Made by a program: the position numbers and the translations under genes | Shown: in pieces, positions 1 to 39,680 of the stretch | Layout: each line of letters starts with the position of its first letter | Position numbering within the stretch: position 1 is the stretch's first letter | IMG/VR virus record: IMGVR_UViG_3300032331_001543 | Coordinates: 1-39,680 of that record | Origin: a virus | Length of the DNA: 39,680 nucleotides | Reading direction: 5' to 3' (one strand) | The notes under the pieces: generated by a model | What the model was told of the DNA's origin: nothing | Seen by the model: the letters and a program-made list of their open reading frames with translations, nothing else | Databases searched by the model: none

Positions 1-75
1 ATCGTCTGGGTCTATTTGTTCTTCCAGAAACTCTGCCACAATCCGTTTCGCGCCCTCGTCAGTAAAATCAGTCAT
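1..75 (-). CDS. Partial second copy of the 93-residue hypothetical gene (first 25 codons)
   Basis: This is the 5' part of the gene that is complete at 39351-39632, present because the window overlaps itself by 123 bases. The start codon is at 75 and the frame runs off the left edge. It is not a separate gene. Confidence 0.85.
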   Translation of the reverse strand, partial: MTDFTDEGAKRIVAEFLEEQIDPDD

Positions 76-123
76 TAGTTCCCCTAATAGCTTGCTTCTG
101 TTATCTTGCTACCGATACCACTA
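1..123. repeat. Terminal direct repeat, left copy
   Basis: These 123 bases are identical to 39558-39680. The repeat starts inside the gene at 39351-39632 and ends inside the gene at 84-494, so joining the ends restores both genes without loss. This is what a contig from a circular or circularly permuted genome looks like when it overlaps itself. A true short terminal repeat in the virion is the alternative, but it would truncate one gene copy at each end. Confidence 0.95.
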
Positions 124-494
124 GCAAGAGAATAAATATCCGATAACCCAAGAGACTTGGACTCGCCCTTGTTGTTGTAAGCGATAGTAAAACCACTCAA
201 ATAACGGTACTTTTCAGATCCGCACTCCATAATGACTGCCACCCAATCATCTTGTAAGTGTTGCTTGAATACTTCGAGCCAATTAACCTCAATGTATTCT
301 TCTTTCTCGTCATCATAGTAAGTCCAAACATTACCCTCATTGTCCTCGTCATTGTCCGTGAACCCATAAAGCGTTACGCCGTCTTGCTCTTGCGTAATCA
401 CCCTTACAGGGTATGCGCCCAGCTCTTTTACAAAAGCTTCTGGGTCTTTGACTGCGAAATAATTACTTCTTGTCTTGCCGTAGAAATTAGCCAT
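84..494 (-). CDS. Conserved-looking hypothetical phage protein, 136 aa
   Basis: The protein is soluble, acidic in the middle and has no membrane segment. It begins MANFYGKTRSNYF, an opening I associate with hypothetical proteins in many phages and plasmids of Gram-positive hosts, but I know no function. The start is supported by AAAGGA just upstream and an AGATAGG element at 505-511. A perfect five-base-pair hairpin (518-531) lies before that, inside the end of the preceding gene. It overlaps the upstream gene by eight bases, consistent with one minus-strand operon. Its 3' end lies in the terminal repeat. Confidence 0.8.
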   Translation of the reverse strand: MANFYGKTRSNYFAVKDPEAFVKELGAYPVRVITQEQDGVTLYGFTDNDEDNEGNVWTYYDDEKEEYIEVNWLEVFKQHLQDDWVAVIMECGSEKYRYLSGFTIAYNNKGESKSLGLSDIYSLASGIGSKITEASY

Positions 495-744
495 TTCCTT
501 TGTTCCTATCTGTTAGTAGGGATTGTTCCCTGTTAGTACTATCTTTAGCGAGCTTAGAGTATTTGTCAAGCATTTCGACAAACTTTTTCATAGGGTTAAT
601 CGAACCCGTAACAATATCGAGCAGAATATCAAACAATACTGCCTCATAATAATTGTCGTCTTTTTCCAAATAGTCAATAATCTGTGACGGGAATACGCCG
701 TAATTCTCTTTCACGCCGTCATAAATCAGATCGAAATCACTCAT
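487..744 (-). CDS. Hypothetical protein, 85 aa
   Basis: This is a small soluble protein with no recognised domain. The first 60 residues are acidic and probably helical; the tail is polar. The start codon overlaps the stop of the upstream gene (ATGA), and AGAGAGGAAAG lies just before it, so translation is probably coupled. The last codons overlap the next gene and encode, on the RNA, the hairpin that precedes that gene. Confidence 0.7.
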   Translation of the reverse strand: MSDFDLIYDGVKENYGVFPSQIIDYLEKDDNYYEAVLFDILLDIVTGSINPMKKFVEMLDKYSKLAKDSTNREQSLLTDRNKGNG

Positions 745-935
745 CAGCTTTCCTCTCTATCCTGTAAGCGGGTACTATCTACCCACGCCGTACCCTCGCC
801 GTCAATGACCGCGACCTGAAAGCGGGTATTACCGTACGCCCGCTTAGCATCAAGCACCTTTACAGCTACCCTGAAACCCTCAATGGTGAGTAGTTTCGTC
901 TTACCTAGTTCTTGCGATAGTTCCAATGCGCTCAT
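744..935 (-). CDS. Hypothetical protein, 63 aa
   Basis: This small basic-acidic mixed protein is predicted to be mostly beta strand after a short N-terminal helix (SALELSQELG). The pattern of a short helix, a beta core and a late tryptophan followed by a charged end resembles small phage proteins of unknown role. The start ATG overlaps the preceding stop (ATGA), and GAAGGAG is placed correctly upstream. Confidence 0.7.
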   Translation of the reverse strand: MSALELSQELGKTKLLTIEGFRVAVKVLDAKRAYGNTRFQVAVIDGEGTAWVDSTRLQDREES

Positions 936-1063
936 TTTTTATTCTCCTTCTTCTCTGATGTAATAATCTTTAGCCACGCTTCATTTACTTCTTTACCGTC
1001 TATCGCTAGTAGCAGTTCGCCCGTGTGTTCATCACACTCTAGCGTTATCGTATAGGTTTTCAT
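932..1063 (-). CDS. Small hypothetical protein, 43 aa
   Basis: A 43-residue open frame starts with MKTYTITLEC at 1063. It fills the gap between two larger genes and ends in an ATGA overlap with the next start, which supports it despite its size. The sequence suggests two beta strands followed by a short helix and a lysine-rich tail. The lysine-rich tail is encoded by an AAGAAGGAG stretch that also serves as the ribosome-binding site of the next gene. Function unknown. Confidence 0.65.
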   Translation of the reverse strand: MKTYTITLECDEHTGELLLAIDGKEVNEAWLKIITSEKKENKK

Positions 1064-1219
1064 TTAGTCTGTTTCCTTTTCTGATAGTTCCTCAATTACG
1101 CCCTCGTAATAGTCGGCTAGTTCCTGTAACGCGTACCATACGCCCATTACATCTGTTTCTTCTTGGTCTTTCCGTACACCCGCCAATTTCTCGCGGGTCT
1201 TGTCCAATAGTGTCGCCAT
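1064..1219 (-). CDS. Small acidic helical protein, 51 aa
   Basis: The frame starts with MATLLDKTRE at 1219 and ends directly before the next ATG. Its start overlaps the upstream stop (TAATG). The product looks like two charged helices with no cysteine or membrane segment. Gap-free packing between neighbours is the main support. Function unknown. Confidence 0.65.
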   Translation of the reverse strand: MATLLDKTREKLAGVRKDQEETDVMGVWYALQELADYYEGVIEELSEKETD

Positions 1220-1593
1220 TAGTTCACCAAACTTTCCACGAGCTTAGCAATCTGATTAGCGACCCAATACGGCACACCAACAGCTGTTAAGTCCTCAAAC
1301 TCTAGTTCATCTGCCGTGTAATCGCTACACCCAAGCGTTAAGCATATCCACGCGCAACCCTCATCATCTAGGGTAGACACATTAGGCAACATAGGTTGCC
1401 CGCAAGGGTCACACAATACCACCGTGTCCGCTGTCCAGCTATCCGAAATACTGCGCGCATACTCTAGCCGTGCCGTGTCGGTGCTGTCCTCTATCTCTTG
1501 CCATTGTTCGGCGGTAAAGCTGTCACTATCAACCACTAGCAGATTGCTAGCATCACCATAGTTTCCGTCTTCCGCGAAATAGTGCTTACTCAT
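1219..1593 (-). CDS. Hypothetical protein with cysteine pairs, 124 aa
   Basis: An upstream in-frame ATG exists at 1626, but it lies inside the hammerhead ribozyme. The start at 1593 has AAGGGG about seven bases upstream and gives the natural beginning MSKHYFAEDGNYG. The N-terminal half resembles conserved actinophage proteins of unknown function (recognition from memory). The middle carries CDPC and later ICLTLGC cysteines, a possible but unproven zinc site. It is the first gene downstream of ribozyme 1, with a predicted leader of 58 nt after cleavage. Confidence 0.8.
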   Translation of the reverse strand: MSKHYFAEDGNYGDASNLLVVDSDSFTAEQWQEIEDSTDTARLEYARSISDSWTADTVVLCDPCGQPMLPNVSTLDDEGCAWICLTLGCSDYTADELEFEDLTAVGVPYWVANQIAKLVESLVN

Positions 1594-1619
1594 TACTTGC
1601 CCCTTATCTTTTCTAGTCT

Positions 1620-1672
1620 GTCTCATCAGTAGCGGGCGACTAACCCCGCCAGACGGCTCACGCCGTTTCGAC
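1620..1672 (-). ncRNA. Type II hammerhead ribozyme, copy 1
   Basis: Read on the minus strand, the order is GUC (1672-1670), GAAA (1669-1666), a stem III hairpin CGGC/GCCG capped by a GUGA tetraloop (1665-1654), the triplet GUC with cleavage predicted between 1652 and 1651, a seven-pair stem I (1651-1645 with 1636-1630, one G-U) and CUGAUGA (1629-1623), then GAC (1622-1620) pairing with the first GUC to make stem II. All hammerhead core positions are present, including the A15.1-U16.1 pair. Stem II is short (three pairs); UUAGUC with GACUAG at 1618-1613 is an alternative. It overlaps the stop codon of the upstream gene. Confidence 0.85.
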
Positions 1673-1821
1673 TAATTCCCCACCAACACATTAAGCCCCG
1701 CCCATAGTAGCCAGAACCCCGCCCACGCCGTCACCGCGACAGCTAACGCCTCTAACACCATAACCACCGTCTCGCCCCGCGCCGTAAGCTTGTAGCCTGT
1801 ACGATTTCGATCGAAACTCAT
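1672..1821 (-). CDS. Small single-pass membrane protein, 49 aa
   Basis: The frame starts with MSFDRNRTGYKL at 1821, overlapping the stop of the gene before it (TAATG). A charged N-terminus is followed by a hydrophobic tryptophan-rich segment at about residues 19-46, which should span the membrane once. The stop TAG lies in the first bases of ribozyme 1, so cleavage would leave this coding sequence on the upstream RNA fragment. Function unknown. Confidence 0.7.
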   Translation of the reverse strand: MSFDRNRTGYKLTARGETVVMVLEALAVAVTAWAGFWLLWAGLNVLVGN

Positions 1822-2078
1822 TAGATACCCCCAAGCTCTCGCCATAGTTTCTTATAGTCATTAAGTCGCCCCCGCAATACCGCGTACGCGCTAAACGCTT
1901 GCCCCATAGCCTCTGCCTCAGCAAAAGCTAGCAACAGTTTAGTTTCTGCTATCTCTGCCCGTAGTTCCATATTCGCCGTGAAATCTGTTTCGTAATTCTC
2001 GCTCTCGTCATTGGTTGCGCTGTCCTCGAACAGCTCTAACAATTTTTCCGTGTCTTTCTTTAGTGCCTCGATATTCAT
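1821..2078 (-). CDS. Hypothetical helical protein, 85 aa
   Basis: The protein is acidic and predicted to be almost wholly helical, with heptad-like leucine spacing in two segments (residues 3-18 and 38-80), so a coiled coil is plausible. It starts at a TAATG overlap with the upstream gene and ends in a TAATG overlap with the small membrane protein gene. No domain recognised. Confidence 0.7.
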   Translation of the reverse strand: MNIEALKKDTEKLLELFEDSATNDESENYETDFTANMELRAEIAETKLLLAFAEAEAMGQAFSAYAVLRGRLNDYKKLWRELGGI

Positions 2079-2230
2079 TACTTGCCCTCTTTCATCTCTA
2101 CTGTGAACCTTGCCACGCTCTCGCGCTTAGTGTAACCGTAATACACGCGCGTTACCCAATAACCCGCCACGATATCCGACACGACCCAAGAGCCGTTAGT
2201 GTTGCGTGTAGCTGTTGGTGCTAGTTTCAT
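2078..2230 (-). CDS. Small basic hypothetical protein, 50 aa
   Basis: A longer in-frame start exists at 2275, but it lies in the ribozyme core (the AUG of CUGAUGA). The ATG at 2230 follows AGGGAAG at close spacing, with AGATAAGG at 2242-2249, and is the better choice. The product, MKLAPTATRNTNG..., is basic and probably a small beta sheet. It is the first gene downstream of ribozyme 2. The predicted leader after cleavage is 65 nt. Function unknown. Confidence 0.75.
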   Translation of the reverse strand: MKLAPTATRNTNGSWVVSDIVAGYWVTRVYYGYTKRESVARFTVEMKEGK

Positions 2231-2267
2231 CTTCCCTGTTTCCTTATCTGTTAGCTGTTGAGCTGTT

Positions 2268-2317
2268 GCCCTCATCAGTACGCGCCTAACGCGTAGACGG
2301 CTCTCGCCGTTTCGGGC
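2268..2317 (-). ncRNA. Type II hammerhead ribozyme, copy 2
   Basis: This is the cleaner of the two copies. On the minus strand: GCCC (2317-2314), GAAA (2313-2310), stem III CGGC/GCCG with a GAGA tetraloop (2309-2298), the triplet GUC with cleavage predicted between 2296 and 2295, a perfect six-pair stem I (UACGCG 2295-2290 with CGCGUA 2284-2279, loop UUAGG), CUGAUGA (2278-2272) and GGGC (2271-2268), which pairs perfectly with the first GCCC as stem II. Every conserved core nucleotide is present. It lies in the gap between two genes of one operon. Confidence 0.92.
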
Positions 2318-2319
2318 TG

Positions 2320-2601
2320 TTACTTGCCTAACTCTATCCCTAACATTACGAGAGCTAGCTCAAGACTAACGAAAACCTGAAAGCCGAACAAGTCTTCCAA
2401 CATCTCGCCACTAGGCGCGACCTGTCGAACAGTAAAACGCTTAGGCATATCAAGCTCTCGCCTCTCGCTAGTCACAAAATAGCGACCCGCATAAACATCA
2501 CTCTCGACCTTGCTATTAAAGAACCGCATAGCCTCACGGTCGAAAAAGTGACCGCCAATAGCTTTGTGTGCTTTCTTAACTTGCGCGATATTCTCGAACA
2601 T
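2320..2601 (-). CDS. First gene of the minus-strand operon; conserved-looking hypothetical, 93 aa
   Basis: The protein opens MFENIAQVKKAHKA and contains MRFFNSKV and GRYFVTSE, a layout I recognise from small hypothetical proteins in actinobacterial phages and plasmids; no function is known to me. It is probably a mixed alpha/beta domain. AAGGA lies six bases before the ATG, within the AGATAAGG leader (2609-2616). It is the promoter-proximal gene, about 40 nt from the predicted transcription start, and ends three bases before ribozyme 2. Confidence 0.8.
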   Translation of the reverse strand: MFENIAQVKKAHKAIGGHFFDREAMRFFNSKVESDVYAGRYFVTSERRELDMPKRFTVRQVAPSGEMLEDLFGFQVFVSLELALVMLGIELGK

Positions 2602-2647
2602 CTCTTATCCTTATCTGTCTTAGTTACCCCTATTAGTAACTATCACT

Positions 2648-2676
2648 ATCAAAACACATTAGGCAACAGCTGTCAA
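2648..2676 (-). promoter_or_regulatory. Promoter of the minus-strand operon, proximal
   Basis: A perfect -35 TTGACA (2676-2671) is followed after 17 bases by a weaker -10 TTTGAT (2653-2648). Transcription would start near 2641, where the inverted repeat AGTTAC/GTAACT (2622-2641) would form a hairpin at the very 5' end of the RNA, before the AGATAAGG leader. Confidence 0.6.
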
Positions 2677-2743
2677 GCCCAAAAGCCCCAAAAAAGAAAA
2701 AAACCACTTTTATTTTTATTAGAACAAAAGTTCGAAAAAACAG

Positions 2744-2772
2744 CACCTAGCACAACACTAACCAGCTGTCAA
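2744..2772 (-). promoter_or_regulatory. Promoter of the minus-strand operon, distal
   Basis: TTGACA (2772-2767) and TAGGTG (2749-2744) are 17 bases apart. The 13 bases around the -35, CAGCTGTCAAGCC on the plus strand, recur exactly at the proximal promoter (2667-2679 and 2763-2775, 96 bases apart). The duplicated block could also be an operator. Confidence 0.55.
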
Positions 2773-2932
2773 GCCGACACGCCGAACATAACAAAATCGT
2801 TACAACAGCCACCACAAGACAGCTCTAAGACAGTCGGCGGTCTGTAATGTTCTCACTTGCTATATATACGCATTAGCAATCTGTTTTCTGTTGCTGTCTG
2901 GTGGCTATTAGTTTTGTTTTGCTATTGTTTTA

Positions 2933-2969
2933 CTTTCGCTATTGCAAGTGTTTTGCAATAACGCGAAAG
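2933..2969. repeat. Long near-perfect hairpin in the control region
   Basis: CTTTCGC (2933-2939) pairs with GCGAAAG (2963-2969) and TATTGCAA (2940-2947) with TTGCAATA (2953-2960), giving 15 base pairs with a five-base loop and a two-base bulge. It is followed on the plus strand by GGTGGGG, a loop, CCCC and a T-run. It could be an origin structure, a regulator site or a transcription barrier between the divergent units. Confidence 0.6.
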
Positions 2970-3159
2970 GGTGGGGGGCAACGACCCCAGGGTTTTTAAC
3001 TGCGCCTACCTATTGTTATTACTATCTGTTGTAATATTTTTTCTAAAGTAACTGGGAATGGTTTTTGTTTGTTTGTAAGGGTTTTTGGGGGTTGATCTAA
3101 AATAGTTTGTACAAATTTTGGTAAAGTGCGGGATAGACTGCTTTTATTCGCCCTTAGTA

Positions 3160-3165
3160 TATAGT
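3160..3165 (+). promoter_or_regulatory. Possible -10 element for the structural operon
   Basis: TATAGT is identical to the -10 of the strong early promoter at 27849-27854. No good -35 is present at 17 bases; the nearest is TAGACT, 20 bases away. If used, the leader would be about 200 nt and would include the hairpin GTTCGC/GCGAAC at 3212-3238. The phage sigma factor or WhiB protein might be needed here (inference). Confidence 0.3.
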
Positions 3166-3211
3166 GAGGGGTTTTAATTATTTGAAACCCCGAACCTGCG
3201 TTTACACTTCG

Positions 3212-3238
3212 GTTCGCGAAGCCTTAAGCGTAGCGAAC
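3212..3238 (+). other. Leader hairpin before the terminase gene
   Basis: GTTCGC (3212-3217) and GCGAAC (3233-3238) form a six-pair stem with a 15-base loop, about 130 bases before the terminase start. No T-run follows, so it is not an ordinary terminator; a role in leader RNA stability or control is possible. Confidence 0.4.
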
Positions 3239-3368
3239 TGGTAACAATAACCTCTATGGCAGTCGGTTATTGTGTACTACTAAATTCTTCTAGTTTTGTT
3301 ACCAAGGTCTTAACCCAAGGCTACTACTAATGTCGGCTTTCTCCTGGGGTCGAAGCCGAAGGGATGTT

Positions 3369-5261
3369 ATGGCTACTTCACCGAAAAGGAATTCGCAGCA
3401 TCGTACCGTTGGTACTATGTCAGCTGATGATGCGAAGGTTCGTTTGCTGGAACTGCTTGAGGATGGGTTTAGTGTCGCCGATGCTTGCGCCGGCGTGAAC
3501 AAGTCTGAGAAAACGTACTATTATTACATTAACTCGGATCCTGAGTTTTCTCGTAAGGTGAAGTTGCTTCGCGCGATTCAGGCCCGCAAGGGTCATGTAT
3601 CGGATGAGGATAAAGGTATCTCGTTCAAGGACTTCCGTGAACAGTACCTGAACTCGGCTACGTTCGATCATCAGATGAACGTTATTGATCTTATTGAGAA
3701 CAGGGACCCTGCCTGGGTCCATGATTCTATGACGTACGAAAAGGGTTTACCGCAGTACGTTTTGGTGAACATGCCACCAGAACACGCCAAGTCTATGACA
3801 GTCAGCATTGACTACATCACATACCGGATTTGTACCGACCCGAACATTCGTATCAAGGTTGTTTCCAAAACCCGCGAAATGGCTAAAGAGTTCCTATACG
3901 CTGTAAAACAGCGATTGACTTCCCCAAGCTACATGGAACTCCAAAGGCGTTACGCACCAGCAGACGGCTTCAAAGCCACAGCAGACAAATGGACCAGCGA
4001 CTCAATCTACCTAGAACGCGACTCAGGAGAAAAAGACCCCACACTCCAAGCCCTAGGTATCGGTGGACAAATCTACGGCGCACGAGCCGACCTAATCATC
4101 CTAGACGACACCGTAACCCTCTCCAACGCAGGCGAATACGAAAAACAAATCCGCTGGATACAACAAGAAGTCCTAACACGCGTAGGCCCTACGGGGAAAA
4201 TCCTAATCGTGGGGACTCGCGTTGACCCGATTGATTTGTATCGTGAGATTAGGAATCCCGATAGGTATCCTGATGGTGGTTCCCCTTGGACTTATTTGGC
4301 TATGCCGGCGGTTCTTGAGTTTGATGATGATCCTGCTAAATGGGAAACGTTGTGGCCTAGGTCTGATCGCCCTTGGGCGAACGACCCTATGGATCCCGAT
4401 TCTGATGGGTTTTATCCTCGTTGGGATGGTGTGCGTTTACGTCAACGCCGTAGTGTTGTTGATCCTAAAACGTGGGCTATGGTTTATCAGCAGCAGGATG
4501 TTGAGTCTGAGGCTGTATTTTCCCCTGAGGCTGTTCGCGGTTCTGTGAACGGTATGAGAGCTTGCGGTCCACTTATTGTGGGTGCCGCTGGTCATCCCGA
4601 TAACATTAATGGGTTTTACACTGTTTGTGGTTTGGACCCTGCTATGTCGGGTGACACGTTCGGTGTTGTGGTGTCGGCTGATCGGCAGACGAAAAAACGT
4701 TATTTACTTGATGCGTCTCGTATGCCTGCACCCACACCAGCACGTATTCGTGAACTTATCGAGTCGTGGACTGTTAAGTATAATCCACAAGCGTGGGTTA
4801 TTGAGAAGAACGCTTTTCAGTTGTTTTTGACTCAGGATGAGCAGATTAACCAGTTCCTTGCTTCGCGTGGTGTCCGGTTGATTAGCCACTATACGGGTGC
4901 CAATAAGATGGATCTTGAGTATGGTGTTGCTTCTATGGGTCCTTTGTTTGGTCAACTTGATCAGCAAAATAAGTTAATTAAGGGTTCTAATCTGCTTGAG
5001 CTTCCTCGTACAGATAATGAGGGTGTTAAGTCGCTGATTGAGCAGTTGGTTACGTGGTCTCCTGGTACTAAGAATAAGCAGGATGGGCCGATGGCTTTGT
5101 GGTTTGTGGAGACACAGATTAGGGAGTATGTGAACAGTAGTGGAAGATTTGGTTCTACTTGGGTGCGTAATCCGTTCGCAACTCCAAACGATTTGAAGAA
5201 ACGCCAAGTTGTTGACTTGGAAGAATTCGCTAGACGACAGAAAATGGCAGGGAGCTTTTAA
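3369..5261 (+). CDS. terL: Terminase large subunit with N-terminal HTH
   Basis: The ATPase-nuclease of the DNA packaging motor. Numbered from the start at 3369: residues 35-60 look like a helix-turn-helix (SVADACAGVNKSEKTYYYY), the ATPase has a variant Walker A around 136-142 (MPPEHAKS), Walker B LIILDD at 242-247 and a coupling motif ILIVGTR at 278-284. The RNase H-like nuclease shows GLDPAMSGD (D423), WVIEKN (E479) and QDGPMALW (D572). I see no separate small terminase, and the HTH may replace it. The start at 3369 has GAAGGGA nearby; 3330 is possible. Codon use changes abruptly between about 3900 and 4195. Confidence 0.95.
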   Translation: MATSPKRNSQHRTVGTMSADDAKVRLLELLEDGFSVADACAGVNKSEKTYYYYINSDPEFSRKVKLLRAIQARKGHVSDEDKGISFKDFREQYLNSATFDHQMNVIDLIENRDPAWVHDSMTYEKGLPQYVLVNMPPEHAKSMTVSIDYITYRICTDPNIRIKVVSKTREMAKEFLYAVKQRLTSPSYMELQRRYAPADGFKATADKWTSDSIYLERDSGEKDPTLQALGIGGQIYGARADLIILDDTVTLSNAGEYEKQIRWIQQEVLTRVGPTGKILIVGTRVDPIDLYREIRNPDRYPDGGSPWTYLAMPAVLEFDDDPAKWETLWPRSDRPWANDPMDPDSDGFYPRWDGVRLRQRRSVVDPKTWAMVYQQQDVESEAVFSPEAVRGSVNGMRACGPLIVGAAGHPDNINGFYTVCGLDPAMSGDTFGVVVSADRQTKKRYLLDASRMPAPTPARIRELIESWTVKYNPQAWVIEKNAFQLFLTQDEQINQFLASRGVRLISHYTGANKMDLEYGVASMGPLFGQLDQQNKLIKGSNLLELPRTDNEGVKSLIEQLVTWSPGTKNKQDGPMALWFVETQIREYVNSSGRFGSTWVRNPFATPNDLKKRQVVDLEEFARRQKMAGSF

Positions 5262-7081
5262 TGGCTAGAAGTATGGATGAGATTACTTCTCGTGTCCGGT
5301 ATTTGCGCCGCAGTTCCCAGGAACGCGACCAACGCTGGTCCGATGTTCGTGAGGTTCGTAAGGGTAACATTAATAAAGTTTTCCCTGGTTTGTTCCCTGA
5401 CGATTATCCTAAGCCTATGGTGGCTAACTTTATTGACATTGCTGCTCGTGATGTGGCTGAGGTTATTGCACCGCTTCCTGCGTTTAACTGTAATGCTACT
5501 AATGTTGTTAGTGATGCTGCACGTAAACGTGCTGATAAGCGTACTATGATTGTTGCTGGTTACCGTGACCAGTCTCGTTTACAGACTCACATGTTTACTG
5601 GTGCTGACCGTTACATCACTTACGGTATGGTGCCTTTTGTTATTGAGGTTGATTACGAACGTCAAACCCCTATTATTAGGATTGATGATCCGTATAATTC
5701 GTATCCTGAGTTTGACCGTTTTGGTCGTTTGTTGTCGTATAGCAAACGCTATCTTAAGACTATTGAGGATTTGTGTCGAGAGTTCCCTGAACATGAATCT
5801 GTTATTCGTGGGCGTTACCAGCAGGGTGGGCAAAATGCTCAACTAGAGTTGGTGCGTTACCATGATAAAGACCAAACGGTTCTCTTTTTACCTGAACGCA
5901 AAGACCATGTTTTAGCTTCCACTAAGAACCCTATCGGTAAGATTATGGTTGTTTGTGCTGTTCGACCTGGTATTGATTCTGATGAATCGTTGCGTGGCCA
6001 ATTTGATGATGTTTTGTGGGTTCAGGTTGCTCGTAGCCGTTTTGCTACATTAAGCCTTGAGGCTGCACAGAAATCTGTTCAGGCACCGTTTGCTTTGCCT
6101 GCTGACGTGAATGTGTTGGAGATTGGTCCTGATGCGACTATTCGTTCTGCACAACCTGAAAAGATTCGCCGTGTTGATCTTAATGTTCCTAATGGTTTGT
6201 TTCAAGAATCTGCTGCTTTGGATCAGGAGTTGCGTACTGGTGCTAGGTATCCTGAGGGTCGTTTAGGTAACCAGTCTGGTTCTATTGTTACTGGTCGTGG
6301 TGTTGAAGCCCTCATGGGTGGTTTTGATACTCAGGTTAAAACTGCACAGAGTGTGTTGGCTGGTTCTTTCCGTGATGTTCTTGAAATTTGTTTCATGGTT
6401 GATGAAGAACTTTTCGGTGATGTTACTAAAACTGTTCGTGGTGTGGATGCAGGTTCACCTTACGAAGTTACTTACACCCCTAAGAAAGACATTGCTGGGG
6501 AACACATCGTTGATGTGACTTATGGTCTTATGGCTGGTTTGAACCCTAATCAAGCGTTGGTGTTTGGTTTGCAGGCTCGTGGTGACCAGTTGATTAGTCG
6601 TGACTTTTTGCGTAGGCAGATGCCTTGGGAAGTTAATGTGACTATGGAAGAACAGAAGATTGAGATTGAGAAACTGCAAGATGCTTTGATTCAGGCTGTT
6701 GCAGGTTACGCTCAAGCGATTCCTATGCTTGCTCAGAGTGGTGGGGATCCGTCTGAGGTTTTGGCTAAACTTGCAAGCGTTATTGATGGTCGCCGTAAAG
6801 GTAAACCTTTAGAGGAAGTTGTGACTGCCGCGTTTGCCCCTGAACCGCCACCAGCACCTGTAGGGGTTGAGCCTGTTCCTGGTTCCCCTGAAGCCGGCAT
6901 GCCTAGTGCTGGTGGTGCCGAATTGAATCCACGTACCGGTTTACCACCTACTGTGGTTCCAGGTCAGGCAGGTATGGGTCCAGGTGGCCGACCTGCTGTT
7001 CAACAACTTCTTGCGGGCTTGAACTCGCGAGGAAACCCAACTCTTGCAGCATCCGTTGCAAGAATGACACCAGCAGGATAA
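5261..7081 (+). CDS. Portal protein
   Basis: This 606-residue protein forms the dodecameric ring at the capsid vertex through which DNA passes. It follows the terminase with a one-base overlap (TAATG), the usual position. The N-terminal 400 residues have portal-like alpha/beta sequence, and residues of the type ETGARYPEGR...GSIVTGRGVEALMGG are typical of podovirus-like portals. The tail from about residue 525 is rich in proline, glycine and alanine and probably disordered. Codons are strongly T-ended. I rely on position, size and sequence style rather than one diagnostic motif. Confidence 0.88.
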   Translation: MARSMDEITSRVRYLRRSSQERDQRWSDVREVRKGNINKVFPGLFPDDYPKPMVANFIDIAARDVAEVIAPLPAFNCNATNVVSDAARKRADKRTMIVAGYRDQSRLQTHMFTGADRYITYGMVPFVIEVDYERQTPIIRIDDPYNSYPEFDRFGRLLSYSKRYLKTIEDLCREFPEHESVIRGRYQQGGQNAQLELVRYHDKDQTVLFLPERKDHVLASTKNPIGKIMVVCAVRPGIDSDESLRGQFDDVLWVQVARSRFATLSLEAAQKSVQAPFALPADVNVLEIGPDATIRSAQPEKIRRVDLNVPNGLFQESAALDQELRTGARYPEGRLGNQSGSIVTGRGVEALMGGFDTQVKTAQSVLAGSFRDVLEICFMVDEELFGDVTKTVRGVDAGSPYEVTYTPKKDIAGEHIVDVTYGLMAGLNPNQALVFGLQARGDQLISRDFLRRQMPWEVNVTMEEQKIEIEKLQDALIQAVAGYAQAIPMLAQSGGDPSEVLAKLASVIDGRRKGKPLEEVVTAAFAPEPPPAPVGVEPVPGSPEAGMPSAGGAELNPRTGLPPTVVPGQAGMGPGGRPAVQQLLAGLNSRGNPTLAASVARMTPAG

Positions 7082-7095
7082 CAAAGGAGAAAGAA

Positions 7096-7269
7096 ATGGC
7101 GTTCGGTTCTAAGAACAAGCCAGCTACGCAGGGTTCTGCTGGCAAGGCTTATGTTCAGCCAACTAAGAAGTCAGGCGTACCTTCAGGGGTTAAGAAGCCA
7201 GGCAAGTCAGATGTTCAGTTCGGCTATGCACCAAAGGGTGTTGGCGGTACTGGTAAAGGCACAAAATAA
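7096..7269 (+). CDS. Small basic glycine/lysine-rich protein, 57 aa
   Basis: MAFGSKNKPATQG... has about one lysine in five residues, many glycines and no hydrophobic core, so it is probably disordered and may bind nucleic acid or act as a minor virion part. A strong ribosome-binding site (AAAGGAG) lies correctly upstream. Codon choice (AAG, CCA, GGC) resembles the highly expressed capsid gene more than the neighbouring genes. Confidence 0.75.
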   Translation: MAFGSKNKPATQGSAGKAYVQPTKKSGVPSGVKKPGKSDVQFGYAPKGVGGTGKGTK

Positions 7270-7342
7270 TTTAATAATCTTCCAGACTTTTGCTGGATGT
7301 GCAAAACAACCATTCGATTAACTAAACAGGCAGGTGAGAAAC

Positions 7343-7837
7343 ATGGCAGGTAAAGGTGGCTATCAACGCCCTACAAGTCCCGCACCAGTTTCCGGCCCAG
7401 GGTCTTTATCCCAACGCACCGATGGTGGTCCCGCACACGAACAAGCAGCAAAGTACATTTCTGGTTTACCGTATGGGCAGGGTCAGGAGATGATGGACTT
7501 GCAATCTTCCGCACCTATGGAAGCGAGTACCCCTACTCCTAACCCTGTCCCTGCTTCACAAATGGGTAATAGTTCAAACACTGCTACCGAACCCATGCCA
7601 ATAGTTCCATTAACTGCACCTACACAAAACCCTAATGAACCTGTTACTTCAGGTGTTGATGCTGGTCTTGGACCTGGCATGGCTTCACTTGGTTTGGGTA
7701 GCCAAGATATTACAGCAGATAATAATTTCAAAGCTTCTCTTGCGGCATACATGCCTGTTTTGATGCAGGTTGCTGCTCGACCTAATACTTCACCTGAAAC
7801 ACGTAACATTATTCGGCAATTAAGGGATTCACTATGA
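7343..7837 (+). CDS. Proline-rich putative virion protein, 164 aa
   Basis: The ATG at 7343 is preceded by AGGTGAG and gives MAGKGGYQRPTSPAP. The first 110 residues are rich in Pro, Ser, Thr and Gly and look disordered. The last 45 residues (DNNFKASLAAYMPVLMQVA) look like an amphipathic helix with an arginine-rich end. It sits between portal and the giant virion gene and overlaps the latter by four bases, so a structural or assembly role is likely but unproven. Confidence 0.7.
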   Translation: MAGKGGYQRPTSPAPVSGPGSLSQRTDGGPAHEQAAKYISGLPYGQGQEMMDLQSSAPMEASTPTPNPVPASQMGNSSNTATEPMPIVPLTAPTQNPNEPVTSGVDAGLGPGMASLGLGSQDITADNNFKASLAAYMPVLMQVAARPNTSPETRNIIRQLRDSL

Positions 7838-10800
7838 TTGGTGGTTTATCGCAAAGCGGTGGACCATTAGGTAACAATCCACCTACACCTAAACCACCTG
7901 TTAACCCTACTCCACCAGAGCCTAGCATTTGGGGTCGTTTAGGTCAGTTAGCTAAAGATACAGGTTGGGCGCTTGCAGCCCCTGCACGTTTTGCTTGGGA
8001 TGTTGCCACCGCTGCTGGCAACGATGATGAAGCCTATAATGGTATTCGTAATACTTTTACTTCGGCTGGTGGACAGTTCCTTGGTAGGGTTATTAAACCC
8101 CTTGCTGATGTTTCTCAAATGCCAGTCATTAAACCTGCTCTTGAGAAACTTGACACAGTTAATCGTGAACTTATTCGTGAACCTTTAACTACTGCCGAGT
8201 TAATGTACATTGAAAAAAGTAACCCGTTTGATGGATCTGCTTGGGCTGAAGCTCATAAACAAGCACAGACCACTTCTTTTGGTCAAGGTTTTGTTGGCGC
8301 TTTAGGCGCCGCTTTTCCTAAAACAACTGAAATGTTATCTAATGCTGGGTTCGAAGAAAACGTCAACGAAGTTGACTGGAATGACCCTAAGTCAGTTGAT
8401 AATTATTTCAATCATGGTTCGCAGAAATTTTGGTCCGGTTTTGCTGATACTGGTATCCAAATTTTTGGTGATGTTAGTATTGCTGGTGGTAAAGCAGCTA
8501 AAGCACTTCGTGGCGCTGAAGCAGTCAGTGGTGGACTTTCTGGCGCTAACCGTGCAGAAAAAATTGCTACTGCTATTCAAAATGTTTCTGTTGCTGAAGA
8601 TGGTTTGCAGGTAAATAAATACAGCAGACTTCTTGATGATTTTGCAAAGAACGATAGTTTGTATGCTTACAATCATCCAATGCTTAAAGATTCCCCTGCA
8701 CGTGCAACTATTGCCCATGCTCTTGGTGAAGCAACCACACCTAAAGATGCTGGTCTTGTTGTTCGTGCTGGTCTTGGTGACCCTAATGCTTTGGATGAAA
8801 TTCGTGCTGTTGGTCGCGCCGATTTAGCTAATCCTATTGGTAAGTCTCTTGGCGAAATTGATGCTATTGATCAGTGGGGATTGAAGGGTGAAAAACTATC
8901 TGACGGTTCTCCTAAGTTTGCTTGGGAAGATGATTCTGTTCATGCTGAAATTGGTGCAGAAAAATTAGCACTTGAATCTAATAATGCAAAATTTAATAAG
9001 TTTTGGGCTTTACAAGAAATTGCTTCAACCCCTGGTGGTGTTCTTACTCGCACTGTTGGTGCTACACCTTTTCAGTCTGTTGATCGTTTTGTTGCTGAGG
9101 GTCGTGCTACAAAATTTTATGACTTGCCTTCAACCAGTTTAAGCAAGACTGAAGTTTTTCAACCTACCCCTTTTCATCGCATGTACCAGTTTGTTTCTTG
9201 GGGTGCTGGTGAACGCCCTGCTGGTATTGTAAACCTTAATGATGCCGAGTCGTCTCGTGAAGTTTCTGCTGTTTTGAAACGAGCGATGAAAGTTGCTAAC
9301 ATTAGTGACGAACATGCTCGTACCATGCTTGATAGGTATTTGGGTTCTTTTACTCCAGAGCAACGTGCTGAAGCTGTATATTTCATGGAACGTGAAATTT
9401 TTGGTCAACTTGCTTTGAAGCATGGTTTGACTACTGAAACTGCTGATGCTGTTTACAATAATTATAAACGCGCTCGTGCTACCGCTTATTCTTCTTTGAA
9501 GGAACGTGGTTATGCTGTTGATCTTGATGGCACTGTTTTTAAGGCGCCTTTGTTTGAGTCTCAAACAGCTAACGTTTTGCCTATGATGGATTTTGATATG
9601 GCCAACTCTGTGTTGCGCCGCCATAATCTTCTTAAAGAAAATGCAGGCATAAAGCAGGCTATGGGATGGATGCTTGATGGCGGTAGTGATGCCATCAGTA
9701 TGCTTGATACTATGCAATCTTTATTTAAGGTTGGTAGTTTGCTTCGTTTGGGTTACATGACTCGTAACAGTATTGAGGCACAATTACGCATTGCTTCATC
9801 TCTTGGCGCTACTACTTCTTTCCGTCACCTTGGCAAAGGCATGAGTAACTTGATTTACAATACTGGTACTGCCGCTAAACGACAGATTGATAAACTTAAT
9901 CCTTTAAGTAAAACAATGGGTTATGAAGATTACAAAGTTCAGCTTGATACTACTGGTCAACAGATTCAAGAAATTGAAAAAAAGATTAGTCATATTAAAG
10001 ACCAGATCCAGTATGATCGAAATACTTACAAGGATAGTCCTGGTGTTCATGAAGGACATTATGATGATCCTAGTCGTTTAGCTGACATTGACATTTTTGA
10101 AACCTTACTGGCTGAAAAGAAAGCAATGTACGATAAAACCAATGAGCATTTGGCTGACCTTGAAAAAGGTAAACACCGTATGGCTTCTGGTACTTACGAG
10201 TACACTGGTATTGATGGGACCAAGTACACACTCCCTGAAGCGTTTGGTGGGCCTTATGGACCTATTCATTGGGATAATTCTAGTTCAGAAAACTCGTATC
10301 TTTCACTTGTTGACCGTCAGTCTAAAATGCTTTCAAGCAAAATGATTGATACTGGTTTTGGTGCTATTGCTCCCGAAGATCCTAATTATTGGATAGAGTG
10401 GGATAAAACTATAAATAACCAGTTTGGCAATTCTTTAGTTGTTCGTAAACTTGCTGCTGGTCAAAATCCTTACGAGGTTGCTACCTGGCTTCGCAATAAT
10501 CCTAGTGGTCGCATCTTACGTGGTCGTTTAGGTTTAGATAAAGAAGAAGCAAAAGATTATGTTTTAACTGCTAAAAACATTCTTGATCAATATTTACCTG
10601 ATGCTGGTTTACAGTCTAGACTTGCAGAACGTACCGAAATTAGTTCCGAAATGTTGCGTTCAGCTTTTACAGATCCTAATACTTTGCCAACTATTCATGG
10701 TCATGTTATTGCAGAAAACTTAAACCTTGTTGGTGTAAAGAAGTCTAAGAATCTTATTAACGGTGCTTTCAAGTTAATTGGTTCTATGCCTGAAGATGCT

Positions 10801-12546
10801 TGGGCTAGGCATCCTGTTTATGCAGAATTATATCGCCGTTCCTTGGAACAGCGTATTAATGATTTCACTGCATTAAATGGTCGCCCCGTTTCCAATTTAC
10901 CTGACGAATTGATTTCTTCTTCCGAAATGGATTTGGCTATGCGGGCCGCGCATGCTGATGCTTTGCGTGGGACTAAACAGCTTTTGTTTACTATTGATCG
11001 TAAAACTAATCTTGCTTCATATATGAAGTATCTTTCACCATTTTTTTCAGCATACGAAAACTCAATTAAAACTTGGGCTAAATTGGCTTACGAAAAACCA
11101 CAAATCATTAACCGAGCTAACCTTGTTTTTACCGCACCTAATCGTGCTGGTATTGCTACTGATGCTAATGGTAAACCTGTTGATGCACAGCATGCAACTA
11201 TGGATGATTATCTTTGGATTCAAGTTCCATCTGCGTTAAAGAAACTTCCTTTTGGTGTGGGCAAGGGTTTATCTTCTTTAGATCACATGGGTGTTCAGAA
11301 ACGTTCTTTGGATGTTATTTTTCAGGGAAGTACAGAAATACCTGTTGGACCATATGTGGCTATTCCAGTTTCGGAGATTGTCAAGAATCAACCTACTTTT
11401 GAAGATTCGCTAAAATGGGCTATTCCTTTTGGTCCTAGCCGTAGTGCTGTTGAAGGTTTATTGCCTGGCTGGGTTCGCCGTCAAATGACTAAAGCTGGTG
11501 GCCAAAGCGATCCACAGTATGCAAATACTTACGCTTTAATTTGGCAGACCGAACAGCATAAACGTAAATCTCAAGGATTACCACCTTTATCTGATAAACA
11601 AATAAAAGATCTTACCAATTCGTTTTACAACATGCGTACTGTTGCTAACTTGGTTTTACCTTTTGCTCCAACATTTACTTCACCTTACAAGTATTACATT
11701 GACCAGTATCGTCAGTACCAAGAGAAGTATAAACAAGATGCACCCACCGAGTTTTGGAAAACTTACGGTGATGATTTTTTTGATTTTACTATGTCACTTT
11801 CTAAGAATAATGCAGGAATTGGTTCTTCTGTTGACGATGTTGCTAATGCTAAAAAGTACAATAATCTTGTTTCAGAAGTTAGCCATCTTGACCCTAAACT
11901 TATTGGTTTAATTACTTCTAATGGTCAGGGTGCTTACAAGTTTTCACAGGCTGCATACATGTGGGAACAACAGAACACTGTTTCTCCTGGTAGTGATTTA
12001 ACTTTTCGAGGTCGTCAAAGTCCCCAGGAATCTGCTAAAGATAACGAAACTAAACTTGGTTGGATTAAATATCGTAAAGCTATTTCGCAACTTGATGCTA
12101 TTCTTGACCAACGTGGTTTAACTTCGTATCAACAAAAAGGTGCGGAAGATTTGCAGTATGTTAAAAGTCAAGTAATTACAGAACTTGGTAAGCAAAACAA
12201 TAGTTGGTATGACGACTATAATAGTAACAATAGAAATGGTTACCAAAATGTTATTAAGACTTTTAACCTTGCTTTGAGTGATAAAAAGTTTATGGCAGAT
12301 CATGGCAATGATTCTACTTGGAAATCTATTAGTTTGTTTTTGGATGCTCGTAAACAAATTGCTAACATCTTGGCTAAACAAGATGTTAAAAGTATAGATA
12401 GTAAAGCCAATGCTCCTTTGCGTTTTATTTATGATGATTATGTCAATAAATTAAAAAAAGAAGATATTGGTTTTGCTGACATTTATGATCGTTACTTTTC
12501 TAATGATCCTGTTTATGACAAAGTTTATACGGAAGGTAGCAAGTAA
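7834..12546 (+). CDS. Giant putative internal virion protein, 1570 aa
   Basis: The longest gene in the window starts at an ATGA overlap with the gene before it. A proline-rich N-terminus (residues 8-30) is followed by about 1500 residues of mainly helical sequence, including a charged coiled-coil-like stretch near residues 705-785. I see no protease, lysozyme or kinase motif. In podovirus-like phages, very long helical proteins encoded near portal are often ejected with the DNA or packed inside the capsid, so an ejection or inner-core role is a reasonable inference. A tail or capsid assembly role is the alternative. Confidence 0.75.
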   Translation: MIGGLSQSGGPLGNNPPTPKPPVNPTPPEPSIWGRLGQLAKDTGWALAAPARFAWDVATAAGNDDEAYNGIRNTFTSAGGQFLGRVIKPLADVSQMPVIKPALEKLDTVNRELIREPLTTAELMYIEKSNPFDGSAWAEAHKQAQTTSFGQGFVGALGAAFPKTTEMLSNAGFEENVNEVDWNDPKSVDNYFNHGSQKFWSGFADTGIQIFGDVSIAGGKAAKALRGAEAVSGGLSGANRAEKIATAIQNVSVAEDGLQVNKYSRLLDDFAKNDSLYAYNHPMLKDSPARATIAHALGEATTPKDAGLVVRAGLGDPNALDEIRAVGRADLANPIGKSLGEIDAIDQWGLKGEKLSDGSPKFAWEDDSVHAEIGAEKLALESNNAKFNKFWALQEIASTPGGVLTRTVGATPFQSVDRFVAEGRATKFYDLPSTSLSKTEVFQPTPFHRMYQFVSWGAGERPAGIVNLNDAESSREVSAVLKRAMKVANISDEHARTMLDRYLGSFTPEQRAEAVYFMEREIFGQLALKHGLTTETADAVYNNYKRARATAYSSLKERGYAVDLDGTVFKAPLFESQTANVLPMMDFDMANSVLRRHNLLKENAGIKQAMGWMLDGGSDAISMLDTMQSLFKVGSLLRLGYMTRNSIEAQLRIASSLGATTSFRHLGKGMSNLIYNTGTAAKRQIDKLNPLSKTMGYEDYKVQLDTTGQQIQEIEKKISHIKDQIQYDRNTYKDSPGVHEGHYDDPSRLADIDIFETLLAEKKAMYDKTNEHLADLEKGKHRMASGTYEYTGIDGTKYTLPEAFGGPYGPIHWDNSSSENSYLSLVDRQSKMLSSKMIDTGFGAIAPEDPNYWIEWDKTINNQFGNSLVVRKLAAGQNPYEVATWLRNNPSGRILRGRLGLDKEEAKDYVLTAKNILDQYLPDAGLQSRLAERTEISSEMLRSAFTDPNTLPTIHGHVIAENLNLVGVKKSKNLINGAFKLIGSMPEDAWARHPVYAELYRRSLEQRINDFTALNGRPVSNLPDELISSSEMDLAMRAAHADALRGTKQLLFTIDRKTNLASYMKYLSPFFSAYENSIKTWAKLAYEKPQIINRANLVFTAPNRAGIATDANGKPVDAQHATMDDYLWIQVPSALKKLPFGVGKGLSSLDHMGVQKRSLDVIFQGSTEIPVGPYVAIPVSEIVKNQPTFEDSLKWAIPFGPSRSAVEGLLPGWVRRQMTKAGGQSDPQYANTYALIWQTEQHKRKSQGLPPLSDKQIKDLTNSFYNMRTVANLVLPFAPTFTSPYKYYIDQYRQYQEKYKQDAPTEFWKTYGDDFFDFTMSLSKNNAGIGSSVDDVANAKKYNNLVSEVSHLDPKLIGLITSNGQGAYKFSQAAYMWEQQNTVSPGSDLTFRGRQSPQESAKDNETKLGWIKYRKAISQLDAILDQRGLTSYQQKGAEDLQYVKSQVITELGKQNNSWYDDYNSNNRNGYQNVIKTFNLALSDKKFMADHGNDSTWKSISLFLDARKQIANILAKQDVKSIDSKANAPLRFIYDDYVNKLKKEDIGFADIYDRYFSNDPVYDKVYTEGSK

Positions 12547-13019
12547 TGGCAGGCGAAAACATAAACTTTGTACCAATGGACAATAATGATCCTATTGATA
12601 TTGGTTCTAAGCTTGAAGAATATTACAAAACACATGGTGCTGCATCTACTTCTGGTAAAAAAACTAAAGCTGGTTCTTCCGGAAGGTCAAGTTCAACTTC
12701 ATCTAATGTAACAATTTATTCATTAAATCAAGTGCGAAATATTGCTACCAGTGCTTTTGAAAATACTTTAGGTCGAACACCTACGGCAGATGAACTCAAT
12801 ACTTTTGTTTCTTCGCTTAATGCTTTTTCTAAAGCCAACCCAAGTAAATCAGTATCTACTGGCACTAAAACAAGTTCATCAAGTACAACTTCTGGTGGTG
12901 TAGATGTTGCAGGTTTTACTACAAGTCAACTGCAAAATACTACTGAAGCCAAAGCGGTTAAAGCAGACGACATTTTTCGTGGCGCATTAAACACGTTGGC
13001 TAATAGGTTAGGTGGATGA
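12546..13019 (+). CDS. Serine/threonine-rich putative virion protein, 157 aa
   Basis: It begins at a TAATG overlap with the giant gene. Two serine/threonine-rich linkers (about residues 33-54 and 98-117) flank a central helical segment (IYSLNQVRNIATSAFENTLGRTPT). The C-terminal 30 residues are helical. Its place among portal-proximal genes suggests a small virion or internal protein; no motif identifies it. Confidence 0.7.
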   Translation: MAGENINFVPMDNNDPIDIGSKLEEYYKTHGAASTSGKKTKAGSSGRSSSTSSNVTIYSLNQVRNIATSAFENTLGRTPTADELNTFVSSLNAFSKANPSKSVSTGTKTSSSSTTSGGVDVAGFTTSQLQNTTEAKAVKADDIFRGALNTLANRLGG

Positions 13020-13933
13020 ACGTGGCCCCAAGGTCTAAAACAAACAAAACTGTTGACGCATACATTTCTGCGAACTTTGGTTTAACAGATCATCTTCTCG
13101 ACTTGGACACTACAGATCCTGCTAAAGGGTATACACTTCGTGAAGCATTTGCAGATATTCAAAAAGCAAATCTTGCTGCCAATGCTATTGGTTATGAACG
13201 TGCAGCAGAAATTCTTGCTAAAACTAACTGGTTTCAAACTCATGGCGTTCAAGTTACGCAAAGACTTGGCGAAGAAAAATCTAAATCTGGAGCTTTCAAG
13301 GAAGCCATTGACAAAAATCTTGTTGATGTTAAAGCTCAGGCTACAGCACTTGGTTTTCAGTTAACAGATAAACAGGCTAAAGAAATTGCTCGCGATTCTT
13401 ATGTTTTTGGCAACGCATATAATTCTAATAAAATTATTGAAAGCATTGCTAGCGCCGGTAAAATTACTGGCGGTCAGGCTGTAAATGTTGTTGATGCTTT
13501 GAAGGCACACAGTGCAGACATGGGTGTCACTTATGATGATAAGTGGTACACTGATGCTGCTCGTAACATTGCTGAAAACAAAAGTACTGCTGATGATTGG
13601 AAACGCACAATTAATGATGTTGCTAAATCTAAGTATTCTGCGTTTGCCGATCAGATTGATGCTGGTCAAACTGTTAAACAGGTTGCTTCACCTTACATTA
13701 ATAGTATGTCACAAATTTTAGAACTTCCACCAGAGTCTATTGCTTTAACAGATCCTACTATCAATAAAGCGTTGACTAATTTAACAACTGATAGTAAGCC
13801 TGCGTTGCAACCTTTATGGCAGTTTGAAACTTCTTTACGTAAAGATCCACGCTGGGCTTCCACCAAGAACGCTCGTGATGCTGCCGATTCTGCTACGCGA
13901 CAAATTCTTTCTGATTTTGGATTGGTGAGCTAA
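13016..13933 (+). CDS. Putative virion protein, 305 aa
   Basis: The start overlaps the previous stop (ATGA) and directly follows a GGTGG ribosome-binding site. The protein is soluble, mostly helical and lacks cysteine. The region from residue 100 to 220 has regular alanine-rich helices. I do not recognise a family. It lies in a row of four coupled genes (7834-14763) that probably encode parts of one internal structure. Confidence 0.7.
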   Translation: MNVAPRSKTNKTVDAYISANFGLTDHLLDLDTTDPAKGYTLREAFADIQKANLAANAIGYERAAEILAKTNWFQTHGVQVTQRLGEEKSKSGAFKEAIDKNLVDVKAQATALGFQLTDKQAKEIARDSYVFGNAYNSNKIIESIASAGKITGGQAVNVVDALKAHSADMGVTYDDKWYTDAARNIAENKSTADDWKRTINDVAKSKYSAFADQIDAGQTVKQVASPYINSMSQILELPPESIALTDPTINKALTNLTTDSKPALQPLWQFETSLRKDPRWASTKNARDAADSATRQILSDFGLVS

Positions 13934-14763
13934 TGGCTGTTGATACTACACAAAATGCTATTGCTAATTTGACTAAAACTTTTGAAGCGTATGGTCTTGG
14001 TTCTCTTGCTCCACGCATTGCAGAGTTCCTTACTCAAGGTTATTCGCAGGACACTGTGTCTTTATTGTTACAAGATAGCCCTGAATATAAACAAAGGTTT
14101 TCTGCTAATGAGGCTCGTATAAAAGCAGGTTTACCTGTTTTGTCACCTAAAGAGTATTTGGCTACTGAATCTACTTACCGAGCTATTTTGCAAGATGCTG
14201 GTTTGCCTAAAGGTTTTTATGACAATAAGTCTGATTTTGATAAACTTATTTCTGGTGATGTTTCTGCTACTGAGTTAAAACAACGTGTTGATGCTGCGGC
14301 TAAAGCAGTGGACAACTCTGATCCTTACTATAAGGAAGCTTTGCAAAACATGTACGGTTTGGATGCTGGTCACATGATTGCTCACATTCTTGATCCTGAA
14401 GCTGCTGCTCCTCTTGTGGAGAAACAAGCTAAGGCTGTTGAGTATGGTGCTGCTGCTTTACGCCAAGGCCTTGCACAAGCCCCTGTAAGCGATTATGAGG
14501 CCTATGCTAGCGGTGTTGGTACTGGAGTAGGGGCAGAGCAGGGAATGGCTCAGATAGCCGAAATGACCCCAGGATTGACCACTCTAGCGCAGATCAGTGG
14601 TGACCAATACAATCAGGCCACTGCACAGCAGGAAGTGTTTGGTGGGTTGGCTTCCGCTAGGCGTAAACGCCAGCAGTTAACTCAGCAAGAAGAAGCAAGA
14701 TTTACGGGTCGTTCTAATGTTGAGGCAGGTTCACTTGGCTCAGGAACGACAGGACAATTTTAG
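13933..14763 (+). CDS. Putative virion protein, 276 aa
   Basis: The start overlaps the previous stop (TAATG). Residues 15-80 (FEAYGLGSLAPRIAEFLTQGY, then LLLQDSPEYKQRF) belong to a type I have seen near capsid genes of actinobacterial phages, with KAGLPVLSPKEYLA following; the function of the family is not known to me. The C-terminus is glutamine- and arginine-rich. This is the last gene before the non-coding structured region, so the internal-protein unit probably ends here. Confidence 0.75.
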   Translation: MAVDTTQNAIANLTKTFEAYGLGSLAPRIAEFLTQGYSQDTVSLLLQDSPEYKQRFSANEARIKAGLPVLSPKEYLATESTYRAILQDAGLPKGFYDNKSDFDKLISGDVSATELKQRVDAAAKAVDNSDPYYKEALQNMYGLDAGHMIAHILDPEAAAPLVEKQAKAVEYGAAALRQGLAQAPVSDYEAYASGVGTGVGAEQGMAQIAEMTPGLTTLAQISGDQYNQATAQQEVFGGLASARRKRQQLTQQEEARFTGRSNVEAGSLGSGTTGQF

Positions 14764-14806
14764 TAAAGATTAGTTCCCATTCCACAGTAGTGCTATGGGT
14801 TCTATA

Positions 14807-14844
14807 GGAACTTAACCTTGTATTGCTACGGCCCGTTAAGTTCC
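14807..14844 (+). other. Ten-base-pair hairpin upstream of the tRNA-like element
   Basis: GGAACTTAAC (14807-14816) and GTTAAGTTCC (14835-14844) are perfect inverted repeats with an 18-base loop. No T-run follows. It lies between the virion genes and the scaffold and capsid genes and may be an RNA processing or attenuation element. Confidence 0.6.
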
Positions 14845-14849
14845 GACCA

Positions 14850-14928
14850 GGGTGTGACTGGTTAGACCGATTCTTAAATCCGCATGACGGACAGAAACGG
14901 AACGTGGGTTCGATTCCCACCACATCCA
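14850..14928 (+). ncRNA. tRNA-like element
   Basis: GGGTGTG (14850-14856) pairs with CACATCC (14921-14927) as a seven-pair acceptor stem, followed by A as discriminator. GTGGG-TTCGATT-CCCAC (14904-14920) is a textbook T arm. The middle does not fold as a normal tRNA: there is no convincing D arm, no five-pair anticodon stem with U33, and the best local hairpin is TCCG-CATGA-CGGA (14879-14891). No CCA is encoded. It could be a decayed tRNA, an element that mimics a tRNA, or a remnant of an attachment site; no integrase is present. Confidence 0.45.
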
Positions 14929-14931
14929 CTC

Positions 14932-14957
14932 CGCACAGACCGACCAGCCCATGTGCG
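14932..14957 (+). other. Hairpin downstream of the tRNA-like element
   Basis: CGCACA (14932-14937) and TGTGCG (14952-14957) pair perfectly around a 14-base loop. With the tRNA-like fold and the hairpin at 14807-14844, it makes most of this 288-base gap structured in RNA. The remaining bases up to 15051 hold the AAAGGGAG ribosome-binding site of the scaffold gene. Confidence 0.45.
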
Positions 14958-15051
14958 CGTATCAGAAGTCTGGTAGTGAAAGCAGAATCATACTCCCCCT
15001 TGTGTGTTTCTTGGTTCACGCTCAAACAATAAAAGAAAGGGAGTGGCTATT

Positions 15052-15525
15052 ATGGCCAACCAATACGATGACGACTACGACTACGAAGAAGATAATTCTG
15101 ATAGCAGTGGTCCAGCAAACCTTCGTAAGGCTTTGAAAAAGGCTGAGAAGGAACGCAAAGCTCTTGAGGAGCAACTTGCTGCTGTTAGAACGGACCTTCG
15201 TGAACGCTCAGTCCGAGACGTTTTGGAGACTAAGGGTGTCAATTCTAAGATCGCTAAGTTTATTCCTAGTGACATTCAGGCACCCGAACAGATTGCTGCT
15301 TGGTTGGACGAGAACGCTGATGTGTTCGGGTTCACAACTAATGAGCAGTCGCAACCAGCGGAATTGTCCCCAGAGGCAGTTACCGAACAACGTATTAATG
15401 CTTCCGCTTCGACAGGTATTACTCCTGGTCGTGATGAGGATTTGGCTAACAAAATTGCTAATGCTCAGTCTAAGGAAGAATTGATGGCGTTGATGGGTAT
15501 CACTTCTTTGGGTCGAGTTCGCTAG
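15052..15525 (+). CDS. Putative scaffolding protein, 157 aa
   Basis: It lies directly upstream of the major capsid gene, the normal place for a scaffold. The ATG at 15052 follows AAAGGGAG at eight bases and gives MANQYDDDYDYEEDN; a start at 15004 lacks a site. The acidic N-terminus is followed by a charged coiled-coil-like helix (about residues 21-55, LRKALKKAEKERKALEEQL) and an acidic, probably flexible C-terminal half, as in many scaffolds. No protease motif is visible. Confidence 0.8.
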   Translation: MANQYDDDYDYEEDNSDSSGPANLRKALKKAEKERKALEEQLAAVRTDLRERSVRDVLETKGVNSKIAKFIPSDIQAPEQIAAWLDENADVFGFTTNEQSQPAELSPEAVTEQRINASASTGITPGRDEDLANKIANAQSKEELMALMGITSLGRVR

Positions 15526-15561
15526 CCACATTCATTCAAACTATTGTAAAGGAGTAAGAAT

Positions 15562-16773
15562 ATGTCGAACACACCTTATGGTTCAACTAATACTTACACT
15601 GACACATCGGGTTCTTCGCTCGGTACCTCTCTGGTACAGGCCGCGTATGACCGGTATGTCGAATTCGCACTTCGTGCGGTCCCACTTATCCGCGATGTAG
15701 CAGATAAGCGCCCAGTACAGCAGGCTATGCCTGGTTCATCTGTAGTGTTCCAGCTTTACAGCGACCTTGCTAAGGCTACTTCAGTTCTTTCTGAAACTGT
15801 TGACCCTGATGCTATCGGTTTTGGTAACACAACTTCTGTATCAGTAACCCTTGCAGAATACGGTAACGCTGCTCTTGCAACTCGCAAACTTGAACTGTTC
15901 AGCCTTTCTGACGTTGACCCAGCAATCGCTGATATCATCGCCTTCAACATGGCTGACAGTGTTGACGAAGTTGCACAGAACGAACTTCGTACCGGTACCA
16001 ACGTTATCTACGGTGACGGAACTTCTACCACTACTGTAACTTCAGCAGGTATCATCACTTCAGCAGACCTTCGTAAGGCTGTTGCTAAGTTGCGTACCAA
16101 CAAGGCTGTTCCACGAGTTGACGACCTATACTGGTGTGGTATCCACCCAGAGGTTTCACACGACCTTCGTGCAGAGACCGGTTCAGGCGCATGGCGCGAT
16201 GCCCACATCTACAACGAGTCAGGTGCAGGTCAGTTGTGGCCAGGCGCTATCGGTGTTTATGAAGGTGCTATGTACGTTGAGTCGCCTCGTTTGTACTCTG
16301 GTGTTACCAATGGTATCCAGGCTTACGAAGGTGCTTCAACTGGTACAGGTTCATTCACCAACACTGGTGGTTCAGCAGGTACTTCAGGAACCAAGACAAT
16401 CACCCTAACGGCTGCTACCACTTCAGGTACACCACAGGTTGGCTACTTGGTAACTGGCACCAACGTTGGAACTGGCGCACGTATCACCGCTATCTCTAGC
16501 GATGGTCTAACCCTTACCGTTGACACCAACAACTCTGGTACTGTTTCTGGAACAATCACATTCCAGCCAACTGTAAAGGTTTACCGCACACTAGTTGCAG
16601 GTAAGCAAGCACTTGCTGAAGCAGTAGCCGAAGAACCACACGTAGTTATCGGCCCTGTTGTTGACAAGTTGATGCGTTTCCGCCCAATCGGTTGGTACGG
16701 CGTACTTGGTTTCAAGATTTACCGTCAAGAAGCCTTGTACCGCATTGCGACCTCTTCAAGCATCGCAAGCTAA
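15562..16773 (+). CDS. Major capsid protein, N4-gp56 type
   Basis: The 403-residue product forms the capsid shell. The sequence style at residues 40-150 (DKRPVQQAMPGSSVVFQ, LATRKLELFSLSDVDPAI) and the C-terminal GWYGVLGFKIYRQEALYR match N4-gp56-like capsid proteins with an HK97 fold. Residues about 255-336 look like an inserted glycine- and threonine-rich beta domain (GTSGTKTITLTAATTSG...TLTVDTNN), probably exposed on the shell. Strong AAAGGAG site. Codons are mostly C-ended and optimised, unlike the T-ended neighbours, consistent with very high expression. A large hairpin follows. Confidence 0.92.
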   Translation: MSNTPYGSTNTYTDTSGSSLGTSLVQAAYDRYVEFALRAVPLIRDVADKRPVQQAMPGSSVVFQLYSDLAKATSVLSETVDPDAIGFGNTTSVSVTLAEYGNAALATRKLELFSLSDVDPAIADIIAFNMADSVDEVAQNELRTGTNVIYGDGTSTTTVTSAGIITSADLRKAVAKLRTNKAVPRVDDLYWCGIHPEVSHDLRAETGSGAWRDAHIYNESGAGQLWPGAIGVYEGAMYVESPRLYSGVTNGIQAYEGASTGTGSFTNTGGSAGTSGTKTITLTAATTSGTPQVGYLVTGTNVGTGARITAISSDGLTLTVDTNNSGTVSGTITFQPTVKVYRTLVAGKQALAEAVAEEPHVVIGPVVDKLMRFRPIGWYGVLGFKIYRQEALYRIATSSSIAS

Positions 16774-16788
16774 CAACCCCTCTTGAGA

Positions 16789-16820
16789 GTTACCCCCGTC
16801 AGATAGTGGGCGGGGGTAAC
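16789..16820 (+). terminator. Post-capsid hairpin terminator or attenuator
   Basis: GTTACCCCCG (16789-16798) and CGGGGGTAAC (16811-16820) form a perfect ten-pair stem with a 12-base loop, extended by TTGAG/CTCAA outside. No long T-run follows, but strong GC hairpins without one can act as terminators in actinobacteria. It would limit transcription of tail genes relative to the capsid. Confidence 0.7.
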
Positions 16821-16855
16821 CCCTCAAACCCTTTCAAGTTTTTAAGGAGCAGACA

Positions 16856-17125
16856 GTGACCCAATACTACTTCATTCCACCTACAGTAGATGAAGGTCCT
16901 GCCGGCGACAATCGCCTATTTTGGCGTTATAAGATTACTCGCGCAGACACGGTAATCAAAAACCCTGACGGATCATATTCCCATTACCGTTCACCAGGTA
17001 TTGACCAACTGGAACCTGGAACTACTTTTTATCAAGGTGGACACATTTACCCTATTGACGAGGGCGAACGTCAAAATCTTATTAATCATGGTTACGCTTC
17101 ACAGATTGTTACGGTACCTCAATGA
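16856..17125 (+). CDS. Hypothetical protein, 89 aa
   Basis: It starts with GTG preceded by AAGGAGCAGACA. The protein (MTQYYFIPPTVDEG...) looks like a small beta domain with many aromatic residues. Its position between capsid and fibre genes suggests a minor virion or adaptor part. No family recognised. The stop overlaps the next start (ATGA). Confidence 0.7.
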   Translation: MTQYYFIPPTVDEGPAGDNRLFWRYKITRADTVIKNPDGSYSHYRSPGIDQLEPGTTFYQGGHIYPIDEGERQNLINHGYASQIVTVPQ

Positions 17126-17469
17126 AACCTGGTCGGTATAATTTTGCTTTTGTTCAAGGTGACACATGGACTACTGCACCGCAGTGGAAAATAAATAATG
17201 CTTACGTCAATGTTGACGGTTACACCGCCAAGTTAACTGTTCGTAAAGCTGTAACTTCTGCCGCTTCAGTGTTTGAGTTTTCTACAGAAAATGGTCGAAT
17301 CACTGTTGGTTCTTATGATGGCAAGTTTACTTTAACTGCTGTACCTGCCGACACTGCTAGTGTCCCTGCCGGTAATTATGTTTACGATTTTGATGTTGTT
17401 TCTTCTGGTGGCGTTTCCACCACTTTACTTTCTGGTGGTTTTCAGGTTATTAAACAGGTGAGCCAATGA
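17122..17469 (+). CDS. Putative immunoglobulin-like virion protein, 115 aa
   Basis: The sequence is a string of alternating hydrophobic strands (FAFVQGDTW...YTAKLTVRKAV...KFTLTAVPAD...YVYDFDVVS) ending in GGFQVIKQV, the pattern of a single beta-sandwich domain such as those in baseplate or fibre attachment proteins. It is coupled by four-base overlaps to the gene before and to the fibre gene after, so it may be the anchor of that fibre (inference). Confidence 0.7.
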   Translation: MKPGRYNFAFVQGDTWTTAPQWKINNAYVNVDGYTAKLTVRKAVTSAASVFEFSTENGRITVGSYDGKFTLTAVPADTASVPAGNYVYDFDVVSSGGVSTTLLSGGFQVIKQVSQ

Positions 17470-19682
17470 CAACTTACGACATTCAAACTACTTCCGTTGT
17501 TGAAATTCCAACAACTGTTAATGTGCTTGATGCTACGGTTTCTTCTGTTAATGTTGTTGAAGTTGGCCTGATTGGTCCACAAGGTGGTGTTGGTGCTACT
17601 GGCCCACAAGGAACTACTGGTGACACTGGACCGCAAGGTGATCCTGGTATTGTTGAACAACCTACCGCACCATCTAATACTGACATTTTATGGCTTGATA
17701 CCTCAATCGAAGGTATTTCTCCTTACAACATTTTGAATGTTAAATCTTATGGTGCCGAAGGTGATGGTGCCACTGATGATACTTTAGCTTTACAGGCTGC
17801 TCTTGATGCTGCTGTCCCAGGACAAACAGTGTTTTTACCTCACGGGCAATACATGATTTCTGCACCACTAATTTTACCACGCAGTGTTTGTATCGAAGGT
17901 GAACATTCTGCTCGTTGGGAGTATGCAAACAATTATGCTTCTGCCCCAACTGGGATCAAACTTTTGCCTACATTTTCTGGCGTTGCTGCTATCTGGATGA
18001 AAGACCAAGAACAAGGTAGTCTTTCTCAAAGAAACGGTGGCCAAACAATTAAGAACTTGTCACTTGATGGTAACCGTATTTATCATTACATTGATGAAAC
18101 TGGTGGCACTAATACAACTAACCCTGTTCCAGACCCTTCATCTAATACTGTTTCAATTACTAATGCTTCATACAGTTCAGGGACTTTAACTATAACTGCT
18201 AATAATACTTTCAGTGCAGGGGATAGGGTTGTTCTTTATGGCATCCAGTCGCCAACATACAATGGTTACAACGGGCAATACACCATTAACACTGCTAGTT
18301 CTACACAGTTCACTGTAACTGCTTTCAATAATTATGGAACACCAACGGTTAAATCTTGGGCCACTGCTAAAAAAAATCCTATTCATGGTATTTATGCTTC
18401 TGGTTCTGTTTGGTCTGTTCGTCTAGAGAATGTTAATGTTTCTTGGTTTACTGGTGACGGTATTCTTCTTGGCAGGTACAAGAGAACTAGCGGAACAATT
18501 TACGGACCTTTGGGATGGGAATTTAATAATGTTGAAGCGCATGGAAATAAAGGAAATGGTTTCAGTTTATTATCCATGACAGATTCACAGCTTAACGATT
18601 GTCTTGCTGGAGCAAATTATTTTGACGGCTTTTGGATGAACGTTTGTGGCGACAACATTTTCAGTGGATGCCGTGCAGTATGGAACTTGAAGCATGGTTT
18701 TCACATCACTGGTTACTCTTACAATAACTGCAACATTACTGGTTTCACCACTGACCGAAATTATTATCATGGCATTTATGTTGATAATGTTAGTGGATAC
18801 GGTCCTATCACTTTAACTGGTATTACATTAAACCGTGATGGTAAAACTGAAGATACTTCTGACCGTAGTGCTGGACTTAAAATTGAAGGTCTGACCGCAC
18901 CTGTTTCTGTTAGCAACATTGTTACTACAGTTTACAAAGATGATGACACTGTTACTGGTGTTGCTTCACCTTATTACGGTATGAAAGTTTCTGGAACTTC
19001 AGACACTCGTGTTCAAGTTGAAAGTGCCATGCTTGTTGGAACTAATGCCGGATACTTAAAAACCAGTGATAGTTCAATCCTTGATCTAGGTACAAACATT
19101 GTTACTGGTGTCGCTGCTACTACTTTCCCTTTTGCTCCAACTTTTACATCTAATGATTTGAAACTTGCTAACGGCAAAGCGTTAACCATTGATTTACCAA
19201 ACGTGTATTCTTACATTCTTAAAGCAAAACAGGGCAGTAATGCTAGCCGTTTCACTATTGATGGTAATGGTTTACATTCCTGGGGCGATGGAACGAATGC
19301 TGTTGATACCACTTTGTATCGTTTCTATGCTAATGGTTTGAAAACAGATGGCGATTTAACAGTTGCAAATGCTTTGTATCCTAAAACTGTTATAGCATCT
19401 GGTGATTCACCTATTCTTAAAACAGCAAACTTTACTGTTCAAACTTTTGAAACTAACTTTGTTGTTACAGGGACTGGAACAGTAACAGTAACTTTACCAA
19501 CTGCTACTGCTGGTAGAAATGTAAGAATACTTAACAAGAGTGCTAATGCTATTATTTCTGCTTCATCAAATGTTTATCCAAAAAATTCAGCAACTTTAAC
19601 TTCAACAATTATTGGTGCAGGTTCTTCAGGTACATCAGCACTTCTTGTCGCTGATGGCACTAACTGGTATGTGATGGCTTAG
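17466..19682 (+). CDS. Tail fibre or spike with collagen-like stretch and beta-helix
   Basis: The 738-residue protein starts with a short beta region, then carries collagen-like Gly-X-Y repeats at about residues 36-61 (GPQGGVGATGPQG...). From residue 90 (ILNVKSYGAEGDGATDD) it has the start of a pectate-lyase-type right-handed beta-helix, common in phage spikes that bind or cut surface sugars. An Ig-like insert (about 228-298) interrupts the helix. The last 75 residues look like a trimerisation or knob domain. Substrate cannot be read from the sequence. Confidence 0.9.
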   Translation: MTTYDIQTTSVVEIPTTVNVLDATVSSVNVVEVGLIGPQGGVGATGPQGTTGDTGPQGDPGIVEQPTAPSNTDILWLDTSIEGISPYNILNVKSYGAEGDGATDDTLALQAALDAAVPGQTVFLPHGQYMISAPLILPRSVCIEGEHSARWEYANNYASAPTGIKLLPTFSGVAAIWMKDQEQGSLSQRNGGQTIKNLSLDGNRIYHYIDETGGTNTTNPVPDPSSNTVSITNASYSSGTLTITANNTFSAGDRVVLYGIQSPTYNGYNGQYTINTASSTQFTVTAFNNYGTPTVKSWATAKKNPIHGIYASGSVWSVRLENVNVSWFTGDGILLGRYKRTSGTIYGPLGWEFNNVEAHGNKGNGFSLLSMTDSQLNDCLAGANYFDGFWMNVCGDNIFSGCRAVWNLKHGFHITGYSYNNCNITGFTTDRNYYHGIYVDNVSGYGPITLTGITLNRDGKTEDTSDRSAGLKIEGLTAPVSVSNIVTTVYKDDDTVTGVASPYYGMKVSGTSDTRVQVESAMLVGTNAGYLKTSDSSILDLGTNIVTGVAATTFPFAPTFTSNDLKLANGKALTIDLPNVYSYILKAKQGSNASRFTIDGNGLHSWGDGTNAVDTTLYRFYANGLKTDGDLTVANALYPKTVIASGDSPILKTANFTVQTFETNFVVTGTGTVTVTLPTATAGRNVRILNKSANAIISASSNVYPKNSATLTSTIIGAGSSGTSALLVADGTNWYVMA

Positions 19683-19689
19683 GGGAATA

Positions 19690-20922
19690 ATGAGTGTATT
19701 AAAATACTGGAATGGCACATCTTGGGTTGAAGCTATTGTTGGTGCTAAAGGTGATACCGGTAATAGCGGTATTGTTGATGTGACTTCACCGATTGTTAAC
19801 AGTGGTTCTTCTACTTCTGCAATCGTTGGGATCAATGATGCTACTACTTCTCAAAAGGGTGCAGTTCAATTAACTGATTCAACTTCATCTACTAGCACTA
19901 CAACGGCGGCTACGCCAAATAGTGTCAAGTCTGCGTATGATTTAGCGGATGGCAAAGTTTCATCAATTAGTAATGCGCCTAGTGATACTACAATTACTAT
20001 TGCTGGCACAACTACAGCACCAACAGTTAAGGTGAACACTTCTGTTATTGCGCCATTAGCTTCGCCAGCATTAACAGGTACACCAACTACACCCACTGCG
20101 GCAGTAGATACGAACACTACACAAATTGCTTCTACTGCTTTCGTTGTTGGTCAAGGTTATGCAAAAGTATCTGGTCAAACTTTTACTGGTGCTATTACTG
20201 CACCTAACATTACTGATACGGGTTTAAGTACATCTGGTATTGTTACTAACACTACTGGTGGTTTGTTGGGTACAGTTGTTAGTGTTCCAGTCGCAAACGG
20301 TGGAACAAATGCTACTGATGCAGCAACCGCAAGAACTAATCTTGGTGCTATTAGTCAAAGTAACGTAAACGGTTATTTGAATGGTTCGACAACAGGTCTG
20401 GACTTGTATCCAAAGTTTAATGCTTTAGGTACTACTGCTGGTACTGCCATGACTTCTGGAATTATCCGCACTACAACGTTTGTGCCAATGTCAAACATCA
20501 GTGTCAGTAACGTTAGCGTTATTGTTACGAATGTTAAATCAACTTCTAGTGCAACTACGGAGTTTGGGCGTTTCGCTTTAGCAAGTTATGACGGAACTTC
20601 TGCTTATACAATTTTGGCAAGGACAGCACAACAAAATAGTTTGATTACTAATGGTTTTGGAACAGTATCTGGATTAACAACTATTGCTTTGGATAGCACA
20701 GTGAACCTTACTGCTGGCACAACCTATGCCATTTTGTTCTTGTGGTATTCCAATGGAACAATCACGACAGCACCATCAATAGCAGGCTCAACAGTATCAA
20801 CAACAATCTCGTTCGCTAACCCTAAGATGGGAACATCATCAACAGGTAACACTGACATTAGTGCAACATCAGTTACAGCATCAGCAGCAGCAGCAGCAAT
20901 ATCTTGGGCAAGGTTAACCTAA
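19690..20922 (+). CDS. Tail fibre protein, 410 aa
   Basis: After a short N-terminal VGAKGDTGNSG stretch come classic fibre repeats: QKGAVQLTDSTSS...NSVKSAYDLADGK, then PLASPALTGTPTTPTAA...QIASTAFV, seen in many tail fibres. The C-terminal 190 residues look like a separate beta-rich tip (TTTFVPMSNISVSNVSV). It follows the spike gene after seven bases. It may form a second receptor-binding fibre or a short shaft attached to the spike. Confidence 0.88.
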   Translation: MSVLKYWNGTSWVEAIVGAKGDTGNSGIVDVTSPIVNSGSSTSAIVGINDATTSQKGAVQLTDSTSSTSTTTAATPNSVKSAYDLADGKVSSISNAPSDTTITIAGTTTAPTVKVNTSVIAPLASPALTGTPTTPTAAVDTNTTQIASTAFVVGQGYAKVSGQTFTGAITAPNITDTGLSTSGIVTNTTGGLLGTVVSVPVANGGTNATDAATARTNLGAISQSNVNGYLNGSTTGLDLYPKFNALGTTAGTAMTSGIIRTTTFVPMSNISVSNVSVIVTNVKSTSSATTEFGRFALASYDGTSAYTILARTAQQNSLITNGFGTVSGLTTIALDSTVNLTAGTTYAILFLWYSNGTITTAPSIAGSTVSTTISFANPKMGTSSTGNTDISATSVTASAAAAAISWARLT

Positions 20923-21026
20923 TGTCTAAATGTCGTACAGGTTGCCCAACGCAAGACCATGAAACGTATGGTGATTGTCTGCAAAATGCTAACATAGGGA
21001 TAGACAAAACCAGTTTAAGGAGTTAA
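20922..21026 (+). CDS. Miniature CRTGCPTQDH-motif protein, 34 aa
   Basis: The frame starts at a TAATG overlap with the fibre gene and encodes MSKCRTGCPTQDHETYGDC. The first 20 residues nearly duplicate the start of the next gene product, so this is a shortened tandem paralogue. Three cysteines and a histidine suggest a small metal-binding knuckle. The next gene's GGAG site lies at its 3' end. Confidence 0.65.
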   Translation: MSKCRTGCPTQDHETYGDCLQNANIGIDKTSLRS

Positions 21027-21028
21027 CT

Positions 21029-21346
21029 ATGGCATGTCGAACAGGATGCCCCACTCAAGATCATTCATCGTGGGGTGATTGCCTTCGTGCATCTAACTTG
21101 CAACTCAATGCAGGTGATGCTGCATCTAACAAATTGATGCCGAGTAAAAAGTGGAATGGTGAACTTGATGCTTATGCTTCTGCTAGGGCGCAAGGTATCC
21201 AACCTGCTGGCACTCAACGCCACCAGATTGAGGCCGCTTTGAAAGCTAGTGAAACTATTGGTCGGGCATATGATGCAGGGAAAATGCCACCGGCACAAAA
21301 ACTTACTAAGGCACACGGCCAAGTAATGACGGAAGTGGGTATGTAA
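21029..21346 (+). CDS. CRTGCPTQDH-motif protein, 105 aa
   Basis: The N-terminus (MACRTGCPTQDHSSWGDCLRAS) is the full-length version of the motif in the 34-residue gene before it. The remainder is helical and includes a region rich in Ala, Gln and Lys (EAALKASETIGRAYDAG). Proteins of this type occur beside DUF6321-like genes in phages of aquatic bacteria, from memory. A minor virion role is likely. TTAAGGAG precedes the ATG. Confidence 0.75.
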   Translation: MACRTGCPTQDHSSWGDCLRASNLQLNAGDAASNKLMPSKKWNGELDAYASARAQGIQPAGTQRHQIEAALKASETIGRAYDAGKMPPAQKLTKAHGQVMTEVGM

Positions 21347-21606
21347 TGGCTAAAGATCCTCGATTAGCTCGTGCAGGTGTTTCTGGTTACAACAAACCGA
21401 AGGCTACACCTAATCATCCAACTAAATCGCATGTGGTTGTTGCCAAGGAAGGTGACAAGGTTAAGACTATTCGTTTTGGCCAGCAAGGTGTAAAAGGTTC
21501 CCCTGATGGGTCTAAACGTAATGAAGCGTTTAAGGCTCGTCATGCAAGTAACATTGCCAAGGGCAAAATGTCTGCGGCTTATTGGGCTAACAAGGTGAAA
21601 TGGTAA
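21346..21606 (+). CDS. DUF6321-like small virion protein, 86 aa
   Basis: The sequence MAKDPRLARAGVSGYNKPK...SHVVVAKEGDKVKTIRFGQQG, ending in KGKMSAAYWANKVKW, matches a phage protein type I remember as DUF6321. It is strongly basic with a short beta core and a conserved C-terminal segment. Its function is not established to my knowledge. Starts and stops overlap neighbours by one base (TAATG). Confidence 0.8.
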   Translation: MAKDPRLARAGVSGYNKPKATPNHPTKSHVVVAKEGDKVKTIRFGQQGVKGSPDGSKRNEAFKARHASNIAKGKMSAAYWANKVKW

Positions 21607-21791
21607 TGGCAACTAAAAAAGGTATGGGCTTTAAGGCCGCACAAAAATCAATCGCTAAGAAGCAGGGTATCCCTATGAAGAACGCTGGCGCTATTTTGGC
21701 TGCTGGCGCTCGCAAAGCTAGCCCTGCTGCTTTGAAAGCAAACCCTAATCTCAAGAAAGTATCTGGCGTTAAAGCCAAGAAAGGTAAGTAA
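21606..21791 (+). CDS. Small basic helical protein, 61 aa
   Basis: MATKKGMGFKAAQKSIAKKQG... followed by AGAILAAGARKASPAALKANP is a lysine- and alanine-rich sequence that recurs, from memory, among small phage proteins encoded near DUF6321-like genes. It is probably nucleic-acid binding or virion-associated. The ATG at 21606 overlaps the preceding stop; a start at 21600 would add two residues. Confidence 0.75.
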   Translation: MATKKGMGFKAAQKSIAKKQGIPMKNAGAILAAGARKASPAALKANPNLKKVSGVKAKKGK

Positions 21792-21793
21792 CC

Positions 21794-21925
21794 ATGTGTA
21801 AAGAATGTGGATGCAACAAAATCCGTATCGGCTCAACGTCAGGTGACAACAAAACTGGTCGCCCAGATTTGCCAGGTGGCGGCTATTCAGGTGTTGGTGG
21901 CCGACCAATGCCAAAAGGTAAATAA
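21794..21925 (+). CDS. Small cysteine-containing glycine-rich protein, 43 aa
   Basis: The frame reads MCKECGCNKIRIGS... and continues with a glycine-rich tail (PGGGYSGVGGRPMPKG). Three cysteines in the first seven residues (C2, C5, C7) could bind metal. It sits two bases after the previous stop with AAGGTAAG upstream. Function unknown; part of a row of very small genes (20922-21925). Confidence 0.65.
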   Translation: MCKECGCNKIRIGSTSGDNKTGRPDLPGGGYSGVGGRPMPKGK

Positions 21926-21953
21926 CAAAAACTTCTATTCAAGGTAGGTAAAC

Positions 21954-22217
21954 ATGACTTACGTTCCAGGTCGTACAGTCCAATACCACATGAATCGTTT
22001 AGCAGGCACCCTTAATGCTTTTGATGTACCAACATTGGATGCACAGGGTGCCGCTAACGTTTATGCAGGAACCACAGGGCTAGGTATTGTTGGTGCGTTA
22101 AACACTAAAGCTGGTATCACTAACCCTAAAAACTACCTTGAACTTCAAGGTGTACTAAATTATCTTGCCGGCACTTCTGGTTACGGTGAGCAGGAAGCCG
22201 CTGCGAGGATTGCATGA
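21954..22217 (+). CDS. Hypothetical protein, 87 aa
   Basis: The protein has mixed helix and loop sequence with several glycines (LGIVGALNTKAG) and no membrane segment. It ends in an ATGA overlap with the adaptor gene. AAGGTAGG is seven bases before the ATG. Probably a virion assembly factor by position; no family recognised. Confidence 0.7.
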   Translation: MTYVPGRTVQYHMNRLAGTLNAFDVPTLDAQGAANVYAGTTGLGIVGALNTKAGITNPKNYLELQGVLNYLAGTSGYGEQEAAARIA

Positions 22218-23137
22218 CAACTTTTTCCCAACTCACTGACGAAGTTATTATCAACCTTGCAGGTTACACACAACGTCAAGACCAAGCAACGTATCTTGTT
22301 GCAGCAATAACCGACACACCTACATCTAGCAACTATGATAAAAGCGATCCGTATTATCAGGTTCAAGTTCAAGATGGTACCACTTTGTCTCGCGGTATGG
22401 TTGAAGTTGATGATGAACTCATTTGGATTGACAACTTTGACCAGGTAAACAACATTGGGTATGTTTCCCCTAATGGTCGTGGCTATCGTGGTACCACTGT
22501 AGCACCACACGATAATGGTTCTCGTGTAACTATCAACCCTGCGTTCCCTCGTAGTGTTGTACAAAAAAACATCAATAATGCTATCCAAGCTGTGTACCCT
22601 GATTTGTTTGGTGTTTACTACACCACATTCCCATTCATTGCTGCACGTAACACTTACGTTTTACCTACTGATGCGTTAAATGTTTTGTCTGTTTCTTGGC
22701 AAACCATTGGTCCTTCTAAGGAATGGTTACCGGTACGCAAGTGGCGTATAGATAAAAACGCTAACATTGCTGCGTTTTCAAGTAACCGCACTGTTTCGAT
22801 CTATGACGGCATTGTTCCTGGTCGTACTGTGCAGGTTGTTTACAGTAAGAAACCTACAGAGTTGACGTTACCGTCTGATGATTTAACTGATTCAGGTTTG
22901 CAGGATTCTGAACGTGAAGTAATTATTCTTGGTGCTGCTTGGCGTACTGCCGCATACTTGGATGCTCCTCGTGTTACTGCCATGTCGGTTGAAGCTGATG
23001 CGCTTGACCAGTCTAACCCTTCGGGTGCTGGTACTCAGGTGTCTCGTTATTTGTTTGCCCAATACCAGAATCGTTTACAAACTGCGATTCGCCGTCAAGA
23101 AGAACTGTATCCAGTTCGAGTCCACTACACCCGCTAA
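22214..23137 (+). CDS. Putative head-tail adaptor or tail tubular A-like protein, 307 aa
   Basis: The N-terminal region contains a small beta insertion (QVQDGTTLSRGMVEVDDELIW), and residues 115 onward have the helix-strand pattern of podovirus adaptors: VVQKNINNAIQAVYPDLF, then a beta sheet and DSEREVIILGAAWRTAAYL, ending with helices and arginines. Such adaptors dock under the portal. Its length exceeds the 200 residues usual in T7-like proteins because of the N-terminal insertion. Function is inferred from pattern and gene order. Confidence 0.65.
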   Translation: MTTFSQLTDEVIINLAGYTQRQDQATYLVAAITDTPTSSNYDKSDPYYQVQVQDGTTLSRGMVEVDDELIWIDNFDQVNNIGYVSPNGRGYRGTTVAPHDNGSRVTINPAFPRSVVQKNINNAIQAVYPDLFGVYYTTFPFIAARNTYVLPTDALNVLSVSWQTIGPSKEWLPVRKWRIDKNANIAAFSSNRTVSIYDGIVPGRTVQVVYSKKPTELTLPSDDLTDSGLQDSEREVIILGAAWRTAAYLDAPRVTAMSVEADALDQSNPSGAGTQVSRYLFAQYQNRLQTAIRRQEELYPVRVHYTR

Positions 23138-23146
23138 GGAACCATT

Positions 23147-24451
23147 ATGGCTGTTGCTCGTTACTATTCATCTAATGCTGTTGATACAACTCTTGCTATT
23201 GGTTGTAACTCCAGTGTTACTTCTATTACAGTAAGTTCGGTTTCGGGTTTCCCAACTTCGTATCCTTACACTTTAGCCATTGACTATGATACTTCTAATG
23301 AGGAATTGGTTGATGTTACTGCCGCTACTGGAACTAATTTAACTATTGTTCGTGGGGTTGATAGCACTACTGCTGTTGCTCATTCGGCTGGTGCTGTTAT
23401 TAAGCATGCTATTTCTGGTCGTGACATGCGTGAAGCGCAGGAACACATTGGTGCTTCTGCTTACTACAGTGTCGCTAATGGTACTACTACTGAAAACTTT
23501 AGCCTTCATGGTTTAGGTGCTTCGGATGGCAATGTTGTTGGTACTGCAAAAACGCAAACTCTTACTAACAAAACTTTAACCAGTCCAACGATCAATGGTG
23601 CTACTTTGGGTGGTACTACTACTGCTTCTAGTGGAACTATTGCTCTTGGCACTAATGCTTCTGCTATTACTGCTTATGGTTATACGGTTAGTGCTGCTGA
23701 GGTTGCTTATCTTGATGGGCTTTCAACTAACATTCAGGCACAGCTTAATGCTAAGGCTCCACTTGCTTCACCTACTTTCACTGGAACGGTAACTATCCCT
23801 ACGGGTGCTAGCATCACTGCACCTACTTTATCTGGCACCACCACTAACAGTGGCACTATTTCTGGTGGTACTGTTTCTGGTGCAACTCTTTCTGGTACCA
23901 CTACCGCTACTAGCGGAACGATTGCTTTAGGGACTAACGCTAACGCTTTCACCGCTAATAGCAAAACCATTACCGCTGCTGAATTATCTTACCTTGATAA
24001 TCTTAATCAAAACGTTCAAGATACTTTCAACAGTATTGGGGTTTGGTCGCAGATAACTTCTGGGCTTTCAGTTTCTGGCGCTATTCTTTCTTTAGGTAAC
24101 GGTTCTTTAACTGGCCGTATTTGTTACATTAACAAAACTGCACACATAGAGTTACAGTTAACGATTGGTTCTACCACCACTTTTGTCAGCTCAACCATTA
24201 TGACTATCACACTTCCTGTTGGTGCAGAATCTACCGAATCACCTACTTGGTTAACTGGCAATCTGTACACAGCTAGTGGTGCTATATACAATGCTTTGAA
24301 TTGCAGACTCCAAGGCACATCACTTGTTCCTTTCGGGCTGAACCTTGGTACGAGTGTTTCCGGTGAACTAACTGCTTTAACTTCAACCAGTATCAAACCA
24401 CTTACTACTGGGTCTGTAATTACTATTAACGGAACATACGAGACTGTATAA
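23147..24451 (+). CDS. Repeat-rich tail fibre protein, 434 aa
   Basis: The N-terminal 95 residues form a small beta domain (VTSITVSSVSGFPTSYPYTLAIDY...) typical of phage structural proteins that bind the tail. Next come TQTLTNKTLTSPTINGA and two copies of a 50-residue block: SGTIALGTNASAITA...AAEVAYLDGL and SGTIALGTNANAFTA...AAELSYLDNL. A shorter SPTFTGTVTIPTGA segment lies between. The C-terminal 130 residues look like a beta-rich tip. This is the third fibre gene. Confidence 0.85.
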   Translation: MAVARYYSSNAVDTTLAIGCNSSVTSITVSSVSGFPTSYPYTLAIDYDTSNEELVDVTAATGTNLTIVRGVDSTTAVAHSAGAVIKHAISGRDMREAQEHIGASAYYSVANGTTTENFSLHGLGASDGNVVGTAKTQTLTNKTLTSPTINGATLGGTTTASSGTIALGTNASAITAYGYTVSAAEVAYLDGLSTNIQAQLNAKAPLASPTFTGTVTIPTGASITAPTLSGTTTNSGTISGGTVSGATLSGTTTATSGTIALGTNANAFTANSKTITAAELSYLDNLNQNVQDTFNSIGVWSQITSGLSVSGAILSLGNGSLTGRICYINKTAHIELQLTIGSTTTFVSSTIMTITLPVGAESTESPTWLTGNLYTASGAIYNALNCRLQGTSLVPFGLNLGTSVSGELTALTSTSIKPLTTGSVITINGTYETV

Positions 24452-26610
24452 TGGCAACGGAATCAATTACAGAAGGTGTGATTGATCCGATTGGTATTCC
24501 CGCTTCGGTCAACGCATCTTACAAAAACACTCAGCAAATCTTTGACGTTGCTATTGGTGGTGAACCGTTCTTTGTAGCCGCCTCAAACAAGTACCCTTAC
24601 CGCAGGATTACAGCACCATACAAGCGTGAACAGATTGACTTAACACAGTCACCTGGTGAACAAACTTTGCAGGGCTGGTGGCTTCGATCACAAAACAGTT
24701 TCCATCTCGGTTCAGGTATCAAGTTTGAGGAACCTTTACAGGGTCAGGATGTTATTTACCGGTTTAATAAGTCTGTTGGTTTGGATCCTTGGACTCCAGG
24801 TCAAGTGTCTTTACTTCCTGATGTGACCAGTATTGCTTCTGTTTCGGGTAATGCTCAAATGGTTGGCGGTACTGATGCTAATGGTGTAGATGTTGTTGTT
24901 TATTCTGATAGTTCTAGTTTGTATCGAGTTACTTCCGCCGGTACTAAGACTACTCTTACTTGGGGTGGTTCGGGAACTATTCTTGCTTTGGCTACCGATG
25001 GTGTTAACTATTATGCTGCTAATGCCACAGGCATTTATCAAGGCCCTTTAACAGGTGCATCTAATGGTGCATCTATCTTCACTCACCCAACAACTGTTGG
25101 CACTGTAACCAATGTTGCTATGTCTTGGGTTAAGCAACGTCTTATTGCTGGCGTAAACAATTATGTATTCCAAATTGTTCCTATAGTAACGCACACTATT
25201 ACTGCTACCGAAATTGTTAACAATGTAGCTACTGCCACCATAACTCCAGCAAATAACTTCCGTGTTGGTGATCCGATAACTGTTTCAGGTGTTGGGACAA
25301 CTGCGGCAGCATACAACGGCACTTGGGTAGTTTCCGCTGTGCCTACTGCAAATAGTGTTTCTTGGTCACATGCCCACGCAGACCAAGATTACAACGCAAA
25401 TACTGGTTCACTTGTTTTATCAAATAACAACAGTAATCCCATTTATGCGCATCCTACAGCAACTTGGAAGTTCACTAGCGTTACCGAAGGCCCAACTGCT
25501 ATCTACATTTCAGGATACTCTGGCACAACATCCACAATCCTGAAACTAACCCTAGACAGTAGCGGTACAGTACCTTCGCTAGTGTCAGCTACCTCTGCTG
25601 CTGATTTCCCTAACGATGAATTCGTTACCAGTATCGGATGTTACCTAGGCAAATTCATTGCTATCGGAACTAACAAAGGTATCCGTATTGGAACGATTGA
25701 CAGTTCAGCCTACGGTCAAGGATACATAACCTACGGTCCACTAACCTACAAGAAACCTGCTGGCACAAACTATGTCAGCAACTTTGCTTTCGTTGACAGG
25801 TTTGCTTACGCAACAGTCAGCAACGACATTGACAGCAAAAGTGGACTATTACGGATTGACTTGTCGGCACAACTATCTGACGGCAAATTCGCATGGACCT
25901 ACGATCTGAACTCTAACGCTACCGGTGACTGCCAAAGCATTGCTTTAATCGGTACAACAGGTCGGTTAGCGTTCGCAGTAAACAGTAACGCTTTATACTT
26001 CCAACATGCCACCAACCTAGTATCGTCAGGTTACATTGACACTGGTGCTGTACGCTACAACACTTTAGAGAACAAACACTTTAAGCGAATCAATGTTCGA
26101 CTAATGTCACCTGTTAAAGGTTCGGTAGCAATTTCCACTATTCAAAAATCTGGTGCTGTCATAAGTATTGTTACCGTCACTGATGATGCTATCGCAGACC
26201 AAGACATTGGTACACAAATTTCTTCCGCAGGTTTAGACCAGCTGGCTTTACGGTTCACATTAAACCGTGACAGTGTTGATGCAACCAAAGGTCCAGTGTT
26301 CCAGGCATACCAGTTGAAAGCCCTAATTGCTATGCCAAGGTACCGTAGTATTGAAATCCCTGTAATGAACTATGACTTTGAGTCAGACCGTTACAACATC
26401 AGTACCGGTTACGAAGGTCGTGCATGGGATAGGTTGCAAGCTTTGGAAACCATTGAAGGTACAGGCAACACTATCACTTTCCAGGACTTCACCTCTGGTG
26501 AACAAGTTGATTGCCTAATCGAACAGATCAGTTTTGAACGCATGACTTCACCTGATCGCAGGTTCAAAGGCTACGGCGGTATCGTCTATGTGCAGGTGAG
26601 AACAGTATGA
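24451..26610 (+). CDS. Putative tail nozzle or tail tubular B-like protein, 719 aa
   Basis: Beta-strand-rich from end to end, with repeated hydrophobic strands and tryptophans as in a propeller, and an N-terminal arm (ASVNASYKNTQQIFDVAIGGEPFFVAA). An Ig-like insert occupies about residues 250-325 (TATITPANNFRVGDPITVSGV). In podovirus-like phages, a large beta protein following the adaptor forms the nozzle. A start TAATG overlap couples it to the fibre gene. Codons change from T-ended to A/C-ended at about base 25430. Function is inferred. Confidence 0.65.
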   Translation: MATESITEGVIDPIGIPASVNASYKNTQQIFDVAIGGEPFFVAASNKYPYRRITAPYKREQIDLTQSPGEQTLQGWWLRSQNSFHLGSGIKFEEPLQGQDVIYRFNKSVGLDPWTPGQVSLLPDVTSIASVSGNAQMVGGTDANGVDVVVYSDSSSLYRVTSAGTKTTLTWGGSGTILALATDGVNYYAANATGIYQGPLTGASNGASIFTHPTTVGTVTNVAMSWVKQRLIAGVNNYVFQIVPIVTHTITATEIVNNVATATITPANNFRVGDPITVSGVGTTAAAYNGTWVVSAVPTANSVSWSHAHADQDYNANTGSLVLSNNNSNPIYAHPTATWKFTSVTEGPTAIYISGYSGTTSTILKLTLDSSGTVPSLVSATSAADFPNDEFVTSIGCYLGKFIAIGTNKGIRIGTIDSSAYGQGYITYGPLTYKKPAGTNYVSNFAFVDRFAYATVSNDIDSKSGLLRIDLSAQLSDGKFAWTYDLNSNATGDCQSIALIGTTGRLAFAVNSNALYFQHATNLVSSGYIDTGAVRYNTLENKHFKRINVRLMSPVKGSVAISTIQKSGAVISIVTVTDDAIADQDIGTQISSAGLDQLALRFTLNRDSVDATKGPVFQAYQLKALIAMPRYRSIEIPVMNYDFESDRYNISTGYEGRAWDRLQALETIEGTGNTITFQDFTSGEQVDCLIEQISFERMTSPDRRFKGYGGIVYVQVRTV

Positions 26611-26912
26611 ACTCGGATAATCTTCGTACTTTCCTTGCTTTCGCCCCGTATGTTTTGGGGTTCTTCGCTTCCGCATGGGGCATTTGGAGACGTATAGAAA
26701 AACATCAACATGATACGCATGTTAGGGCGATAAGAATGGAAGATAGGTTAGACCGGATTGAGAAACAATTTGGGCCTAACGGTGGGGGAATCCGCCAGGC
26801 AGTTAACGAGATTGCTGCAAAGCTAACCAAGATCGAGGAACGTCAGATTGATATTGGCGAAAAGGTTTCCAAACTTGAGGGTGAGTTTGAACAACATATG
26901 AAAGAAGGATGA
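26607..26912 (+). CDS. Membrane-anchored coiled-coil protein, 101 aa
   Basis: One membrane segment at about residues 8-27 (TFLAFAPYVLGFFASAWGIW) is followed by a long charged coiled coil (32-98) with heptad leucines and isoleucines. It sits immediately before the holin and endolysin genes with four-base overlaps on both sides, so it probably belongs to the lysis cassette as a second holin, regulator or spanin-like part. Proteins of this layout also resemble haemolysin XhlA-like phage proteins. Confidence 0.75.
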   Translation: MNSDNLRTFLAFAPYVLGFFASAWGIWRRIEKHQHDTHVRAIRMEDRLDRIEKQFGPNGGGIRQAVNEIAAKLTKIEERQIDIGEKVSKLEGEFEQHMKEG

Positions 26913-27124
26913 TGAAAAAGTTTAAGGTGTGGCTAGCGCATAGCCCGTTTGCATCAGCGTTAAAGATTGGTCTTGGTGCTGCACTTGTTTACATTATTGA
27001 CAATGCTGCATCGTTTAATCTTGGTCCAGCATGGACAGCAGTAATTATTTCTGTTGTTACTGTGTTGATTAATTTTGTTAATCCTGAAGATAGTCGTTAT
27101 GGAGTGAATCATGTTTCCAGTTAA
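26909..27124 (+). CDS. Putative holin, 71 aa
   Basis: Two hydrophobic segments (about residues 16-32 and 41-57) separated by a short loop, with a basic N-terminus and a polar C-terminus, match small two-segment holins that form lesions in the inner membrane. It lies between the coiled-coil membrane protein and the endolysin and overlaps both. The double ATG at 26909 and 26912 leaves the exact start open; dual starts are known to tune some holins. Confidence 0.75.
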   Translation: MMKKFKVWLAHSPFASALKIGLGAALVYIIDNAASFNLGPAWTAVIISVVTVLINFVNPEDSRYGVNHVSS

Positions 27125-27524
27125 GAACCCTAAAGTTACTTGCGAGTATGGCGTTAAAGGCCCACAGTGGATGTCTGGTTGGCATCAAGGTGTGGATTTT
27201 GGTGCGCCTATTGGTACACCTGTGTATGCGGTGGCTGACGGTATTGTTGTTTCTGTTGGCGCACAAGGTCCTGCCTTGGGTAAGTTCTCTCCAACGATTA
27301 AGCACAAGTTCCGGTTTAAGACTTACTACTGTACGTATGCTCATGTGAAGAAGTCTTATGTTAAGGCTGGTGACATTGTGAAGATGGGTCAGCACATTGC
27401 TGATGTTGGTATTGAGGGTAATGCTCATACTGGTTCGCATCTTCATTTTGAGGCTCAACCTACTGCGTTTTGGCAGGTTGGTAAGGGTGTTAACCCTAAA
27501 TGGATTTTCCGTTACAAAGGCTAA
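27111..27524 (+). CDS. M23-family endolysin
   Basis: A zinc metallopeptidase of lysostaphin type that cuts peptide bridges in peptidoglycan. The motif HQGVD gives H25 and D29, YAHV gives H78, and SHLHFE gives H110 and H112; these cover the zinc ligands (HxxxD, HxH) and the catalytic histidine. At 137 residues it is only the catalytic domain, with no signal peptide or wall-binding domain, so it needs the holin for export. It is the last gene before strong terminators. A tail-associated lysin is less likely given its position. Confidence 0.92.
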   Translation: MFPVKNPKVTCEYGVKGPQWMSGWHQGVDFGAPIGTPVYAVADGIVVSVGAQGPALGKFSPTIKHKFRFKTYYCTYAHVKKSYVKAGDIVKMGQHIADVGIEGNAHTGSHLHFEAQPTAFWQVGKGVNPKWIFRYKG

Positions 27525-27567
27525 CGAATACCCCTAGAAGGCTCTGAGAGCCACGCTGAGCGATTTT

Positions 27568-27606
27568 GACCCCGTTCTGGTACTTTTGTACTAGGCGGGG
27601 TCTTTC
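27568..27606 (+). terminator. Terminator after the endolysin gene
   Basis: GACCCCG (27568-27574) pairs with CGGGGTC (27596-27602), with a small inner GTAC-TTTT-GTAC hairpin in the loop. TTTC follows. It ends the structural and lysis transcript. Confidence 0.75.
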
Positions 27607-27676
27607 GCTGTTTCTGGGGGCTTTTAGCTTGGTTTACGGAACCTTGAAAATTGAATAAAAAATTACCTATATATTA

Positions 27677-27693
27677 GCGACCCTCTGGGTCGC
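27677..27693 (+). terminator. Stem-loop, possible auxiliary terminator
   Basis: GCGACCC (27677-27683) and GGGTCGC (27687-27693) form a perfect seven-pair stem with a three-base loop. No T-run follows directly; a stronger terminator starts eight bases later. Confidence 0.5.
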
Positions 27694-27700
27694 CTAACTA

Positions 27701-27729
27701 CCCGCCCTAAAAGGCGGGCTATTTTTTTT
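27701..27729 (+). terminator. Strong intrinsic terminator
   Basis: CCCGCC (27701-27706) pairs with GGCGGG (27713-27718) around CTAAAA and is followed by CTA and a run of eight T. This is the clearest intrinsic terminator in the window. It insulates the early promoter from read-through. Confidence 0.85.
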
Positions 27730-27825
27730 GTTCTTTTTTCTGTCTTGTTTCTTTTTCACTTCGCTACGCTCGTATTGTAATTTCCACCTTCAAGGAATGT
27801 CAAATCCACATCACGGCATCCCAAT

Positions 27826-27854
27826 TTGCACTGTGCGTTCACTGTGTGTATAGT
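27826..27854 (+). promoter_or_regulatory. Early promoter, predicted leaderless transcript
   Basis: TTGCAC (27826-27831) and TATAGT (27849-27854) are separated by 17 bases. The ATG of the first early gene begins seven bases after the -10, so transcription should start at or one base before the A of ATG. No Shine-Dalgarno sequence is present. Leaderless mRNAs are common in actinobacteria. Confidence 0.8.
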
Positions 27855-27861
27855 CCTAGGT

Positions 27862-28068
27862 ATGGTAGACGCAAAGAAAATAACAATAGGACATAGATCC
27901 TTTTCATCATTCACATCCTGGGTCAAGTGCGGTAAAGCATGGCAACTCGAACGGGAACTACACGTACCCACCGGTGCCGCATGGTACTTCGTTGGTGGAT
28001 CCGCTTTCCACTTAGCCGTAGAGAAAATCCTGAAAGGGGAAGTGGATGTCAAACCAGCAAACGATTGA
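27862..28068 (+). CDS. Cas4-like PD-(D/E)XK exonuclease, N-terminal part
   Basis: This 68-residue frame carries the start of the RecB/Cas4-like exonuclease of actinophages: HRSFSSFTSWVKCGKAWQLER and WYFVGGSAFHLAVE. Cys23 would be the first ligand of the iron-sulfur cluster; the other three are in the next frame. It ends at TGA 23 bases after the next ATG. Homologues known to me are single proteins of about 270 residues. It may be joined to the next frame by a +1 shift, act as a separate subunit, or be split by a sequence error. Confidence 0.8.
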   Translation: MVDAKKITIGHRSFSSFTSWVKCGKAWQLERELHVPTGAAWYFVGGSAFHLAVEKILKGEVDVKPAND

Positions 28069-28738
28069 ACAACTCTGGGCTGAATGCTTCAACCAAGCTA
28101 TCGGAGACCAGCAGGAACGACACGGCACAAACCCTGTTGATTGGAAAGCCGCAGGTCGCAAGACCAAGGAATGGCCAGACAAAGAAAACGGTGACTGGTG
28201 GGCTGCTAAAGGTCCAGAGATGCTACACAACTTTGTACAAACTTGGGCTGCATCAGGTTTCCAAGTATGGACAACACCCGAAGGTATCCCTGCTATCGAA
28301 CTTGAACTTAATGTTGACTTCGGTGAAGTACGAGTTAAAGCGTTCGTTGACCTTGTGGCAGTAACACCTGACGGTGAACTTGTTGTCATTGACTGGAAGT
28401 CCGGTGCGAACATGCCGTCTAGTTCAATGCAGTTAGGTTTGTACACTGCTGCTATCGGGAAACAGTTTGGTATTACCCCATCAGGGGGCTACTATTACAA
28501 TGCTCGTGCCGCAATCTTTGAACCAGCTGAAGGTATTGACCGTTGGACTTATCCACTGTTCACGGAACTGTTCCGCCAGTTTGAGTTCTCGGTACAGAAC
28601 CGAATCTTTTTACCGAACATCAGTATGATGTGTAAGTCTTGCTTGGTCGTAGATTACTGCCATGCTAATGGTGGCGAGTATGCTCACCTTGTAGATCCAC
28701 TTTATGCAATAGGAAACCAGAAAGAAGGAAAGGAATAG
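28046..28738 (+). CDS. Cas4-like PD-(D/E)XK exonuclease, C-terminal catalytic part
   Basis: This 230-residue frame is +1 to the preceding one and overlaps it by 23 bases. It holds the nuclease core: AFVDLVAVTPDG (D102), VVIDWKSG (D116, K118) and the RecB-family QLGLY (Q129-Y133). CKSCLVVDYC near the end supplies C196, C199 and C205, three of the four expected [4Fe-4S] ligands. Such enzymes resect DNA ends for recombination or replication. The ATG at 28046 lacks a good ribosome-binding site, so translation probably depends on the upstream frame. Confidence 0.88.
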   Translation: MSNQQTIEQLWAECFNQAIGDQQERHGTNPVDWKAAGRKTKEWPDKENGDWWAAKGPEMLHNFVQTWAASGFQVWTTPEGIPAIELELNVDFGEVRVKAFVDLVAVTPDGELVVIDWKSGANMPSSSMQLGLYTAAIGKQFGITPSGGYYYNARAAIFEPAEGIDRWTYPLFTELFRQFEFSVQNRIFLPNISMMCKSCLVVDYCHANGGEYAHLVDPLYAIGNQKEGKE

Positions 28739-28739
28739 C

Positions 28740-29192
28740 ATGTCTGAAAAGAATTATGTTATCAATGTTAAGACGAAAGCGGGAACCATTTTCACGGTTC
28801 GTGCCGATAGTGCCGCCGAACTGAACGCCAATGTGCAGGATGTTGTAAACAATGCAACAAACCAGTATGTTGTAGCTCTTGAACAGTTGCTTACAGACAA
28901 TGTTGCACCTGCAACACCTGAAGCAGTGATCCAAGCTGCGTTCCCCAACTCGACTGTAGTTACTACACCAGCGCCTACAAGCGCACCAGTAGCACCAGTA
29001 ACGGTAACGACTACGCCAGCGAATATTCCGGTATCAACACCAGAACCAGTAGCGCAAACCACTGGCGCACCTGTTTGTCGTCATGGTGCTATGTCTTGGG
29101 TTGACCCAGCGAACAAACCTTGGAAGGGTTGGTTCTGTCCACAACCAAAGGATGCTACCGACAAGTGTTCTCCACAGTTCGTCAAAGGGTAA
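28740..29192 (+). CDS. Hypothetical protein with C-terminal cysteine motif, 150 aa
   Basis: Residues 1-60 look like a small alpha/beta domain (NYVINVKTKAGTIFTVRAD), residues 65-110 are a Pro/Thr/Val/Ala linker, and the last 40 hold CRHGAMSWV...WFCPQPKD...C, a likely zinc knuckle. Proteins with this C-terminus follow the exonuclease gene in actinophages, from memory; a DNA- or protein-binding partner of the nuclease is plausible. AAAGGAA precedes the ATG. Confidence 0.75.
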   Translation: MSEKNYVINVKTKAGTIFTVRADSAAELNANVQDVVNNATNQYVVALEQLLTDNVAPATPEAVIQAAFPNSTVVTTPAPTSAPVAPVTVTTTPANIPVSTPEPVAQTTGAPVCRHGAMSWVDPANKPWKGWFCPQPKDATDKCSPQFVKG

Positions 29193-29195
29193 CCA

Positions 29196-29423
29196 ATGAC
29201 GGTACGCAGAGGAACTAAAGTACACCCTGCGGTTTTCCCACTCATACTTAAGCTCAAGGATCAGGTGGGTTTCACTTATGACGACCTATCTGACCTGCTT
29301 GATGTGACCCCTAGCAGGGTACAGCAAATTGTTTTACAGGAACGCAGAAAGGTAGGAACTTATCATGTTGACGATAGCCCAGGCAGCTACAAGAAACAAG
29401 AACAACGCACAGTTACTGCCTGA
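29196..29423 (+). CDS. Small HTH DNA-binding protein, 75 aa
   Basis: Residues 27-46 (TYDDLSDLLDVTPSRVQQIV) fit a helix-turn-helix of the sigma-region-4 or Cro type. The rest is basic. It sits between the exonuclease module and the ATPase gene and overlaps the latter by 59 bases, so it may regulate early genes or help load replication proteins. No family named with confidence. Confidence 0.75.
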   Translation: MTVRRGTKVHPAVFPLILKLKDQVGFTYDDLSDLLDVTPSRVQQIVLQERRKVGTYHVDDSPGSYKKQEQRTVTA

Positions 29424-30192
29424 CTTGTTCCCAGCTCTCGCCCAGAACGGTATTCGTTTTCGGCGGGGGCAAGTAACAATGATTGCTGGCCAACCCAATA
29501 GTGGAAAATCGTTACTAGCATTATTTTATGCAGTGAAATCTAATGTGCCAACACTTTACATCAGTGCAGACACAGATGCTTACACTACTGCTATTCGTGC
29601 GGCGGCTGTCATTACCGGTAGCCAAGTTAATACTGTTGAGGAAGCGTTCACGAGTGGTGCAGGGTACGAGTTTTATGAAGATGAACTCAAAACTTTGAAA
29701 CATTTACGGTTTGACTTTGATCCTAGCCCAACACTTGACGACATACAGTTATCTATTCAAGCGTATGGTGAAGCGTTCGGGGAATACCCACAGTTGTTAA
29801 TCATAGATAACCTGCTCAATATTGCTGCATTGCACGATAATGAGTGGACTGGTATGCGGGACATTGCTAAAGCGATGCACCATGTGGCTAGAGAAACGGA
29901 TGCGGCAGTGTTCATGTTGCATCATACGACTGAAGCAGAGGGTAGACCAGAACTACCGCCTAGCCGTAAGTCCATTCAGGGTAAGATTAGCCAGCTTCCA
30001 GAAATGATCCTCACAGTGGCGATGGATCATGAAACTTCCGAGTATCGCATTGCTTGTGTGAAGAATAGGTTTGCTAAGAATAGTGCCGCAGGCACAGACT
30101 ATACGGTGTTGTTTGCGGATGCTTCCCGAATGACACTTTACAATGACCGTCAGAGTGTCCATGTGGCACAGTATTGGAGCCAAGTATCGTGA
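29365..30192 (+). CDS. RecA-fold ATPase, DnaB/RepA-like helicase
   Basis: The 275-residue protein has Walker A GQPNSGKS (residues 42-49), Walker B LLIIDN (144-149) and a downstream MLHHTTEAEG segment, as in RepA- and DnaB-like hexameric ATPases. It lacks an N-terminal DnaB interaction domain, so it is either a minimal replicative helicase or a loader. The start overlaps the HTH gene by 59 bases; an AAAGGTAGG site precedes it. The primase genes lie 2 kb downstream. Confidence 0.88.
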   Translation: MLTIAQAATRNKNNAQLLPDLFPALAQNGIRFRRGQVTMIAGQPNSGKSLLALFYAVKSNVPTLYISADTDAYTTAIRAAAVITGSQVNTVEEAFTSGAGYEFYEDELKTLKHLRFDFDPSPTLDDIQLSIQAYGEAFGEYPQLLIIDNLLNIAALHDNEWTGMRDIAKAMHHVARETDAAVFMLHHTTEAEGRPELPPSRKSIQGKISQLPEMILTVAMDHETSEYRIACVKNRFAKNSAAGTDYTVLFADASRMTLYNDRQSVHVAQYWSQVS

Positions 30193-30740
30193 GTACAGTA
30201 ACTACATTCCCAGGGGCATACCCAATCCGTGAATACTATTGTCAGCAAACTGTTACTAAGAAGCTTTACGAAAGTAAAGAATGGGATGAAATACTGAGCA
30301 AAGTATTGACATCTTGTATGCAAGAGATTGAAAGTGATGAACATTTTTTTCAGGTAGTTCAAACGCCTACTGTTAAGCAGACATTGTTTTACTCTGACAT
30401 ACCATCACAGTTGAATCACTTTCCAACTGATTATGATTCAGCATCTTTAGTTGAGTTGCACATTCATGGTTATGTTGCCGGTACTTGGCCAGTTGAAGAA
30501 GATGAGGATGAATCTGAGTGGACTGTTATCAAGAAGCAGGAAGCCATTGAACGTGTGCGTGACTTGCATTACGAATACCCAGACACAGGTGACTGTGCAG
30601 GATGTAACCACATTTATCCATGCCCAACAATCAAAGCGTTAGACGGTGAGCAGGTACATAAATTAACAGAAAATGAACATGGCAACACTTGCAGGGATGT
30701 TCTCTGTGGTGGATGTGTTGAGTTTATAGACGGTGAGTAG
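30189..30740 (+). CDS. IERVRxL/DGE-cassette protein, 183 aa
   Basis: The GTG at 30189 overlaps the ATPase stop (GTGA). The N-terminal 110 residues are a soluble alpha/beta region, followed by EAIERVRDLHYEY...CAGCNHIYPCPTIKALDGEQ, a zinc-binding-looking segment common in actinobacterial phage and plasmid proteins. A further cysteine-rich tail (CRDVLCGGC) ends again in IDGE. Function unknown. Two later genes carry reduced copies of the IERVREL...ALDGEQ segment. Confidence 0.75.
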   Translation: MSTVTTFPGAYPIREYYCQQTVTKKLYESKEWDEILSKVLTSCMQEIESDEHFFQVVQTPTVKQTLFYSDIPSQLNHFPTDYDSASLVELHIHGYVAGTWPVEEDEDESEWTVIKKQEAIERVRDLHYEYPDTGDCAGCNHIYPCPTIKALDGEQVHKLTENEHGNTCRDVLCGGCVEFIDGE

Positions 30741-30826
30741 AAAATTACTCAAGAGGAACAACTGCAAGCCCTGCGAGAAATCAGGCAAATGGAAGTTGAA
30801 TTAGGAATGTTAGAGGTAGAAGAATA
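30741..30826 (+). other. In-frame continuation after an amber stop, about 27 codons
   Basis: After the TAG of the previous gene, the same frame stays open through a charged helical stretch (EEQLQALREIRQMEVELGM) and ends at TAA overlapping the next ATG. No ATG, GTG or TTG begins it; ATT at 30744 is the only plausible start. It may be a remnant, a gene with a rare start or the product of stop-codon read-through. I see no other feature in it. Confidence 0.35.
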
Positions 30827-31207
30827 ATGAATAACAAAATTATTGATTTAGGAGATGGTCGTTTTATGTATGACGGTGAAGTGACAACAGGTGAGCCAAT
30901 TCATCCAAAAGATTTACCGCACAATAAAGCGCGGGTAATGACTGCAAAAGAATACAGCGAAGACCTCCTAAAAGTAGTCCAAAAGGATAGGTACAACTGC
31001 GAGTGCCAAGAGGGTGGAGTAGATGCAATGAGCGTTGACACTGACTGGTTACGAGTAGTGGCAAAAAAGTTTGCTGAATCTATTGAAACTATTGAGCGTG
31101 TGCGTGAACTGGCTCGCAAGCTTGAGCAAGAAGGAGACGGCGAAATGATGCGGTATCGATTAGCTGCACACCGTATCTTTGGTGCATTAGACGGTGAACA
31201 GAAATGA
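30827..31207 (+). CDS. IERVRxL/DGEQ-cassette protein, 126 aa
   Basis: The first 85 residues are soluble with no recognised fold; residues 58-60 contain a CEC pair. The C-terminus repeats the cassette, TIERVRELARKLEQE...FGALDGEQK, without the cysteines found in the preceding gene. The GACGGTGAACAG bases that encode this end also lie just before the next ATG and may serve as its ribosome-binding site. Function unknown. Confidence 0.7.
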   Translation: MNNKIIDLGDGRFMYDGEVTTGEPIHPKDLPHNKARVMTAKEYSEDLLKVVQKDRYNCECQEGGVDAMSVDTDWLRVVAKKFAESIETIERVRELARKLEQEGDGEMMRYRLAAHRIFGALDGEQK

Positions 31208-31497
31208 GTAACGAAACTTTAATGCGTGAACTTGGATTTACTGACCATCGTGAAGGATTCTGGTACCGCGACTACCCGCTAGACAAATACACTTCTCTTT
31301 GTTTAACAATAAACAAAGAAACAGAGGAGTGGAAAGAAATGGTATTGAACGAAATGTTTTGCCAGCCAGAGTATTACGGTTACGCTGTTAAAGAATGGCG
31401 GGATGAAATTATTGCAAAAATAGATTCCATTATTGCTGAATTAAAAAAACACGGCTTGCCTTTTGAAGTAGACCACCGCGCATACGGGGTGAAATAA
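31204..31497 (+). CDS. Hypothetical protein, 97 aa
   Basis: A small aromatic-rich protein (MSNETLMRELGFTDHREGFWYRD...) with a C-terminal helix rich in Lys and Ile (IIAKIDSIIAELKKHG). It starts at an ATGA overlap and has no cassette of its own. No domain recognised. Confidence 0.7.
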   Translation: MSNETLMRELGFTDHREGFWYRDYPLDKYTSLCLTINKETEEWKEMVLNEMFCQPEYYGYAVKEWRDEIIAKIDSIIAELKKHGLPFEVDHRAYGVK

Positions 31498-31499
31498 AA

Positions 31500-31754
31500 A
31501 TGGGTAAGTTTGAAACATTTGGCGAAGGTGAAGAAATAAAGGTTGCTTCACAATCCATCAAGACCACAGTAGACATTCCTTGTCAAGAATGTGGTTGTGC
31601 CTATGGGTGGCATGAAGAAAGTTTGGCTGCCATTGAGCGAGTGCGGGAATTGTTAGCCGAACTAGAAAGTACAGGCGAAATGGTTTCGCCCTATTTAGTT
31701 GCTAAACAATTTTCTAAAGCGTTAGACGGTGAGCAAGATGAGCAACCCAAATAA
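31500..31754 (+). CDS. IERVRxL/DGEQ-cassette protein, 84 aa
   Basis: The N-terminal 40 residues contain CQECGCAYGWH, a possible zinc knuckle. The rest is the third copy of the cassette: AAIERVRELLAELEST...KALDGEQDEQ. It overlaps the resolvase gene by 17 bases, whose ATG follows GACGGTGAGCAAG in the cassette DNA. Probably a small regulatory or adaptor protein; function unknown. Confidence 0.7.
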   Translation: MGKFETFGEGEEIKVASQSIKTTVDIPCQECGCAYGWHEESLAAIERVRELLAELESTGEMVSPYLVAKQFSKALDGEQDEQPK

Positions 31755-32091
31755 ACGCAAAGGTTCAGCATACGAATCAGCGATCCTGCAATGGTTGCGT
31801 GGCAAAGGACTACTCGCAGAAAAACTAGCACTCGCAGGAACTAATGATGAAGGTGACATAGTTTGTTTCGTTGCAGGCAAACCTTACGTTCTAGAGTTAA
31901 AGAACAGGGCAAAGCTTGAACTGCCACAGTTCTGGAAAGAAGCCACACTAGAAGCAGCGAACTATGCCAAAGCAAGAAACTTGAAAGAAGTACCGCCAGC
32001 ATACGTCATAGTTAAGCGCCGTAATGCTGGTATTGAACAATCCTGGGTGATACAAACCCTAGAACAATGGGTAGGTGAACCTAATGAATGA
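31738..32091 (+). CDS. Hjc-like Holliday junction resolvase
   Basis: The 117-residue protein has the archaeal Hjc-type PD-(D/E)XK pattern: KGSAYE (E13), EGDIVCFV (D40) and LELKN (E53, K55), with a final beta-alpha element. It would cut branched DNA in replication or before packaging. The ATG at 31738 is better placed after GGTGAGCAAG than the alternative at 31729. Codons are A/C-ended, unlike the T-ended late genes. Confidence 0.82.
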   Translation: MSNPNKRKGSAYESAILQWLRGKGLLAEKLALAGTNDEGDIVCFVAGKPYVLELKNRAKLELPQFWKEATLEAANYAKARNLKEVPPAYVIVKRRNAGIEQSWVIQTLEQWVGEPNE

Positions 32092-32263
32092 CCAAGAATG
32101 GAACGAGCGAGCTGATTGGGTACAGTACGGCATCAAAAAAGGTTGGGTAACAGATAGTATTTGTGCCACCCACGATGGTACCTATGAGTATCTAACCGAG
32201 GAAGAAAAGCAACAGTTTGACGAGGGTGGGGATCCATGCGATTTGGTTCTGAAGCTACTTTAA
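32084..32263 (+). CDS. Small conserved actinophage-type protein, 59 aa
   Basis: MNDQEWNERADWVQYG...GWVTDSICATHDG...EEKQQFDEGGDPCDLVLKL is a layout I recognise from small hypothetical proteins of actinophages (THDG and DPC are the usual anchors). The role is unknown. The GTG at 32075 is an alternative start; the ATG at 32084 follows AGGTGA. It ends in a TAATG overlap with the primase zinc-finger gene. Confidence 0.75.
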   Translation: MNDQEWNERADWVQYGIKKGWVTDSICATHDGTYEYLTEEEKQQFDEGGDPCDLVLKLL

Positions 32264-32622
32264 TGACCGACAAACCCGACCTTGCTATTGTCCTTGAAGA
32301 ATACGGTGCAACTGTACCGACAAGAGCAGGATACATTTCGATACGGTGTGTCCTGCATGACGATACCCAAGCAAGTGCTACGGTGAACATAGATAAGCAA
32401 CGCTACCACTGTTTCGTCTGCCAGTTTGATGGCGATGTGTATGATGTGGTAGCCAACAAAGAAGGATTAGGATTTAAGGATGCTATCGCAAGAGCAGAAG
32501 CTATTACTAACGGAAACCGCACACAGGTACGCAAGTCAACTGGATCGTCAAACGGCATCCTACCTGCTAGGGCGGGGAATAACAAAGGAAGCCGCCGCTA
32601 CGTTCCACCTCGGAACCGTTAG
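32263..32622 (+). CDS. Primase zinc-finger protein (CHC2 type), 119 aa
   Basis: C29, H32, C50 and C53 (RCVLHDD and YHCFVC) form the zinc site that DnaG-type primases use to bind template DNA. KEGLGFKDAIARAEAI follows, as in the family. The C-terminal 35 residues are basic and end RRYVPPRNR, and they are encoded by bases also read in the +1 frame as the start of the catalytic part. It has no TOPRIM domain itself, so it must act with the next product. Confidence 0.88.
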   Translation: MTDKPDLAIVLEEYGATVPTRAGYISIRCVLHDDTQASATVNIDKQRYHCFVCQFDGDVYDVVANKEGLGFKDAIARAEAITNGNRTQVRKSTGSSNGILPARAGNNKGSRRYVPPRNR

Positions 32623-33115
32623 TGACCCAGCACCGGGACATGAACACGCTGCTGGTTGTTTGTCTATTCCTTATCGGACTCCTACCGGTGTTGTTGGTAT
32701 TAAGTTTCGTAAGGTTGATGGCGGTACTCCTAAGTATTTGTGGCCGACTGGTCAAAAAATTGGTATGTTTAATGTTGTGGACCTTCATGATAGTTCGGAT
32801 GTTATTGCTATTTGTGAGGGCGAACTTGATTGCCTTGTTATGTCTGCCCTTGTTGGGGTACCTGCGGTTGGGATTGCTGGTGTCACCCAATGGAAGCCTT
32901 GGTTCCAGAAAATGTTTGAAGGTTTTGAACGTATTGTTGTGTTTGCAGATAACGACCTTAAAGAAGATGGCAGGAATCCAGGTATGGAACTTGCAAAACG
33001 GATCAAAGAAGATTTAGATAAAGCTGTTGTCGTTAGATTACCTGAAAATAAAGATGTTAATCAGGTGTTCCAAGACGGTGGCGCTGATTGGTTACGAGAG
33101 AGAGCGTTAGCATGA
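32480..33115 (+). CDS. Primase TOPRIM catalytic protein, 211 aa
   Basis: The TOPRIM domain shows ICEGELD (E113, D117) and VFADNDLKEDG (D157, D159), the metal-binding acidic residues of DnaG-type primases. The preceding region (SYLLGRGITKEAAATFHLG) is the usual RNA-polymerase-domain start. The frame is +1 to the zinc-finger gene and overlaps it by 143 bases. No clear ribosome-binding site precedes 32480, so coupled translation or frameshifting is likely. Codon use turns from A/C-ended to T-ended at about 32645. Confidence 0.88.
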   Translation: MLSQEQKLLLTETAHRYASQLDRQTASYLLGRGITKEAAATFHLGTVSDPAPGHEHAAGCLSIPYRTPTGVVGIKFRKVDGGTPKYLWPTGQKIGMFNVVDLHDSSDVIAICEGELDCLVMSALVGVPAVGIAGVTQWKPWFQKMFEGFERIVVFADNDLKEDGRNPGMELAKRIKEDLDKAVVVRLPENKDVNQVFQDGGADWLRERALA

Positions 33116-33237
33116 GTACAAAAGACATTTTAGCTGGCACACTATTTGTGTTCGCCGCAACATTCACAGTAATGCTGGTGCTAGCCATCGGTGTAATGTG
33201 GTGGGAATCTTTCAAGGACCACAGGAAAAAGAAATGA
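33112..33237 (+). CDS. Small single-pass membrane protein, 41 aa
   Basis: MSTKDILAGTLFVFAATFTVML... has a membrane segment at about residues 8-31 and a basic C-terminus (KDHRKKK), so the tail probably faces the cytoplasm. Its start overlaps the primase stop and its stop overlaps the peptidase start (both ATGA). Possible anchor or superinfection factor; function unknown. Confidence 0.65.
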   Translation: MSTKDILAGTLFVFAATFTVMLVLAIGVMWWESFKDHRKKK

Positions 33238-33755
33238 CAATCATTGTAGCCATTGCAGATGGCAACAAAGTATACATGGGTTCCGATAGTGGTTCTACCG
33301 ACAAAGACTTTATTGCCGCATCACTAACCCCGAAAGTACGGATTAATGGTGAATACATTATTGGTTACGCTGGTAGTCGAGGCACAGGGCAACTCTTACA
33401 CTATTTAGATTACCCTAAGCCACCGACAGAAAATCTTGAACAGTTCATGCGGTTCAGTTTCATTCGGGTGGTGAAGCAAGCTTGTGACGAACTCAGTACC
33501 GACACTACGGATAGTGACAAAGCGGGTGCAGATTTTTTGGTTGGTGTCAATGGTCGAGTGTTTGAGATCAGCACAGAGGATTGGTCTGTGACTGAGTATG
33601 GTGAGATTGCTACCGGTTCAGGGTATCAGTATGCCCTAGGGTCTTTGTTTGTTACCCGTTCTTTGACACCCCGTAAGAGGGTGCGGTTGGCTGTTGAAGC
33701 AGCAATCCACTATTCGACTACTTGTTCTGGTCCAGTGGAAGTGAGTTGGGTTTGA
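33234..33755 (+). CDS. Proteasome-beta/HslV-like Ntn-hydrolase
   Basis: The ATG at 33234 gives MTIIVAIADGNKVYMGSDSG. If the initiator Met is removed, Thr becomes residue 1, Asp of GSDS residue 17 and Lys of LTPKV residue 33, which is exactly the Thr1-Asp17-Lys33 arrangement of proteasome beta subunits and HslV. GYAGSRG and a later FLVGVNGRVFEI also fit. At 173 residues it matches HslV size. It may be a phage protease that degrades host proteins or trims virion proteins. No AAA partner is encoded, so it may use a host unfoldase. Confidence 0.82.
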   Translation: MTIIVAIADGNKVYMGSDSGSTDKDFIAASLTPKVRINGEYIIGYAGSRGTGQLLHYLDYPKPPTENLEQFMRFSFIRVVKQACDELSTDTTDSDKAGADFLVGVNGRVFEISTEDWSVTEYGEIATGSGYQYALGSLFVTRSLTPRKRVRLAVEAAIHYSTTCSGPVEVSWV

Positions 33756-33961
33756 AGTTTCAGACTTCCAAACGGATCCAGCTTTGGGGTGGACCGCTAG
33801 ACGGTACAACTATTCCTGAAGTTATGGCTGTTATGGAATTTTTAGAATTCACGATTGTGCATAACTCTGTGGATAGAGTATGCTACATGTATGAGTACCG
33901 TGACGATACCAACGACTTTGAGTATGTTGGCGAAGATACAATAGAGGATGATAATGAGTGA
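33752..33961 (+). CDS. Conserved actinophage-type protein, 69 aa
   Basis: It starts with TTG in a four-base overlap with the peptidase stop, with GGAAGTGAG upstream. The product MKFQTSKRIQLWGGPLDGTT...FEYVGED has the LWGGPLDG opening that I associate with many small actinobacterial phage proteins. It is probably a small beta domain. Function unknown. Confidence 0.75.
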   Translation: MKFQTSKRIQLWGGPLDGTTIPEVMAVMEFLEFTIVHNSVDRVCYMYEYRDDTNDFEYVGEDTIEDDNE

Positions 33962-34376
33962 CGAAACAAGACTGGAAAGATCTGATCCAGCTGCTGGACA
34001 ATTTGGGCCTAAAAATCCTTACGTTAGATACACAAAACCAAACCCTTTTAATTCAAATCCCGGCCCACAAAGAATAATACCTAAAGTTAATGTACCGCGT
34101 GGGTTTATCCACAATGTGTGGAAAGTTGGGGATGAAGTAACCGACATTCTGATCAAAAAACAGGCAGACTATGGACCACATAACATTGGTCGAGCGCCAG
34201 GTGGACCATTGAACGGTCTAATTGTACGTATTCACGACAAAGTTAGCCGTATACTACACTTAACAAGTAACGATGTAGACCCCCAGAACGAGTCGCTACG
34301 GGATTCGTATGTGGATTTAGCAAACTATGCCCTGATAGCACTCATGGTGCTTGACGGCACTTGGCCAAAGGAGTAA
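33954..34376 (+). CDS. DUF1599/Nmad1-like protein, 140 aa
   Basis: After a disordered N-terminus of about 50 residues come DILIKKQADYGPHNIGRAP...GLIVRIHDKVSRILHL and SYVDLANYALIALMVLDGTW, a pattern resembling DUF1599 (nucleotide-modification-associated domain 1) and MazG-like all-helical folds. It may act on nucleotides for modification or pool control. The ATG at 33954 follows GAGG at seven bases. Confidence 0.65.
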   Translation: MSDETRLERSDPAAGQFGPKNPYVRYTKPNPFNSNPGPQRIIPKVNVPRGFIHNVWKVGDEVTDILIKKQADYGPHNIGRAPGGPLNGLIVRIHDKVSRILHLTSNDVDPQNESLRDSYVDLANYALIALMVLDGTWPKE

Positions 34377-34379
34377 CAA

Positions 34380-35123
34380 GTGGAAGCAATCGTAGCAATA
34401 TCTGACCTGCAAGTACCGTACCACGACAAACGAGCAGTAGCGAATGTTGCTGCGTTCATTAAAGCTTTCAAGCCCAGCAAAGTAGTTTCTGTTGGTGACG
34501 AGATGGATTTCCAAACCATTAGCCGTTGGGCGCAAGGCACACCACTAGAATACGAACGCTCTATCGCTAAGAACCGTGACGAAACTGTTGCGGTACTTGA
34601 ATCTTTGCGCGTAGAGCATGTTATTCGCAGTAACCACACTGACCGTCTTTATAATACGGTTATGATGCGAGCGCCAGGGTTACTCGGTTTACCCGAACTA
34701 GGGTTAGAGAACTTTCTGCGGTTCCCACAACTCGGTATTACCTATCATAAGAAGCCGTATGAACTTGCCTACGGTTGGCGTTTATTTCACGGCGATGAAG
34801 GTAACATTAGCCAAAACTCTGGCACCACCGCACTCAACCTAGCGAAACGCACTGGTGTATCTGTTGTCTGTGGACATACACACCGTATGGGTTTGTCGCA
34901 CCACACTGAAGCAGTTGCCGGTATCCCAACCCGTACCTTGTGGGGTATGGAAGTGGGTAATCTTATGGATGCGAAACAGGCAGGGTATCTTAAAGCTGGT
35001 ATCAACAACTGGCAACAAGGTTTCGGGATCTTGTGGGTAGATGGTAAGTCTGTTACACCACAGATTATTCCTATTCATCGTGACGGTACTTTCACTGTTG
35101 CTGGTAAAAAGTGGGGGAAGTAA
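34380..35123 (+). CDS. Calcineurin-like metallophosphoesterase, 247 aa
   Basis: The GTG start is eight bases after AAGGAG. Motifs in order: ISDLQ (D9, Q11), GDEMD (D40), SNHTD (N85, H86), HGDE (H137) and GHTHR (H166, H168), the set of binuclear metallophosphoesterases. Glutamine replaces the usual histidine of DxH at position 11, which may alter metal choice. Phage members may dephosphorylate nucleotides or nucleic acids; the substrate is not readable here. Confidence 0.88.
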   Translation: MEAIVAISDLQVPYHDKRAVANVAAFIKAFKPSKVVSVGDEMDFQTISRWAQGTPLEYERSIAKNRDETVAVLESLRVEHVIRSNHTDRLYNTVMMRAPGLLGLPELGLENFLRFPQLGITYHKKPYELAYGWRLFHGDEGNISQNSGTTALNLAKRTGVSVVCGHTHRMGLSHHTEAVAGIPTRTLWGMEVGNLMDAKQAGYLKAGINNWQQGFGILWVDGKSVTPQIIPIHRDGTFTVAGKKWGK

Positions 35124-35317
35124 TGTTAAAAGTTTATGACCTTGTAGGTACAGTCGCTTGGAAAGTGTACAAATTTTGTGACAAAAAAATGTACAAACTG
35201 ATCCGCAAAGACCTGCTAGAAAAAGCAACACAGCGGGTACTGTGGCAGGACTTCTTTGACGACAAACCAGGTCGCAGTTTCAATGATGTATTCATCGAAG
35301 ATGATGAAGAACTATAA
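35123..35317 (+). CDS. Hypothetical protein, 64 aa
   Basis: A basic helical first half (WKVYKFCDKKMYKLIRKDLLEK) and a strongly acidic end (FIEDDEEL). It starts at a TAATG overlap with the phosphoesterase gene. It precedes the sigma factor gene by 13 bases and could be a small partner of it, but no motif shows this. Confidence 0.65.
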   Translation: MLKVYDLVGTVAWKVYKFCDKKMYKLIRKDLLEKATQRVLWQDFFDDKPGRSFNDVFIEDDEEL

Positions 35318-35330
35318 AGGATAAATAAAA

Positions 35331-36002
35331 TTGAATAGTGAACTATTAGAAGAAGTAACCGAGATCGCTGCCAGTGTAGCGAAACAAATACACCCCCGAT
35401 ACGCAGTCTACTTTGAGCCACAAGACCTGAAACAAGAACTTCTCCTATGGTCACTAAACCACGAACACAAAATAGTTGAATGGTTAAACCCAGACCAAGA
35501 AGTTTGGGAACGCAAAGCAGGCATACGACAACTAGCCAAAAGTTTTCAACGAGAAGCAGACAAAATCTGTCGAGCCGCCAAAGCACGTAAAACAGGCTAC
35601 GAAATCCATGACGAATACTTTTACAGTCGCGGAGTACTCGAAGAACTCCTAACGAACCTAGACGAAATAGAAGCACAACAAACCGGCATGCAGGTACGAG
35701 TATCAGGTGGTGGTAGTGACCCCGCAGCAGGTAACAACATCGCAGCGAGTGTAGCTGATGTACGCAAAGCGTTAGACCAACTAGACCCAATGGATAGACT
35801 AATGGTTGAAATGAAATACCAGGAACAACTCACCTACAAACAGATCTCCGAAACTGTGGACCTGTCAGACAGCACTGTCCACCGCCGTGTATCTGGAGCG
35901 TTAAACCGTATGGTTAAGTTTCTTGGTGGCGACAACCCGTACACGGGCAGTAACTACCGTAAAACAATTAGTAACGCCCAAGCACAAGCTATGACAGAAT
36001 AG
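35331..36002 (+). CDS. Phage-encoded sigma-70-like factor, 223 aa
   Basis: The start is TTG, ten bases after AAAGG. Residues 28-45 (FEPQDLKQELLLWSL) look like sigma region 2, and 148-195 (LDQLDPMDRLMVEMKYQEQLTYKQISETVDLSDSTVHRRVSGAL, abbreviated here by its ends) contain a region 4 helix-turn-helix. A charged linker lies between. It probably redirects host RNA polymerase to late phage promoters. It is the last gene before the convergent terminators. Codons are strongly A/C-ended. Confidence 0.82.
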   Translation: MNSELLEEVTEIAASVAKQIHPRYAVYFEPQDLKQELLLWSLNHEHKIVEWLNPDQEVWERKAGIRQLAKSFQREADKICRAAKARKTGYEIHDEYFYSRGVLEELLTNLDEIEAQQTGMQVRVSGGGSDPAAGNNIAASVADVRKALDQLDPMDRLMVEMKYQEQLTYKQISETVDLSDSTVHRRVSGALNRMVKFLGGDNPYTGSNYRKTISNAQAQAMTE

Positions 36003-36071
36003 TGTGCTACTATAAACCTATAACTGAATATGGTTTTTCTGTCCAGAGGGGAAGCTGGCGGAAATAACATT

Positions 36072-36110
36072 AACCCTACCGTTTGTCCATTTGCGGTAGG
36101 GTTTTTGTTT
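36072..36110 (+). terminator. Intrinsic terminator of the plus-strand early block
   Basis: AACCCTACCG (36072-36081) pairs perfectly with CGGTAGGGTT (36094-36103), followed by TTTGTTTT. A weaker AAACC/GGTTT hairpin with a T-run lies about 50 bases earlier. Confidence 0.85.
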
Positions 36111-36135
36111 TGCCACGCGTTAGCGACACAAAAAA

Positions 36136-36175
36136 GAAGAACCCCCTGCTGGATAGGATCAACAAGGGGTTCTTC
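36136..36175 (-). terminator. Terminator of the minus-strand operon
   Basis: GAAGAACCCC (36136-36145) and GGGGTTCTTC (36166-36175) form a perfect ten-pair stem. Read on the minus strand it is followed by TTTTTTG, so it mainly stops the minus-strand operon, 25 bases after its last gene. It may also back up the plus-strand terminator. Confidence 0.85.
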
Positions 36176-36200
36176 GGGTTGAGATAGCGGATAAGGAACG

Positions 36201-36500
36201 CTACCCCAAGTCTAGCACACTACTATCAGTAAACTTAGCAATGTAAGCATGATCTTTTTCATCATACCGTTGGATCTTTTTCGGATAATCTTTCTCTGCC
36301 TGTAACTGTGTCGCGTACAAACCGATTACCTTAACGAGCTTGAAAGACGGTATCAGGTGGACTATGGCAAACATTTCACGCTTTGCGCGTAGCCCGTCAA
36401 GTGTTTCGATGACCAGCTTTGCTAGGTCTTCTACGCTGTCGTGTTCCTGCGACAGCAGATCGGCTATTGTTTTAATCTCAGTGGGTCTAATCTGTAACAC
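36201..36500 (-). CDS. Last gene of the minus-strand operon; hypothetical, 99 aa
   Basis: It starts with GTG inside the end of the preceding gene (14-base overlap) and lacks a strong ribosome-binding site, so it is probably translated by coupling. The N-terminal half is helical (ADLLSQEHDSVEDLAKLVIETLDGL), the C-terminal half beta-rich. I do not recognise the family. Confidence 0.7.
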   Translation of the reverse strand: MLQIRPTEIKTIADLLSQEHDSVEDLAKLVIETLDGLRAKREMFAIVHLIPSFKLVKVIGLYATQLQAEKDYPKKIQRYDEKDHAYIAKFTDSSVLDLG

Positions 36501-36666
36501 TAGCCGTACAATCCATACTGACCAGGTGGTATTGGACTTTGATCTTTAAGGTTTCCCACTTACTCGCCACAATTTCGCGCTTACAGCACGAACATTGTGT
36601 GCGGTATTCAGCCCACAAACTGTCGTACACGGCGTAGTCGAGTGTTGCTTCCAAGTTACCGATCAT
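36487..36666 (-). CDS. Small cysteine-containing protein, 59 aa
   Basis: The frame starts at 36666 (MIGNLEATLDYAVYD...) inside the end of the gene before it and contains CSCC and one later cysteine. The spacing does not match a standard zinc finger but metal binding is possible. Support comes from tight packing with neighbours on both sides. Confidence 0.6.
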   Translation of the reverse strand: MIGNLEATLDYAVYDSLWAEYRTQCSCCKREIVASKWETLKIKVQYHLVSMDCTASVTD

Positions 36667-36736
36667 TACGGTTCACCCACAAAATCAGCACTAAAATACT
36701 TGTTAGCCCTAACAGAACACCAACTTCATTAGACAT
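36656..36736 (-). CDS. Tiny membrane peptide, 26 aa
   Basis: MSNEVGVLLGLTSILVLILWVNRNDR is longer than I should quote in function terms: a short polar start, one hydrophobic span at about residues 6-21 and a charged end. It overlaps both neighbours and starts just after GGGGTAC on the minus strand. Very small, so uncertain, but the overlaps favour it. Confidence 0.5.
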   Translation of the reverse strand: MSNEVGVLLGLTSILVLILWVNRNDR

Positions 36737-36899
36737 AAGTACCCCTAGCAATGTTCTCGCAAACACCAAACACTTCTTCTGGTGTATCAAGTTTTAGTTT
36801 TTCGCTAGCTTCGAAGATTTGGCTAGCAATAGTTTCACGCCAATACGCTTCGATCTCTTTTAATGCTTCTTGCTGTTCTTTAGTTATCTTCTGTGTCAT
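36729..36899 (-). CDS. Small helical protein, 56 aa
   Basis: MTQKITKEQQEALKEIEAYW... looks fully helical with strong charge alternation. It overlaps the gene before by 20 bases and the membrane peptide after by eight. The bases GGAAGAAGAAACCA lie upstream as a ribosome-binding site. Function unknown. Confidence 0.65.
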   Translation of the reverse strand: MTQKITKEQQEALKEIEAYWRETIASQIFEASEKLKLDTPEEVFGVCENIARGTYV

Positions 36900-37002
36900 T
36901 GGTTTCTTCTTCCTTTTCTATGTTGGTGAAATCCCCAGCTTTAAGGTAACGCTGTATTACTTCTATCATAGCGGGTGTTATCGGTGATTTAGGTTTAGTC
37001 AT
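36880..37002 (-). CDS. Small acidic protein, 40 aa
   Basis: MTKPKSPITPAMIEVIQRYLK begins with a proline-rich segment and one amphipathic helix, followed by an acidic tail (EKEEETNDTEDN). It starts at an ATGA overlap with the upstream gene. Function unknown. Confidence 0.6.
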   Translation of the reverse strand: MTKPKSPITPAMIEVIQRYLKAGDFTNIEKEEETNDTEDN

Positions 37003-37226
37003 TGGCGCTCTTCCGCATAATCTAACCAAGTTACAGGGGTATCTGACGGTACGAACGACAGGTAGCCTAACCCTTTTTTAATGTACGCTTCCATAGTGCT
37101 GTCAGAGCGTGGCGTAGGCGTACCTATGTGAAGGTGTAAGTGTTGTGCCAGATCGCGCTCAAAATCGCTCCTAGCCTGCTTCCTGCCCCGCCTGCGGGCT
37201 TTCCATAATCCTATTTGCCTGCCCAT
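36999..37226 (-). CDS. Basic hypothetical protein, 75 aa
   Basis: The start at 37226 follows AGAGG and gives MGRQIGLWKARRRGRKQARSD, strongly basic and possibly nucleic-acid binding. A longer frame from 37262 would overlap the WhiB gene by 52 bases and has no good site. With the chosen start the overlap is 16 bases. The C-terminal half (YIKKGLGYLSFVPSDTPVTW) is mixed beta. Function unknown. Confidence 0.65.
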   Translation of the reverse strand: MGRQIGLWKARRRGRKQARSDFERDLAQHLHLHIGTPTPRSDSTMEAYIKKGLGYLSFVPSDTPVTWLDYAEERQ

Positions 37227-37813
37227 AACCGTACCTCTTCTCTTAGTTGTTGATGTATCCATAATTTTACTCTCTGGCGTACGGTAAAAGCTATTTTCAT
37301 CTTGGTTCTTTGGGCTACGCCCCGCCTACTAGCACCGTATCTGACGATAATTCGTTCGCCTGGAAGTAGTCCGCCCCAGATCCCTGTGTTGATTTCTAGG
37401 TCTGTTAGCCCTACTTTTAGGCATTGTTCTTTTACAGGGCAAGTACCACATAGCGTTAATGCTCTGGCTAGTCGTGGTATGTCTTGATCTTCGACATTGT
37501 GGTCTAAGAACCACGCGTCAGCGTCTTGGTCGCCGTTACAGTTTGCTTCGTACCAGATTGGGTCACCGTCTAGGTTCAGGGCAAGGATCAGTTCATCTGG
37601 CAAGGGTTTGCGGGTATCTACTGCTCGCTCTTGCTTGTTTAGTTCCTTCCGGGATAGCATTTCGTTCGATTTCTCTAGCCCAGCTTCCGTTACAGCTACT
37701 CGTTTAGTGTCTGTCTGCACTATGTAGAGCGTGTTACCGTTATTTACGGTAATATCTTCTACTATTCCTGCTTCTAGCCCTACGGATACTGCTGTACCTA
37801 TTCTTGGTTTCAT
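37211..37813 (-). CDS. WhiB-family iron-sulfur regulator with N-terminal extension
   Basis: Residues about 85-157 are a WhiB domain: C92, C122, C125 and C131 fit the C-Xn-C-X2-C-X5-C ligands of a [4Fe-4S] cluster, and GIWGG (144-148) is the turn before the C-terminal basic helix (IIVRYGASRRG). WhiB proteins occur in actinobacteria and their phages and bind the main sigma factor. The first 60 residues look like a small beta-barrel (GTAVSVGLEAGIVEDI) and are unusual for the family, as is the 40-residue tail. It could reprogram host promoters or block superinfection, as reported for the TM4 phage WhiB protein. Confidence 0.93.
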   Translation of the reverse strand: MKPRIGTAVSVGLEAGIVEDITVNNGNTLYIVQTDTKRVAVTEAGLEKSNEMLSRKELNKQERAVDTRKPLPDELILALNLDGDPIWYEANCNGDQDADAWFLDHNVEDQDIPRLARALTLCGTCPVKEQCLKVGLTDLEINTGIWGGLLPGERIIVRYGASRRGVAQRTKMKIAFTVRQRVKLWIHQQLREEVRLWAGK

Positions 37814-38079
37814 TTAACTTCTCTTTTCCACTCGTCAATGCTTAATACTGTAAAGTCTGCTTCTTTATCTTCTGGTCGAACCATACTTTCTAATTGACTT
37901 TCGGAACAGTAATAAAATACATTGTCCTCACGCATACCAGATTTCGGTAAGACATAGTTGTCGTCTCCGTCCCAACCTTCTGGCAAGTCCTCGAAAGAAA
38001 AGTAATTTCCCGAAACTTCGCTAGGGTTTGGATCGTTCCAGCGTATTGTGCAATACGCACCTACAATTTCACTCATCAT
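37810..38079 (-). CDS. Hypothetical protein, 89 aa
   Basis: Acidic, aromatic-rich and soluble, with DNPNPSEVSGNYFSFEDLPEGWDGDD-like composition and no recognised domain. Starts at 38079 and 38076 are both possible; GAGGGAAG precedes them. It overlaps the gene before by 11 bases and the WhiB gene after by four. Confidence 0.65.
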   Translation of the reverse strand: MMSEIVGAYCTIRWNDPNPSEVSGNYFSFEDLPEGWDGDDNYVLPKSGMREDNVFYYCSESQLESMVRPEDKEADFTVLSIDEWKREVK

Positions 38080-38332
38080 CTTCCCTCACTTCTTCGCAAT
38101 CTGTATGTTCATACTCGCCACACATCAGGCACACACTCGCGTAACAACCTTCTTCGTGACCAATTTTAGGGCAATCTACCCAATAGGCGTTCTCGCCTAC
38201 ACACTCGCATTTAACCAGCTTTGTATCTGCTGGTACTTGGTGAGATAAAGGTTCGTTGTCGTCTATCTCGATCTCTGGTATGTAGCCCTTGCGGGGTGAC
38301 ATATCTGCTTTACTAGCTTGCCATTTAGCCAT
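38069..38332 (-). CDS. Cysteine-rich putative zinc-binding protein, 87 aa
   Basis: After a basic N-terminus and an acidic stretch, residues 42-78 carry seven cysteines and two histidines (KCECVGE, DCPKIGHEEGC, SVCLMCGEYEHTDC). This suggests two zinc knuckles and a protein- or nucleic-acid-binding role. It starts at a TAATG overlap. Family not recognised. Confidence 0.7.
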   Translation of the reverse strand: MAKWQASKADMSPRKGYIPEIEIDDNEPLSHQVPADTKLVKCECVGENAYWVDCPKIGHEEGCYASVCLMCGEYEHTDCEEVREDDE

Positions 38333-38721
38333 TACACACTCACCATTTCGTTTTCCAAAATCTCTCTGACAGCCTCTACCGCGTCTGTAACATAATCATA
38401 AACATCAAACCAACCACAATCTTCGCCGTCAGCGTTGATCTCGTACATCTCAAACCAATTATTATTAGTCCAAGCATTAGGATATAAAGCAGAAAAGATA
38501 GATAGCTTTTCGTCTGTGTCTATGTTGTTTTCTAGTAAATCCTGCGTGTAACGCCACACATCACCGTTGGGCAGATCTAAACGCATTTCACCATTAACCC
38601 CAATTACAAACCTGCGTTCGCCAGCAGTAACTGTGGCTAGGGTTTCCCAACCGTGATGAGAGCAGTAAAAAGCACTATCTTTCTGGCTAGGATCTATCTC
38701 TACTTTGTATTCGATTTCCAT
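38332..38721 (-). CDS. Hypothetical acidic protein, 129 aa
   Basis: The ATG at 38721 lies seven bases after AAGGA in the AGATAAGG leader (38730-38737). A longer frame from 38787 is possible but would start inside the leader hairpin region. The protein is acidic with many tryptophans (DVWRYTQDLL, AWTNNNWFEMYEI), probably one alpha/beta domain. The hairpin TGTGCC/GACACA-type stem at 38754-38770 precedes the leader. Confidence 0.7.
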   Translation of the reverse strand: MEIEYKVEIDPSQKDSAFYCSHHGWETLATVTAGERRFVIGVNGEMRLDLPNGDVWRYTQDLLENNIDTDEKLSIFSALYPNAWTNNNWFEMYEINADGEDCGWFDVYDYVTDAVEAVREILENEMVSV

Positions 38722-38788
38722 TTTGTTTTCCTTATCTTTCATTATGTGTTCGCTGTGCCACTTTGACACAACGAAATCGTACCACACG

Positions 38789-38944
38789 CTACCGACAAAT
38801 ATGTCGCAACGCTATTCTCTGCGTATCCCGCAAATTGTATGGGCTATCAGACCGCAACCCTCTCTGGTCGCAATCCAAACAAGCCCACTCCCATTGTCCC
38901 CACTCGCTTATGTAACGGTAAGTTAATGGAAGATCTTTAGGCAT
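38789..38944 (-). CDS. Small protein with CxxC and HxC, 51 aa
   Basis: The frame reads MPKDLPLTYRYISEW... and contains ACLDC at residues 21-25 and a C-terminal HIC (48-50), which could hold a zinc ion. It starts at a TAATG overlap with the gene before it. It ends 67 bases before the next start codon, the largest gap in this part of the operon. Confidence 0.65.
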   Translation of the reverse strand: MPKDLPLTYRYISEWGQWEWACLDCDQRGLRSDSPYNLRDTQRIALRHICR

Positions 38945-39351
38945 TAGTAATCCTCTGAAATCAAGTTAAGCTTGCCAAGTTCGCCTGGCGTGAACATCAC
39001 TTCTAGCCGTTCTGTGTTCTCGACAATCGCGTTATAAGTGTTTAAGTCTGTAATGCTGTCGTTATCATAGCCCAATTCATAACACCACTCACCAAAGCTA
39101 TCTATGCTAATGCTTATAATGGTGTTCCTGTCCGACACCAGCGAGTGAATAACATCTGGCAAGTTCGGATCATCAGCAAGTTTGCCTGTGAAATAATCCA
39201 CATCAAACCGCTTATTGTCACGCTTTATTGTGACCCGCCAATCGTTCATCTTGTTTCCCCACTTCGGGTTACTCACCGCACCGCGAGAGTATTCGATAGT
39301 CACGCCTAGTGTGTCTAGATAGTTTGCCATTTCTTCTTTTACCGTACTCAT
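38944..39351 (-). CDS. Conserved-looking hypothetical phage/plasmid protein, 135 aa
   Basis: The order NYLDTLGVTIEYSRGAVSNPKW, DWRVTIKRDNKRFDVDYFTG, DVIHSLVSD and FGEWCYELGYDNDS matches a type of hypothetical protein I know from plasmids and phages, of unknown function. A mixed alpha/beta fold is likely. Overlaps of one base (TAATG) at both ends show coupled translation. Confidence 0.78.
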   Translation of the reverse strand: MSTVKEEMANYLDTLGVTIEYSRGAVSNPKWGNKMNDWRVTIKRDNKRFDVDYFTGKLADDPNLPDVIHSLVSDRNTIISISIDSFGEWCYELGYDNDSITDLNTYNAIVENTERLEVMFTPGELGKLNLISEDY

Positions 39352-39632
39352 TAGTAGCCCCTAACTATCCATTGTTCTGGTTTTTCGTAAATATTCCAAG
39401 TGGTTGGATACTTTTTGCCGTCACCGACAAACTCACCCAACACCACATAAAGCCACCGTAGCTGTTCCCAAAAGTTGTAACGGTCACACTCTTCATCAGT
39501 TGGGTTCGAGAACTTCTCGATACTTTGTAAAACCACATCATAGGTTTCGTAATACTTATCGTCTGGGTCTATTTGTTCTTCCAGAAACTCTGCCACAATC
39601 CGTTTCGCGCCCTCGTCAGTAAAATCAGTCAT
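39351..39632 (-). CDS. Hypothetical protein, 93 aa
   Basis: A helical acidic protein (FTDEGAKRIVAEFLEEQIDPDD...) with several tryptophans near the end. AGGGGA lies before the ATG, just past the stop of the gene at 84-494 on the circle. The first 25 codons are repeated at 1-75. Function unknown. Confidence 0.75.
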   Translation of the reverse strand: MTDFTDEGAKRIVAEFLEEQIDPDDKYYETYDVVLQSIEKFSNPTDEECDRYNFWEQLRWLYVVLGEFVGDGKKYPTTWNIYEKPEQWIVRGY

Positions 39633-39680
39633 TAGTTCCCCTAATAGCTTGCTTCTGTTATCTTGCTACCGATACCACTA
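39558..39680. repeat. Terminal direct repeat, right copy
   Basis: This is identical to bases 1-123. Removing one copy gives a circle of 39557 bases in which the minus-strand operon is continuous. Confidence 0.95.
39641..39680 (-). CDS. Partial second copy of the 136-residue gene (last 13 codons and stop)
   Basis: This 3' fragment of the gene complete at 84-494 is present because of the terminal overlap. It is cut by the right edge of the window. Confidence 0.85.
   Translation of the reverse strand, partial: SGIGSKITEASY

Follow-up and report, generated by a model that had tools for sequence, protein, structure and literature searches.

What the hammerhead ribozymes of phages are for has been termed an open question (PMC6155905). 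The window analysed here, a 39,680-nucleotide stretch of viral DNA (positions 1 to 39,680 of IMG/VR record IMGVR_UViG_3300032331_001543), poses that question at a defined place: what does a hammerhead do between the small genes of a leftward phage operon?

A type II hammerhead behind the first gene of the operon

A first-pass annotation of the window had placed a complete type II hammerhead ribozyme on the minus strand at 2268-2317 (HHR1). This was borne out: the core and stems can be read directly, a covariance model of relatives scores the motif at 68.7 bits, and shuffled sequence yields nothing comparable. Every element that the annotation had named is present and in order. Reading the minus strand from 2317 to 2268, the first strand of stem II (GCCC, 2317-2314) leads into GAAA (2313-2310), which supplies G12, A13, A14 and A15.1. 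Stem III pairs CGGC (2309-2306) with GCCG (2301-2298) around a GAGA loop, and is followed by UC, that is, U16.1 (2297) and C17 (2296). Stem I joins UACGCG (2295-2290) to CGCGUA (2284-2279) across the loop UUAGG, after which CUGAUGA (2278-2272) precedes the second strand of stem II (GGGC, 2271-2268). Direct reading also gives the predicted cut at the same place, between 2296 and 2295, which puts it 65 nt ahead of the AUG at 2230.

Folding 2260-2325 to minimum energy reproduces this hammerhead structure exactly; with a z of -1.9, folding energy by itself is modest evidence. With a type II descriptor comprising the core and three stems, the stem scores of two window sites add up to 15 and 14, compared with four matches in total, scoring 9-10, when the window was shuffled 400 times by dinucleotides. 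A descriptor scan of both window strands for type II hammerheads and for hammerheads with a locally closed stem II found nothing beyond these two sites, which are HHR1 and a second motif, HHR2, at 1612-1673 on the minus strand. The covariance model R2, for which 11 relatives and no window sequence were used, matched HHR1 at 68.7 bits (E 1.7e-17) and HHR2 at 34.5 bits (E 1.1e-7) and had no other match in the window. Both motifs contain the conserved core CUGANGA ... GAAA ... UH with the A15.1-U16.1 pair, and both have three stems, of which I and III are loop-closed and II is open.

The Rfam Hammerhead_II model (RF02276), which the first-pass annotation had proposed as a check, matched the window but separated the two motifs: HHR2 scored 48.3 bits, above the cut-off of 37, whereas HHR1 scored 28.3 bits and fell below it. 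The lower score of HHR1 is probably due to a missing loop I-tail pseudoknot, the usual stabiliser of type II hammerheads (PMC3088659). A search for this pseudoknot in HHR1 found none near the motif, the best candidate being 5 bp formed with a site 18 nt into the tail, and because this is not convincing, the predicted rate of HHR1 cleavage at low Mg2+ is in doubt. By every testable sequence criterion HHR1 is a type II hammerhead, and it is predicted to cleave itself.

The single hammerhead of the first-pass annotation is therefore real but one of a pair, and its partner had been overlooked. In HHR2, also on the minus strand, stem II is formed by 1672-1670 and 1622-1620, GAAA lies at 1669-1666 and CUGAUGA at 1629-1623, and the predicted cut falls between 1652 and 1651. 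Its loop I and tail form a 6-bp pseudoknot (UUAGUC, 1643-1638, with GACUAG, 1618-1613), and HHR2 fits the pseudoknot consensus of published type II hammerheads (PMC3088659).

Two ribozymes would divide the operon between its cistrons

HHR1 and HHR2 each abut the stop codon of the preceding ORF, and three small ORFs lie between them, all on the minus strand. The first gene of the operon (2320-2601, 93 aa, DUF7447 / phrog_4655) ends in a UAA 2 nt before HHR1; no relatives of this gene were found in viral contigs. The block between the ribozymes begins with a 50-aa ORF (2078-2230), which has homologues in L042, L045 and L061 (L-numbers are labels for viral contigs). It continues with an 85-aa ORF (1821-2078) and a 49-aa membrane-type ORF with an LTxRGE motif (1672-1821), whose UAG overlaps HHR2. 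After HHR2 comes a 124-aa ORF (1219-1593, minus strand), with its AUG 58 nt past the predicted cut. The first-pass annotation was right to set the ribozyme in a phage operon, but it overstated the case in calling the gene context clear: the flanking genes are small and uncharacterised, and they are swapped between phages. Scans for promoters and terminators in the ribozyme region gave nothing above shuffles, and a DNA similarity search with positions 1-3300 of the window against named phages gave no match.

In both window ribozymes the AUG within CUGAUGA (at 2275 and 1626, minus strand) shares the reading frame of the ORF that follows, so gene callers will place ORF starts inside the ribozyme. 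As a candidate for the true start this AUG was set aside, being neither kept in relatives nor provided with a Shine-Dalgarno site.

The window's terminase is 45% identical to those of Streptomyces phages of the Immanuel3 group, and the terminase, the major capsid protein and a WhiB-like gene indicate that the host is probably actinobacterial. The WhiB-like regulator is encoded at 37211-37813 (minus strand), and a sigma-factor-like protein at 35331-36002 (plus strand). Ahead of the capsid gene block, at 14850-14931 (plus strand), lies a tRNA-like RNA with a 7-bp acceptor-type stem and a perfect T-arm (GUGGGUUCGAUUCCCAC); it scores 38.9 bits against the Rfam tmRNA model (cut-off 47, E 2.9e-12), and ARAGORN calls it neither tRNA nor tmRNA.

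We consider it likely, from the structures and positions of the two motifs, that HHR1 and HHR2 cleave themselves and thereby cut the leftward polycistronic mRNA in cis between cistrons. The cuts would fall just behind the stops of the 93-aa and 49-aa ORFs and would yield three RNAs: the first cistron, a middle RNA of 644 nt with three ORFs (2295-1652, from the predicted cut sites) and what remains of the operon. Upstream products would each have the stem III hairpin and a 2',3'-cyclic phosphate at the 3' end, and each downstream product would begin with a 5'-OH followed immediately by the stem I hairpin. Both new ends would be capped by hairpins, and the 5' end would lack the phosphate preferred by RNase E-type decay. 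Such end protection would be expected to set mRNA abundance and stability for each cistron separately, in a module with fast gene turnover.

HHR1 and HHR2 represent two structural classes

On sequence, HHR1 is assigned to a class of type II hammerheads that has a UWRGG pentaloop and no pseudoknot, and HHR2 to the pseudoknot class. A pattern that fixes solely the core and the loop CGUWRGGCG had at least 120 matches in viral contigs, versus 8 in the genomes of 84,980 prokaryote species. The features that distinguish HHR1 recur in 97 unique viral sequences. The four outer pairs of stem I, which lie outside the pattern, are paired in 97/97 of these, the outer strands occurring in 42 different combinations, and stem II is exactly 4 bp long in 95/97 (one inserted U in 30). 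Among other type II hammerheads stem II is mostly 2-5 bp. A loop-tail pseudoknot can be drawn in 23/97 pentaloop sequences compared with 18.0 when tails are swapped, no clear excess, whereas in the other type II hammerheads 88/118 compares with 58.9, an excess.

In the pentaloop class, loop I and the length of stem II are both fixed, which suggests that these two elements touch directly. None of 20 sampled pentaloop-class loci reached the Rfam cut-off, the listed scores being 26-33 bits, which argues that the cut-off misses this sub-class rather than disproving it and suggests that it undercounts phage hammerheads. One viral contig of 67,627 bases (L086) holds, within the 8,523 bases covered, at least five type II hammerheads on one strand over a few kilobases, four of them matching the pentaloop pattern.

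Covariation was also seen in an alignment of 14 sequences: 15/15 pairs are kept throughout and 11 pairs have changes on both sides, although the 100% pairing is partly by construction, the set having mostly been picked by a descriptor that requires stems. The 97-99 pattern matches, in which the outer pairs of stem I and stem II are not imposed, are the cleaner test of pairing.

Hammerheads and hairpins occupy the same slot behind stop codons

At 13 sites the beginning of the motif falls between -5 and +1 nt relative to the stop codon of the upstream ORF (HHR2 being assigned to the UAG of the 49-aa ORF), and where the contig continues, 20-41 nt separate its end from a start codon, in most cases with a Shine-Dalgarno-like site. 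In other viral contigs, 105/127 type II hammerheads among the matches listed start -12 to +8 nt from an ORF stop, compared with 159/2000 random places, and in a second set 79/99 among the matches listed start near an ORF stop; these counts are samples from pattern scans, with ORFs called mechanically.

Long hairpins (14-26 bp) take up like slots in the leftward operon of relatives. We counted 68 in 56 upstream regions, versus 5 after shuffling; the shuffle count was used because the stretch downstream of the terminase start, with 2 hairpins, is nearly all coding and makes an unfair control. Most of them (50/68) begin at most 25 nt after an ORF stop, and they occur in relatives without a ribozyme and also in some with one. 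L003, L005, L015, L017, L019 and others have hairpins of 16-26 bp right behind stops, on the minus strand upstream of the terminase gene, often with the base GGAUAGUY...RGCUAUCUGG and several per genome. A hairpin with a conserved CCCCUAA loop and flanking UUGA motifs is present on the minus strand in L030 (as CCCUAA), L035, L038 (996-1022), L039, L041-L043 and L045-L047, mostly behind the LTxRGE gene; it had no Rfam match in the relatives scanned.

The two kinds of element replace each other behind homologous genes. A gene ending in ..WTTNPFGN* is followed by a hammerhead in L064 and by a 15-bp hairpin in L068-L070, and the slot behind the LTxRGE gene is taken by HHR2 in the window and in many relatives by the hairpin with the CCCCUAA loop; in L004, whose stop and start codons overlap there, it is empty. 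This interchange suggests that hammerhead and hairpin share an RNA-level task, with the hairpins of relatives as no more than candidates for processing. The swap and the hairpins' position could alternatively mean that the hammerheads, too, are simply stable stem-loops behind stops, serving in 3'-end protection or as a site for cutting by a protein, with catalysis incidental or weak. We regard this as unlikely, because the catalytic core stays the same as the stems vary, although a plain hairpin would have no use for it, and because stem III of HHR1 is just 4-5 bp long.

Returning to self-cleavage between cistrons as the preferred reading, we tentatively advance a wider proposal, which we hold to be possible rather than probable. 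It has two parts. HHR1 would belong to a widespread, mainly phage-borne sub-class missed by Rfam, with a fixed 6-bp stem I whose inner pairs are C-G and G-C, a UWRGG loop, a stem II of exactly 4 bp and no pseudoknot, and with loop I probably docking on stem II through a contact that has not been described. In the phages examined here, hammerheads and hairpins would be interchangeable intercistronic cutters at stop codons, where a terminating ribosome would cover stem II and GAAA and so make cutting depend on translation.

Ribozymes are conserved islands between changing genes

Descriptor, Rfam and model R1 place a hammerhead ahead of the terminase gene, on the strand opposite to it, in 14 of 80 viral-contig relatives by terminase; 15/52 terminase-related phages have one at the corresponding operon position, with unrelated genes on either side. 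On a terminase tree of 52 rows, 15 of them with a ribozyme, the presence label changes at least 10 times, a number that may be inflated by ribozyme absence in short fragments. L003, whose terminase is 96% identical to that of the window, has no ribozyme in its 33.7-kb record. Between the window and L004 the ribozyme is a 51-bp block of 92% identity whose adjoining genes do not match, and between L040 and L043 about 76 nt of ribozyme plus leader are essentially identical and flanked by unrelated ORFs. Other Rfam families sought in the slot of 13 relatives were not found; model R1 had no match over the terminase regions of ct2KA10 and ZooBear, nor did RF02276 over the whole ZooBear record.

Isolated islands of identity between unrelated ORFs, together with frequent changes of presence on the tree, would also be expected if the motif were a DNA-level junction for the exchange of gene cassettes by short homology. 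The paired double changes and the strand-specific orientation behind stops speak instead of selection on RNA and make this account improbable, although a junction role could coexist with an RNA role. Least probable is that the pair frees the 644-nt middle RNA for ligation into a circular or otherwise persistent RNA: the block is flanked by two hammerheads and its ends, 5'-OH and 2',3'-cyclic phosphate, would be compatible, but relatives mostly have a single copy in the slot, and Perreault et al. sought circular and spliced products and found none (PMC3088659).

Cutting of the mRNA between cistrons is thus the reading that we favour. That the ribozyme is kept amid changing genes, sits at stops and shares its slot with hairpins points to mRNA cutting rather than to regulation of a single gene. 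Structure, covariation, position, island conservation and hairpin interchange are what the sequences show; catalysis, end protection and an effect on expression are inferred. Against it stand HHR1, with no convincing pseudoknot and a score below the Rfam cut-off, and the absence of a ribozyme from so close a relative as L003. The window in this way narrows the question of what phage hammerheads are for.

Comparison with known systems

A 2011 paper (PMC3088659) described type II hammerheads and their clusters in prophages and put forward the idea that they process transcripts. The same work reported that tandem prophage hammerheads cleave in vitro during transcription, and for Agrobacterium also in E. 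coli, and that hammerheads occur beside the antirestriction gene ardA. The window ribozymes are like the type II hammerheads of RF02276 and PMC3088659 in their core, in their stem order (open at stem II) and in their intergenic location in phage operons; there, too, several copies flank short gene blocks, with a proposed function in the processing of long transcripts. HHR1 differs in its 17-nt stem I region, its pentaloop UUAGG, its 4-bp stem II and its lack of a near-tail pseudoknot. The pentaloop sub-class, the stop-codon statistic, the hairpin swap and the arrays described below appear new in the sources searched, although some pentaloop sequences may already stand in the supplementary alignments of PMC3088659.

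The Streptomyces phages R4 and Spernnie, which were reached via a weak DNA match, have nine type II hammerheads each above the Rfam cut-off, all on the minus strand. They share with the window a leftward small-gene actinophage operon with type II hammerheads between genes, and differ from it in having nine per genome rather than two and in belonging to a different phage subfamily. The literature searched contained no paper that connects R4 with hammerheads. In R4 (NC_019414) the annotated ORFs gp60.1, gp67.1 and gp75.1 (41762-41845, 44125-44217 and 47073-47174) sit over hammerheads, and another hammerhead overlaps the start annotated for gp72 (45302-45832), an Ocr-like antirestriction gene; these ORFs and this start are probable annotation errors. 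R4 is a cultured phage with S. coelicolor as its listed host, and with nine copies it makes the question of hammerhead function testable.

In T7-type early mRNA, RNase III processing hairpins are structured elements between cistrons at which polycistronic phage mRNA is split. The hairpins of the window's relatives are only candidates for processing of this RNase III type. Hammerheads would split polycistronic phage mRNA as the T7 hairpins do, but cleavage of the T7 hairpins takes a host protein, which a self-cutting hammerhead does without.
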